Below, piece after piece: positions 1-64,000 of a stretch of DNA of 64,000 nucleotides. The stretch is from Rusavskia elegans (Eukaryota > Ascomycota > Lecanoromycetes > Teloschistales > Teloschistaceae). Made by a program: the position numbers and the translations under genes. The notes under the pieces were generated by a model. It worked only from the letters and a program-made list of their open reading frames with translations. It was not told the DNA's origin and searched no databases. Each line of letters begins with the position of its first letter. Within the stretch, counting starts at the first letter, position 1. The stretch spans positions 124,001-188,000 of the forward strand of contig SAUG01000009.1 in the NCBI GenBank assembly GCA_011316305.1. Reading direction: 5' to 3'.

Positions 1-635
1 CACTCGGCTCGCCTCGCGCGGATAAGCTAGTCCTCATCGTGTCTAGCGGCCTTCTGATCGCAATCCCCCGCCATCAAAAGATCAAACATCATCCCGCTCA
101 GGGTGTGATCTCAAGCCCTATCATTGGTCGTCTTTCCCGGGCTGCTCTTCCCACCCCATCCTCGCTCGTTTGTTGTCTCTATTTCGTGAGTCTCAAACGC
201 TCCCATCACCCCTCTATATCACCAGCTCAACTAAGTGCCACGTTGCTCTTCTTCGCTTTCCCCCTCTGCGATCCCGGCTGCGATCGAGTGTTCAGCCGCA
301 ACGTTATCGTAGGTCTCGGCGCATGTTGATCTAATTAAAACCTCTACTCCAACGCACTTCCGCGCTGCTGCGTCAGTTTCTGCGCCGGAAGTGGAAGGCA
401 GCTCAAGCTCGTCCACGGTCCACGGTCCACGACCTCCACCAATTCATCCACCTATGCGCTAGACTATCTCTTCCACTGTCCGTGCGGTCAAAGTCCGACA
501 AACACAACCACGCTCTGCACGCGCCACTCAACCCGCCGGAAGAAATCTTCTGCCTCTTTCGACCTGCTCAAAATCGCCGCGCTTCGTCATTGGAACAGCT
601 TGGACCATCAACACGACTGAGAATTTCCCGTCACG
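1..635 (+). promoter_or_regulatory. Upstream region and probable 5' leader of the TUP1-like gene
   Basis: This stretch lies before the first coding exon of the TUP1-like gene. It is pyrimidine-rich on the plus strand, with many CT-rich tracts, as is common for filamentous-fungal promoters and leaders. It contains several short open frames on both strands with no recognisable protein. I see no confident TATA box. The transcription start cannot be placed from sequence alone. Confidence 0.4.
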
Positions 636-2986
636 ATGTATAACGCACATCGTGGAATGGTACCGGCACCCAACAGTCGCCTGAACGAGTTACTGGATCA
701 AGTCCGTCAAGAGTTTGACAGTCAGCAAAACCGAACTGGAGAATATGAGTCGAATAGTAGGTTTGCCTTGTGTCGGCGGTCATGTTATCTGAGCCCTCAC
801 TGCATGAAGCCGCTTCTTTGTTCGTAACATACGCATCGTATTCGCTATACACCGCTTTGCAAATAAAGTCTCGTCTCTCCTGTTCCCTGCTGAATTTTCA
901 TCCTACCAAAAGCGATATTCCTGAAAGCTGTTTCCCAATAACTCAGATATAATCGCTGATAGACTATCCAGTGGCCCAACAGGTTTCCGAGATGGAGCTA
1001 GTTAGGCAGAAGGTCTACAATTTGGAGCAAAATCAGATCGCAATCAAGCAGCGGTACGTTTCTTGCCTGTTTGCTCTTTCATCGCACGAGAACTAATTCA
1101 CGAATTCTAAAAAGATACGAAGAAGACATTGCACGGCTTCGTCACGAGCTCGAAGCTCGTGGAGGGCCACCTTCTCATGTCAACATCAGCGGTCTGCCTC
1201 CGCATGCTGGAATATCCCAGCCCCAGCCGCCTGCCATTGGCCATGGCCCAAGTAACCTTTTCGGAGGCATCATGGCAAACCCACCCGGCCAAGGGGCTCC
1301 AGGTCTGGTCCCACCCACACAGGACCAACAGCAACAGCAAGTACCCCCTCCACATCAGATGGGGGCCTCACAAGCATTACAACAAGGTACATTCGGAGGC
1401 TATCCACCCAGTCATGGTATAAATGGAGGTAAGCAATCTGCAATTATCAGCACCTGCTCGAAGGTTCGTCGCCTTCGACAGTCGGATTGCTCATTCAGAT
1501 AAAGGCTACAATCCACAACCTCCGCAGACGACAGCATCTCCCGGCCCCGGAAAGGGCCGTGTCAACCGCGGTCCTCCAGGACCGAGCACTCCACACCAAG
1601 CCCCATCGAGCTCTTACCCCGACGCCCGTCCTTCTCCTCAACTTGGTAGACCGCCGTCTCCGCTGCCTCCACACCAGGGCCATCAGATCATCAATAACCT
1701 CGCCGACCTCGAGTTGGATTCTCTTCGTCCCGAGCAAAAGCGCGAAGGCAGCGATTGGTTTGCGATCTTCAATCCACGGATCCCACGGGTACTTGACGTG
1801 GACCTTAAACACACGCTAAACCACGATAGCGTGGTGTGTTGTGTCAGGTTCAGTCAGGATGGCCGACATGTTGCTACTGGCTGCAACCGCTCTGCACAGA
1901 TATTCGACGTAGCAAATGGGCAACAGGTCACGAAACTACAGGACGAGAGTGTGGATAAAGACGGAGATCTCTACATCCGTAGTGTTTGTTTCAGTCCTGA
2001 CGGCAAATATCTCGCGACTGGCGCAGAAGACAAGCAGATCAGGGTTCGTTGGCGGCAACATTCCTTCCGCATCCCGCTGACGGAGTCCTCAGGTCTGGGA
2101 TATTGCTTCCCGCACCATTCGAAACACGTTCTCCGGGCATGAGCAGGACATCTACTCGCTCGATTTTTCGCGCGATGGCAAACACATCGCGTCGGGAAGC
2201 GGAGATCGCTCAGTGCGGTTGTGGGACATTGAAACCGGCCGCGAGACGTTATGCCTGACGATTGAAGACGGCGTAACGACTGTGGCCATCTCTCCAGGCG
2301 GGGAACTGGTTGCCGCAGGGTCTCTCGACAAGAGCGTCCGAGTTTGGGATACACGCAATGGCACTCTGCTCGAGCGACTAGACGGAGCCGAAGGGCATAA
2401 GGACAGCGTCTACTCGGTTGCCTTTGCGCCTAACGGAAGGTCGCTCGTCAGTGGCAGTCTGGATAAGACGATCAAGATGTGGGATCTCGACAACCCCTCG
2501 AACGGCAGGATGATGGGGCCTGGCTTGGCGTCGAGAGACAGGATGGGCAGCAAATGCGTCAAGACTTTCGAAGGTCACAAGGTGAGTATCGGGGTAGATT
2601 GGGAAGCAAGCCATGGCTGTTTAGCTGACGGCATGTAGGATTTCGTGCTGAGCGTTGCCCTCACCCCGGATGGCCGCTGGGTTCTCAGCGGCTCCAAGGA
2701 TCGGGGGGTGCAGTTCTGGGACCCTCGGACGGGGGACACACAATTGATGCTTCAAGGACACAAGAATTCAGGTATGAGATTGTACTTTCTTCACGACGAG
2801 ACGGACGGTAATAATGACATGCTGGTCCAGTCATTTCCGTGGCTCCCAGCCCGCAAGGCGAGCTGTTCGCCACCGGCAGCGGAGACAAGGCGGCACGCAT
2901 CTGGAAGTCAGTATCGCTTTCCTGCTAAGTAATCCAAGGGTGTGGAACTAATCCGGTGTGGCTTCAGATATGGAAACTGGTCGTGA
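636..2986 (+). CDS. tupA: TUP1/RcoA-type WD40 transcriptional corepressor
   Basis: General transcriptional corepressor that works with an Ssn6/Cyc8 partner in the nucleus and is recruited by DNA-binding repressors. Eight exons fit: 636-756, 972-1053, 1115-1428, 1499-2043, 2093-2581, 2639-2771, 2831-2906 and 2968-2986, giving 592 residues. The N-terminus (about residues 5-85) is the Tup_N coiled-coil tetramerisation region, beginning [15 protein letters not shown] and continuing [17 protein letters not shown] Pro/Gln-rich linker follows. The C-terminal half is a seven-blade WD40 propeller with repeats such as [20 protein letters not shown]. The ATG at 636 is the only one that keeps the whole Tup_N helix. 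Family assignment is firm from domain order and repeat sequence; exon borders are my own and untested. Confidence 0.93.
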
Positions 2987-4438
2987 AGGTTGGGAAGGCA
3001 TGGCATGTCCGGGGCGTCACAGGTATACGTGGGAACGGCAGGCTATGGATCCCAGCCCGGTTGTCGTGTCAAAGCGTCAAGGTTGCTCTGCCCGCGTTCA
3101 ATACAGCGGAAGATTCTCAGGAGTAGATAAGAGTTTGATAAGTATGGCTTGATGGGATGGTAGAGCTTAAGTATTGAATGTACTTGCAGCTATTTAATTG
3201 CTCTATCCAAGCTGATTGGATGTCCACGAAGCAAGCTTATTACATGATGGCACGTGGGCTAACGATCTTCTACTGATATATTTGCCACGTCAGTTATACC
3301 GAGTACAGAACGCATGTGCCATGTCAGCCATCAGCCATACTCCAAGCTATATCTCCGTGGGGAAGGACATGTGTATCGACCCCTCTCTTCCAATTTGCCC
3401 TTCCAGAGTCCCCCGAACTTGGAGGGTTGTCGATCACCGGGAACACCACGCCCTCATTGGCAGTTGTTTCGCGACTGATAAGTTGGTAGGACTATTGCTG
3501 TTAATCCCAGATTCGCTCTCGATTCATGGACGGATCTCTTCCCAATCTCCCATCGCCAAAGTATCGACCATTATCTGCAGGGACCATGTCATCGTCGGTC
3601 TAGTGTTCGCCAATCGGCCTTGTCATTGTCAATCGGTGTGGTCCGTCACCTGCGAACTCTGCAATCTCTCGTACGATTGGTGAAGATCGTCGTCGAGGCT
3701 GCCATGAGGTATTCTAGACTCAGATCTAGGCCTGGCCTGCTGATGTTGCCCTAATCTCTCGGACATTTCCTCCACGGCGGCGACTTTGGCTCAATCGTTC
3801 TCATAACTCCATCCCTTGCGGCTGCCTCTTCATCCCACTTCGCCATACATTTGCATCTCTCCTGTGCCACGTCGGTCAAATCATTGCCGGGGCTGCGGCA
3901 TGATGGCATAGTTATAGCATTCTCAGAACTTCTCCCACCACGCTATCATGGCCATGGCAATCTCGTGCCTCATTCTTTTACGTAGATGATGATGATGATT
4001 TCATACTTCGCTCCTACCTAATGTGTCTCATGTTTCTGTCCTTGCTTTCGCTCTGCAGATATCTTGTTGAGAACACCTGTGCCTGTGTGTTTATGCGGTC
4101 ATCATCCTTTCTTGCCTGGACAGTTTCACCGTCTCCAACATGGGATACCAGATACGGCTCCCCCATCAGCACATCTGATATTCAATCACCGGAGCTGCAT
4201 ACCCATTGATCACCCTTTGCAGAACGTCTGCGGACTTCAGTTACAACACGATCAATCCAAGCTGCTACTCCCAGCTTCTTCGACAACATATCGACACGTC
4301 GATGTGCCGGACAACATATCATAGGGGGGTGTGGGACCGAAATCTAGTAAAGCGTAATTCGCACACCGCCGCCTGGGCTCCTGAGACGGACAGGAGTGTT
4401 TGCAGACTTCTTGCACCCGCTGCGTCACCTGAAAAGAG
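2987..4438. other. Intergenic region between tupA and the AZF1-like gene
   Basis: About 1.45 kb with no recognisable gene. Open frames here (for example 3216-3683 on the plus strand) lack codon bias, introns or known domains. The right part probably holds the promoter and leader of the zinc-finger gene at 4439. A short (GAT)n-like run occurs near 3988-4000. Confidence 0.4.
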
Positions 4439-5773
4439 ATGGCGTCCATGACTCCTGCTCTGCCGGACGTTGAACCGCCACAACTGCCAGACCATTCTCC
4501 ACATGTAGCGTCAACGATGCTCGATTGCTCTCTAGACCTTTTGGCAGATCCTGATCATTTCTACTCAGCGGCATACTCAAGTCTCGACCAGATCAGCCGT
4601 ACAACCTTGCCTTGGCCAGGCGCAACGGACGACCCTGCGTTACAGAACTTTTCTTGTGGTAATTTCCCTCTGTCAGTACCTTCTCAGGTACAGATTGCTC
4701 ATCCCGGCCGCGACGCCATTGTCGACCCACATTTGCTTGAAAACATCAAGGTTGAAGAGGGCTACTCCAGCGTCAGCAGCCCAGAGTACGATACAACGCC
4801 GCATCTACGCAGCTTTTCGAGTGTCGACTCATTGGTGCAGACAATCCAGACGAAATCGGAGCGTCGTCTCCCCAGTCTGTCTTCAGGCTCCTTTTCAGAT
4901 CTTGCACTGTCTCGATCCTCTTCAAGAACAAAGACGCCACAGCCAGAGCAGGAGCAGTATGACCACAACTGCCGGAGAGCACGTAAAACCCATCAATGCA
5001 GCGTTGCATCATGCACGAAAACATTCCATCAAAAAAGCCACCTCGAAATCCACATACGAGCACACAGTGGCTACAAGCCTTTTGTACGTTGGGGGTCCTT
5101 ACACATCAAGACAGCGCAAGTGCTTCCACTGACACCACGATCTGTAGCTCTGCAAGGAGTCAACATGCGGTCAAAGGTTCTCGCAGCTTGGAAACCTTAA
5201 GGTAGCACATATTGCTTCTGATGGTGTTGCAGAGTCTGACTGACACGATCCGTCTAGACCCATGAGCGTCGACATACAGGCGAGAGGCCGTACGCGTGTG
5301 AGGAGTGTGGCAAAAGGTTCGCTCAAGGTGGTAACGTGCGCGCGCACAAGGTGGTTCATGCCGGGATCAAGCCATTTTCGTGCCGGCTTGAACAGTGCTC
5401 CAAGCGATTCACTCAGCTCGGAAACCTTAAAGTATTACAACCTGTCTTTCTTGCTCCCTGGCTTATCCATCGACGCTAATTGGCGGAAATATAGTCACAT
5501 CAAAATCGGTTCCATGCTTCGACGCTCCGTGAGCTGAACGCGAAATTTGAATCGATGCAAGAAGGAGACTCGGTGTCGGCGACTGAGAAAGAGCTGTGGG
5601 AGTACTTCGCAAACTTGTACAGGCATAGTAACAAAGGTATCAAAGGGCGTGGGAAGGACCGACGGGTGTCCGTAGTTGGGCCTGAGAGTCCAACAAGGCG
5701 TAGCTTCAAACAAGGCAGAAACCCACGCAGGAATGTCTCGCCCAGGCAAAAAGAGAAGGAGCCGGTATCTTGA
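4439..5773 (+). CDS. C2H2 zinc-finger transcription factor, AZF1-like
   Basis: Predicted DNA-binding regulator of 383 residues in four exons: 4439-5083, 5148-5201, 5258-5431 and 5495-5773. The first 180 residues are acidic and serine-rich with no domain I recognise. Four C2H2 fingers follow: [20 protein letters not shown], then one starting [18 protein letters not shown], one starting [18 protein letters not shown], and one starting [18 protein letters not shown]. After the fingers comes a conserved block with [19 protein letters not shown]. That arrangement matches the fungal group annotated as Azf1-like; the target genes cannot be inferred. Introns 2 and 3 both interrupt a finger straight after the GNLK motif, so fingers 2 and 4 share an intron position. 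Confidence 0.85.
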
Positions 5774-6558
5774 GTGAAGCAATCATCGGCAGCTTCAGGT
5801 CTTGGATACGCACCGAATCCTCACAGGCCAGCGGACCAGTACAGGTAATGCTCGAGTACCCAGCATGGAACTTGTTGCAAACGATAAATAGAACAACCAG
5901 CACAGGCGGCGGCTGAGCTCGCTGCTTCGGATCGAAGTATATTGTTCTGTTGTGGGGTACAGTATCGAGATGGGCGCAGTGACGGTTTCGATGCCTTAGC
6001 TTATTAATAAATCTTGATTAAGTACGGAGTAGGTTCATGCTGTCTTTGACAAGCGAGGCTAAGGTACCATATACCGTAATTATTCTTGTTACAATCGACG
6101 TCGTTGGCGATTGGGTATTTTACTCTACTAGCTTAAGGTATTTTACTCTCTCCTATAAGGTCCGGTCGTCGTAATTCCCTGTCGAATGACAATGCCTTCC
6201 ATTTTTATCCGATTTTATGAAGTACAGAGGTGAGGTAAGGGCATGAGTAAGACTCAGGGATCCTTGCTCTGGCCAGGATTGTGGACACCTTGCATTTTGA
6301 TGGTCCGCCGGATATATCGGACGTATGCGAAAAAGCTTTACAGCCAATGGATAAGCGGGTAGATATCTTAGCGTGCCTGAATAGGGGTAAGGAAATGCCA
6401 AAAATCGACGGTAGAAAGACAGCAAGCTGTCTAATGATTGCCTCCACACGTTCTTGACGCAACCGGAGCGACACGTCAGATTGGTTCCTGAATCATTCCC
6501 CTTCTCATTTGGTCTACCCCCATCGCTAGACTGCAATTGATACCCTACTGCGCCCGCA
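5774..6558. other. Intergenic region between the AZF1-like gene and ERG3
   Basis: About 785 bp. No gene is recognisable. AT-rich sequence near 5990-6160 may hold the 3' end signals of the zinc-finger gene; the remainder is the likely ERG3 promoter. Minus-strand open frames at 6153-6587 show no family resemblance. Confidence 0.35.
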
Positions 6559-7753
6559 ATGGATATCGTTCTCGATGTCTTCGACACCTTCCTCTTCGAC
6601 CGCCTCTACGCCACCGCTTTACCACGCTCCTCGACTGCTGGTGCCAGTCACAAGGTGATCAAGGATGCCACCGCCACTTTTTCCAGTATGCGCGAGCTTC
6701 CAACCGCTGTGCGATCCTTGAACCAGTTCTGGAACCTCGAACCTTCTCAGTATGCCGTCCTGAGCGCATGGCCCAGGGACAACATTTGGAGGCAGACTCT
6801 GAGCTTATACCTCATCACTTGGTAAGTCGAGATTCTACATCGAAAACCGGCCGACGAGAGCTAAACGACCCACGGTTCAGGCTCTTTGGCCTTGTCGTCT
6901 ACTTCATCTGTGCCTCCCTCTCCTACCTCTTCATCTTCGACCATGCTACCTTCACCCACCCTAAATACCTCAAAAACCAAGTCGCCCTAGAGATAAAGCA
7001 AGCATTCCAGGCCCTCCCCATCATGGCCGTCTTTACCGTCCCTTTTTTCGTCGGTGAAGTCCAAGGATACGCCAAACTGTACGATGCCTCGGCCGACGCC
7101 CCGTTCTGGTTATACAACATCCTCCAATTCCCCTTGTTCATTTGCTTCACCGACTTCTTCATTTATTGGATCCATCGAGGTCTGCATCACCCCAGAGTAT
7201 ACAAAACCCTGCATAAACCTCATCACAAATGGATCATGCCCACCCCATACGCGAGCCATGCCTTTCACCCCCTCGACGGTTTCGCCCAGAGTGTACCGTA
7301 TCATGTTTTCCCCTTCATCTTCCCCCTCAACAAGATTGCGTATATCGTCCTGTTTGCCTTTATCAATATCTGGACCGTTTTCATCCGTGAGTGCCCTTGA
7401 TCATCCAAACCCGCCTCACGTACTCTTGCAATCTTCCTCGAGCTTTCACTGACGGCGATGTAGACGACGGAGAATATGTCGCCAATTCGAGCATCATCAA
7501 CGGTGCGGCCTGCCACACCATGCATCATCTCTATTTCAACTACAACTACGGGCAATTCACAACGATCTGGGATCGTTTCGGCGGCTCCTATAGGAAACCC
7601 AACGAAGAATTGTTCAAGCGAGAGTCGAAGATGAGTAAGCGGGAGTGGGAGCGGCAGTGCAAAGAGATGGAAATAGTTCAGATGGAAGTGGAGGGTGACG
7701 ACGACAGGGATTATGGGGATGAAACTCGCAGGTTGCAGAAGAAGCTTATGTGA
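6559..7753 (+). CDS. ERG3: Sterol C-5 desaturase
   Basis: ER-membrane di-iron enzyme that introduces the C-5(6) double bond late in ergosterol synthesis (episterol to ergosta-5,7,24(28)-trienol). Three exons, 6559-6821, 6881-7386 and 7464-7753, give 352 residues, the usual size. All three histidine boxes of the fatty acid hydroxylase family are present: HRGLHH, HKPHHKW and HTMHH, the last at the start of exon 3. Hydrophobic spans flank them (for example LFGLVVYFICASLSYLFIF and VPFFVGEVQG upstream of box 1). The C-terminal tail is charged, as in fungal Erg3. Other fungi have several paralogues; the window cannot say whether this is the main one. Confidence 0.92.
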
Positions 7754-8225
7754 AATGGATGCTGTTAGGAATAAAGCAGTAGGATGAAGGCTGGCTGGCT
7801 AGACCAGCTACATCATGAGAGCTGGAGAACGAAGGTCACCCCTACCCAAAATGGTCGTGTGGGCGGAGTCGAGGTGCAGTCGCAGTCGGATGCCTGAAGA
7901 TCGTAGGAAGGGCGCGGACACTTTGCATCAAAAGTTTAGCGAGGACGCCCAACCGTGGAATCCAAGAGGATAGATTTACTTCATGGACGACTATGTGATT
8001 TACAATTGTCTGGGCTTGACAGGATGACAATAATACATGGTAAGATACATGGAAAGATACAATCACACAGTAGTGATTTTTAGGCTATCCACCGTACATT
8101 TCTCTCTCATCCCTTGCGCCAGGAACAGCTGCTCGCGGTAGATGTTGGCATGACGATTGGTCCCAGGTCTGCATTAGACATTCGATCCAGATGTTATCGA
8201 GCAAAGGAGCAGTGCTGATATTCCC
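7754..8225. other. Convergent 3' intergenic region of ERG3 and CBP80
   Basis: About 470 bp between two converging stop codons. It holds the 3' untranslated regions of both genes. No further gene or RNA is recognisable. Confidence 0.4.
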
Positions 8226-11048
8226 TCACAATATATTCCCATCCCCGCCCCCATTCTCCTGGCCCTCTGCAATCCTATTTCCTTCTGCCATCTCGTCCGC
8301 CCCACCATCGGGGCCGTCCAACATATCCCCCTCTGCTGGCTGTTTCGCCAACATCTCCTCAATCCACGCCTCCTCAATCGCCATCTTCCTCCTGAAAACT
8401 CTCAGCCACTTCTCCCCCCAAACCCTCAACAGCGCCTCTCCCTCCGTATCCTGGTCCCTGGATTCCGCCATCCCATCCACAACTCCGCTCGCCACCCCTG
8501 TGAGGGAATCTTCGACCGTCGCAAACAACTCCTTCATCTGCGCTCTTTCCTTCTCCAGCGTCTCGTCCAGCATCGCTTTTTGCTCTGCCGGCAATTCGGC
8601 CTGGTTCCGCGCAATCACAATTTGCCGCACTCGGTTCGTGACTTTATGCATCGTGCTTGCGACCATCTCGTAAATATGCGCAAGGGTTAGGAGCCGACCT
8701 TTGCCTATGTTGTCTGTGAGCGCCCAATTGATGACGCTCAGTGGATTCAAAATGGTGTAGTTCAGCAGCTTATCCACGACATTGACGCCTACGCCGGGTT
8801 TCTCGCTCCAGTACTCCATCACTGAGGTGATGATCTGCCTCCTTGCTCCTTCGGAGCGAGGGCCCAGCGCCAGAAGGCGCTCCTTGCAGCGCTCGATGCA
8901 GCTCAACACATGGGAGAGGGATTTGCTACCGATGAAGCAGATGGCAGTCATATAGGCGTCCGTGGATGGGATGAGAGGTTCCGCGACGCCCAATCCAGAC
9001 GCTGCGGATTCGATGGATGACAATTGGACCTGGATCTCAGGGTCGGGCGCTTTGGCTCGGAGAAGGCGAAGTACTTCGCGAGCTTGGGGCGCATATGGTG
9101 TTTCTGTGGTGTCTGGTTGAGATGATGAAGTTTGATATTTGAATGATAGTAAGTCACTTACGGTCCGAATTGTACTTGAAATCAGGGGTGTCTTTCTCCT
9201 TGGCCTCCGTAATCAAGGCTTGATAAGGTTCTGGGAGTGTCCCACGTATCCGTTGAGCGAAGCTGAGGCGGATTTCCTTCTCCAGAGCGCCAACTATGAA
9301 GGCTTTCTTGGGGTTGGCCAATGGAAGCTCAACATCATCAACCCTGCCAAATATCAGCGGCAAGAACTTAGAAGCTTGTCGACGGAATGATTACCATTCG
9401 GTCCACTTCCAGGTGAACCCAAAGTTACTTAGGTGGTGAGAAAACCAATCCATGAATCTGTACTCTAATTCCAAGTCCATGGCATCCACATTACGGTAGA
9501 GGAAGCGGATAGCGCGCCCCAGACTAGGCGCAATCGCCGCTGGCGCAATCTTACAGGATTCGGTCAGTACCGCATGGTAGTAAACCAGTTTGTGCTCAGG
9601 GGTCGGCAACTGTAGTAGCTGAGAGAATACAGCGTCCACAGCGACGTCTTCGGGCTTCCAGGTAGATTTGCCTTCGTCAACCTCTCGAAGTCGGTCGAAC
9701 GGCGTGGCCCGTTTGACGAAGGTTTCTGGGGCAAAATAGCAATCCAAATCAATCAAAAATTTGGCGGTTGCGTTACGGTTGTAGTCGAGGATGCTAATGG
9801 TGTCGACAAGAACGTCTCTGAGTATCGAAGACGCAATATTCGATGTTGGGGGAACGGTCTCAACGTCTTGGTCGGCGTAGACAGAAAAGTACATCTCCGG
9901 CAATTGAGGTCGTACTCCAGGAGATACTGTAGAAGGAACAATGATGGAAGGTAATGAATGCTTAGTCGGGGCCATGGGCTCGACTCCATCCTCAATCGGC
10001 AAGGTTCGCCACGGACGAGGTATGCAGGCCAGCTCCCACGACTGGGCGGCCTCGGCCTGAAGTTGTCTTTGCAGAAGGCTGATTATGCTCTGCGCTTGAT
10101 GGCTAGTGTCATCGTCCACACTGCTAGGATACGGGTCGACAAGAGCTTCCAGTGGATGGGGTGTAGATGCGATGATGTCCGTCTTTTCGAGCAGAACGCT
10201 TGCGAAAGCTTCTAGGCCTGATGCAGACGAGGCCATGATATATGGTATCGTCAACAAGATGATTTTGACAATTTCCAGCCCAAGGCCCTGTCAATGGATT
10301 AGCATCGATGGTCGAAACATACATGCGACCTTACATCATCCAAGGAGGCAGTCTGCAAATCAACTGCCCTTGAGAAAAGTTCTTCTAGCACGGGGAAGAC
10401 TCCTTCATCGTTCAGAATAGCTTGCAAACAGCCAAGGAAGCGCAACAAAAGCTTGACCTCACGCCATGCTCCAACGTTGAAGTGCTTGTTGAGAGCTGTG
10501 GAAGATCTGGTAATGACATCGTACGCGAGCTCTGGCTTCTTGACGTTGACTGCAAGTACCACGGCGGCGACGAAAGGGATCTTGAGAGCCTGTTCGACAA
10601 CGCTAGGAGCAGGTTACTTGGCTGATTCTGATCGGCATATGGCAGGAGCAACTTACAGTTGCAGAGCCAGCTCGAGAAAGTTGTGACGGATCTCTTCGTC
10701 CTCATAATTGTCGGCGACGATAGTCGCAATCTCTTGGACTTCTTCGTCGATCTTCTTCAGAGGCTGCAGCTGGTCAGTAGAGGATAGATGTTCGGGCGGC
10801 CATCGACGGATACCGATTCGGCGATAGCAAGGAATTGCTTGCGGACTTTCACATGCACAGGCTCTTGATATTGCCGGCGAGGGGGTCGGCGGTCGAGTTC
10901 ATCATCCTCTGTGCGAGGACCAGGTCAGTTCCGAGGTTACATACTGCAAAGAAGGGACGAGGCGCTGATCACCTCTAAATCGTCTCTTGCGGTTGATGTG
11001 GTTGTGGCCTCCACGGTGGCCAGCATTCCGTCTGTCGTATTCCCCCAT
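8226..11048 (-). CDS. CBP80: Nuclear cap-binding complex large subunit (CBP80, MIF4G-type)
   Basis: Large subunit of the nuclear cap-binding complex, which binds the m7G cap with CBP20 and links capping to splicing and export. Seven exons fit: 11048-10973, 10908-10814, 10769-10657, 10602-10335, 10287-9395, 9343-9162 and 9103-8226, giving 834 residues. The short basic N-terminus (HRGGHNHINRKRRFR) resembles a nuclear localisation signal. Three MIF4G-like helical domains follow, and the C-terminal one carries the family-typical IESAASGLGVAEPL and YTILNPLSVINWAL stretches. The start is the ATG directly before the basic N-terminus; an upstream in-frame ATG at 11147 exists but adds sequence without family likeness. 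The C-terminus is acidic and glycine-rich. Confidence 0.9.
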
Positions 11049-11892
11049 ATTGGGGAGACCGCTGTTGCTCTCTTGCAGTCTCCGTCTCGTGGGCAGCGAC
11101 AAGTGACACCGACACGTAAACGCTGACGAGGTGGAAGTCCTGCGCAAGCGCGCTTTTAATCGACCCGCGTCAATTTATACGCAAAACCTTACATCAATAG
11201 CTCAATATCTCAACGACTATAGTTCATATCCTGCTGGTGAACATGCGCCGCACTACTCACGTACGAGCTTCTCACTATACATCACGACAAGAGGTCACTC
11301 AACCGCATCTGTCTGCCGTAAGACAATGTTCCGCCATGACAGCAACCACCAATCTCGAACCTGGCCCGCACTCATAACATGTCTGGTCTCCGTCAAATCT
11401 TAGATTGGTATGCAGCGACCAGTCGTGAAAGGAAGGAGAGTAGCGTAGATGTAATTTGTATCTGGGCGCTCCATGGGAATAATCGGAAGGCTAGCGAGCA
11501 TGGAAGTAAAAGCCGCCCCCATCCCATCCAAACAACTCAACCTCATCCTGGTAAGCTACAACTACCACATTCGCTGGTTTCTTGTTTTCGTGCTTCATGT
11601 CTTGGAGCCGCATCCCCAAAGCCTGCCAGCTCCATCGTCATTCATGAGAAATTCTATACCTACATGGATTGCTACTTTCGTCCACGCTTTGAGCCGTAAC
11701 ACCATGAAGAATGTCTGAGTGGTTGTGTCAATGAACCGCCATAAAGGACTTTTTTCCGTATGCACCAGTGCTTCGAAGTGCCATCAAGTGGAAAGTTGAA
11801 CGGCCGAGGAAAAGTTAGTGACGGCCGAAGCCGTTTGCCTACGGCATAAGGGGATGCCGTTTGCTTCGCGATGCGTAGTTGTCACAGCAGCG
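11049..11892. other. Intergenic region upstream of CBP80 and downstream of GSK3
   Basis: About 845 bp. It should contain the CBP80 promoter and the GSK3 3' untranslated region. No additional gene is recognisable. Confidence 0.35.
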
Positions 11893-13430
11893 TCAATCAA
11901 GGCGCGCCATCATCTCATCTCTAGTCATCGGCGTGAAGTTATCCAGATCAACGCCCTTGTGCCGAAGCTCTTGGCGGGCGTGCGCCGGCACCAAAATATG
12001 GTTCTTCTCTGGGGCAATCGACAACTCTGTTGAAGTTGAGTGAGCTGTTCCTCCACAGGACGGGGCCAAACTCACCATGCCGCGAGAAGTCGAACAGTTT
12101 CGGCATCTCTTTCGATCCTCCATTCGGATGACGCGAGTCCGGAAATCGACATTGAGGATCCCGCAGCTCGTCAAAGAACGGGTGACACATGGCGTCAATT
12201 GCAGAGAGTCGTTGCGTAGGAGTATACTCCAGGAGTGCGGCAATCAAATCAATGGCATCATTCGATGCCTTGCGGAAGACCTGTGAACTGATTAGATGCG
12301 CCTTCGATGTTTCGCGTTTCGCTGCAAAGAGCAGGTGCGGGGTCTACCTTGTTGAACGGGTGGGGCTTGATTTGCGGGAATTTGTGCTCCATATAATTGG
12401 GGTTCATCGTACGGATCTGTTCCCGCGTGGGTGTTCCGAGCACTTTGATAATCTCCACCAGTTGATCGATCCCTGACTCCCCAGGAAACAGTGGTTGTCC
12501 CAACATCAACTCGGCCATTACACAGCCAGTGGACCAAACATCTAGAGGTCGTCATTAAGCATACAATGCTTTGATTCCAACAGAGAGCCTCTTACCGATC
12601 TTGGTGGTGTAGTTTGTTGCACCGAAAATCAATTCTGGTGCGCGGTAATAACGAGAACAGATGTACGAAACGTTTGGTTCGTTCTCCACCAGGATCTTAG
12701 CGCTGCCGAAATCACACAGTTTTAGCACCCCGGTGTTGGGATCAAGCAAGAGGTTTTGAGGCTTGATATCGCGGTGACAAATACCCTGCGAATGGATATA
12801 TGCAAGTGACCGGAAGAGCTGGTAGATGTATATTTTTATCTCCAAGATCGGCATTGTTGTCTTCATCTTGTTAAAGAAGCGAGAAGCGCGATACACAGTC
12901 TCTGGGACAAACTCGAGGACTAGGTTCAGATATACTTCTTCCTTCTATTGATCGTAGATCGTTAGCAATCTCTGTATCAGACTCTTCGTCGACTCCTTCT
13001 GCTTACACGATCCCCATTAGAGTAGTAAAAGGCCTTCAATTCAACAATGTTTGGGTGGCGAACAATGCGCATGATCTGCAGCTCACGATTCTGTAGATAA
13101 TTAGATCCCCAACGCCCAAAGCAATTCGATCACACCAGTTCACCTTGAACCGCTTATCCTGAAGAACACGCTTGATTGCAGCGTCTTCGCCGGTTGGAGA
13201 AAGCTTGGTCTGGAAGACGACGCCGAAGGAACCGTTGCCGACAATTTTGCATTGAGTATATTGCATTTCCTTGGTTTCACCAGTGAGACCATCTTGGACT
13301 TTTTCGCGAACAACTTCTGCTACGCTGTTAGTAAAAGTGGTAGTGCGAGCATCGTCAAGTATTGTGCAAAGAATGACTGCCTACCGCCGAGTCGTAAACC
13401 TGAAAACCCGCTTGGACGACTAGAGGACAT
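11893..13430 (-). CDS. Glycogen synthase kinase 3 family Ser/Thr kinase
   Basis: CMGC-group kinase of the GSK3 family (yeast Rim11/Mck1/Mrk1/Ygk3, fission yeast Skp1). Seven exons fit: 13430-13385, 13319-13144, 13090-13007, 12944-12596, 12541-12348, 12280-12076 and 12026-11893, giving 395 residues, the normal fungal length. Visible motifs in order are the glycine loop [12 protein letters not shown], the ATP-anchoring lysine in [25 protein letters not shown], the activation-loop tyrosine in [12 protein letters not shown], and [17 protein letters not shown] conserved N-terminal [17 protein letters not shown] precedes the kinase domain. The acceptor of intron 1 has two nearby AGs (CAGAAG), so one residue is uncertain. 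Confidence 0.93.
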
Positions 13431-16400
13431 TTCGAAGTTCACCGAACTTGACGCCGGTCTGTGCTATCGGTGATCTACCAAACTCGAGATGGTCCTCGAG
13501 CTCAATGGTGAAAAATTGGGTGGCTTGAGGGTTTGAAAAGAATCCGTCGTGGGCGAAAATTTGCCTGCTAGTAGAATGAAGTCTGAAAGGATAAAGAAGA
13601 GAATGTGCAGAAATTGCGTGAAAAGAAGACGACGATGAGAAGCCGTAGGACGTTGTACTGTCAATGAAGAGCTCGGCGCCCTCGTCCTTGCACAAGTTCC
13701 GGTAGGGATGTCAATAGATCTTGTGCCCAAAAAAGGTGTCTTGGGAAGCGTGAGTCGTGAAATTCTGACAGAGATCTATGGCGAGGGCGACTGAGCAGCA
13801 GGACGAGTGTGGAGACGATGACTGTTGAGATGCCTTGCCAACAGACTACAGCCCTGCACCTCTTGACCAGCAGGTATGAAATTGAGGTTGCGTTGTCGCT
13901 GCGCCAAACACGCCAAGGGCAAAGATGTCGTCGAGATATACTGGGCCTAATGAAGGCACTGCCGGGCCAAAGGATCTTCACTTGGCTTCTTCTTCGGCTT
14001 CCCCCACAGGAATTGAAGCTCTAGAGATGAGGGCCGATGACCTGGTCCAGAGATACAATGGCGGATTCGGGAGTATTTCAAAGACTCGAAATGCAATGCT
14101 GCAAAACCGCCCCTTGTGGCTCGCTGCTACAGCCCGGCGACTCTTCCGTGAGTGCAGCTACCTTTCCGTAGTCTGTGCACCGACAACGCTTGCAGGGAAG
14201 GCGTTGAGAATGGGATTTGGGTCTCGGAAGACTGAGCAGGAGGTTCGTGAATGGTGGGCCGGTCGGTAGCAGGGATTCTGTTGGGAGGTAGTAGTGCGAC
14301 TCAAATGATTGTAAATGCGGACTTGAAAGGCAAGTCTGGCCTGTTAAGGATTGAGAGAAGAGTACTGCGCGATAGAGCGTTAGTCGAGTATCAAGGGTCC
14401 TGAGGTGTGTTGGAGTTGTAGGATCGGGGTGGAGCTTGGTGGAGGATTCGATCGAGTCCAGCCGAAGCGACCATGTGCCGACTCACTGGAAGGCAGGGAA
14501 TGATGATCTAGGTAGCGGGTTGGAAGAAGGCGACGAGGGACGGACCAGGTATTTTGGTTTCAAGAATGAAATCACAAGGAGCGTGCATCTGGGGGCTTTG
14601 GAATTGGATAGAGGGGAAGAGGTTCTCGGTTATAGTCTACTAAATATCGCCAGAGGCTTGGAGCAGCAGGTCATGCGGACACTTTGCTAGGCTGGATTCA
14701 AAGTCGAATGAACCGCTACAGGCACCGTACCTCTGAAGTCAGTCCTTCCCTGGTCCACTAGTCCACCAAGTCAAGTTTATTTCCCTGCGACAAACTTCGG
14801 TACAGCTGCAGCGGTGTCGCATCATCGACCAGGTACGAGTACCTTGCACCTGGAGCTCGCTCCAATTCGATCTATATATTGCCCGTAACCATATTACGAC
14901 CCAACTGTTCCTTCAGCCCACACGGATGGACGGCCACGTCTTTGGGTTCGCTACCACGACACTTGATGATCTGGCAGTGGTCTGCCTGTCCTCCCGTGCA
15001 CCAGCCTCTCGCGCCGTCAACCCAGTGTTTGCTGGTTCTGGGACCGACTCCAGCGGGTAGGGTCATGGACGCCCTCCGTCATGCATTGAAGCTCCCAGAT
15101 AGGACGAGGGATTGGTTGGATTTGTTGTCCAGTATCCGTACTCCGTAGACCAGCGAGATGAACAAAGGCCCGGCTACGGACGATGGGAATGGCCTGCGCC
15201 TAAGGTGTCGTGCATCATGGGTACATACTCGCCAGCCGGATTGAATGTCCACTACCTATCCGTTTGCGAGATCAGGGTTATGTTGGGAGCTACTCCTCCG
15301 CTAGGCACGGTCAGGTACGATGTTTCGACAGAGCGGATGCCTTTGCTGCTGGGCAAGCTGTGGCGTTTGACAGTTCCACTCAATTGACTTGGATACATGT
15401 GGAAGAATGCCCTGCCAGGGCAAGGGGATAAATATAAATGAGAGCAGCCGACGACTATTATGCATCCTCTCTGCAATAATGACAGCAAAGGTCATGACCG
15501 TCCAATGCGGTGCAGATGGATCTCCACTGTAGCAACCACTGAATGCTGTTCTGAACCGGCAATACTTCCCGCAATCCCAGCCATACCGAGTTACCGACGC
15601 AAGAATAGTGTGGCGGACAAGACGCATTCGTCCGCGTGCATGGCTACAACAGATTAGAGGTTGTGACTAAGTTGTTGGTCCGAGTCCATTGGCTTGCAGA
15701 GTGGATCTGAGTTGCTGATCCCGTTCTGTCACTGCTCCAACCCCCATCTCTAGCAAAGGGGCACAATGCACAGGGAACAAATGAAAACCGGTGATTCTTG
15801 GTAATTATAATATTGCTGATCATCATCGTGATCACCCTGCTCTAGCTCGTTGTGACCCACAGCGGCAACTTACGTGAGCCCGTTCCTGAAGCTTTCGGGT
15901 CCTCAGCTGACGTTCAGCAAATTGCATCTCCACCGGTGACGAACTCAAGAATAATAGAGTAATGGGGGGCCCAAGGCTCGCCAACGTTGATCGCACATGT
16001 CTTGGAGCCAATTTCGTGTCTTCAAATGACTGCAAAAGGAGTCAAGAATGGAACCCTCTTCCCCTCGGTCCAAATAATAATAATATCACCTGTAGAGTGG
16101 TGTGACCTTTTTGAGTGCCCGCATCAAATCACGAACGCGTGGTCCGAGCTTCGGGCACTGCATGCTAATAAAGGGGTAAGGTGTACCTTCACGTGTCACG
16201 ATGATCATTCATGACGATCGCCATTGTTGAATATTTATTCATGCCCACTCGTGCTTCCATGACACTAGCCAAACCGAACATGCATCACGCCATGGGCATG
16301 GGCAAGGGCAACTTTAGCCAAGCCCGTTTCCATTTAAGTCGAGGTCCTTCCGAGAAAGACAACCTCAAGATTCGTTATCAGTCTATTGCTCAACCACTCG

Positions 16401-16990
16401 TGTACTGCAAGGACCCGATGCTAGGTAACGAAGCACCGTGAATCTTGCTGATTTGGAGCGCATCGGCCGAACACTTTGGCAGAAAACAGCCGTCACAGCT
16501 CGACTTGCCGTCATCCAGCATTCAAATGGGACCTAATGCGACGGCTACGTCGATGTACCTTAGCAGCTCTGCTACGATGCCAAACATCGGACACGCTTTC
16601 CAGTGGTGCACACTTCGGCATGTGGCAATCTGATCTTGTCTCAGTCCCAGGTCAAGATAAAGTCCACCGAAAGAAGGAAGTCCGACAGAATATAGTTGAA
16701 TATTTACAAGTCAAGTCATGACCAATCCAACCAGACGCTTTGTACAATAACGCTGAAGCCCCGTTCGTACGATGCTCCCAGCCTGGTTCGCTTCAATATA
16801 TATGATTGCAAGGCTCAATCGCCTGTGCACCGTCCGTGATTATATAGCAGCATCGAGCGGAGGTCTGAAGTTCCGCCTCCCCGTTCATCCGGCAGACGAA
16901 TCCCTAGTAAGACAGAATGGAAGTCGATGGTAGGAGTGGAAAGGATGTCGAGGCGCGCGCACGCCATGAGGAATGGCTGTAACCCGGTTT
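13431..16990. other. Long gene-poor stretch upstream of GSK3
   Basis: About 3.56 kb between the GSK3 start and the TOM40 stop. Several open frames of 60-115 codons exist on both strands (for example 13925-14269 plus) but none shows a known domain, plausible introns or alignment to a family I recognise. The part nearest GSK3 is probably its promoter and a long leader. A noncoding RNA cannot be ruled out from sequence alone. Confidence 0.35.
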
Positions 16991-18199
16991 TCAGAAAGGA
17001 ACTGCAGGAGCTTGGACTCCCCCTTTCTCGGCTTGTTCCATGAGATCTTCGCTCATGGCCTCGACCGAGACACCTACTCCGACTTTGGCTTGTTGCTGTT
17101 TTCACACCCAGTCAGCGTCTCATTTGGATGAAGATGAACTTCGAAAGCTGACAATCCACGTCAACGTACCTTGAGGTGGTCCATCTCTCCAGCAAACGTC
17201 ACCCTCACAGCAGGCAGGATGGTCTTTTCCAACAGACAGCTGAGCCGTCCCTTGCTGTCGACCTGCGCCCTGAATGTCGAAGCCCGGAATTCGTACTTGG
17301 CGCCTGCTGTTGCCGAACCTTCCTTCTGCAGGCTTCCGCCCATTGGGCCTCCTTGACCGCTCAATCCTGGTGCAAACTGTAGACTCAGATCCGTTCCCAC
17401 CGAAACCTTGTCCGTCAGTCTCCGCCAATATGACGAGCTGATAGCGCTTCCTTGTGGTCCTTCCGTCTGCACTTGCAAACTTGCGATCCAGTCCGAGCCC
17501 TTGTATCTCGCGCCGTAAGAGAGCAGTGCCTCGGGGCTGGAATTCATTGCCACCCGTTGCCAGACGGCTTCGGTACCAAGAGCAAGACTGGGCGTGACGG
17601 ACTGTAGATAGCTTGCAATGAATATACCCTTGACGCCTCCTTCGATGATCGAGGGGTTCATTGCTTTGAGGGAAGCCGTGAAATCTCTGCCACTGTAATC
17701 GTTCTCAATGGACAACATGCTCTGGGAAGATTGTATCTGCGCGTGAGTTTTGGTGATGAGGGAGTCGTTCCACCGATAATTCGATCTTGCTATCAGGGAA
17801 CCATCATTTTCCATCGTACCCTGAAGGAAGACCTTTGAAGGAGGTCAGAAGGCGGTCCGAAAGGGTTTGGGATTGACGCACCTTTGAACTACCATACAGA
17901 GCACTGAAGGTATACGGTGACATGCCTTGAGCACCCATAGATAGCTGATGTGAAAGTTGGAAGATTGGGGAGTTGCTGATGGGTTTGTTCCATTCGGCGC
18001 GCAGGCCGGTGAACATGAAGTTGGTGAGGAGAACATCCCTTGAGACCTCTCGGTTGATGTTCTCGAAGGTACCCGGGTTGGACAGGCCTAATGCGTCTCG
18101 ACGCTCCAGAAACGACAGATAAGTGTTCCGTACAGCAGAAGCGAGAGCATTATCATTGATCAGCCCCGTAGGTATCGAAGCGAGTTTCCCGTCATCCAT
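16991..18199 (-). CDS. TOM40: Mitochondrial outer-membrane import channel TOM40
   Basis: Beta-barrel channel of the TOM complex, the entry gate for nuclear-encoded mitochondrial precursors. Three exons, 18199-17882, 17832-17170 and 17095-16991, give 361 residues. Family marks are ERRDALGLSNPGTFENINRE near residue 35, VLLTNFMFTGLRAEW, the QGMSPYTFSALYGSSK stretch ending exon 1, ASYLQSVTPSLALGTEAVWQ, and SYGARYKGSDWIASLQ in the barrel. The C-terminus ends in a short acidic helix (EDLMEQAEKGG) as in fungal Tom40. The chosen start (MDDGKLAS) gives a normal-length N-terminal segment; an in-frame ATG at 18349 would add 50 unusual residues. Some fungi carry a divergent second copy, and I cannot tell which this is. 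Confidence 0.9.
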
Positions 18200-18769
18200 A
18201 GTCCTGATGAGGTGCGCCCCCAGCGCAGACCGTCTTGTCTGGTGTGTTGCGAGGTCTGTGGCACTAGAGCTCTCGAAATTGGTAACGACGAGGTGGTGGG
18301 AAGTGACGGTCCTTTGGATAAAAATTCGTTCGACTGGCCTACAGAACAATGCTTGTCAGTATACTTTTTTGGACGTGAAACATTGGAGTCTAGCTGCTTT
18401 CCGCAAGCTCAGCCTTACCTTACTTACCTTACCTTAGTTGCAACCGATATCATGACTTACCTTACCATACCATACCGTCACACGGTACTAAAGGTTCTTA
18501 CCTTATCATGCTGGTAATAAGCCAAGCTGGAAGGTGGACCTTCAGGTACCTAGGAAATCTACTTTGATAACATATTCCATTTTCCTACTGCCGATGAACC
18601 TCTCACAATTGTCTATGGAATCATGGCTTGTGATTTAAGATCATGAAGCTGCTGACAAACAAAGCTCCCGGTGCTCTCCCGAACTTCTTTTCACAGATGG
18701 ATACGTTGTTGTAAGTCTACATACTCCGAAATCTCCCAAATACATCGGTTTGCGGATCAGACGCGGGCC
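18200..18769. promoter_or_regulatory. Divergent promoter region between TOM40 and the PFK2-type gene
   Basis: About 570 bp separate the two divergent start codons. The part at 18412-18480 contains repeated TTACC units (CTTACCTTACTTACCTTACC and then CTTACCTTACC, CATACCATACC). Such pentamer runs are seen in promoters and leaders of several Dothideomycete and other fungal genomes; their role here is unknown. Confidence 0.4.
18412..18480 (+). repeat. Short imperfect TTACC/CATACC tandem repeat
   Basis: A run of about 70 bp made of TTACC and ATACC pentamers with small interruptions, lying between the divergent TOM40 and PFK2-type genes. It is read directly from sequence. No function is assigned. 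Confidence 0.6.
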
Positions 18770-20922
18770 ATGGTAGGGGCGCTTCTGCAGCCTAGTTTAC
18801 TCATCATACCATACAGAACTGCAGATGTTGCAGCGAATGCGCCTCGTTTCAGGCGGAAACCGAGTACCTACGTAGATGCAATACATGATCTGCCAGCAAG
18901 AGAGGAGCTGGCCCCAGCTCAGTTGTATAGCACCGAGTCCGGTCGGCTGTTCCATTGTGGCCGCATTGCGATAGCGACTGTTGGCCTGCCTGCAAGAGGC
19001 AAGACGTGAGTTCCATCTTTTGCAAGGCTAAACCTCTTCTATCATCTTGGATGACACCAGCTGCTCGCTAGGCACATTTCCGTTGCGTTAGCGAGATATC
19101 TGCGATGGTATGTATGAAGAACAGGGTGCTTGGTAGCGACTACTTATTTACATCGAGCAAGGCTTGGAGTCAAGACCCGAGTTTTCCACCTAGGTGATTA
19201 CCGAAGAGAGAGTGTTGGACCCGGTCAAAGCATACCGGACGACTACTTCTTCGTCAACGGTGCGTTCGTCTGTCGGAACTGTCTTTCCTCTGCGTATCTC
19301 AAGCTGATGCTTGAGCCCTCAGCTTCTGCAGCTTCTGTACTTCTCCGCCAAAAGATCCTCAAGAAATGTCGAGACGACATCTACCACTTTCTCAATCATG
19401 AGAACGGCCAAATCGCAATATATGATGCGGTCAATCCGCTTGCTGCGGGAAGACGATCTCTCGCGAAGGAATTCGCAAAGCATGACGTTGAGGTACTGCT
19501 GATCGGATTACCCAAATCCGAAATTCCCATTCACACATGGTTGACAGGCCCCAGACCCTTTTCATCGAATCCGCCTGCACTGACGAACGAATCATTGAGG
19601 AGAATGTTCGGAGCGTTAAGATCTCTTCTCCAGACGTAAGAGCTCCAGTGTCCATGTTGGGCTACAATCTCCTGAAATCCGTAGTACATCGGTTGGTCGT
19701 CTGAGGATGCAGTGAAACATTACCTATCAAGGATGAGTGCAAAGATTCCACATTTCGAAACGATGGAGGAGCCGGAGTTGAATTACATCAAGGTAGGGAT
19801 CATCGATGACGAACTTGGACTGAAAAGTGACAATTGACGAACATTTTTTCGACGTGCAGATGTTCAACGCCGGGGAGCGGCTTACGATCAACAATTGCAG
19901 CTTTGGATACTTGTCCTACCGGATTGTCTTCTACCTTCTGAATCTACATATCAAGTCAAGGCACACGTACTTCGTACGCGTGGGTTTTTCCAGTCCGGCC
20001 TCCCTCGCACAGTACTAAGTTATGCCCAGGCCGGCACCACATCAGATGAAGATTCGTATAAGACAGACGCTGGTCTTTCCGATCAGGGGAGGCTGTACGC
20101 GGAGAAGATGGGGCAGGCCCTATTGCAGCACAGGGAAGCGGAAAGGTTGGCATTGATCGAGCGTGGCGGACCAGACATACCTCTGAAACCATTGAGGGTG
20201 TGGACGTCAACTCGCAGACGAACTGTGGAAACTGCCGAATGGCTGTACGAACAAGGGTACAGCGTAAGACAGCGGACGCAACTAAGTCAGCTCAATCCAG
20301 GTGTGTGTGAAAAGATGTCCGAGAGGCGGATCAGGGCGGAGATGCCAGATGAAGTCGCAAAGCACGAAGCCGACCCTTACCATCATCGGTATCCCAGAGC
20401 TGAGGTGAGTCAATGCGGGCGATGGTGCATTTTCCGGATCTGTTGACGTTGTGCTAGTCATACCATGACCTGGCAGTTCGTCTGGAGCCGATCATCCTGG
20501 AGCTAGAGCGGCAGCAGGACGACCTTTTGATTATCGCGCATGAAAGTGTGCTTCGTGTGTTGTATGGCTATCTCATGGCTTGTAACGCTACCGACATTCC
20601 AGGGCTGTCATTCCCCCGAAACGAGATCATCGAGATCATTCCGGCAAGTTACAACAACGAATCGTCAAGCATCCCGATCCCTGATCTGCCACCTGAAATC
20701 ATCCCGGCTTCACCCGAAGACGTCAAGATTCCGGTCCCTCCCAGCGAAGGGCCAAGTGGGACTGCTACGCCGATGAATCTGGACCCGCCCATGATGACCC
20801 CCGGGAATCCGAGATTTGGGTCACCACGCAAACCGGCCACGCCGCAAGCGAATGGTGGCTCAAGTCCTCAGGAAGCAGGCGAAGGTTCTTTGCTGCTCGT
20901 AGAGAGGGCACTTCGAGATTAG
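18770..20922 (+). CDS. 6-phosphofructo-2-kinase/fructose-2,6-bisphosphatase-like protein with an altered phosphatase site
   Basis: Makes fructose 2,6-bisphosphate, the regulator of glycolysis and gluconeogenesis. Exons visible include 18770-19005, 19072-19107, 19162-19259, 19316 to about 19490, and 19555 onward, with further introns near 19640, 19795, 20000 and 20405. The kinase half has the P-loop ATVGLPARGKT (split by intron 1), FHLGDYRRESVG and NHENGQIAIYDAVN. The phosphatase half has STRRRTVETAEWLYEQG, LNPGVCEKMSERRI and IIAHESVLRVLYGYL. At the expected RHGE motif the spliced sequence reads VRAGTTSDED, so the phosphohistidine is replaced by alanine. I infer a kinase-active, phosphatase-inactive paralogue. 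A proline-rich C-terminal tail with SP/TP sites follows. The start is uncertain; 18770 is the ATG nearest the conserved region. Confidence 0.88.
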
Positions 20923-21029
20923 AGCAAATGAGTATCCTGTTAGCAGCAATCGAGAACATATACGACTCGATATAGCTAGAGAGAACAACAACAACGATGT
21001 GGCAGGTCGAATGTAGAAGTGCACTAGGT

Positions 21030-21471
21030 TCAGCCTCCGTGCAATGTAGAGACGAACAGGATGTTGTCGTCTTTCTGCAAGACATAGTCCGCTTCGCCTT
21101 CGAGTTCCCAGTCGGCGTCGTTGATAAGGACAAGAATTCCAGGGCGACTCGGATCAAGTTAGTTAGGACCACGGTGATTAGGGCGAGATGACGAACATGG
21201 CATCATCCACAACGAAGAACTCTTTCCTCGGGTCTTTCATAACGTATTTGCATAGATGACGCACGAGAGAGGCCATATTTGACGGCTTACCGTTCTCATC
21301 GAGGGCTGGTAGTGATACTGAGCGCTTTCGCTGGTTGGAAAAGAGCATGTCGAGTCCACCACTGCAAGCCATTAATGTTCGAAGCCACCGGGCGGTTCTG
21401 TATTTGATATCGCACCTGAACTCAACTGTAATGCGAACACTTTCGTCGACATTCACATTCCGCTCAACCAT
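21030..21471 (-). CDS. URM1: Ubiquitin-related modifier URM1
   Basis: Sulfur carrier for 2-thiolation of wobble uridine in cytosolic tRNAs (Lys, Glu, Gln) and a protein modifier (urmylation). Three exons, 21471-21416, 21361-21197 and 21147-21030, give 112 residues. Sequence marks are [19 protein letters not shown] at the first beta hairpin, [38 protein letters not shown], and the C-terminal LFVSTLHGG whose terminal Gly-Gly is thiocarboxylated by Uba4. It converges with the PFK2-type gene (107 bp between stop codons) and diverges from ELP2 (211 bp between starts). Confidence 0.95.
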
Positions 21472-21682
21472 GTCTCACAAATGTCCGTTCCCCAAGGCAG
21501 TCGATTTTCCTCGAACATAAATAATGAAGATCCACACGGATCATATCTGCTTCCAGTTTGCTTGGCGCCAAGCTGTGCGGAAACCTCACTAGACAGACAA
21601 ATCCGACGCCGTTATTCGAGCACCTTTCATCACCTTGCTTCCACCGTCAATTTCACGGTCGGGCATTGCAATGCCATTGTGA
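21472..21682. promoter_or_regulatory. Shared divergent promoter of URM1 and ELP2
   Basis: Only 211 bp lie between the start codons of URM1 (minus) and ELP2 (plus), so both promoters and both leaders must fit here. The two products act in the same tRNA wobble-uridine modification pathway. Co-regulation is an inference. I see no obvious TATA box. Confidence 0.6.
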
Positions 21683-24215
21683 ATGGTGGGCTTTCGTACC
21701 GAGTACATCGCTGCAGGCGGCAATCGACATCCTGCAGCAGCGGACTGGGATGCCATCACGGGACTGCTCGCTTATGGGAGTGACATCAATGTCGCCTTGT
21801 GGAAGCCATTGGTAAGGTTTAAGAAACCATATCGGCAGCCTTGGTGCTGATAACTGAAGGACGCAGGTCATGAAGGCGTCTCTGCACTGCTATGTGCTCA
21901 CGCTGATATCGTGAATGTTGTCAAGTTCTTCTATCCCGCTACTGACTGGCCACATCTGTTACTTAGTGGCTCAGCCGATCAAACAATAAGACTATGGCAA
22001 ACTGACCCATCAGCCCACCGTCTCTACAGTCCTGTTGGCGTGCTCCAAGGCCATGCAGCTTCCATTAATTGTCTGAACGTGGTACCCGGACGTCAAGTCT
22101 TAGCTTCCGGCGCAGCTGACGCAACTATCAAGATATGGCACCTGGACTTCAAGGAACATCAATGGAATACATCCCTCCTTCAAACCATTCAGACTAGTCC
22201 AAGATTCCTTCCGCTTACTCTGTGCTTTTCCGCGGCCAAGGGCGACGACTTCTTACTGGCGGCAGCCGGCACCAAGGGAGCCATCCATGTCTATGCCTCG
22301 AAAAGCAGCCGCGATCTGACCCACCAGGCCACATTAACCGGCCATGAGGGATGGATCCGATCACTCGCCATCACCACCGAGGATGCCCAACCCAACAGTG
22401 ATCTCTTGCTGGCTTCTGCAAGTCAGGACAAGTACATCCGGCTTTGGCGATGTCGCCAAATTCATAGCTCCGCGTCAGGAGAAGACCAACAACTTAATGG
22501 AAACATCGACTTTGATAGCCTTCTTTCGAACAAAACGCATAGGGTGCAAACTCGGTCTGGGTCTTATTTCCTGACCTTTGAAGCTCTTCTCCTGGGCCAT
22601 GACGATTGGATATACACAGTTTCGTGGCAAAGGATCGCCGGAAAATTGCGACTATTGTCGGCATCTGCTGACAGCTCATTATCCATGTGGGACTCAGAAG
22701 CAGCGTCTGGGCTTTGGGTTTGTACTACTCGGCTCGGCGAGATCAATGCACAAAAAGGTTCAACAACAGCGACTGGAAGCATGGGAGGATTCTGGATAGG
22801 GCTTTGGTCGCCTAGTGGGCAGAGTGTAGCATGTCTTGGAAGGACTGGTAGTTGGAGGTTGTGGACCTATGATAGCGACCAAGACCGTTGGTTGCAACGC
22901 GTCGGAGTCAGTGGCCACACAAAATCTGTAATGGACGTCGCTTGGGCAAGAGACGGTTCTTACTTGCTCTCCACTGGCTCGGACCAGACGACACGTTTGC
23001 ATGCAAAGTGGATCAGTGACGGGGCTGCATCCTGGCACGAGTTTGCAAGACCACAGATCCACGGATACGATCTGAACTGCATCGACGTTATTGGAGAGCT
23101 CCGATTTGTGTCAGGAGCAGATGAAAAGCTATTAAGAGTATTCGATGAGCCCAAAAGAACGGCCGAGCTTTTATCGCAGCTTTGCGGTGTTGAGAGCGCC
23201 TCGCGAGGGTCACTTCCAGAAGCTGCCAACATTCCAGTGCTAGGTCTATCGAACAAAGCCTTGGAAGCATCCGCTGAGCCCCTCTCAGGCCCAAGAGATC
23301 GAAGTGACAGCGATAATTCGTGGCAGTCCACTTTGCCAGACGACCCGAAGATCCGCAAATCTTATTATCCACCAACAGAAGACGATCTGGCAAGACACAC
23401 TCTGTGGCCAGAGAGTGAGAAGCTTTACGGGCACGGGTACGAAATCTCTGCTGTTGCTGTCAGTCACAATGGCTTACTTATCGCAACGGCGTGTAAAGCC
23501 AGCTCTTTGGACCACGCGGTTATCCGTCTATTTGAGACCATCGACTGGAGAGAGCTCAAGCCCCCACTGGTAGCTCATTCCCTGACTGTCACAAGTCTAC
23601 GATTCAGTGACGATGACTGCCATCTCCTGAGCACGGGACGAGATAGACAGTGGAGTTTATTCGAAAGAGGCAAAGCGGACTCTCATGTATTTGCACTGAA
23701 AGCAAAGTATCCAAGAGCCCATTCAAGAATGATCCTCAGCGCCTGCTGGGCGCCCGTTGAAGTGGGGGAAATTTTCGTCACTGGCGGCAGAGATAAGACG
23801 TACAAGATCTGGAACTTGCAGAAGACTGGCAGTGAATTAGTAGACACGATCTACGCGTCCGGACCTGTCACCGCCGTTGATATCCTTGGTCGTCTAGTAC
23901 AGGCCATGCTGGTGCTTGCAGTGGCCACCGAGACTGGCGAAGTATCCATCCATCTCTTGGAAAGAACAACACTGGAAATCAAATCGACCCATAGACTCGA
24001 AGATCAGTAAGTTTTCCTCAGACTTAGGTTCCCATTCATAATGGCCTGGCAGATCACGCTCTTCGAAAGCAATCATGCAGCTCCGCTGGCGGCCCTCGCC
24101 AGCAGACGAAGACAAGCGACGGGATAGAGAACACGTGGAGGACCCCGTCGGACAATTAGCAATCGGTAACGAGGACAGTTCACTGAGAATTTTGCAGTGT
24201 TCCTTGACAGGGTAG
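21683..24215 (+). CDS. ELP2: Elongator complex subunit 2 (WD40 protein)
   Basis: Double-propeller scaffold subunit of Elongator, which makes the cm5U base of mcm5U34 in tRNAs. Three exons, 21683-21811, 21860-24006 and 24053-24215, give 812 residues. The N-terminus reads MVGFRTEYIAAGGNRHPAA followed by ALWKPL, typical of Elp2. Many WD40 repeats follow, for example LLSGSADQTIRLWQTD and VLASGAADATIKIWHLD, with the second propeller from about residue 390. The last exon restores the conserved end (LRWRP and LAIGNEDSSLRILQCSL). The acceptor at 21859 rather than the nearby CAG at 21866 is needed to keep the frame. The stop is 127 bp from the converging CAF16-like stop. Confidence 0.94.
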
Positions 24216-24342
24216 GTCCTTAGAAATGGAACCACACTCCTCCAATGCATTGGTCTAAGTGCTGTGGTGTTATTCCATCCATGACGCATGGTGATGGACA
24301 GCGTGTTGAATCTGCTGAAGCAAGTATCCTTCGACATAGGGT

Positions 24343-25252
24343 TTAAGCTTTTTTCTCGAGTCCATAACCTCCTCGTCCCTCGAGATTTTCATACGTCTTG
24401 CCTTCCCCGCTCAGTCCTTTCCTTGGACCCCTCTCTTTGAGGTCTTCCTTCAACCACTCTAAGACCAACTCTCCTAACTGACTGTTGCCACTGGTTGATG
24501 TTTCACCGATCTGAAAGCTCTCTGTCGCTCCACATTCCTTTACTCTACCCATGTGCAAATGAACAAGGTGGGAGGGCCATTGAGCCAAGTTGTCAAGGAT
24601 ATGGGTGGCATACACGATCGTGCATGGTCGGATTTCTGTCTCCCGCTTGAGGAAGGCTAAGAAGTTGCTCCGGCTAAGTAAGTCAAGATCGACTGTGATT
24701 TCATCAAGTAGGAGGATTCGCCACGGCCGTAGCAAGCCCATTGCTAGTTGAACGCGTCTACGCTCGCCGTCACTTACGGCATGTAAGCGCCAGGTTGGGT
24801 CGATATCGAGAATGTCAATCAACTCATCGCGCCGGTGCGGGTAGTGATTCCCACCCATGGATGCCAGCAAGGTCGGAACATCGATGTCAGTCCGTACGAT
24901 GGGGTTCAAGACCCATTCAAGACCAAGATAGGTGACGCCTTCAAGACCATGGCTGAAGGGATCGACACCAGCTACACTGACCGTACCACTAGGTGCCAGA
25001 CGTTTGCCCGAGAGAAGACGAAGCAGGGTGGTTTTGCCAGCTCCATTTGCTTTTTGGAAGAGTCAGATTATATACAATCTAGAGTGCTTCAGGGGAATAG
25101 TTGTTACCGCCTATGAGTAACGTCCGGCTACCAGGTGGGAGGCTCAATATGACATCCTTGAGGCCAGCTGAGCCATCGGGAAAAGCGTAGGAGAGTGATT
25201 TGACGTCAATTGAAGGTGCTATTTCCATTCCTACACCGTTCGCTTGAGACAT
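24343..25252 (-). CDS. CAF16: Soluble ABC ATPase of the CAF16 type
   Basis: Soluble ABC-family ATPase resembling yeast Caf16, described as a CCR4-NOT-associated factor. Two exons, 25252-25108 and 25049-24343, give 283 residues with a single nucleotide-binding domain and no membrane segment. The Walker A loop ([10 protein letters not shown]) is created across the intron. The signature is the variant [16 protein letters not shown], and Walker B is [12 protein letters not shown]; a late histidine in YATHILDN fits the H-loop. The lysine-rich tail is unremarkable. Its start codon is 179 bp from the divergent MOD5 start. Confidence 0.85.
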
Positions 25253-25431
25253 AGCGTTATAAATTTTGCAAACGGAAGCTGGATACCTGGAACAAGGAGG
25301 TACAAAAGTGCAGTTGTCCAAAATAATGATCCACTGCCGAGCACGATCGGCGCTAAGATAAGATCTCATTTGTCGATCTTCAAATCTGAGAGCTATCCGG
25401 GACTTGCCGGGAGTTCTATTCCACGCTTCTG
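25253..25431. promoter_or_regulatory. Divergent promoter between CAF16-like gene and MOD5
   Basis: A compact 179-bp region separates the two start codons, so it should serve both genes. It includes AT-rich patches on either side of a GC-richer centre. No individual motif is assigned. Confidence 0.5.
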
Positions 25432-26903
25432 ATGCTTCGTACCTTGACTCGATGGCCGTCGATGTCGGCATCGATCACAGAATCACGCGCTATTATGATT
25501 GTGGGAACTACCGGTGTCGGCAAATCCCAGGTATGTATCGCCGGAGTCTTATCCATTCAAGCTGATGATCATTCCAGCTTGCCGTGACACTAGCGCAGAG
25601 GTACAATGGCGAGATCATCAACGGAGATGCGTTACAGATGTATGACGGTCTGCCAATTGCGACGAACAAGTTACCGATCGCCGAAAGAATGTCGATACCT
25701 CACCACCTTTTGGGCTGTATCGGATTGGAAGAGGAGACCTGGACGGTGGGAAAGTACGTGCGTAGCGCCACTGCAGTCATTGAGGATGTGATAGCACGTG
25801 GAAAGCTTCCTATTGTCGTCGGCGGCACCCATTACTATACGCAGTCGCTTTTGTTCCAAGATAGCTTGGTCACAACGGGGCCGACGGGGGATCTCTCAGC
25901 GGAAGCTCAGGAGAAGAGATGGCCAATTCTAGGGGCATCTCCAAAGGAGATGCTCGAACGGCTTTGGGTTGTCGATCCCGAGATAGCCGCACGATGGCAT
26001 CCAAATGATAGGCGCAAGATAAGGCACAGCCTTGAGGTTTACTTCACCTCGGGCAGGAAACCCTCAGATGTATACCGCGAGCAACAAAGGGCAAGCTCTA
26101 AACATATGCCTTGGCATGACACTGTCAGTGAAAATGCCAGCCAGGAGACCAAGACCAAGGATGCCGGGCAGTCTTCATCTCCATTGAGATTCAATCCTTT
26201 GATACTGTGGATTCATGCAGATCTTGATAAGCTCTCTTCGAGACTGAATCAGCGGGTTGACCAGATGGTCGACACTGGTCTCATTGATGAAGTACAGTCC
26301 ATGCATGGGCATCTGCAGGCGCAGGAGCGATCCGGAACATTAGTGGACCAGAGTAGGGGAATATGGACAGCAATCGGCTTCAAAGAGCTATTACCGTATG
26401 TCTTAGCATGTGTAGGTGCAGAGATTACCGTCAGGAAGTCCGAAGGGTTGAAGAAGCAGGCCATAGAGCTTACAAAAACCGCGACGCGGCAGTATGCTAA
26501 GCAGCAACAGAGATGGATACGTGGGAAACTTCTCCGCGCACTTCAAGAAAACGATACGCTCGAGAAATTGATTATCCTTGATGGTACTGAATTATCACAA
26601 CGGCTACAGAACGTCGAAGCGATTGCGGTTGATGCGGTCGATGCTTTTCTGAAGGGAGATCCACTACCCAAATCAACGCTGCTTCCCACTCTTAGCAAAG
26701 ATATCCTCGTCCCCAAAGCGAAAGGGCATATCAAGGCAAGGTATTGCGGCATCTGTAACATAACCATGATGACACAGCAGGAATGGGATGCGCATCCTCG
26801 AAGCAAGAAACACAGAAAAGCTACCAGGACACCTGAAGATTGGCAAGCACTCCATCCTAGAGCTCACCACCAGGACAATCTTCCTGGACATGACGATAGG
26901 TGA
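25432..26903 (+). CDS. MOD5: tRNA dimethylallyltransferase (isopentenyltransferase)
   Basis: Transfers an isopentenyl group from dimethylallyl pyrophosphate to A37 of tRNAs reading UNN codons (i6A37); the yeast enzyme acts in cytosol, nucleus and mitochondria. Two exons, 25432-25530 and 25578-26903, give 474 residues. The P-loop IVGTTGVGKSQ ends exon 1; INGDALQMYDGLPI holds the catalytic aspartate region; VVGGTHYYTQSLL follows. Near the C-terminus CGICNITMMTQQEW plus a following HPRSKKHRK forms the eukaryote-specific C2H2 finger. An N-terminal arginine-containing stretch (MLRTLTRWPSMSAS) could act as a mitochondrial presequence. No truncation is seen. Confidence 0.94.
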
Positions 26904-27249
26904 GAGACCAAAAGACGGGGCTACCAGCTGATCATACCTGCAGTCCTGAGCTAGGTATGTATCCCCGTAAGAAGTCTACCTGGACCCGTTACCAGAGATC
27001 GCGAAGTTCGGCACCCTGTTCCAGGTCACCCCTGCAGCCTCATGCTTTGCTACCACTTTCTGTTGGAACTCCGGACTGGGGGATCTTAACACGAATCTGA
27101 AGATCCTGTCGCGGTACGGCCATGATGACAACTCTGATGGTTTCGGAGATGATTGAGCAGACACTGTCCAATGATTGAGCACAATGATTGAGCAGACAGA
27201 CATCTCGGTCGGTCCGACTACGAAGACTGGACCTGCGAATGTCCACAGA
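26904..27249. other. Convergent 3' intergenic region of MOD5 and RAI1
   Basis: About 345 bp between converging stop codons. It should hold both 3' untranslated regions. A short direct repeat (AATGATTGAGCA-like, three times near 27150-27195) is visible. No gene is recognised. Confidence 0.4.
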
Positions 27250-28951
27250 TCATGAGTGTCCTTGCCCCGATTTTGACCGCCATGTGAAGAAGTCGTGGGA
27301 CAGGATATTACCATGTTCACTCTCTTCAATCCTGAATACCTCTATTACCGTCGCTTTTTCCCTCTTCCGTATCCGCCAGACTCCCTCTCCTACAATCGTG
27401 CTTTTCAGCCCTTCAATGTCGTCAGCATACTATTGCATACCAGGAAAAGTGCCAAGGAGAGAGAAAAAAAGGGACGCGGAACACTGACACTCCAAAAACT
27501 TTGCAGTGAAGATGATACATAGATTCCCATCCCAAGTGCCCTTCCCCCTTTGTTTCACCAACCTCGGGATCTGACTCGTCTCTAATTCTTCAAGCGATTG
27601 CAAGATGCCGTCCTTACTACGAAACCCTACGATGATTCTGGGCACGCCGAGCAGGAAGGATTGGATCCAAAATTTCAGGAGCTTGCGCTCGTACTTGAGG
27701 ACGTCACGGTCGGAAAGAGGAGTGGCGGCGGTCTTGAGCTCCACCCAGTTGATGGGATCGTCGGCTCGGGAGGGTTTAGCATCCCAGACTACACGAGCAC
27801 AATGATCTTGAGAGATCACACTCAGAAAGGAGGTGCGGGAAAACATACGAGCATCAACCTCGCCCCCCAAGACGAGCCTCGATTTTCCGATGCCGGTTCT
27901 AACGACGGAGCAATATTGGGCACGGTTGTTTACTACGAGGTCTTCCCGGCTCTCAATGTAATCGCGAGAGGTCTCTGCCCAGGTGGCGGGAATCAGTGCG
28001 AGGGTTTCGAATTTGTAGCCTGGAAGTGGGTTTATTGAGCTCGGTCAAGAAAAGAGGGCAAGGAAGAACGTTTCAGCTATGCAGGACGTACCCCAGTAGC
28101 TCATCAGATCCTGAGAGGCGGTACCTGGACGGGAAACTTGATGATGCTGTGCAACCCTTGACTCCAGCTTGTGTGCATGGTTTTCTTCGATGAAGCTATG
28201 AAGCATTGGCTTTCCTAAGCAGCTGTGAGGAAGCGTAGATAACTTACACGGTATCCTAAGTATCAACTGTCAGCAATCAGCAAACCCGACCATGTTCCAG
28301 CAACGATGGGAGAAGGACCTGCCTACTTGGAATCTCGTTGCGTTCATCTCGAACCTTTGCGGATCAGTCGATGGACCGCGAGAAAAGTCTCAGTCGGCCC
28401 CTCACCCGTTGAACATGTCAAAAGGGGTGGCCATGATTTTGGTCATCATGCCTCTCCAAGTAATCACGTCAGCTTGACATTTCTCACCAGTCCGCCTCTC
28501 CAGATCAATGATGGTTTTCAGCAGACTGTCCAGATGATCATCAGCCGTATCATCGAGCTGCTGAAATGAGCCGAAGCCTGGCGGATTGTTGAGTCAGTCA
28601 GCCTGCCTTCATCGGGTCAAATAACAGAGTCCTGGGGCATATCTCTAGAAGCTGGAGGGTTTCAGATGTCTCAAGACGGCGGTCAGGAGGTGATTTGGTG
28701 TAGCAGTGCCCCTGGAGTTGCCTCACCTTTTGATAAATCTGCCCCTATCGTAGGGGGATAGTAGTAGCGTAGGGAACGCTCATCGAGATGGAATTCATGA
28801 GCGTCATCGTAGGAGAAGGACGCTATTTCCTAAAGATCACTCAGTGCCTGAAAGCCCCATCAGAGGTGTATTCGCGGACCTTGGGTCTTCGAATTGAAGC
28901 ACTTTCACCCGTAACGAACCGATTCAGGGGTTGGATATCGAAATAATTCAT
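27250..28951 (-). CDS. RAI1: RAI1/DXO family decapping and pyrophosphohydrolase enzyme
   Basis: Rat1-interacting protein that removes incomplete or noncanonical 5' caps and stimulates the nuclear exonuclease Rat1. The gene is split by at least six introns, so no single open frame covers it. Going down the minus strand one reads MNYFDIQPLNRFV at the start codon (28951), EIASFSYDDAHEF, SLRYYYPPTIGADLSKG, DHLDSLLKTIIDLE, TWRGMMTKIMATPFD, FIEENHAHKLE, DLMSYWGYKFETL, VVRTGIGKSRLVLGGEVDA, INWVELKTAA, KFWIQSFLLGVPRIIVGFRS and TWDGNLCI. LGGEVD and WVELKT supply the catalytic acidic residues and lysine of the family. The C-terminal exon ends at 27250. Some splice junctions, especially near 28250-28400, are uncertain. 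Confidence 0.88.
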
Positions 28952-29325
28952 GGTGCTATTGAATAGAGCAGGGTACTTAGAAATTGACTTGTTTTTGCAT
29001 GGTAGAGAAATGTGTCCCGTTCAATGGGATGTATTATATCAATAACACATAGAGAAGCAGACATGTGAAAACGTTCCGAAAAGATCGGATGTTGTCGATA
29101 CTTCGCGAGGTGACGATCGTACTCTAAGATGATACGGAGGACGTCCTAGGGTATGTAAAATACCTTAGCGTTGTATCATTTCAACATCTACTCAGCGTAG
29201 AACGAACAACCTCCTCTGGCGATACCTACTCATTGCACCCTGAAGTCAACAGGAAACAACCCGCTCCTTACAACAAGTTAATCCACGGCTTTCCCTCCCC
29301 CGCTTCCACAACGCCTAAGATCATA
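28952..29325. promoter_or_regulatory. Divergent promoter between RAI1 and the small gene at 29326
   Basis: About 375 bp between divergent start codons, if the start at 29326 is right. The left part is AT-rich (near 28980-29080). No specific site is assigned. Confidence 0.35.
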
Positions 29326-29961
29326 ATGACATCTCGCCCACCACCCTCCCGCGCACCCTCTGGCACCGCCGCCAACCCAGTCCGCCGGAACCTCTTCCAC
29401 AACCACCACCTTATCAGACGACCTACCGGGGCCACAGCAGCAGCAGCAGCCGGAGCAGCCGGAGCAACAACCGCCCCCCATGTTTCCTCCTCCTCCTCCT
29501 CCACCATGCCCGATGTCAATCGCTACGATGACAGCTCCGACATCATCATGAGAGACCACAACGGGGATCCGCAGTGTCAGATGCCCCAGGTATCATTGCC
29601 CGTGGAGGACGAGCAGAATGGCGGCAACGGTGGCGGGAACGAAGAGGAAAGGGAACGTATGTCTATAATCGTCTTTGTACCAGCTTGGATGCGCTTCTTT
29701 GGAGGGAGAAAGCAAAAGCTGACTCTGCAACCGTCAAAGGTCTCGAGGAGCGGATTTTGGAAACGTATAAGAGTCGGAATCTCGTACCCAGTGACAAGAT
29801 GGGTTAGCATGCACGGATATTTGCCCCCTACATGAAGATTCTTGGCTGATGATGCTCGTATAGAACTCCTGAGTGCAGTACAAGCCAGTCTGCGACGTAA
29901 AGTTGCCACTCTTGCGGAGGACAATTGGATGTTCGAGGCCGAAGCAACAAGACCGGGTTGA
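29326..29961 (+). CDS. Small uncharacterised protein with a predicted C-terminal helix
   Basis: Not recognised. Three exons fit with an open frame: 29326-29656, 29740-29802 and 29864-29961, giving 163 residues. The N-terminal two thirds are low-complexity, with an Ala run (GATAAAAAGAAGATTAP) and a Ser run, then an acidic Gly/Asn/Glu stretch. The end is helix-like: LEERILETYKSRNLV, then ELLSAVQASLRRKVATLAED, suggestive of a coiled coil. An in-frame upstream ATG at 29233 could add 31 residues. The splice choice rests on frame continuity and on the helical C-terminus, so the model is moderate at best. Confidence 0.5.
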
Positions 29962-30053
29962 GCTCTCTCATCTTGCGAGTCCTGCTATCGGCTATTGCAA
30001 ATTTCTCCTCACCTTTCATCCCCTAAAGTTACTTACACCAATATTCATCAGTA

Positions 30054-31320
30054 TCAGTCCACATCGGCCGCCGGCGGCGGTGCAACCTCTGCCTTCTTAG
30101 GTTTCGGCTTGGGACTCCCACCGCCAAATCCCATCATGCTACCCATCATATCAAACAACGGATTCCCCTGCCTCGGTATCCTGATCCCAAAATACATCTC
30201 CCCAATCTGGTTCAGCGCATCATCCCAAACGCCCACCTCCTTCACATGCGGTGCATAATGCTTGGCCAATTGCTTATACAGATCGCTACTCCCCCTCTGC
30301 ACGGCCAGCAGCAAGAGACCCAGGAAATTGAGCAGGGGAAGAACGGGGTAGACGCGCATGTCGGAGGATTTGCTGCTGACTTCCTGGACGCTGACGGATT
30401 TGTTGCCGTTTTTGAGGCGGGAGGTGAAGATGAGATGGGCCTTGTTGGCCGAACGGAGGTTGCCGACGAGGAGGTATGGGAAGATGGCGCGAGCGGCGTA
30501 GAGGGCGGCGGTGTGGGAATCGTCTTGCGTGTACCATTCGTACTCGCATTTGGCGAGTTGTTCCGGAGAGTCTTTGGTGCCCAGTGCAAGGTGCCGTTCT
30601 GCCTCATAGGGCTCGCATTCTGAATTGGATGGTGTCAGCCTGTCAAAGTAGTGAAGGGGGATACGGCAGGACGAGGATACCTTCAGCGAATATACTGCCC
30701 GCAACGTGGTGCAATTCCGGATCCCCCAGCGGGTGTTCTCCAACCCTACTAGACCAATTGATCATCTCCGTCACAAATCTCTTCTTCGTTGGCTCTGTCC
30801 TGGGAAATGCCCGTAATATCGTCAAAAGTTTGCCTGTATATGCATCCCCACATCAGCAAACCTCCCTCTTTCCCCATCGCCCTGCAAAACCCCAGCTTTT
30901 CTATTACGACTTGTAACATCAAATCCCCACTACCGAACAACAGCAACACAGGAAAGGGAAAACCTACTCTTCTCCTCAACCCCAACCTCCTTCCCCCCCT
31001 TCCCCAGCACATCAATCAAGAAAATCCCCAAATCCCCACCACTACCGCCCTGACCGGCCTTCAGCAAAGCCAGCGCCCCACCGTACAGCAGATCGATGGC
31101 TGCATCCCAGTTCTCGGATTTGACGTAGCGCGAGGCGATGACCCGGAGTTGTTGATGGGCTTCGTAAAATTGACCTTCGGATATCCTGTGAACATGTCAG
31201 TGTGAGCACCGCGAATTTTCTGGGCTTGGGAGGGGGAACCGGGATTGGGAATGGCAACAAGGGGGATGTATACTTTTCTTGCTGACGCGCGATGGTCTTT
31301 TGGATTTTGGCGGTGGCCAT
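30054..31320 (-). CDS. GET4: GET4, tail-anchored protein insertion factor
   Basis: Get4 forms a complex with Get5 that hands tail-anchored membrane proteins from Sgt2 to the Get3 ATPase in the cytosol. The minus-strand frame begins MATAKIQKTIARQQEK at 31320, then SEGQFYEAHQQLRVIASRYV after intron 1, then AIDLLYGGALALLKAGQGGS, LLTILRAFPRTEP, WSSRVGEHPLGDPELHHV, YEAERHLALGTKDSPEQLA, and CEYEWYTQDD near residue 170. The fold is a stack of alpha-hairpin repeats. The last part, LFDMMGSMMGFGGGSPKPK, is a methionine/glycine-rich fungal tail. At least three introns (near 31200-31270, 30840-30965 and 30620-30690) are needed. Confidence 0.88.
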
Positions 31321-31551
31321 TATTACTGTATTGTAGAAGGATGAGGTGGAATGATATTGGAGTGGGCCCAGGTAGAGGAGAGCTTGGTTTTAGAATGACG
31401 TCGGAGAGATTTGTGTTTCTTAATTTCCAGGGGTTGCCAACATTTTCAACTTATCTCATTGTTGTACAATAATTCAAATTTCTCGCTTCGACAACAGGCA
31501 TGTTTGACATCAATTCTAATGATATCCACGGAGCAAAAAGCTATGGCTATT
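31321..31551. other. Region between GET4 and the tRNA-Gly gene
   Basis: About 230 bp that should contain the GET4 promoter. It also holds a run of five T on the minus strand at 31539-31535, 13 nt past the tRNA-Gly 3' end, which can act as the RNA polymerase III terminator. Confidence 0.5.
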
Positions 31552-31678
31552 TGCAACAACGGGGACTCGAACCTGGACACGTTAGCGCCATGGACATGGA
31601 CATCCCTGATGAAGACCGTGGACATACCCCGCTCTCGAGCATGGGAAGCTCGAATTCTAACCCCTGAACTATTGTTGC
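31552..31678 (-). tRNA. tRNA-Gly(CCC) with a 55-nt insert in the T stem that looks like a spliceosomal intron
   Basis: On the minus strand this is a full cloverleaf. The acceptor stem is GCAACAA paired with TTGTTGC plus discriminator A. The D stem is GTTC/GAAT, and the anticodon stem CGAGC/GCTCG encloses the loop TTCCCAT, so the anticodon is CCC. The T stem CGGGG/CCCCG with loop TTCGAGT forms only after removing 31627-31573 (55 nt). Mature length is then 72 nt, normal for tRNA-Gly. The insert starts GTATGT, has GCTAAC near its 3' end with the branch A nine nt from the end, and ends CAG, like the spliceosomal introns of neighbouring genes. The A box (TAGTTCAGGGG) and B box (GGTTCGAGTCC) are intact in the DNA. 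Five T residues follow 13 nt downstream. No intron is present at the usual 37/38 site. Confidence 0.85.
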
Positions 31679-32313
31679 TGTTGGGTCAAATTTTCACAAT
31701 TATGGACTATATTGTTTCAACGGCCTGCTGCCATGTCTTAGAAATTTTAACAATGCGTGCCTGCCCTGTGGACTAGCTGCGCATCTATTTGGAAGCCACG
31801 GCTCAGATAAGATCACAGCCATTCAGGAACACGTCTCTCCGGATCAAACGTTTTACTTCGTATTGCCTGATGCAGACGGGATGTCCCAGCCCAACAGATA
31901 AGGTAAGCATCCGATCACGGCACAGCAGAAGGATAGCACCAGACCGATGTCTGCAAGATGGATTGGTTGTGCATCTCGTCACGATGTATGAACCATCCTT
32001 CGAGCTATTCGCTTCAGTCACACCGCCATGGTGTTAGTATCCGCTAAGATACAAGCCCAGATGTGAAACGCCTGCAATGGTCCGAAACCCGTGGTATCAC
32101 AAATGCGAGGAAATGCAACAACTACTTTCCTGGACGCCGGCATTCTGGGCCTGTCTATTACCTCGTGCAAACAATATGAAAACTTTTGATCCTTTATCCG
32201 TGTCACCCGAGGGACGTCATGCCAATGAAAGATCCTGAAGAGACAGCCTTTGTATGACCCAAGAGTATCGAGAAGATGTTCCACATCCAGCGAGCTGTCC
32301 ACTTGTTCCAACC
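31679..32313. other. Intergenic region upstream of the tRNA-Gly gene
   Basis: About 635 bp between the tRNA-Gly gene and the stop codon of the DUF3602-like gene. Open frames are short and unlike any family I know. No RNA gene is recognised. Confidence 0.35.
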
Positions 32314-32895
32314 CTATCGATTCTTATCCCTGGCGCGTTGGTTGTCGCCGAGGATCTTCCGCCGCATGACCTCGGCCGCTCCAAGGTGTGCAGTCGGGGC
32401 GTTGGAACTGCTGACATAGCCGGAATCAGCGTTGGTCGCCATACTGACGTCGCTGGCGGGTGACTGTTGACGCTGTTGCTGATTGCGGTTTCCCAGACCG
32501 CCAATGCCCAAGAAGCCGCGTGAGGGCGAAACTTTGGAGTGAATGTTGGCTCGTGCTAGATCCTCTTCAGTGGGTTGGGCTGACCTTCCTTGTCGCCGGG
32601 CTGGATTACCTCCCCCGTTGCTACCAAACAGCGAGGAAATGCCGCGGGAAATGGGGGATTGCCGGTGCTCGGTGTGGGGATTGGGAGCGGCGGAATTGGG
32701 GTTGCTGCCACGGATGACCTTGCGGTAATTGCCGGCACCACCGATGCCGCCGTGGAAGTAGGCGGTCTTGGAGCGACCGCGGACCAGGGAGGAAGTGGAA
32801 TTGTTCGAAGTGTGCATGCCGTCTTTGTTGGGGGAGTCGAGCGGCGAGGAAGGTTCGGCTTTCTTGGAATCGAGATTGTCGGTTGAGGATGGCAT
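32314..32895 (-). CDS. DUF3602/PAR32-like disordered protein
   Basis: Single-exon frame of 193 residues. The sequence is serine- and asparagine-rich and predicted disordered. The short motif FHGGIGGAGNYRKVIRG resembles the GRGGAGN-type repeat of the DUF3602 family, which includes yeast Par32, a protein phosphorylated on rapamycin treatment and linked to ammonium transporter control. Other conserved-looking blocks are GISSLFGSNGGGN and AAEVMRRKILGDNQRARDKN at the C-terminus. Assignment rests on one motif and the general composition, so it is moderate. The frame is intact and the codon use resembles the neighbours. Confidence 0.6.
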   Translation of the reverse strand: MPSSTDNLDSKKAEPSSPLDSPNKDGMHTSNNSTSSLVRGRSKTAYFHGGIGGAGNYRKVIRGSNPNSAAPNPHTEHRQSPISRGISSLFGSNGGGNPARRQGRSAQPTEEDLARANIHSKVSPSRGFLGIGGLGNRNQQQRQQSPASDVSMATNADSGYVSSSNAPTAHLGAAEVMRRKILGDNQRARDKNR

Positions 32896-34564
32896 GATGT
32901 AAAAAGTGGTCGGCTTAGGTCCAAGCTCTGTGCGGCTCTCGATTCGGTAATGATGCAGAATGCACGTCCCGGACGACGAGCAGATACTGGAGCGGCTGTC
33001 GATAGATGCAGGAGGAGCAATGAATTAGGACTCAGAGACGCCTAAGTACCCCTGCCCCTGAAACGAATCGAGTGGTAGAGGTGGTAGTGAAAGCTTGAAC
33101 GATGTGGTCAGGTACTACCGCAGGGGACAAATGGTGTACCATGGATTGGGTAGGTACATGCAAAAGCCGGAAGGCTGGAGGAAGAAGAAGGTCCAGGGCC
33201 GGGATGATGCTGATGGAGCTGCAGTAGCGGACGTGGGCAAACTCTGTGCTTTTGGTGACAGAGTCGAGCCGGAAGATTTCGAGCTCGTGCATGGGCGTTC
33301 GGGAGGAAATCCACAGAGGATGAAGCTTCTTAAGATGGCCCTGCTTCCAAGTGATGCAACGAGCCGTGGAGAGGAATAAGCTTGTGGTCGGCGGATGTGC
33401 CATTGGGGGCAGATGGTGGTGGAAAGGCGCCCGGCCGGCGAGGTGAATGGCGAGAAGCTGAATGAATGACAGCAGCAATTCGCACATCCAGGAGGTTGAA
33501 TTACCTAATTTCCCAAGCAGTCTGTCTTTGATTGGTCCATCAGCCTCTCCAGTCATCGAATATTCGGTAGAGGGTCTTAGTGGAGCGGGAAGGGCCAAAG
33601 TGGTGGTAACTTCCAAGGTGGTGACTGGTGCAGACTGCTGCAGGGCTTTGGCCGGCGGGCCGCGGCGCTACGCCCAAATCAATAACATTTTATAAGTAAA
33701 TTAAGTAGTATCGTCAAGGCCGTGCACCGTACAAGCGACGATTAAACGCTAAGTCCAACGTCTTCACATGTGTGGGGTTTCGTTCGGTCAGGTACCAGTG
33801 AGTATTTAGCATCATGTACCCCGCAGGCCATGACTTCTCGGACTTCAACTGAGTGGTTGAAATTAGAACGACCCAGCATTCGAGCTGTCAGATACTCGTA
33901 ATCATCCTTGTCTCCAAAATCTTACAATCATCCTCGTAGTACCCAGTGGCGGCAGGGAAAGCCCATGTACGTATGGCGGCCCAGTAGCTCGCCCGTCTGA
34001 GCAAGCACAAAGTAGGGGTACCGGGTACTTCTGCTTCATAGTCGAGACTGAACCTCCATCCGGGAACTGGATTCAAAACCCCGAGCTGCTCCAATGGATG
34101 TGCCGGTTGTCTGAGTTCGGCTTGCAAATGTGTTTTGTTCCATAACCGCCTGTCAAGGCTCAACTCCCTAGTCATCGCCTCTTTCACAGCAGCCATTAAT
34201 AATGCCCTGGAAGGTTATCTGACTTCTCTCTGGACCGAATCATCGGATGTGCTGCCTGTCGATCTAAGACCTACTCCTACTTCGAGGTGATCTGCGAGTG
34301 CAAGCCGCAATTGTACGGAGTAGAGTTCCAGATCCTCTGCATCTCGAACACACAGGGCCGCGCCTGTCGTTGACGCCTCCGACTCCGAGAGGCAAATGGC
34401 GTTTAGTCTGGAAAAGCATTGTCTGTGCCGCACGTCTGCGAATAATCATCCCTGCATAATTTCGATGCGAACTTGCGGAGGGTGTAGTGGCGACATCGAC
34501 CCCGGATTCCACCGTTCCACTCCCCTAATGCACCCCGCCTTCTGGTCGCACTGGGGAAAATATA
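32896..34564. other. Intergenic region between the DUF3602-like gene and MTO1
   Basis: About 1.67 kb. A 194-codon minus-strand open frame at 33032-33616 exists but shows no domain and has an unconvincing composition. The right part should hold the MTO1 3' untranslated region. I see no RNA gene or repeat. Confidence 0.35.
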
Positions 34565-36646
34565 TCATAGGCAGGCGTACTTCTCTTTTCTAGCTTCGAC
34601 TTCCTCCCACCTCGCTCGCCGCCTGTCTTTTTCTTTCCCTCCTCTTGCAAAAGCCAACAGTCGGAGCGCGCCAGAAGGCGTCACTCCTTCGCATCTTCGA
34701 GCTATGCCGACACTATCAGGTCTGGTACTCTCCAGCACTCGTCGTTCCTCAATGCTCAGCCCGTGGATGATGCTGTAGTCCAGGTCGGCGGGCAACTTGA
34801 GCTGCTCATCACGCTCGAATAGACCGATCTGCGCTTTTTGTTGCTCAACGTATGGTGCATATATACTTTCAATGCCGACTCGATCCCGAACACTGGGGGA
34901 GAACGACGCGACTGATGGGATATGCGGGAGCAGCGACTCGACCGACGTCCCTGCAAGCCGCAGAATGTCATATGCGGACCGAGAAGGAGCTTGCGAGTGC
35001 ATTCGGAAACCCTTGGCAATCCATTCAGGGGCTTTCATCTCGACACGCCGGAGAAGCGTTTGCAGATCTTTTATGCCCGCCACCGTGTTCTGGAATCTTT
35101 CCCAGCGCTTGTCGCCAACGATCCCCGCGTTTCGCCCTTTTGCGGTAAGCCGCAGATCTGCGTTGTCTGCGCGAGCACTCATGCGATACTCGCTGCGAGA
35201 TGTGAACATCCGGTACGGCTCGCTGACTCCCTTGGTGATGAGGTCATCTATCATGATGCCAATGTATCCGTCACCTCGGCTGATCGTCATCTCTTCTTTT
35301 CCCTGCGCTGCCAGCCCCGCGTTCGTACCAGCCACGATACCTTGAGCAGCTGCTTCTTCGTATCCTGTAGTGCCGTTGATCTGGCCAGCGAGGTAAAGTC
35401 CTGAAATGAGCTTTGTTTCCAGAGTCGACCGGAGGTTCCTTGGATCGACGTAATCGTATTCCACTCCGTAGCCCGGCTGAAGCATCTTGACGTTCTCCAG
35501 CCCAAAGATCGTCCGGAGCAATTCTTCTTGAGCTGCTGCTGGAACAGTCATAGATATACCGTTTGGATATATGACGTCGGTGTCGAATCCTTCAGGCTCA
35601 AGCCAGATGATGTGGTTTTCTTTATGCCCAAAGCGAACTATCTTCGATTCGAGTGATGGGCAATAGCGAGGGCCTTTGACTGTTTCTCGAATGTGTATGC
35701 TCTTATCTAAATTTGCTCGAATGATCTCATGAGCCGCAGGGTTCGTCTGCGTGCTGTAGCAATGGAGTTGCTCCTCTACGGCCACTCGATCGTTGAGGTA
35801 GGAAAACGGCACCGGAGGATGTTCGCCAGGTTGGAGCTCCAACTTGGAGAAGTCAATCGTTTTTTTGTCAAGCCGAGGAGGAGTTCCGGTCTTCAACCTC
35901 CCGAGCTGAAAACCTTCCTCCCTGAGAGACTTGCTCAATCCGAACGTCGCAGCTTCTCCGATCCGTCCACTTGGGAAGACGTCCAAGCCGATATGAATCT
36001 CACCACCCAGAAAAGTTCCAGTCGTAATGATGACCTTCTCGCAACTGATGATCTCTCCTGACTCAAGCCTTACACCCGTGATGTTTCTGCGACGCATCGC
36101 CTCGTCTCGCTGTGTAACAATATCCGCCACCTTGCCCTCCAAAACAGACAAATTCTTCGTGGCCATGATTTCTGCATTCATCTCTTTCTTGTAAAGCTCC
36201 CGATCGATCTGTGCTCGTGGTCCCCATACAGCTGGCCCTTTCTTCCGGTTCAACGTGCGAAAATGTACCCCAGCTTTATCAATCACCTTCCCACACAAGC
36301 CGTCTAGCGCATCAATTTCGCGGATCATTGTACCCTTACCAATGCCGCCGAATGAAGGGTTGCAAGAGCATACCCCAACATTTGATTTCGAGGGCGTAAT
36401 GAGCGCTGTTCGGGCGCCAGAACGAGCGGCGGCAGCAGAGGCTTCCGTTCCGGCATGACCACCTCCGATGACGACGACATGATAGGGTCTATAACAGCCA
36501 TGAGCCTTGAGAACAGAACATTCAAGATGGACTGGGGTTCACCTCAGAGCTTCCGTGACTGTGGCAAAGGTGCGAACACCGCAGCTCTGCAAGGACCTGA
36601 CTCGAGGACTATGACCCCAGCGCCACAGCACTGGGCACTTTGACAT
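34565..36646 (-). CDS. MTO1: Mitochondrial tRNA 5-carboxymethylaminomethyluridine enzyme MTO1 (GidA/MnmG family)
   Basis: FAD protein that, with Mss1, installs cmnm5U34 on mitochondrial tRNAs. A short first exon (36646 to about 36545) reads [20 protein letters not shown], an arginine-containing, acid-free leader suited to mitochondrial import. After one intron the frame runs unbroken to 34565. The FAD-binding loop [14 protein letters not shown] comes first, then [11 protein letters not shown] with the conserved cysteine, [38 protein letters not shown] and MFTSRSEYR, all MnmG/GidA signatures. The C-terminal [20 protein letters not shown] is the family's tRNA-binding helical part. Length, about 660 residues, is normal. 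The intron acceptor at ...TATAG is needed for frame. Confidence 0.94.
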
Positions 36647-36954
36647 CTCAGCTCACTTTGTGATGCTGGAGTAAAAATAATATCCTGTCGTGGTATCCGT
36701 ATGAGAGTGAGTACAAGGTCTTGGCACGCTAGTCAGGGTCGGGATGTGCCTCGGTGCCCCTTTTTTGATCCATCTCTATCTCTTTTTCCAGACTACAACG
36801 ATCCGCGCCGCTTGATCTCTCACTGCCCCTTATTTAGGTAGATGGTGAATGGGCGCTGGAGCATCAATCTTTGATGTCTTGGAACATTTTACGGAGAACA
36901 CAATGGAGGGAGCCTGTAGGTCCTATTTTCTACCTATCGAACACGATACCTTGA
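36647..36954. promoter_or_regulatory. MTO1 promoter and VPS45 3' region
   Basis: About 310 bp between the MTO1 start and the VPS45 stop, both on the minus strand. It must contain the MTO1 promoter. No further element is recognised. Confidence 0.4.
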
Positions 36955-38932
36955 TTACCGTTTCCCTGCTTCTCTTCTTAAGCGGGCCGCTGCCGTTGCT
37001 GGGGCAGGCTCAGGCCAGTTGGACACGGCGTCATCAACCTCCTCCAAGAACGTCCTGCTATTGTGAACCGTCGTTGCTCCCAGAACTACCCTAACTCCTG
37101 GAGAGCTTGCGTTGATCTGCGCGATCATCTTTGCTTCCTCATAAGTTGCACCCCCAATCATGAATATGATGATGTCTTGGGGTTTGTCCCTTGTACTCCC
37201 TCCTCCTTCTACGAAAGGATACTGTTGCTCTTTCAGCCTTGCCTTGATCAGGTTCTGCAAAGTAGCTTCAAGTCGTGGCGTGTGCTGGGTGTAAACGTTC
37301 TCTACTCCTTGAAGGCCTCTGAAACGATCTCGTGCCCCCGAAAATATTGAGGCTGATTCGAATAAGTCCGAAAATCCACCAGAAGGAGGCGGTGCTTGCA
37401 GTGAATGGTGATATGTTAGAAGTTTTGCAACCAGATCGACGCGCCGTGGAGGCACATTCCCTGCTGCAGTGAGAAGACCCAACAGCATGCGCAACGAATT
37501 CGAGGGGTGACGTTCGTATCTTAACGAGTAGAGAGCCACTAAGCGAAGTTTACTCTCGGGAGTTATTTGCGGGTAAGAGATGAGCTTCTGAAGGTTCTAA
37601 GCGAGTTATTAGTGGTAGAATACATCCGCTGAGCTATGCACCTACTTTGAGATCGTTAGCATGGCTGTCATTGCATGCAAGACTTTGCTCCAATTCACTT
37701 GTGTCTAGCAAGCCATGGACGCTGACGCGACGACTGAGCTCACCCACGAGCGTTACGTGTTTGCTGACGTTTCCCGAGAGCTTCCTAAACTCGGGATAAT
37801 CTTCTACGAAGCGCTTCATGTCCGCTATAGATTCGATGGCGGCAGTGCTTTGGGTTTTGGACTGGTATTGGCCAACGTAATCTTTGATGTTGCCTCCTAG
37901 ATCCCCAAAATTCAGATACATATTCTTTTTGAAGAAAGGATCCTGGTCCTGGGACAGCACGACTTCTTTCAATTCCGCCCTGACGTCAGGTACATCGCTC
38001 AAGTCGACCCTTCCGTTAAATATGCCGAGGATCTCATGCACCATGGCCTGATATGTCCATTGAGTCAGCAGAGGAGTTATTGGATCGTCTCTCCTGTCCA
38101 GCAGTAGCAAAATAGGCGGGGTATCCGTTTTCCGGAAATCAAATAATTGTTCCTCTTGCGTCATCTGATACCTGACCTCTGTAGCGAGTTTCTTAGCCAT
38201 GAGGCTGTTTTTCTCGTAACGAATCAAGGGCTTCTTTTTAAGAGATAAGAGGAGTGCAATTACACCTTCGGTGCATCGCTGGAGGGCGTTGGGATTCCAG
38301 GCATCCGGACTATTGCTCCATAGGCGCTGCTTGGGAAAGGCGATGTCTAGCGAGAAGAGGTCTGGATTGATAACGATGTAGTCTCCAAAGTATTCTTGGA
38401 CCCCTTTAACCACCTCATTATCGTCCGCCTCGGCGAGTCGTTCGAGCGATGACTTGCGGACAACATTACTGAAGACTTGGACCGCACCGTAAGTTTTGGA
38501 AAGTGGCCGGAGCGGGTTCGTCTTACAAACATAGTACTCCCCGTATCGCGGTTCACGGAATTCTTCAATGAGGTTCTGTACTGAATCTGGTGACGGGCGA
38601 ACGAAGCAAACACAGCGTAGGTGCCACATCTTCTCCCGAGCATTGTTATCGAGTCGGCTGCAAGCGCCTATCAACAAGAGTCGGTTCGTTCCAAGGTAGC
38701 AAGCTTACTCAATGAGATATACCTCATGGCCGAGGAGGGCGGATTGGGTTATGGCAGTGGAGACGATCGAGACCTGGAACCAATTAGCAATGTATTTTCC
38801 ATGGCCCACTGATTAGACTCGCACTGTCTCACTGTCTAAGAGAAGAATCTTCATCTTGGACGAACCGGAAGCCACATCTCCAGCCAAGGCTATCTTGGAG
38901 ATGTAGCCTGAAACGGCAGAGACAACGTCCAT
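36955..38932 (-). CDS. VPS45: Sec1/Munc18 family protein VPS45
   Basis: SM protein that binds the syntaxin Tlg2 and promotes SNARE assembly in Golgi/endosome-to-vacuole transport. The start codon at 38932 opens MDVVSAVSGYISKIALAGD and then KMKILLLDSETV, exactly as in fungal Vps45. Continuing: LEEFREPRYGEYYVCKTNPL-like sequence, DYIVINPDLFSLDI, PILLLLDRRDDPITPLLTQW, the SM-family hallmark, and LVALYSLRYERHPSNS. The C-terminal part includes DIIIFMIGGATYEEAKMI and LGATTVHNSRTFLEEV. At least three introns occur (near 38700-38800 and 37590-37645). No defect is seen. Confidence 0.93.
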
Positions 38933-39277
38933 GGTCACAGATCATAGGAGCTTCTTTACCAAGCGGAAGCACAACCAACGAAAATCTGTTCAATTCGCCA
39001 CGAACCGACAGGGGCTGGGATTATTGTTGAGCACAGAAACTATGGAAATGAAAGAGGGAGAGAGGTGCCTTCCCAAGGGGCGGAATGAAAAGGTCCGCGC
39101 TTGGCGGGGGAGGGGGTGTCCGGTCTACTAATAAAAAGCTTCAACAGTATTTGCTCCTAGAAAAGTTTTGTTTTTCTGCCATTGCGGACGTCCATAGCCA
39201 TGAACCATACTTCGTCGCCTTTCACTTGATCTCCACTAGCTACTCCTGTCGAATAGGAGATTCGGTTCACAGGCAAA
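38933..39277. promoter_or_regulatory. Divergent promoter between VPS45 and the ALE1-type gene
   Basis: About 345 bp separate the two start codons. The sequence includes a GGGGGAGGGGG-like stretch near 39100-39120. No individual site is assigned. Confidence 0.4.
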
Positions 39278-41169
39278 ATGCTGCCCTACATCAACATACG
39301 TACGACATCTGAACAACTTGGGACTGTCTCGAATTCGGCTCACATGAGTCTACCTAGCTTTCGAATATGCAGGGTCTTTGACCGGGGCATCCGTCGATGA
39401 GTGTAAGAGCTTGCTGCGTCTGGAAAACGTCGCCGTACTGACGGGTTTCTCAGTAAAACTCATTTTCTCGTTCCTCCTATCCTACCCATTGGCCGGGTTG
39501 CTTAAAAGAATACCGGACGCCAAACCATACCAAAAGAATCTCTTCATCATCGCGCATGTATAAGCAACAGAGTGCCCAATGGTCTTAAGCTGACCGAGCT
39601 TCCAGAGTCTCCCTTTTCTATCTGGTTGGACTGTTTGATCTATGGGCTGGAGTGAGAACGATTTTCATAAGCTCCTGCGGCGCCTACATAATAGCCAGCT
39701 ATGTGGATGGCCCTTTCATGCCATGGATCGGCTTCGTCTTCCTCATGGGCCACATGTCCGTCAATCACATCTACCGCCAATTCGCAAACACACCGGACAA
39801 GGTTGATATTACTGGAGCGCAAATGGTACTGGTCATGAAGCTCACCGGTTTCTGCTGGAACGTATACGATGGTCGCCTGAGGCAGGAAGACCTTGCAGAT
39901 TTTCAGAAAGAAAGAGCGCTGCTCCACTTGCCGAGCCTTCTGGACTTTGCCGGCTATGTGCTGTTCTTTCCGTCTCTGTTCGCTGGGCCTTCGTTCGACT
40001 TTGTGGATTATCGAAGATGGATCGAAACGACCATGTTTGAGGTACCTCCAGGCACAGATCCGAAATCGGCGCCTCGAACACGCAAGCAGCGCAAGATTCC
40101 TCGAAGTGGAACTCCGGCAACCATGAAAGCGGTCGTTGGTTTGATTTGGATCTTCCTATTCCTCAAATTCTCTGCCTGGTACAATACCGACCTCGTCATC
40201 GGTAACGAGTACATGAAATATGGTTTTCTGAGACGTATCTGGATACTGGAAATGCTCGGCTTCTCCACCCGGTTGAAGTACTACGGTGTCTGGTATCTCA
40301 CCGAAGGCGCCTGCATTCTTACAGGTTTAGGCTACAAAGGCATCGATCCCAAAAGCGGCCGTGTGCAATGGAGTCGCCTCGAAAACGTCAATCCGTGGGG
40401 AATCGAGACTGCTCAGAATACGCGTGCTTACCTCGAAAACTGGAACAAGAACACCAACAATTGGCTCCGGAACTACATGTACCTCCGCGTGACACCCAAG
40501 GGCAAGAAACCGGGCTTCCGTGCAAGCCTCGCCACATTTGCCACCAGCGCTTTCTGGCACGGCTTTTATCCTGGATACTACCTTTCCTTCGTACTTGCCG
40601 CATTTTTGCAGACGGTGGCGAAGAACTTCCGGCGGCATGTTCGCCCTTTCTTCCTTACGCCAGATGGCCAGGGCCCGACAAAATATAAGATATACTATGA
40701 CATTCTCTCCTATTTAGTCACGCAAGCGGCATTCTGCTTCACCACCGCACCTTTCGTTCTCCTGAGCCTACCCTCCAGTCTCCTCGTCTGGTCCCGTGTC
40801 TATTTCTACACCGTCCTTGGCACCGCAGCGTCGATGGTCTTCTTCGCGTCTCCGGCCAAGCAGTGGCTCATCAGGCAGCTCAACACTAGAAGTAGGACCG
40901 CAAAGATGGATCAGCACCAAGAACAACATGCGCAGCAGCAGCAACAACAACAACAACAGCCACGGCAGCCGTTGTCAAGAGAAAGCACCATCGAAGAACC
41001 CATTATGGGCGGAGGATTACCGTCTGACCCCGGCAAAGAATTTGACGACGTTGTGCAAGAGATCAAGGAGGAAGTGGAGGCAAGAAGACAGAGAGGGTTG
41101 AGTGTAAGCGTGCCGACGGGGCGAGATATGAAGGATGCTATAGAGCATAAGCTGGGGAGGAAGCTGTGA
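39278..41169 (+). CDS. ALE1: MBOAT-family lysophospholipid acyltransferase (ALE1-type)
   Basis: ER membrane enzyme that re-acylates lysophospholipids in the Lands cycle. Small first exons read MLPYINI, then EYAGSLTGASVDE, LIFSFLLSYPLAGLLKRIPD, with introns near 39306-39371, 39408-39452 and 39556-39606; the long last exon carries the rest. The MBOAT catalytic residues are visible: the asparagine in NTNNWLRNYMYLRV and the invariant histidine in SAFWHGFYPGYYLSF. Many hydrophobic segments are present (FISSCGAYIIASYV, GLIWIFLFLKF and others). Near the C-terminus a Gln run of about ten residues is encoded by CAG/CAA at about 40931-40964. The charged tail (EEVEARRQRG) is typical of fungi. Length about 600 residues, normal. 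Confidence 0.92.
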
Positions 41170-41740
41170 TCCCTACATGAGCCGTAATGGGCATTGATTT
41201 AGTAATTGCAACACTCCTGGTATTTGATATACCTGGAGTCATAGCTCACTATGAGCTGTCTAAATGTATCCTCCCATAGAATTTAATAGAGACGAATGTC
41301 TTCGGGATATGCATATCCGTTGGTATCCACAACGACACTAGAATACAAGCTTGGATTACGTTCTCGAAGGCTGATTTCGTAGCCAAAGTCAGACACGAAG
41401 TAAATCCAAGCCAACGATAATACTGATCCCTCGAATCATACATCAAAACGTAGGTATGTAATCATACATCACAAAGTCCCAAGATCTCTCTACAAGCATC
41501 GTCCAGAAACGGCAAATTCGCTAAATGAACAACAAAAAATCTCGTGAAGACAATAATAATCTCTCGTCGCGTAAACATTCCTAATCTTTCTATGTTCATG
41601 ACTGTTTTCGTGCGTTGCGAGATGGGTTGATTACGTTGAAATTTGTTGGTAAAAGGATAGTGTGTCAATGTACGCTTCGTAAGTTGTGTGAATCGTGAAT
41701 TTGATCGAAGAATCGTGATATGTGGAAGGAAATCTGGGTC
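41170..41740. other. Convergent 3' intergenic region of ALE1 and the serine-rich gene
   Basis: About 570 bp, AT-rich, between converging stop codons. Open frames (for example 41249-41446 and 41462-41668 minus) show no family likeness. It probably contains both 3' untranslated regions. Confidence 0.35.
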
Positions 41741-43727
41741 TTAGTTTCGCATGCGTACGGCTACAACAGCGAGGGCAATCTGTAGCAAGTCAGCATGAAA
41801 GCGCCAATCGATTGTATGTCTTGTTGGCTCACAATGGCGACGATGATGAGGGCGCCGACGATACACATCAGCCGGTTTAGGTTTCGCCACCATCGGGCGT
41901 TCTCATAGCGTGCCTCATCAATCATACAGAGTGTCTTCTCGAGATCGGGAGCAGCGTCTGCCTTGGGAAGCCCACCAGTCACGGGCCTTCGAGGTAGAGG
42001 AAGAAGAGCTGCAATGAACCAAGCTAGAGGCAAGCCGAATTAGGTTGGTCGTCACATGTCACCACATCTACCAACTCACCTATTGGAAATACAAAACCGA
42101 GCGGAAAAAGCAACACCTGTACGTTTCTGGGACCAAATGGGCCCTCGGAATGCCCGTTCAGGCTGGGAGCCCTGAACACGCTCCTTTCTCGCACTACGTT
42201 TCTCCTATCGTGCCACAGATGAGGAGACCAGACTTGGCCGATGGGTTGTCGCGGTTGCCCGTGCACCTCCGCGAGAACGGCACCGTTCGGCTGTGCAGGC
42301 TCGATGACCATGGAGTCCCGGACATTGTGATTCTGGGTATCGATGTTCGGTCTCTGTCGTGTGCGCCGGACGCCCAAGGATTCCGAGGACGCCGCAGGGT
42401 CCACATCTGCTCGAGGAAGAGCAAGCGCGGGATTGCTTCGAGCGTAGTAGAGCTTGGCCCATGCTGGTATGCTGTCTCGAAAAAAGCTACCTTTCGACGT
42501 TGGCCTCGCCTGCGGCACGCTTCTCCTCTTGTTTCGTGATCCCCCAGAGAGAACACTGTAATATGCAGATCCTCGGGACCCAGGAATAGGAGACAAAAGA
42601 TTAGAAACATTGTCGTCGCTCTCGTTGACTATTCTGATGGTTGAGCCAGTCAGATCCCTTGACTGGTGGGCGCTACGTTGGTGGGTCACATCTAAAGAGC
42701 TCGTACCCATCCCAATCGAACTTGGTGCCCACACGATATCACTGCACCTTTCTTCCGAGAACTCGGATGGTACAGTCGATAAATGAGGGTTCCAGCGATC
42801 ATAGTTGCGATTGAGTTGCGGCTGGGGTCTCGGGATGACTATGCCCTGTGGGTCGTTGGAAGTCTGGGCCCATGAGCTTGATGCACTTGGTTGCCTTACG
42901 ACGGGATACTGTAAAGTTACAACATCGCTGACGGCCCGATGTGGCCTCGAAGTAGCTGCAGGCAACGGCTGCTGTGTATCCTGGAATACGACTGAACCTT
43001 CGGAGGCTGGCCGAGAGACACCGTCTTCAAATGAGGGTGCGAATGTTCGTTGTGGTGTCGGTGGGAAACTTCCGGACTTTGATGATGTTGGCCGACTTAC
43101 TGGAGGAAATGCCGAATACGAACCACGACTGGGACGAACTTTGTGTCGAATGATGGTCCCAGCGGAGTCCGAAGATGACAGTGACAATTCGGAAGACTTT
43201 GCATCAGTGGGCTGTCGACTTGGGGTATGGTCAAGTAGGGAAGGCTCAGAGACGCTGGGAAGCTGTACAATGTCGTCCGAACCTTGACTCCCGTTGTCAG
43301 CGATCTCTTCCAGTAAATCCTTTTCAGATACGAATCTTTCAGGCGGGTTGAAGTTGAGTGGGTGAACAGCGATCGGCATGGTGTTCCCAATGGAGAGCGG
43401 CCGAATGGAGTTCCCATGATGAACATCTACATCTTCCCCCCCTCGCGGGTCCATTGTCTTCTTGCCTTGTCGATGGCTGTGTTCGATGTCGCGCACATCC
43501 TCCTCATCTTCCCAAACTTTGGGTACCAGCCCCGGTCTTGAAGCTTTCTTGGGCGAAAGGATGTGCGAAGGGTGTGTAGGATAGGGTGTGATCTTGTGGA
43601 GGTAGTCTGGAGTGTCGGTAGAAAAGCGGGAGGTAGGCGAGGCTCTTTCATTTGCCTCGGAATCTGATCGTTCATGCAGCGGTCGCCTTGGTGGAGAACG
43701 GCGTAGGGAACGGGTGGAGGACGTCAT
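41741..43727 (-). CDS. Serine-rich protein with one C-terminal membrane segment
   Basis: A conserved but functionally unknown fungal protein. Exon 1 runs from 43727 to about 42085 and encodes a long disordered, Ser/Pro-rich region with many SP sites (SRSLRRSPPRR, SKSGSFPPTPQR). The conserved block begins IPAWAKLYYAR and continues RSVFRAPSL, then FGPRNVQVLLFPLGFVFPI at the end of exon 1. Exon 2 continues AWFIAALLPLPRRP and ARWWRNLNRLMCIVGALIIV, and a short third exon closes the membrane helix and ends RMRN at 41741. The C-terminal hydrophobic helix next to the end suggests a tail-anchored or single-pass protein. Function unknown. Confidence 0.8.
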
Positions 43728-44731
43728 TATTCGTGCTTGCGGCTGGGTGCATAACGCTGAATGCGAGACTGATTAGGATGATGCTCTAGTAGCAGTTGAA
43801 GGTAGATACTGAATGGCCAGGTGGCCAAGGGAATACTGTATGTTAAGGTGGATATTAGAGAGGAATGAAAGTAGTGACTGGGCAACGAAAAGGCAGATGC
43901 ATTGAATGAGTGTCTAGAAGGGGAGTGAAGTATACATAATATTAACGAGTGTATGATGATAATAAAGAAGGTGGAAGAAAAGTATTGCTGTAGCAGATGC
44001 CGGAATATTCAAATTAAAGACTGTATGTGTAGAAAGGGGTGAAGGATGTCGTGGGTGATAGAATGATAAGGTGACTCGGACTTCGAGAAGTCGTAGTGCC
44101 CGAAACGGCTAGTTCAGGGAAGATGCGGTCAACGGCCACTAATAAATAAGCAGCGAAGTTGTATAGATGAACGGTGAATTTGCTGGAGCAACGACGAACT
44201 TATTACTGAAGAAATATACAGCCTTGAGATGAACTGAGGGAGTAGTATATCTCCAAGACGGCTTCCATTAATCGCTTGCCGTCAATGGTGCCACGGCATG
44301 ACCTGGGCATGGTGCAATTTCCACGGCTCATTATTGTTGAATGTTAATCTTGTCGAGACGCGCAATGTCGCGTTTTGGATCTGCCTCCGCGATTCCTATT
44401 TATAGTAAATCCTTCTGTTCAAAATCTCCCATTGGCTCTGCCCGTAAAATCATCCCGAAACAAAAAGATCATGTTTGAAGAGAGCCTGCATTCCAACCAA
44501 CGGTCCTTGGCCGATGCTTACCATCTGTCGCCCAGCAGGTCAAAGACGAACATGATCATGAGCCTCCTGCTTTCGCGCTTGTAACGAGATACCTTTCAGG
44601 GTGAAGCGTGAACGCTCCCGATGGCTCCGACGGGCTTGTACCAACAGTTCTCCAGCTACTTCAAGAACACTGGTACGTGTATGCTGCACTCTCATCACCC
44701 TGCACCTTTACAACTATACCTACAATTGCAG
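43728..44731. promoter_or_regulatory. Region between the serine-rich gene and RCE1
   Basis: About 1 kb holding the serine-rich gene promoter on the left and the RCE1 promoter and N-terminal exon(s) on the right. Plus-strand ATGs at 44375, 44471 and 44621 are candidate RCE1 starts, but none joins the first clear RCE1 exon with a strong splice donor in the right phase. Confidence 0.35.
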
Positions 44732-45901
44732 AACACTGCTTGTCCACTCGAACCCTGCCTGGCGCATATCGCTGATCGCTCGCAACTTTTCAGAAGAAGC
44801 CGCTTTACCCCCGTTGTCACTCGCCTTTGCTGGATTGCTCTCGGTAAGTCCAAGGTTATAGGTCATAGTCATAATTGTATTCTTGAAACCGTGTTTGATA
44901 TTTCTTATTCCTGGGGCTCCGAGAATCTTTGTTCAACCGGGGCGTCCATTGCCGCCTTTGCAACGTACCCATTTTCCTTGGGACCAAATCTGATCGTTTA
45001 GGTCGCATATCCCATCCTCTATGTACTTCCCTTCTATCTCTCCCCCACCACTCGGCCATCTCCAACATTATCCCGTGATGCTCCTTCCGTCATCCGAGCC
45101 CGCATACGCTTTGTCTACGTTTCCGTCACTCTGTCGACCATTGCGACCGTCTACATCCTAGCAACCCGCGCGAACGCTTCCAATCTCGATATCCTACGGC
45201 TGCTAGGCTGGTATCCGATTGGTATCGTCGAAGTATCCAAAAGTCTCTTGCTGACGGCTCTCCTCTTCACTGGTCCTCTTTTCGAAAGAGCCCTGGTTGA
45301 AAGCAGGTGGAGGGACTGGATCCAAGGCCGAGCTCTGCACGAAACCCTCAGCAGCTGGATTGGCTGGCGCAATTACGTCGCTGGACCCGTCACGGAGGAG
45401 ATACTGTTCCGCTCTCTCCTCGTGCCTTTGCACCTCCTGACTCCGCTGTCTCCCACGCGCATCGTCCTCCTCACACCACTGTACTTTGGTATAGCGCACA
45501 TCCATCATTTCTACGAGTTCGTCTTGACACATCCTCACACGCCCTGGGCCCCGTCGATCATGCGTTCGCTCTTTCAGTTTACCTATACCACCATGTTCGG
45601 TTGGTACGCAACATTTGTCTTCATTCGAACCGGTAACGTCATCGCGGTGATCTTGGCACATACCTTCTGTAACTGGGCTGGGCTGCCGAGGCTTTGGGGG
45701 AGGGTTGAGCCTGGGGTTGCAATCGGTGGACCAGCGGTCCGGGGAAAAGAAGATAGTGGAAGTGAGCTGGGCAAGGAGCGGAGGGGTCACTGGAGTTGGA
45801 GCTTTGCTTACTACGTTCTTCTCGTCACGGGGGCTGTAGCTTTCCAACAATGTCTCTGGACTTTGACGGAGTCACCGAGGGCGCTGGCCAAGGTTGTGTA
45901 G
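44732..45901 (+). CDS. RCE1: CAAX prenyl protease 2 (RCE1), start not resolved
   Basis: ER membrane endoprotease that removes the AAX tripeptide after prenylation of CAAX proteins. Clear exons are 44732-44843 (reading LIARNFSEEAALPPLSLAFA, start of the first membrane helix) and 45002-45901. Motifs of the CPBP/ABI protease fold are present: the paired glutamates in AGPVTEEILFRS, histidine in FGIAHIHHFYEF, and HTFCNWAGLPRLWG near the end. Hydrophobic spans include YVLPFYLS and RFVYVSVTLSTIATVYILA. The first exon(s) are missing from my model: the 112-nt exon needs a phase-2 upstream exon, and candidate ATGs at 44471 or 44621 do not join convincingly. Total length should be near 330 residues. Confidence 0.86.
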
Positions 45902-46346
45902 AGTGGGGGGGCAGCACACATCCGGCAACAAAAAAGCCGAAGAAGACGCCTCCGGAGATGCCGAAGAGCAGGTTAAAGCCATCAAATCCGCCGGCGACAA
46001 GCAGAGACAGAAAGTGGTGGATGATCTATTGAAAGTGGTGACAGATGTAAGACCTGAGGTACCGGATGGGGTGGCGATGCCAGGGGTCAGCCTGCGGCAG
46101 ACCTGGTCCAGTATCCCTTCCTGTTCATGACGAATGACGAATCTCTGAGATTTTGTGCCGTCAGGTCAAAGCTGAGTCTCCCATACTGATGGCTGTTTGC
46201 TCCAGATGCTAGCAGCTCCCCAAGTTAGAACCATTTGATAGTTCATATCGAACTCAGCGACAGCCAGCCAACACCTTGCAATATGCCCGCTCGTATGCTG
46301 AAGAGATTCGATGCCATGAATGTCCTTGTGCGGCGCCGTGCATCCT
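45902..46346. other. Convergent intergenic region of RCE1 and RFC4
   Basis: About 445 bp between converging stop codons. Short open frames only; nothing recognisable. Confidence 0.4.
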
Positions 46347-47458
46347 TTACGGCGGAACAAAGAGCTCGGGCTTCATGTTGATCTTACACAGTTTCGCAAT
46401 GCACCCTCCCAGCTGCACCAACGTCTGTACCCCATCCAATATCCTCATATGGCAGAACCCAATTTCTCTTATAAATTCCAACCTCGCATGCTCACTCAAT
46501 CCTGGCATCGTCTTGGTGACCTTGAACATCGTACTCACAATATCATGACAACTATACCCCAGCCCCCACAGCTCCTCCAAACCTTCCATGGCCTGCTCCA
46601 CCTTGGTCTCCCAACAGGCTTTCACCATCGCCTGCACCTTGATCGGATGCGGCGAGTCGACAACTTTAAAGACGTTCTCACCCGACACAAAGCCAAAGCC
46701 AGCAGCGGTGGATTGCAGATTATTGATCGCCTGCCTCATATCTCCCTCGGCGCTGAAGACCAGTGCTGCAATGCCATCATCGCTGTATTGGACATTTTCC
46801 GCCTTCGTGACGGCCATCAATCGCTGCACTATTTGCTCGTCCGTCAACCTCGAATAGCGCAGGATTGCGCATCGCGATTGCAACGGCTCGATGATCTTGT
46901 TACTTTGATTGCACGCGAACGCGAATCTGGTTGTGGAGCTATAGATCTCCATGGTTCTCCTCAGTGCCTGCTGCGCTCCACTTGTCATACTGTCCGCCTC
47001 GTCCAGAATGACCAATTTCTGCCTCCCTTGCGGTAATGTGACTTTCTTCTGTGCGAAACCTTTGATGCGATTGCGCACGACGTCGATGCCGCGTTCGTCG
47101 GAGGCGTTGAGTTCGAGGACGGCTTCTTTGTAGGCGTGGGGGCCGAGGAGTTGCCGTGCGAGGCAAAGGATGGAGGTGGTTTTGCCGATGCCAGGCATGC
47201 CGGAGATGATGACGTGTGGCATGTTGCCATCTTTGGCGATGATCTTGAGACGTTCGATGGTTTCGACGTTGCCGACTATGTCGTCAAGGTAAACAGGACG
47301 GTATTTCTCGACCCTGAGAGAAGCATTAAATGCGTATGCAACTGTCGGGTTTGATAGTCATACCAAGGGAGGTCGTGAGCGGCGGAGGAACCATTGGCGC
47401 TCGCTTTGAGGTTTCTGTTGGCTGCAGCTGAGGATGATTCTGCTTGTGCCATGATCAT
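46347..47458 (-). CDS. RFC4: Replication factor C subunit 4
   Basis: Small AAA+ subunit of the clamp loader that loads PCNA at primer junctions. Two exons, 47458-47364 and 47313-46347, give 353 residues. The frame joins [16 protein letters not shown] across the intron, then [18 protein letters not shown] (Walker A), [35 protein letters not shown] (Walker B/DEAD-like box), [19 protein letters not shown] with the arginine finger SRC motif, and [17 protein letters not shown] (sensor 2). The GNMPH and KINMK features point to the Rfc4 rather than Rfc2/3/5 subunit. It is the last intact gene before the AT-rich block. Confidence 0.93.
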
Positions 47459-47640
47459 CCCCGTGGAGGTTCATGTTCGGTGGTGAGAGACGTGTAGAGT
47501 GCTTGAGTTTGACGCGTCTTAGTCACGTGAAGGGGTAGCCGGTTGAGGCAATGACTCAGGCCCTAGCTGCGCGTCTGCGTACCTTAGGGGCAACCTCCTG
47601 TTCCTGAACAATACGTCGACACCGGGCTAACTCCATATAA
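47459..47640. promoter_or_regulatory. RFC4 promoter and border of the AT-rich block
   Basis: About 180 bp of normal base composition upstream of RFC4, then an abrupt change to AT-rich sequence at about 47640. The RFC4 promoter must lie here. It includes GACGCGT (MluI cell-cycle-box-like, ACGCGT core on either strand) at about 47511-47517, which is a plausible site for an MBF-type factor in a DNA replication gene. Confidence 0.4.
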
Positions 47641-48930
47641 GTCGCTACAGTCTTCTAATATAGAAGTAAACTATTTATCCGCTATTTAGTTATTTGTTTT
47701 GGTTTTAGTATCCGGTGAACCAGTGGTTCGGTAAATAAATCAAACGTTAATATACCAGTATTAAATATACGGTAGCAGAACTTATATCCTAGTTTAATTA
47801 ACGTAAATAACGGTACTTTCTATAGAATTTTAATTTAAATTTACTTAGTAATATAACGTATCCTTTTACCGATAATTTAATATAGAAATTTTTATAGATA
47901 AATATATCTCGCAGTTATTATTTTTTTTTCTTTTATTAATAATATAAGTTCTATAATATCTAAAAGCCTTTAAATATATATATATTTCCGTAAAAGCTAT
48001 AGCTATAAACTAAACTAGACGGTAGTATCTATATTCGTAATAATTATATTTATCCGCGCGGTCGTCGACTATTTTATTATAGCTAGAATAATCTATTTCG
48101 ATTTTAATTTAGATTTCTTTTTTACTATTTTTAAAATATACTATCCGTTTTTCCTATCTTCTTTTAATTTAATCGATCGAATAAAACTTCTAGCTATAGT
48201 AGTTAGTATACTATCTAGCGACCTTTTTAAAACTAGATAGATTAAAGAATATTTTAATAGTTTAATAGAACGATTAAATATAGATTATATAATAAATATA
48301 GCCGATATAATAAATATAGATAATAATTTCGTAGTATAGCAGATAGATATAGCGGAAATATTAGATATTTCTAATTATTTATAACGTCGAAAAAGAAATA
48401 GTAGAAGATTTGTAATCGAATAAAGAAAAAAATAGTTAAATAAAAGTAATTAACTACGCTGTAAATTTTATCTGACGAACTATATATCTTTAGCTGTAAA
48501 AATTTCTTATACGTAAAATACAACAATCGTTGCCGTATATACCGTTGATGAAATATATATATATATATATGAAAACTCAATATAATTTCAGACGGAAATC
48601 TTCCAGAAAAGTATAGAAGTAAATTATTTATCCGCTATAACGAATTTTCTATATATAATTTCTTAATATTTACTATTATAAATAATAGAACGTTTAATAA
48701 ATTTCTATTTATTTAATTTTATATAATATTTTATAACTTTTATTCTATTTTAAATTTTATATTTTTTTATAAACTATATATTAAAATCATCACGATTTAG
48801 ATTTCTATTTTTTAAATATCTATAGATAATTGCGATAAAAAAAATACTAGTATTTTAATCTAATATATTTTATATTTTATAAAAAAATAGAAATAAAAGT
48901 AATAAATTTAACGAATAGTATAGTTATAGT
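47641..48930. other. AT-rich degenerate sequence left of the gypsy element
   Basis: About 1.3 kb of heavily mutated sequence with no family I can name. A 27-bp direct repeat sits at 47659-47685 and again at 48612-48638 with one C/T difference, about 950 bp apart. An (AT)n run lies near 48547-48572. Confidence 0.4.
48547..48572. repeat. AT dinucleotide microsatellite
   Basis: A run of alternating AT of about 22 bp, read directly from sequence, within the AT-rich block. Confidence 0.7.
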
Positions 48931-49341
48931 TATAACGTCCCTATACGTCAAAGAGCGTTACGTTCGAATCTAGCTACAGCCGTAGGCGTAGTCCGAGCTA
49001 CTAAATAGTAAAAGAATTCTAATATAGATTATTATAAATAATCCTGCGTAGCCGCGAAGATACGGTACGATATTATAAAGCGTTTTTATTATAAAGATAC
49101 TTAAAATAAAAATAGTAGAAACGTATTAAATAATTATATTAATAACTAAAAAAAAAAGTTATTTAATAGAAGTAAAAAGCGATATATATAATAAAACTAG
49201 CCGATAGTACCGATAGACGGCTACTCGCTAAAAGTTTCTATTATAAAAGTCGGCTATAGCGGCTATAGGCGGCTATAGATAATTAGACTCGTTTATTTAG
49301 CTAATCTTCTAGCGTATTTCTATAGAGTTATAAATATAATA
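48931..49341 (-). repeat. LTR of the gypsy element (left copy; 3' LTR)
   Basis: A 411-bp repeat whose partner is at 52638-53049. It begins TATAACGTCC on the plus strand and ends near AATATAATA. Two further blocks (around CGGCTATAGCGGCTATAGG) are shared by all three copies. Differences among copies are nearly all C/T or G/A. Flanked on the left by the target duplication ATAGT. Confidence 0.82.
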
Positions 49342-50224
49342 TAGTTTTTTCTATAGCGTTTTTCTAAATTTCTTTAGAATTTTCTAAACTTTTTTAAAGT
49401 ATTTCCTTAATTTCTAGATATTTTTTTTTATCGGAAAACCTTTTCTATTTAATTAAAAATTCGTTTATTTCCTTTTTTTATCTATAATCTTTTTAACTTC
49501 GTATTTTTTCTTTTTCTAATAGTATTAATCTTTTACTAATAGTATTTTTTCCGGTACTTTTTTAAAGAATCCTATATAGAATTTTAGAAAAATTCCTATT
49601 ATCGGGAATTTAAAATATACTATTATACCTTTAATATTATCGATTTTAAAGGCTTCTATATATAGTCTATCTAATTTTCTACTAGTAAGGTTTTTTATAG
49701 ATAAAAATACTTTATTTTCTTTTTTAATATTATAGTATCTCTTTAATTTATCTACTTTCTATTTTACTTTTTTTTTATATTTTAAATTTTTATCTTAACT
49801 CTAATCTAATTTTCTTTTATTCTATTAACGAATATTTATATTACTAGATTATTCGTTTTACTAGTAATTTCGTATTTTAGCTTTCTTCCGTATAGAAGTT
49901 TATCTAAAGTTATTTCGATATCTTCGTTATATAATAAATTAATCGCTATTCAGACTATCAAGAGAAATTAAATCTAATTTTTTTTTTCAGAATAGTATAT
50001 CCGTAAATATAATTCTAATATTTAATTTATTTTTTCGATCTATCTATCGGTCTATAGATAGAATAATATCGATATTATCTATTCGGTTTCTACTACCTAT
50101 ATTAATTTTTTTATAAAATTAAAAATAAAGAATTTATCCCGGGGGGATATAATTTTTTCTACGATACTATTTTTATAAAAAACTATTTTTAATAGTAAAA
50201 ATATCAGCTATTCGGCTATTGTTA

Positions 50225-50240
50225 TTATTTTATATAATAT
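50225..50240 (+). repeat. Target site duplication of the SINE-like element, left copy
   Basis: TTATTTTATATAATAT, identical over 16 bp to 50664-50679. It directly abuts the insert. Confidence 0.82.
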
Positions 50241-50663
50241 ATACGATTAATCATTCGGATTTTTGATTTTAGTCTTTTACGATTCTAACGCTAGAGGCGC
50301 TAAACCGATCAGATTACGCAATTATTAGGTATTCAAGTATTTTACCGAAAACTCGAATTAAGGACTTCCGAAGGAGCTAGATCTAGACTAAAATCCAGAG
50401 GGAAACCGTAATCTATTTAATCTTATTAATTAATTTAATTAAGTTCGATCGATCGGGCTAGACCGAGACGATCTACTGTCTAGTCTTTCTGTATTTTAAA
50501 CTCTATAAAAATCGACTTAATCGATAGAAAAAACTCAAGTATTAAGTTAGCCTTCGAGGGATTCGAACCCCCGACCCGCTGGATTAACTCCGCTAATTCC
50601 GAGATGGAACGCGGATCCGTTAGGCCTCCAGGTCACGCAGCGTTATCACTGCGCCACCAGGCC
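50241..50663 (-). mobile_element. SINE-like insertion with tRNA-related head and 16-bp target duplication
   Basis: A 423-bp insert of near-normal base composition inside the AT-rich gypsy integrase region. It is flanked by a perfect 16-bp direct repeat, TTATTTTATATAATAT, at 50225-50240 and 50664-50679. A long target duplication without LTRs or terminal inverted repeats points to target-primed insertion. On the minus strand its 5' end (50663-50549) is tRNA-like: an A-box-like GGTGGCGCAGTGATAACG and a B box GGTTCGAATCCC 75 nt further on. The remaining 300 bp has no family I know. The integrase frame continues on both sides, so the insertion came later than the gypsy element. It shows fewer RIP changes than its host, either because it is younger or because it is too short for RIP. 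Confidence 0.75.
50549..50663 (-). tRNA. tRNA-like head of the SINE-like element (isotype not determinable)
   Basis: The segment has RNA polymerase III A- and B-box matches, a T arm (GGGGG loop TTCGAAT) and partly pairing acceptor strands (GGCCT with AGGCT). The distance between the boxes is larger than in an intronless tRNA, and the D arm and anticodon stem do not fold canonically, so I cannot assign an anticodon. A run of six T on the minus strand at 50533-50528, about 16 nt past the T arm, could terminate Pol III, which would leave the rest of the insert untranscribed; it may also be a RIP product. I read it as a tRNA-derived promoter rather than a functional tRNA gene. Confidence 0.5.
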
Positions 50664-50679
50664 TTATTTTATATAATAT
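50664..50679 (+). repeat. Target site duplication of the SINE-like element, right copy
   Basis: Second copy of the 16-bp direct repeat, adjacent to the tRNA-like head. Confidence 0.82.
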
Positions 50680-52637
50680 TAATCTTATTTATTTTATAAA
50701 TCTATCTATAATTATTTCTATTATATTATACGATATTTATATATAGAAATTAATAGATTTCGGAAATCCTATAATAAAATCTATTACGATCTTTTAATAA
50801 AGCTGTTTCGGTATTTATATAAAATAAAGTTTACTAATAGATCTTTATTTACTTATTTTAATATCAAATATTTAAAATAGTTTTTAATATATTCTTTAAT
50901 ATATTTCTTAAATACTAGTATATTAGTTTTTTTTTAAATTCTTTTTAATATTTTAGTTATTTTTTAATATCTAGCTATTTTAGAGTTATACGTTTATCGG
51001 ATAATATTAGTTATTTTTTCTAATACTTCCGTTTTATCTAATATTTCTCTATTCCGTTTTAGTAGCGGTCTGTTTATTTTTTCTATAACTTTATAGTCTA
51101 TTTTTCGATTTAAAATATTTATAACTATATTATCCGTATCTTTAATATATCGTATTTCGAAATTATAATAGATGATTTCTTTTAACTATTTTATTTATCT
51201 CTAGTTAAATTTCTTATCGAGTAAAAGTAATAAAAGATTCTTATAATTAGTATAAATTATTACTTTTTTCTATATTTCTATTATATATATTTTCTAATAT
51301 ATAAAACTTATAATAATAGCTAATATTTCTTTATCTATCGTTATATAATTAACTTCGGCTAGTATTAATTTCTTTAAATAAAATTCTAATAGTTTACCTT
51401 TTTATATTATATATAAATCTAAAATTCTATCCGATATATTTATATAAAATATAATTTATTTTTCTAGATCGAATATATCTAGAACTTTTTTTTTAATTCT
51501 GAAATTATATTTTCGGAATCTCTATAATATTTTATAGATTTATAGATTATATTCTTTTTTTATTTTAGAAAATATTAGTATATTATCTATATAGATTATA
51601 ATAAAAATATCCAAATAGTCGTATAATATTTTATTAACTATTCGTTATAGAGTCGCGGGAATATTTATTAGTACGAAAGGTATTATTAAATATTTAAATA
51701 GTCTGTATTTTATTTTTAATAACGTCTTTTATTTATCCTTTTTTTTAATTATTAATAAATTAAATATATCCTTTAGGTCAACTTTATAAACTATTTAACT
51801 TTTCTAATTCTATTTTTAAAGTCTATTAAAAAAGATAGAAGGTATTTATTTTTTTATATTACTATATTAAATTATCTGAAATCGATATAGAATCGGAAGT
51901 TACTATTTTTTTTTAGAATAAATATTACCGGTTATTCTATTTTTAATTTAAAATAGCGTATATATTTTCGTTTAAAATTATAGTTAATATACTATTATAG
52001 TACTTTTAATTATTTATTATTTAGTTTATAGATTAGTTTAGCTTTTAGTTTATCGGGTTCTATAATAATAATTTTATATTTATTCTAAATATTAACCGGT
52101 AAAGATAATCTTTCTTCCGATTTCTTTAATATATTCTAGAAATCTTTAAATAATTATAGAATTTTATCTGTAATAGCTACTTTCTTTTTAGTCTACTTTT
52201 TTCGAATAAAGATATTATATACTTTCTTTTATCTCGGCTAGCCTTTTAGATATATTAAATAGATAGTTTTCTATTTTTACCCGTATCGTTTTCTAAACGA
52301 TTTCTAGATTCTATAATATAAACTATAGAATACCTAAATAGATATTTCTTTATATTTTTATAATATCGAAAATAATCTTTTTTTATATCTATTATTTCGT
52401 ATCTATAGAGGTTTAGTTTAATATTTAACTTTAACGAACCCTATCTTATTAATAATTCCTATAAAATAAAGTTTCGTTTTTCTAATTAAAGAGATATTAA
52501 ACCTTTTTATATATTCTTTTTACTTCTAATATAATATTCCGAATAGCTTTTAAATTAATTAAAGTTTCTATAGATTATCCGCGTAATATTAGCTAGATAA
52601 AAATCCGGATTTTATCTATCTTCCGGAATTGTTAAAA

Positions 52638-53049
52638 TATAACGTCTCTGTATATTAAAGGGCGTTACGTTCGAGCCTAGCTATAGTTATAGATATAATC
52701 CAAGCTACTAAATAGTAAAAGAATCCTAGCGTAGATTATTATAACTAATCCCGCGTAGCCGTAAAAGTACGTTTACGATATTATAAGACGTTTTTATTAC
52801 GAAAATAATTAAAAAGAGAATAGTAGAAACGTATTTAATTAATATATTAATAACTAATAAGAAAAGCTATCTAATAGAAGTAAAGAACGATATCTATAGT
52901 AAAAGTAGCCGATAGTACCTATAGGCGGCCGTTTACTAAAAGTTTCTATTATAAAAGTCGACTACGGCGGCTATAGGCGGCTATAGATAATTAGGCTCGT
53001 TTATTTAACTAATCTTCCAACGTATTTCTGTGGAATCGTGGACGTAACA
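52638..53049 (-). repeat. LTR of the gypsy element (right copy; 5' LTR)
   Basis: A 412-bp repeat matching 48931-49341 over its length. Read on the minus strand it starts TGTTACGTCC, the expected TG of an LTR, and the other end has been changed by RIP. This copy is the least mutated at its right border (GACGTAACA). It is followed by the target duplication ATAGT at 53050-53054. Confidence 0.82.
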
Positions 53050-53188
53050 ATAGTATAAAGATTCGATAATATAATAAATTAAAATATCAATTTATAATAT
53101 ATATTTCAATTAATACTATTAGCTAGCAGTTATTATATCGATAGAATATTAGTATAATAAACGTTAATAGAATATTATAGAAAATAAA

Positions 53189-53699
53189 TAATCTGATTAT
53201 TTCGAATCGGATTTTCGTCGGTATTTTAGAAATCCGATCCGAACTTTAATAAATCGGTTCGATTCGATCTATTAAATGGTATAGATCGATTTCTAAAATT
53301 AAAACTAAAAACTAAATCGGATTATAAAATAGAAACCGATTGAAATTTGATTTAATTTATTAAATCTTTTATATATAGTATAAAATCAGAATTAATCTAA
53401 TATAATACTATAATTAATATTAAATATAGAACTAATTAATAAATTATATTCTTATTTATAAAAGTAATATATAAATATAATATATTTTTTCTAATTAAAT
53501 TTATTTTTAATCAATAGATATAATTTTTATATTAGAATTATATTTTTATATTAGATTTTAGCGATTTTAATAGATTCAATCCGGGAGTCCGGATTTGATT
53601 CGGAATCGAATCGGTTTAATATTTAGAAAAGTCGGAACCGATTCGAATTAAATCGGTTTTTCTAATCCGAATTCGAAATTCGATCCGACGGCCAGTCTA
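53189..53699. mobile_element. hAT-type MITE copy 1
   Basis: A 511-bp nonautonomous element. The right terminus reads GGCCAGTCTA and the left terminus is its RIP-decayed inverse (TAATCTGATT). It is flanked by an exact 8-bp duplication AAAATAAA (53181-53188 and 53700-53707), the duplication length of hAT transposons. Subterminal GTCGAATC/GGTTCGA-type motifs repeat as in the two neighbouring copies. No coding capacity. Confidence 0.72.
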
Positions 53700-53707
53700 A
53701 AAATAAA

Positions 53708-54490
53708 TAATTATCTATAAAATTATTCTATTTTTCTATAATCTATATTATTTAATCTAATAGTCCGACTATCTATACTATATAGTTTATCTATTATTTT
53801 AAAAAACTTGGTTAAAATTTTATTAAATAAAAAAGAAACTCTAGTCTTTATTTATAACGGCTAATATTTATATCTTAATTCGATTTCTTTCGGCTATTTT
53901 TTAATATATCTTCTAATAATATAGCTATTATTATTTTTAATTATATTATTATTAGATTTATCTTTTCTAATACTATCTTCGAGCGTAGCTATATTTCGTC
54001 GCTTTCTTCGATTAAAACGGCGATTAAATTTAGATAGCTCCGTAGTCTAATATTAAAAAGAATCGAAATTAGAATTAAAAGAAAGTTTTAATTTTTTTTT
54101 TATATATTAAAATTTAATTAACGTAGTAATAAAAGTGTAAATATTAATTATAATATTAATCGACTCCGTTATATAATTAAATATATCGAAAAAATTAGTA
54201 TATAAAAAATAATAATTTAGAAATACGTTTATATCGGTTCTATAATCGATTATTAATTTAATTCGCGTTATTAGATTCGTTTAATATATATAAATTACAA
54301 TTAGTAATAAAAAAAAATATAACGAATAATATATATTCGAAACAGAAATTATCTTTTTTATTTATACGCGTAGTTTCGACGATATTATAGATTAGAATAG
54401 TAAATACAAAATTAAATATAAAGTTATTTAAAGATTACGATTTATAAAATATATAAAAAAAAACTCTAATATTAGTTATTTTACGAACTA
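53708..54490. other. AT-rich degenerate sequence between MITE copies 1 and 2
   Basis: About 780 bp of RIP-mutated DNA with no recognisable coding or structural feature. Confidence 0.3.
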
Positions 54491-54498
54491 TACCGGAT

Positions 54499-54901
54499 TA
54501 GACTGGCCACTTCGAGTCGGATTCCCGTCGAATCGTCGAATCCGACCCGATTTCTTGGCGAGTCGAATCGGTTCGACCCGTTAAACGGTCGGGTCCGGGT
54601 CGAATTCGAATATCCGACGAGAACCCGCCAAGCCTTTTTATTTAATTAATTAAAAATATAATATAATAATTAATTAAATAATTAATTATATATAAAAGTA
54701 ATATAATTAGGTAATATAAATAATCTAATTAGGACCTTTCTAACTAGCGTGGTTAATTAATTAGAATTTTTTTAAATTATTCGTATAGCTTTTATACTAG
54801 AATTATACTTTTATACTAGGGCTTGGCGCCAAGATCAAGTCTTGGCGGGTCGGATCGGGTTAGCCAATCCGGGTTCGAAATCCGATCCGACGGCCAGTCT
54901 A
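54499..54901. mobile_element. hAT-type MITE copy 2
   Basis: The best-preserved copy, 403 bp, with perfect 10-bp terminal inverted repeats TAGACTGGCC and GGCCAGTCTA. The flanking 8-mers are TACCGGAT (54491-54498) and TATCGGAT (54902-54909), identical except for one C/T change of the kind RIP makes. The ends are GC-rich and carry repeated GGTTCGA/TCGAACC motifs; the centre is AT-rich. No open frame. Confidence 0.8.
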
Positions 54902-54909
54902 TATCGGAT

Positions 54910-55439
54910 CAATCCTTTTTTAAATATTTTTAGATATTATTCTACGTAATATTAATAAAAGTTTAGAAAGAAAATATAAAAATAGATAATATTGAAAAAT
55001 ATATAAAGAATATATATATATTTCTATATAATAAAATATCGAACGTTTTAATTACTATTATTTCAATTAATTCTATTTTCGGATTTTTTCATTTTCAATT
55101 TCTAGTCTTTATAGTCTTTTTTTCAACGTCTATAATTAACAAATAATAATTCTCGTAATTTAGTCGTGCAGCTCGAAACGGGATGGAGTTCGGATCGGAT
55201 CAAAAGCTTTTTAAAAAATCCCACTCGTATTCTAAATGGTTTTATTTATTTCGAATTAGATCTAGCGTCTAGATACTAAGTATTTAGCGTTTTTAGATTA
55301 AATTTTCTTCTAGATTTTTATCTGTAGTCAATAATATTAAATACTGCTTTATTTAGTAATAATCGAAATCGTTAAAATTTTCTCTATTTTTTCGTTCGAG
55401 AAATCCGTTTCGAAGTATATTTAGTCGTAGTAGAAATAT
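54910..55439. other. AT-rich degenerate sequence between MITE copies 2 and 3
   Basis: About 530 bp of RIP-mutated DNA. I see no family resemblance. Confidence 0.3.
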
Positions 55440-55447
55440 AGTACGAT

Positions 55448-55911
55448 TAGACTGGCCGTCGGGTCGGGTTTCGAACTCGGGTTCGTATTTCGGGTTCGAA
55501 CCGAATCGGTTCCGACTTTTTTAGATACTAAACTGACGGGTTTTTAGTTCCTAGTCGAAGAACCGATCTAATCCGACTTAGAACCGCTAAAACGCTAAAT
55601 TCTAGAATAAAAGTATAATTCTAGTATAAAAGTTATATCTATTTATTTTAAAAAACTCTAATTAATTAATTACGCTAGCTAGGAAGGTTCTAGTTAGACT
55701 AAATATATTATCAAAATAGATTACTAATAAAAAATTAATAAAATTATAATAAATAATTTATTTAAATTATAATAAAGGTTTAGCAGATCCTATCGGATTT
55801 TCGGATTTAATTCGGAATCGATCGTTTAGCGAATCGAACCGGTTCGACCCGTTAAAAAATCGAATCGAATTTTAAATACTAATAGAAATCCGTATCGAAA
55901 TGGCCAATCTA
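55448..55911. mobile_element. hAT-type MITE copy 3
   Basis: A 464-bp element with terminal TAGACTGGCC and GGCCAATCTA (one transition from the inverse). Flanking 8-mers are AGTACGAT (55440-55447) and AATACGAT (55912-55919), again one G/A apart. Internal layout matches the other copies. Confidence 0.75.
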
Positions 55912-56156
55912 AATACGATAATTAATTTCGAACTATTTTATTTATAATTTTAGTTTTAAAATTATAGTAAAAGTATTTTTTTTTATAATTTTCGATTTTT
56001 TAGTACCGACGGATTAGATTTAAATTTTAATATTTTCGCTTCCTATTGGTAAATTTTGAAAAAATATTAGAATCGTTATTTTTAGAAAAATTATTAAATT
56101 CGATATCGTTATTATCTAATATCGAATTAAACTATCGATAAAAGTTTATTTACTAT

Positions 56157-56340
56157 TAGACTGACTATTTCGGATCGAATTTCCGTCGAATTCTATAATC
56201 CGACCCGATTTTTTAGCGAGTCGAACCGGTTCGATTCCGAAAGATATAAAATATCGGATTTTTTTCTTTTAAATAGACGATTTTCCGGAAGCTAAATAAA
56301 TAAAATCAGAAAATTCGAGTCGAAACTATCTAGTTCCGAT
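56157..56340. mobile_element. Partial fourth hAT-type MITE (left end only)
   Basis: The sequence from 56157 (TAGACTGACTATTTCGGATC) aligns to the left end of the MITE family including the GTCGAA and GCGAGTCGAACCGG blocks. I could not find a matching right terminus or target duplication, so the extent is approximate. Confidence 0.5.
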
Positions 56341-56453
56341 GGACTATTAATACGAAAAGTCATTTAAAAGTTACTAGACGTAAAATATAAATTATTATAG
56401 AATATAATCTATAATAATAATAATAGAATATTTTAGAATATTTTAAATCACTA

Positions 56454-56529
56454 GCCGACGGTCAAAACCTCTAAACTCGTTAGAGTCGTTTAGAAGGCCT
56501 CGGTTCAACGGACCAATCATTTTAAAAGA
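56454..56529 (+). repeat. Terminal inverted repeat, left end of the pogo-type element
   Basis: Begins GCCGACGGTC next to a TA target dinucleotide. Inverse partner at 58721-58796. Confidence 0.78.
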
Positions 56530-58720
56530 TTTAAAAAGAAAAATGATTGCGCGTATTATTATAATATAGCCAGAATTACTCCGATTCTAGATATTTTTAA
56601 ATTAGATTAAAGCTTTGATTTAACGTTTTATACTATTTATATTATATCAATCAATTAAATTAAATGTGATTATATTATTCGGAAGTAGGATTATCGGATT
56701 TCGGATATATTTATAATAAGAATATTTTCTAAATAATTCTAAATAATAACTATATAGAATACGTATTTAAAATCTTCAGATTCTGAAATTTAATAAATAG
56801 TTTATATTTTAGTCTTTTTAACGTATAATAATGTTAGATCGTTAAAGTCCTATATTTTTTAGAAAAGTCCGAATAGATAGCGGCGTTTTAAAATTTTAAT
56901 ATCGTTTTCCTTTTCCGAAATTTCTTCTATCGCCTCCCTTTCCTTTTTTTCGTTCGCTAATCGTTTTATCTCGGCGTTATAATCTGCTGTTTTTTGATTA
57001 ATCTTTTCTATATATTTATATTTATCTTTTTCCTTTAAAGTATTTTTGTTAGCCTTTTTTTAGCTATTATTTCCGTCTTTTTTATCTATTTCGAATATAT
57101 TTTTCTATCTTTTTTCCGTTCGATAACTTCGTATATAAATATTCTAAAGCTTTTAAAATCAATTTATTTCTTTCGTTTAACTATTTCTTCTAATATCTAA
57201 TTATAATTACGAGTACGCAACTTTAATATAAACTAATCTCGTTTAATATCTTTAAAAAATCTAGTTATATTTACCGGATTAATAATATAGATGCCGTTAT
57301 TCTCTTTCTAGATTTAATTGAAAAATTTAAAAGCTTTTTTTATCGTATTAGATCCTCGCGGAATACGATTAAAGCTTTTGAAATCGATAGAAGAAAATAT
57401 AACTAGCCGAGCTACTATAATTACTTTAGTAAAAAGGTTTTTAGATCGTATAATTTATAGAGGCGCTAGTATAATTTCGAAATTAAAAGAATAGATTTCA
57501 GTACGGCGCTATAAGTTTTTAAATATATCTTTAACGAACGTTTCATTACGGAAACTTTATAGAATTGCGAGAAATTCTAGACGGGTAAATTTACCGTCGC
57601 CGTTATAAATTATTTTTTTAATAGTAATATCGTAATTCGTTTTATATAGTAAAAGGTTTTCTATATATAATAGTTATATATAATAAATATAATAGATAGA
57701 TAATTCAAATTGTTTAATATTATATTCGTCGGCTAAATTAAAAAGTTCCAAAATAATATAAAAACTAAAACTATCGATAATAAATAGCTAGTATTTATCG
57801 ACTTTTATCTTTTCTATATTTTAAATAAAATAGTATAGCTAATTTAGTACAAGGTTATCGATACTATATTCTATAATCGAATATCTAAAAAATACGCCGT
57901 TATTAAAATCTATTTTCTATATTTTATTTATATATAATATTTTGAACCTTTAAAATAAATAGAAAAGAAATAGTCTCGCCGATAATACTAAAAAAAGAAA
58001 TTAGAATAAAGTCTAAATCGTAGAAAGACTATTAATTTAAATATTTCTACCGAAATATAATAGTCGCGATTATATAAATCGGCGATAATATTTCTTTTTC
58101 TTTTATTTCTATCGAATATAATAACTATATAGGAATATATATAGCTAACTCGAAAGTTAATTTTATCGATATTTTATATATTATCGGATACGACGCCGTA
58201 TTTTTAAATCTTTATCTAAAGTTTATCGAAATATTTTTCTAATTTTTCGATATTGTTTATATCCTTTCTATTAACGTTAAAAGGGCGTTAAATAGATATA
58301 AAAAGTTTTAAATAACGTTTTATAAATCGTATAAATCAGTATTTATCGATAGAAGAAACTAGCTAATCGTCGCGATATAAAATATAATTAGCGGCGCTTT
58401 CGATAAACTAGAAACTCGATAACTAGTTAATATTATCGAAGCGTTTAATATAATATATTAGAATATTTAGATAAATATCGATTTAACATTCGTTAATAGA
58501 ATTTTTTATAGATTTAAAACTGCTTCCGGCGATATATTACCGTAGAATTTTGGTTTTAACGTTATAATAGCGGGCGTATTTCGCGATATAGTCGAATTCG
58601 TTATTATAGAAGCTTTAACTGCTTCTTTCTAACGTCTTTCTAACGCGTAGTAGACTTTAATAGCTTTAGATATAATAATATAGAAATTTGAAATCATAAA
58701 ATATAATTATAAAGAAAAGA

Positions 58721-58796
58721 TCCTTTAAAATAATTGGTCCGTTGAATCGAAGCCTTTTAAACGAGCCCAGCGAGTTTAGAGATTTTGACCGTCGGT
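58721..58796 (-). repeat. Terminal inverted repeat, right end of the pogo-type element
   Basis: On the minus strand begins ACCGACGGTC next to TA at 58797-58798. Partner of 56454-56529. Confidence 0.78.
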
Positions 58797-58798
58797 TA

Positions 58799-59062
58799 AC
58801 TATTAGTCGTAACGATTACTTTACGGTAGGAAATTTTCGAATAAAAAAAACTCGTAATATTTCTAACTCGCTCGAGTTTATCAAAATTAGATATTTATCT
58901 AAAAACTGATATTATATCTAATGAAATTATAGATTCAAATATTAAATATAGAATTTTAATAAATTTATTTAATATATTATAGAATTAGATAAATAAAATT
59001 TACAAAATAATAAAATAACGAAATAGTAAAATTTAAAAATTTAAAAATTATAAGTAAAGTAA
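58799..59062. other. AT-rich sequence between the pogo-type element and the third LTR
   Basis: About 265 bp of AT-rich DNA with nothing recognisable. Confidence 0.3.
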
Positions 59063-59474
59063 TATAACGTCCCTGTATATCAAAAGGCATTACGTTCGAG
59101 TCTAGCTACAGCCGTAGACGTAATACGAGCTACTAAATAGTAAGAAAATTCTAGCGTAGATTATTATAACTAATCCCGTATAGTTACAAAAGTACGGTTA
59201 TAATATTATAAGATATCTTCGTTATAAAAGTAATTAAAAAGGAAATAATTTAGAAATATTTAGTAATTATATTAATAACTAACGAAAGAAGTTATCCAAT
59301 AGAAATAAAGAGTAATATATATAGTAAAAATAGCCGATAGTATCGTTAGGTAGCCGTTCGCTAAAAACTCCTATTATAAAAGTCGGCTATAACGGCTATA
59401 GACGGCTATAGATAATTAGTTTTACTTAGTTGGCTAATTTTCTAATACGTTTCTATAGAATTATAGATATAATA
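59063..59474 (-). repeat. Third copy of the gypsy LTR
   Basis: A 412-bp sequence matching the LTRs at 48931-49341 and 52638-53049, same orientation. Similarity to the first copy continues past 59474 into element-internal sequence (CAGCCTTTCCTATA against TAGTTTTTTCTATA), and the two flanks do not form a 5-bp duplication. It is therefore the 3' LTR of a second, truncated or interrupted, copy rather than a solo LTR. Confidence 0.75.
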
Positions 59475-62270
59475 CAGCCTTTCCTATATTATTTTCTACC
59501 TAGTTTATTTATATATAGGGTATATAAGGTTTAACTAACTCTTTTCTTTTTTTTTTCTTTTTTAATATTTTTATTATACGTTTTCGAAAAGGGAATCGAT
59601 TAAAGTCTTTCTATCGAATTAAATTAAAAGATATTATTATATCTTTTTTTTATAGTATCTATATTCGTAATCTTTTAAAAAAATATAAAGTTAAAGTTAG
59701 TAGTAATATCTATAGTAAAAATACTCGGGTCTAGAAATTATATAATCTTTTAATTTCTAATACTATTTATATATCTGGTTTTTTTTTCTAATATTTCGAT
59801 TTCTAATTATCTATAGAAAAACGTCTTAAAGATAAAAAAAATAAACTCCGTTTTAATATCGAAAATATTTTCGAAAAGTATTCTAAAACGCTTTATTATA
59901 TTAAATTCTTTGTAGATTCTAAAAAGAAAATTCGTAATTATCGTTTTATTAGAAATCGAATTTCTGTCGGCTTTTTAGAAAATAAAAATATTTTATTATA
60001 TATTATCGCGTTTTAGATAAACGTAAAAGTAATTTTATTATTTAGAAATAATACGTTTTATCTCGTTTTAATAAATTTAATAATCTAGTAGCGTTTTACT
60101 ATTCCGTTAGTTTTATACTAATCGCGTAAAAGACGTCTATTAAATCGGTTTCTATTTTTAATTCGGTTAATTTTAATCGATTTCTAAAAGAATTTAACTT
60201 TTTTTAGCTTTTAGAGGCGACGAATATATAAAAGAGTATTTAATTAAAGATTTATTTATATTTTATTATTTTATTCGTTTCGAACTATATATTAATATTA
60301 TAAATTATATCCGGGTCTTCTAATATCTCCGCTAACTTTCATTTTTTAACTACTATCTCGTTCTACGATAATAAAAATAGAGACTATTTATTTTTTAAAT
60401 ATATATTTAATATAGAATCCGATATTTCTTTATTCGATTTTTTATTTGGTTCTAGCGTAGGATTATATTTAACCTTTTCTATTTTTTTTTAATAATATTT
60501 TAGTGAATTTTTTTATTATTATCTATCTATAGTCTTTAGATTATCTTTTAGGTTTTATTATATTTTAAAGTTTATTATACTAGTAGATAGTAGTATTTCT
60601 TCTAGATTTTAGTTTCCTATATTTCGCCTCCTTTTTTAAAAAGATTATCGATTTCTTTAATTTATTCGTAGTTTATATTTAATATAATATCCAGTTCGTT
60701 ATATAAAAGGTTTTTATATACGAAAAGATATATTATTTATAGTTCTATTCTTTTTTTAACCGTATTTTTCTATATCGATATTCTAGAAATTTATTTTTTC
60801 TATTTATTTTCTAGTATAATATATTATCTAGGGTTTTTAATTATTATAAAATCTAATATTCCGATAAATCTATCTTTAATTTTAACTTCGATTTCTATAA
60901 CTCTATTATTTTATTAAAGATATTTTTAAATATATCCTTTAATCTAAATATATAATCTCTTTATAATTTTATTTTCATTTATTTTATTTATAAGAGCTAT
61001 TATTTTATAATCTCTAATTTTAATTTTAATAATTGCTGTAAAAGATTTTTCTATTTCGTATAGTTTAAAATCTAATATTAGCCTCTTTTTATTTTTTTAG
61101 GTTCTATAGAATACTATTCTAATTTTTTTTTATCTAATAAATAGATAAAATAATTATCATTATAGCAGGCTATCTAACTTTTAGTTATATATTTTCTAAT
61201 CTTTTGTTATAGAGTTACCGCGGGGGTCTGATATTTCCAAAAGTTGGTTAGATTTATTAGTATATCTATAAACGGAGGTATAACGAGTAATTACTTAAAT
61301 TAATTTAAAAAATAAATCAGTTTATTTATTAAAGTAATATATAGCGAAAACTAATAAATTAAATACGAACTATAAAAATATTAAGTTTAGAATCTATATA
61401 GATAATAAAATCATCTATATTTGATTTAACCAATATAATTAAAATACTAAATATAATTAAATAACTAAATTACTATTTAATAATAATTAGTAATTAGTAC
61501 GATTAAATAATACTAATTATTAAATAATCTCTAAATATTTAGTATATACTAAAAATCCTATTACTAAATATTAGATTCAATATAAAGTTCAGCCTAAAAT
61601 TATAATATTATTTTTTTTTTCTTTAATTTCGTTCCGAAGTTTATTTTTTTCCCGCTATTTAAAATTTTTCCTTTCTTTTTTTCTATACTATACTTTAACG
61701 TCGTTCCGAATCTAGTACCGTCCGTCGTTATAAATTTACCGACTTTACTAAATTTTTTAGTAATATTATAGTAAAAGCCTATTTTATTTATATAAAATAT
61801 TAAAGGGTATATAAAATTTATATTTATTCTAGAAAATATAGTAAATATCTATATTATAAATAGAAGTATAAGAATCGGGTAACCTAATTTAAATAGAATT
61901 ATTTAAAGAATAAAAAATTAAAATTATATAAAGATATCCGAAAAGTTTATAAAATTTAAAAAAAAGTTCGGATAGAAATATATATCGCTTTTATAAAAGA
62001 AATATAGTTTCGTTAAAAAATGAATTTATTAGATAAGCGTATTAAAAATACTATTATAGTAGACGTATCTAATATTAAAAATAACGAGGGTTTTAAATCT
62101 TTAAAACTTTCCGATAGTTTTTTATTTAGTTTATTTCTATAGATATGGAATATTTTAAATAACCTATCGGATTCTTTCTAAAATATTATAATATTTTTTA
62201 ATAATAGAACTACTATAGAGTTTTTCTAGTAGTTTACTAAATATTTTTTAGGTTTCTAAATTTTTCTAAA
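59475..62270. other. AT-rich degenerate transposon-derived sequence
   Basis: About 2.8 kb of RIP-mutated sequence, probably including interior of the family whose LTR ends at 59474. A patch at 61215-61245 is less AT-rich (around ACCGCGGGGGTCTG). Protein-like stretches with long open runs occur on the plus strand at about 61690-62130 but I cannot name a family. Confidence 0.35.
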
Positions 62271-64000
62271 GTAAGATAACTTTTCTATTTAATTAAATAA
62301 TTCTAATCTTTCTATTATAGAATCTTTTCGACTATAAAAGTATCTTCTTTCTATATTTCGATATTAAATATCTTTTATAACGGCGTTTCGGAATCGGTTA
62401 GTTCTAAAAGAAATATATAAAATACCGGGTATACTTTAGTATTTTTTAGTAGATCGAGTTCGAAATTCTAAAATCTTTTAATTTTTTTAATTAAAAATAG
62501 TCCGATTTTAATATAGTTAAATTTTTTATTTAAAGTTTTTATTTTTAGATTTTTTATAAAAAGATATACTTTATTCCCTTTTTTTAACTAAAATACTAAT
62601 TTTCGTTTTTTATTTTAATAGTTATCCGAATATTTCTATATTTTTTAGGATATTTCTATAGATTTTTTTCTAAATATCGATTTTTTAAATTACTAATTCC
62701 GCTATTAGATACGGTAGTAGTCGTTTAAATAGGTTCGGATTTCTTCTATTATTAGTATAGAATAGTATTTCTTTTATTATATTCGATTTTCTTATATTAA
62801 ATACTAATTATACTATTAATAAAAATAAAATCTAATTATTTTAAATATTATTCTAAAAGTCAATTAATATATTCTATATATCTATCTATTATTAGATAGA
62901 AAGCTATTAATATTTTTAGTTTAATACTAAATAGAAAAATAAAGAATTTATTTCTATTATTTATTAATACTTCTAGTAGTCTATAGTATCTAAATAATCG
63001 ATCGAATATAACGAATCTAAATTATTTTACTATAAAGTCTTTTTATAATAGAATTATATAGATATACTTCGTAAATTTATCTACTATATTAAATATTAAG
63101 TCGTATTTTATATTTATTATCAAGTTTTTTGATTTTAGAAATTTAATAATAAAATCTAATATAATTTTCTTCTATAATAAATCCGGTAGTTTCTAAAACT
63201 AAATTTTTCTATAACGAATATATATAGTATATTTATTTTACTAATAACTAAAATATTTTTTAATATATATCTCGATATATTATTTTATATTAGAAAATTA
63301 ATAATATTATTATAAAAATTATATTATCTTTTATACGCCTAAATACTTTTATAGTATTCTATTATAATACTTTTTAATATATTCGTTAATTTTATTATCT
63401 AGTATTTATAATTTTTTTTAATAGAAAACTATTTTCGATCGTTTCTAAATATATATAGCGTTATATTTATCTTATATTAATTTACTAATAGTCATCTATT
63501 TTTATTAATCTTTAGAATACTATTATTTAAAAAAAATTTTATTTTTATATAATTATTTCTTCGATTTAAAATATCTATATTTTTATTTTCTTTATCTAAA
63601 ATATAGTATATCCTAAATTTATATTAACCGAATAGTTTAAACTATTATATTTACTTTCTATTAAATTATTATAAGATTATAAAATATAGAAAGTTTTTAT
63701 AATCTATAAAAATTATTAAATCTAGTAATCTTTTAATATATACTCTCTATTATTCTAGTATAATTACTATAGCTAGTAGTTTTTTGTTATAGATATTGTA
63801 ATTTTATTCCGCTAGTAATAGTTTTTTTAAATTAAATATTTTAAGTACTAGATTTTCTATATATCTTCTTTTAAAATTATTAAATATTTATTATTTTCTT
63901 TTTCTCTAATACTATTCGACGATATTTTTTATTAAAGCTATTAGAATAAAAACTTTTTTAAAATAAATTTTTATAAATATTCGATTATAGTTTATAAATC
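62270..64000 (-). mobile_element. Second Ty3/gypsy family, integrase and RNase H part, running off the window
   Basis: On the minus strand, decayed RNase H is readable at about 63840-63590 (the DKELLAIV-type motif reads NKKLLAIV, followed by an FIDYKN stretch) and integrase core at about 63220-62830 (fragments LDFIIKF and FNIVDKFTKY, then FDRLFRYY). Order and spacing are those of a Ty3/gypsy pol. The integrase sequence is clearly different from that of the element at 48931-53049, so it is another family. The reverse transcriptase should lie beyond the right edge; the left boundary is not determined. Confidence 0.7.

Follow-up and report, generated by a model that had tools for sequence, protein, structure and literature searches.

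The window, by which we mean the whole 64,000-nucleotide stretch of Rusavskia elegans DNA that was analysed, contains a tRNA-Gly gene with anticodon CCC whose T stem is interrupted by an intron-like insert. The parts of the locus, assigned from the sequence unless otherwise stated, are:

31552-31678, minus strand: tRNA-Gly(CCC) gene, unspliced, 127 bp (Rfam RF00005, 38.6 bits; own-genome tRNA model R1, 48.7 bits, R1 having been trained on 18 sequences that include the spliced form of this gene)
31628-31678, minus strand: exon 1, tRNA positions 1-52, with the acceptor 5′ strand, D arm, anticodon arm (CCC) and T-stem bases 1-4 (sequence and stems)
31661-31671, minus strand: TAGTTCAGGGG, intact, the A box to judge from its motif
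31573-31627, minus strand: insert, 55 nt, GTATGT ... GCTAAC ... CAG, at T-stem position 52/53 (sequence; virtual splicing restores the tRNA)
31622-31627, minus strand: putative 5′ splice site GTATGT
31581-31586, minus strand: putative branch motif GCTAAC, with 9 nt from the branch A to the exon
31573-31575, minus strand: putative 3′ splice site CAG
31552-31572, minus strand: exon 2, with G53, T loop, T stem 3′ strand, acceptor 3′ strand and discriminator A
31563-31573, minus strand: GGTTCGAGTCC, the B box, again to judge from its motif
31535-31539, minus strand: T5 run (TTTTTG), 12 bp past the tRNA, a Pol III-type terminator to judge from the motif

Removal of 31573-31627 had been predicted in the first-pass annotation to leave a fully paired 72-nt tRNA-Gly(CCC), and these coordinates proved exact: the spliced product, 72 nt including the discriminator A, is paired in the acceptor (7/7), D (4/4, one G-U), anticodon (5/5) and T (5/5) stems. 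The same annotation described an insert that opens with GTATGT, carries GCTAAC, whose branch A is followed by 9 nt, and closes with CAG, and the sequence agrees. Its placement of the insert after the fourth T-stem base holds in the GT-AG register but is not unique, as the cut slides over four registers (-1 to +2) with an unchanged product, one register being GT-AG. The B box, also reported there as unbroken, is intact in the DNA because the last insert base supplies its first G. When scanned unspliced with a covariance model, the locus scored as a tRNA in Rfam (38.6 bits), in an alignment that skips 61 residues in the T arm; ARAGORN missed it unspliced and called tRNA-Gly(CCC) once the insert was removed. 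Among 500,000 55-nt segments drawn from the analysed sequence of this genome, GT-AG in any equivalent register occurred in 1.1% of draws. The combination of GT-AG, purine at +3, G at +5 and CTRAY near the end occurred in 3.4e-5 of 500,000 draws, a rate that is descriptive for this insert because the locus had been picked for those very features. The unspliced RNA was also folded by MFE (z -1.86), a value left out of the argument.

GET4 (Pfam PF04190) lies on the same strand (minus), with its ORF start at 31320, 231 bp downstream of the tRNA. The MTO1 protein encoded near the tRNA shares 93% identity with its counterpart in Xanthoria parietina (Teloschistaceae) and at most 90% with those of other named lichen fungi among the matches listed, and VPS45 of the window showed 92% identity to X. 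parietina in an alignment covering 97% of the query. By these values the host most likely belongs to the lichen-forming ascomycetes of that family. Two genes of tRNA modification, a tRNA isopentenyltransferase (Pfam IPPT; 25584-26903, plus strand) and MTO1 (34565-36328, minus strand), flank the tRNA, which is probably a coincidence. Elsewhere in the window, a tRNA-like element at 50548-50663 (minus strand) lies in AT-rich DNA and scored 28 bits with R1; it has a similar copy in locus L043, and by eye it looks like a tRNA-Pro(TGG) whose anticodon loop contains a long insert.

The focal gene is not a lone oddity, as at least four genes of this lichen fungus carry inserts that look like mRNA-type introns at unexpected tRNA positions. 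The three others are:

L088 (contig C14), 1494-1625, plus strand: tRNA-Gly(GCC), 48-nt insert GTAAGC...CTAAC...AAG at 52/53 and 13-nt insert at 37/38 (branch/AG/B-box pattern; virtual splicing)
L033 (contig C141), 509-639, minus strand: tRNA-Lys(CTT), 50-nt insert GTGAGT...CTAAC...CAG at T-stem 50/51 and 8-nt insert at 37/38 (own-genome tRNA search)
L007 (contig C193), 1020-1162, plus strand: tRNA-Pro(AGG), 53-nt insert GTACGT...CTAAT...CAG at D-arm 13/14 and 18-nt insert at 37/38 (R1 model scan; near a tRNA-Thr)

The 52/53 site of Gly(GCC) is the same as that of focal Gly(CCC). After insert removal, ARAGORN recovered all four tRNAs, and in each of them a cut placed in a GT-AG register yields a cloverleaf. 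Pairs in the acceptor/D/anticodon/T stems were 7/4/5/5 for both Gly tRNAs, 7/4/4/5 for Lys (one mismatch in the anticodon stem) and 6/3/5/5 for Pro (one mismatch each in the acceptor and D stems). The A and B boxes are unbroken in Gly(CCC), Gly(GCC) and Lys, and the Pro A box is split by the insert. A T5 run follows Gly(CCC), Gly(GCC) and Lys, and TTTT then T5 follows Pro; TTTT was sought within the four inserts and found in none. The distance from A-box start to B box in the interrupted genes is 99-115 nt, which is at the long end for TFIIIC. Next to the Lys(CTT) gene, the intron end is repeated in tandem together with the 3′ exon and flank; this decayed copy is 81% identical, and in it CTAAC has become CTAAA and CAG has become CAT; the main copy retains both. 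When the inserts of Gly(CCC), Gly(GCC) and Lys were compared with one another, Pro being left out, their likeness was not above shuffled-core controls (p 0.22, 0.36, 0.36), so that the comparison speaks neither for nor against a common origin of the two Gly inserts.

The own-genome tRNA search, in which 62 of 2276 candidates were scored, yielded at least 44 loci, Lys(CTT) among them, and missed the focal gene, Gly(GCC), Pro(AGG) and a 57-bit tRNA-Tyr; Pro(AGG) was found by the R1 scan, which took in 46 loci. Virtual splicing was applied to 14,286 GT-AG candidates at 85 loci (296,924 bases, mostly around tRNA matches), followed by ARAGORN. Junction-spanning tRNAs were obtained at 10 loci, namely the four interrupted genes and six that were rejected (L002, L018, L024, L028, L037 and L038), in which the cut fell inside an intact tRNA or a repeat, or at the end of one. 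Also rejected were an A-box-like match of 10.8 bits (L100), a match of 15.3 bits (E 0.05; L050) from which virtual splicing did not recover a tRNA, and L031 with its relatives, a 132-nt family that is a tRNA-derived repeat. One scan of viral contigs with the Gly(CCC) exon pattern gave 0 matches.

For comparison with mRNA introns, five introns of MTO1 and VPS45 in the window were placed by comparison with X. parietina proteins. These are 49-54 nt long, start with GT, end in CAG (2), TAG (2) or AAG (1) and contain YTNAY 10-14 nt before the end. The four tRNA inserts are 48-55 nt long, start with GTATGT, GTAAGC, GTGAGT and GTACGT (a GTRNG-type 5′ splice site in 4/4) and end in CAG (n = 3) or AAG (n = 1). 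CTAAC or CTAAT (CTRAY) lies 9-11 nt from the insert end in 4/4, of which the Gly(GCC) branch motif and 3′ site are not independent evidence because the pattern that found this gene was itself built around CTRAC...AG ahead of the B box. The queries that led to Lys and Pro (Rfam scan; tRNA-model scan) contained no intron motif. Equal-length random segments from the analysed sequence of this genome had the full set of features in 1.6e-5 to 4.2e-5 of draws (500,000 each), the rates for the Lys and Pro criteria being 2.6e-5 and 1.6e-5.

The pattern of branch motif, AG and B box gave 24 matches in the genome, including the focal gene and Gly(GCC), and 30 when reversed as a control. With an earlier branch-plus-B-box pattern there were 16 matches, against 12 for its reversal, and from these the Lys locus alone was retained. 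A weak control was made by varying the end dinucleotides under a strict filter, which excluded Lys and Pro. GT-AG gave 3 hits, one of them an artefact in an intact tRNA-Leu. The 255 other pairs averaged 0.35 hits; one or more hits were seen with 70 of them, and three equalled GT-AG with 3; the loci of those three pairs were the window, L091 and the artefact L028, with L042 and L012 once each. Intron-like motifs were also counted without targeting: the window had 9, versus a mean of 6.4 in simulated sequence, an uninformative result that was superseded by the homology-placed introns. A group I or group II self-splicing intron, which would need a conserved catalytic core, was rejected: the inserts are 48-55 nt long, and the sole above-cut-off Rfam match in the window is the tRNA.

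Gene copy number was assessed with a tRNA-Gly 5′-half pattern, which found 3 genes in 44.16 Mb (217 contigs), one each for GCC, TCC and CCC, with 0 matches in the reversed control. Used as a DNA query of the genome, the 127-nt focal sequence matched itself alone, and at the sensitivity of the DNA search and the Gly pattern no uninterrupted Gly(CCC) gene, the sign of a pseudogene named in the first-pass annotation, was found elsewhere, this being the single locus. Spliced Gly(GCC), used in the same way, matched just its own two exons (one first-pass candidate). The interrupted gene thus appears to be the sole Gly(GCC) gene in the assembly, at the sensitivity of the exact Gly pattern and the DNA search. 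In six mechanical ORFs of the window, 98 of the 198 glycine codons are GGC or GGT.

Ordinary introns at 37/38 are also present in this genome and occur within three of the four interrupted genes (Gly-GCC, Lys-CTT and Pro-AGG). The 12 that were measured are 5-20 nt long; a GT-AG register is absent in 11/12, the remaining one being a chance occurrence, and CTRAY is found in 0/12. The long inserts differ in position (52/53, 52/53, 50/51 and 13/14, none at 37/38) and in having the branch motif, and from their sequences the two kinds of insert look distinct. As a separate observation, the 37/38 insert of the tRNA-Lys(CTT) gene L018 (contig C188, 1501-1578) is just 5 nt, which is very short for the Sen type.

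Three other explanations were weighed. The inserts could be ectopic introns of the archaeal-like Sen type, cut at non-canonical sites by the endonuclease and joined by tRNA ligase. Ectopic Sen-spliced introns are described in Cyanidioschyzon merolae, and ectopic introns, many without a defined bulge-helix-bulge, in the Guillardia nucleomorph, in the available text of PMC4090602 and PMC3978253; this fungus already has many 37/38 introns, and the Lys junction has a central helix with 4/4 pairs, without flanking helices. However, when the strict bulge-helix-bulge was sought at the four junctions, with a scorer limited to the strict form and run without a positive control, the full form (4/2/2 pairs in the 4-bp helix, flank and flank) was found in none, so that this check for the Sen type, raised in the first-pass annotation, came out negative. 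The best values were 2/1/0 for Gly(CCC), 3/1/0 for Gly(GCC), 4/1/0 for Lys and 3/1/0 for Pro, and random sequence attains 4/2/2 in 34 of 20,000 trials. Sen recognition also gives no reason for GT-AG, CTAAC/CTAAT and the length of mRNA introns in all four inserts, and we regard this explanation as improbable.

Alternatively, intron-like DNA may have inserted into genes that no longer produce a functional tRNA. The Lys and Pro genes could be decaying, given their stem mismatches (one in Lys, two in Pro) and, for Lys, the intact isoacceptor L018 elsewhere in the genome, to which the decayed tandem 3′-half copy may be added. Against loss of function in general, Gly(CCC) and Gly(GCC) are each fully paired in four stems despite differing stem sequences, 4/4 inserts join to a cloverleaf in the GT-AG register, and the decayed Lys copy lost its branch motif and AG but the main copy did not. 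For Gly(GCC) the explanation fails because this is apparently the sole gene of its kind, unless the assembly or the searches miss one, and overall we consider it very unlikely. It is also conceivable, with a probability that we would put lowest of all, that splicing takes place in a Pol II transcript crossing the tRNA, for example in the 5′ leader of GET4, which is close by on the strand of the focal tRNA; Pol II RNA is the usual substrate of the spliceosome. Yet an intron in a leader need not rejoin a tRNA exactly, let alone four times, and the T5 run lies between the focal tRNA and the GET4 ORF.

Taken together, the sequence evidence favours ectopic U2-type spliceosomal introns in nuclear Pol III-type tRNA genes, introns that the spliceosome would remove (probability about 0.84). 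Of the two outcomes left by the first-pass annotation, an unusual splicing route or a dead gene, the former is preferred, specifically by way of the spliceosome, with three more genes interrupted and one of them apparently the sole Gly(GCC) gene. By this spliceosomal route, Pol III-type transcription, driven by the unbroken A and B boxes, would stop at the T5 run, after which the spliceosome would recognise GTATGT, GCTAAC and CAG in the pre-tRNA and make the T stem whole by joining position 52 to 53. Insert removal would be followed by processing of the ends, a step that normally reads the acceptor/T domain, and because the T stem forms only once the insert is gone, spliceosomal removal is predicted to come before both end processing and export. 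The 37/38 introns of Gly-GCC, Lys-CTT and Pro-AGG would be taken out separately by the Sen endonuclease and ligase.

As the four genes are alike and the apparently unique gene for an essential tRNA, Gly(GCC), is among them, the spliceosome would be a working part of tRNA maturation here, and tRNA production in this lichen fungus probably has to draw on the mRNA splicing machinery. We lean towards the stronger proposal that the spliceosome is obligatory for tRNA maturation: the sole tRNA gene reading GGC/GGU would be unusable without it, several precursors would need both the spliceosome and Sen/ligase, and introns would have been gained at several Pol III tRNA sites, possibly by reverse splicing.

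Ectopic spliceosomal introns are in themselves a known phenomenon, and what is new is their apparent presence in tRNA. The nuclear rDNA of lichen-forming ascomycetes has such introns, reported to be removed from rRNA (Bhattacharya et al., 2000, as cited in PMC8527467), and yeast removes one lichen rDNA spliceosomal intron from Pol I rRNA (available text of PMC8527467). The likeness lies in the lichen fungus, the mRNA-type intron and the non-coding RNA gene outside Pol II; those introns are in rRNA transcribed by Pol I, whereas the present ones are in tRNA genes of Pol III type. A 5.8S search of this genome (39 of 1120 candidates scored) gave no match. In Schizosaccharomyces pombe, U6 is a Pol III transcript with an mRNA-type intron removed by the spliceosome (Tani and Ohshima, 1989, as cited in PMC8917221 and PMC10484740), and this intron, which lies near the catalytic site, is thought to have been gained by reverse splicing, U6 being a spliceosome component (available text of PMC8917221 and PMC10484740). 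Both cases would place a spliceosomal intron in a Pol III transcript, Pol III being deduced here from the gene type, but U6 belongs to the spliceosome and tRNA does not. U6 of this genome gave one full-length match of 103 nt, which is intron-free (47 of 2769 candidates scored). Ectopic tRNA introns of archaea (Crenarchaeota), C. merolae and the Guillardia nucleomorph, described in the available text of PMC4090602 and PMC3978253 as of bulge-helix-bulge type or often without a defined motif, are likewise outside 37/38, in archaea in the T and D arms too. Those are of bulge-helix-bulge/Sen type or motif-less, whereas the present inserts have GT-AG and a branch motif and the strict bulge-helix-bulge is absent. 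The literature searched, in which subscription journals are mostly uncovered, gave among the matches listed no earlier description of nuclear tRNA genes with spliceosomal introns, and prior reports may exist.

According to a 2026 review (PMC13149111), tRNA is still held to be spliced without the spliceosome. The splicing of tRNA and of mRNA is treated as separate, and single-copy spliceosome-dependent tRNA genes would join the two. If the reading is true, decoding of common glycine codons would be tied to spliceosome capacity, and Pol III substrates of the spliceosome would extend past U6. It would also bear on spliceosomal intron gain, because tRNA is free of reading-frame constraint, and on the idea that ectopic introns of lichens slow growth (available text of PMC8527467). 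Such genes may be under-reported because tRNA finders can miss them, as ARAGORN missed the focal gene.

Several minor observations were made among the remaining tRNA-like loci. The 132-nt tRNA-derived family (L031, L034-L037, L039-L041 and L045) shows scattered differences between copies and is SINE-like. At L007, 1684-1767 (plus strand), a degenerate second tRNA-Thr(TGT) of 24.9 bits faces an intact copy. At 1501-1571 of both L008 and L023 lie tRNA-like genes that ARAGORN reads as Ile(GAT), an anticodon said in the available text of PMC3978253 to be absent in eukaryotes except C. merolae.
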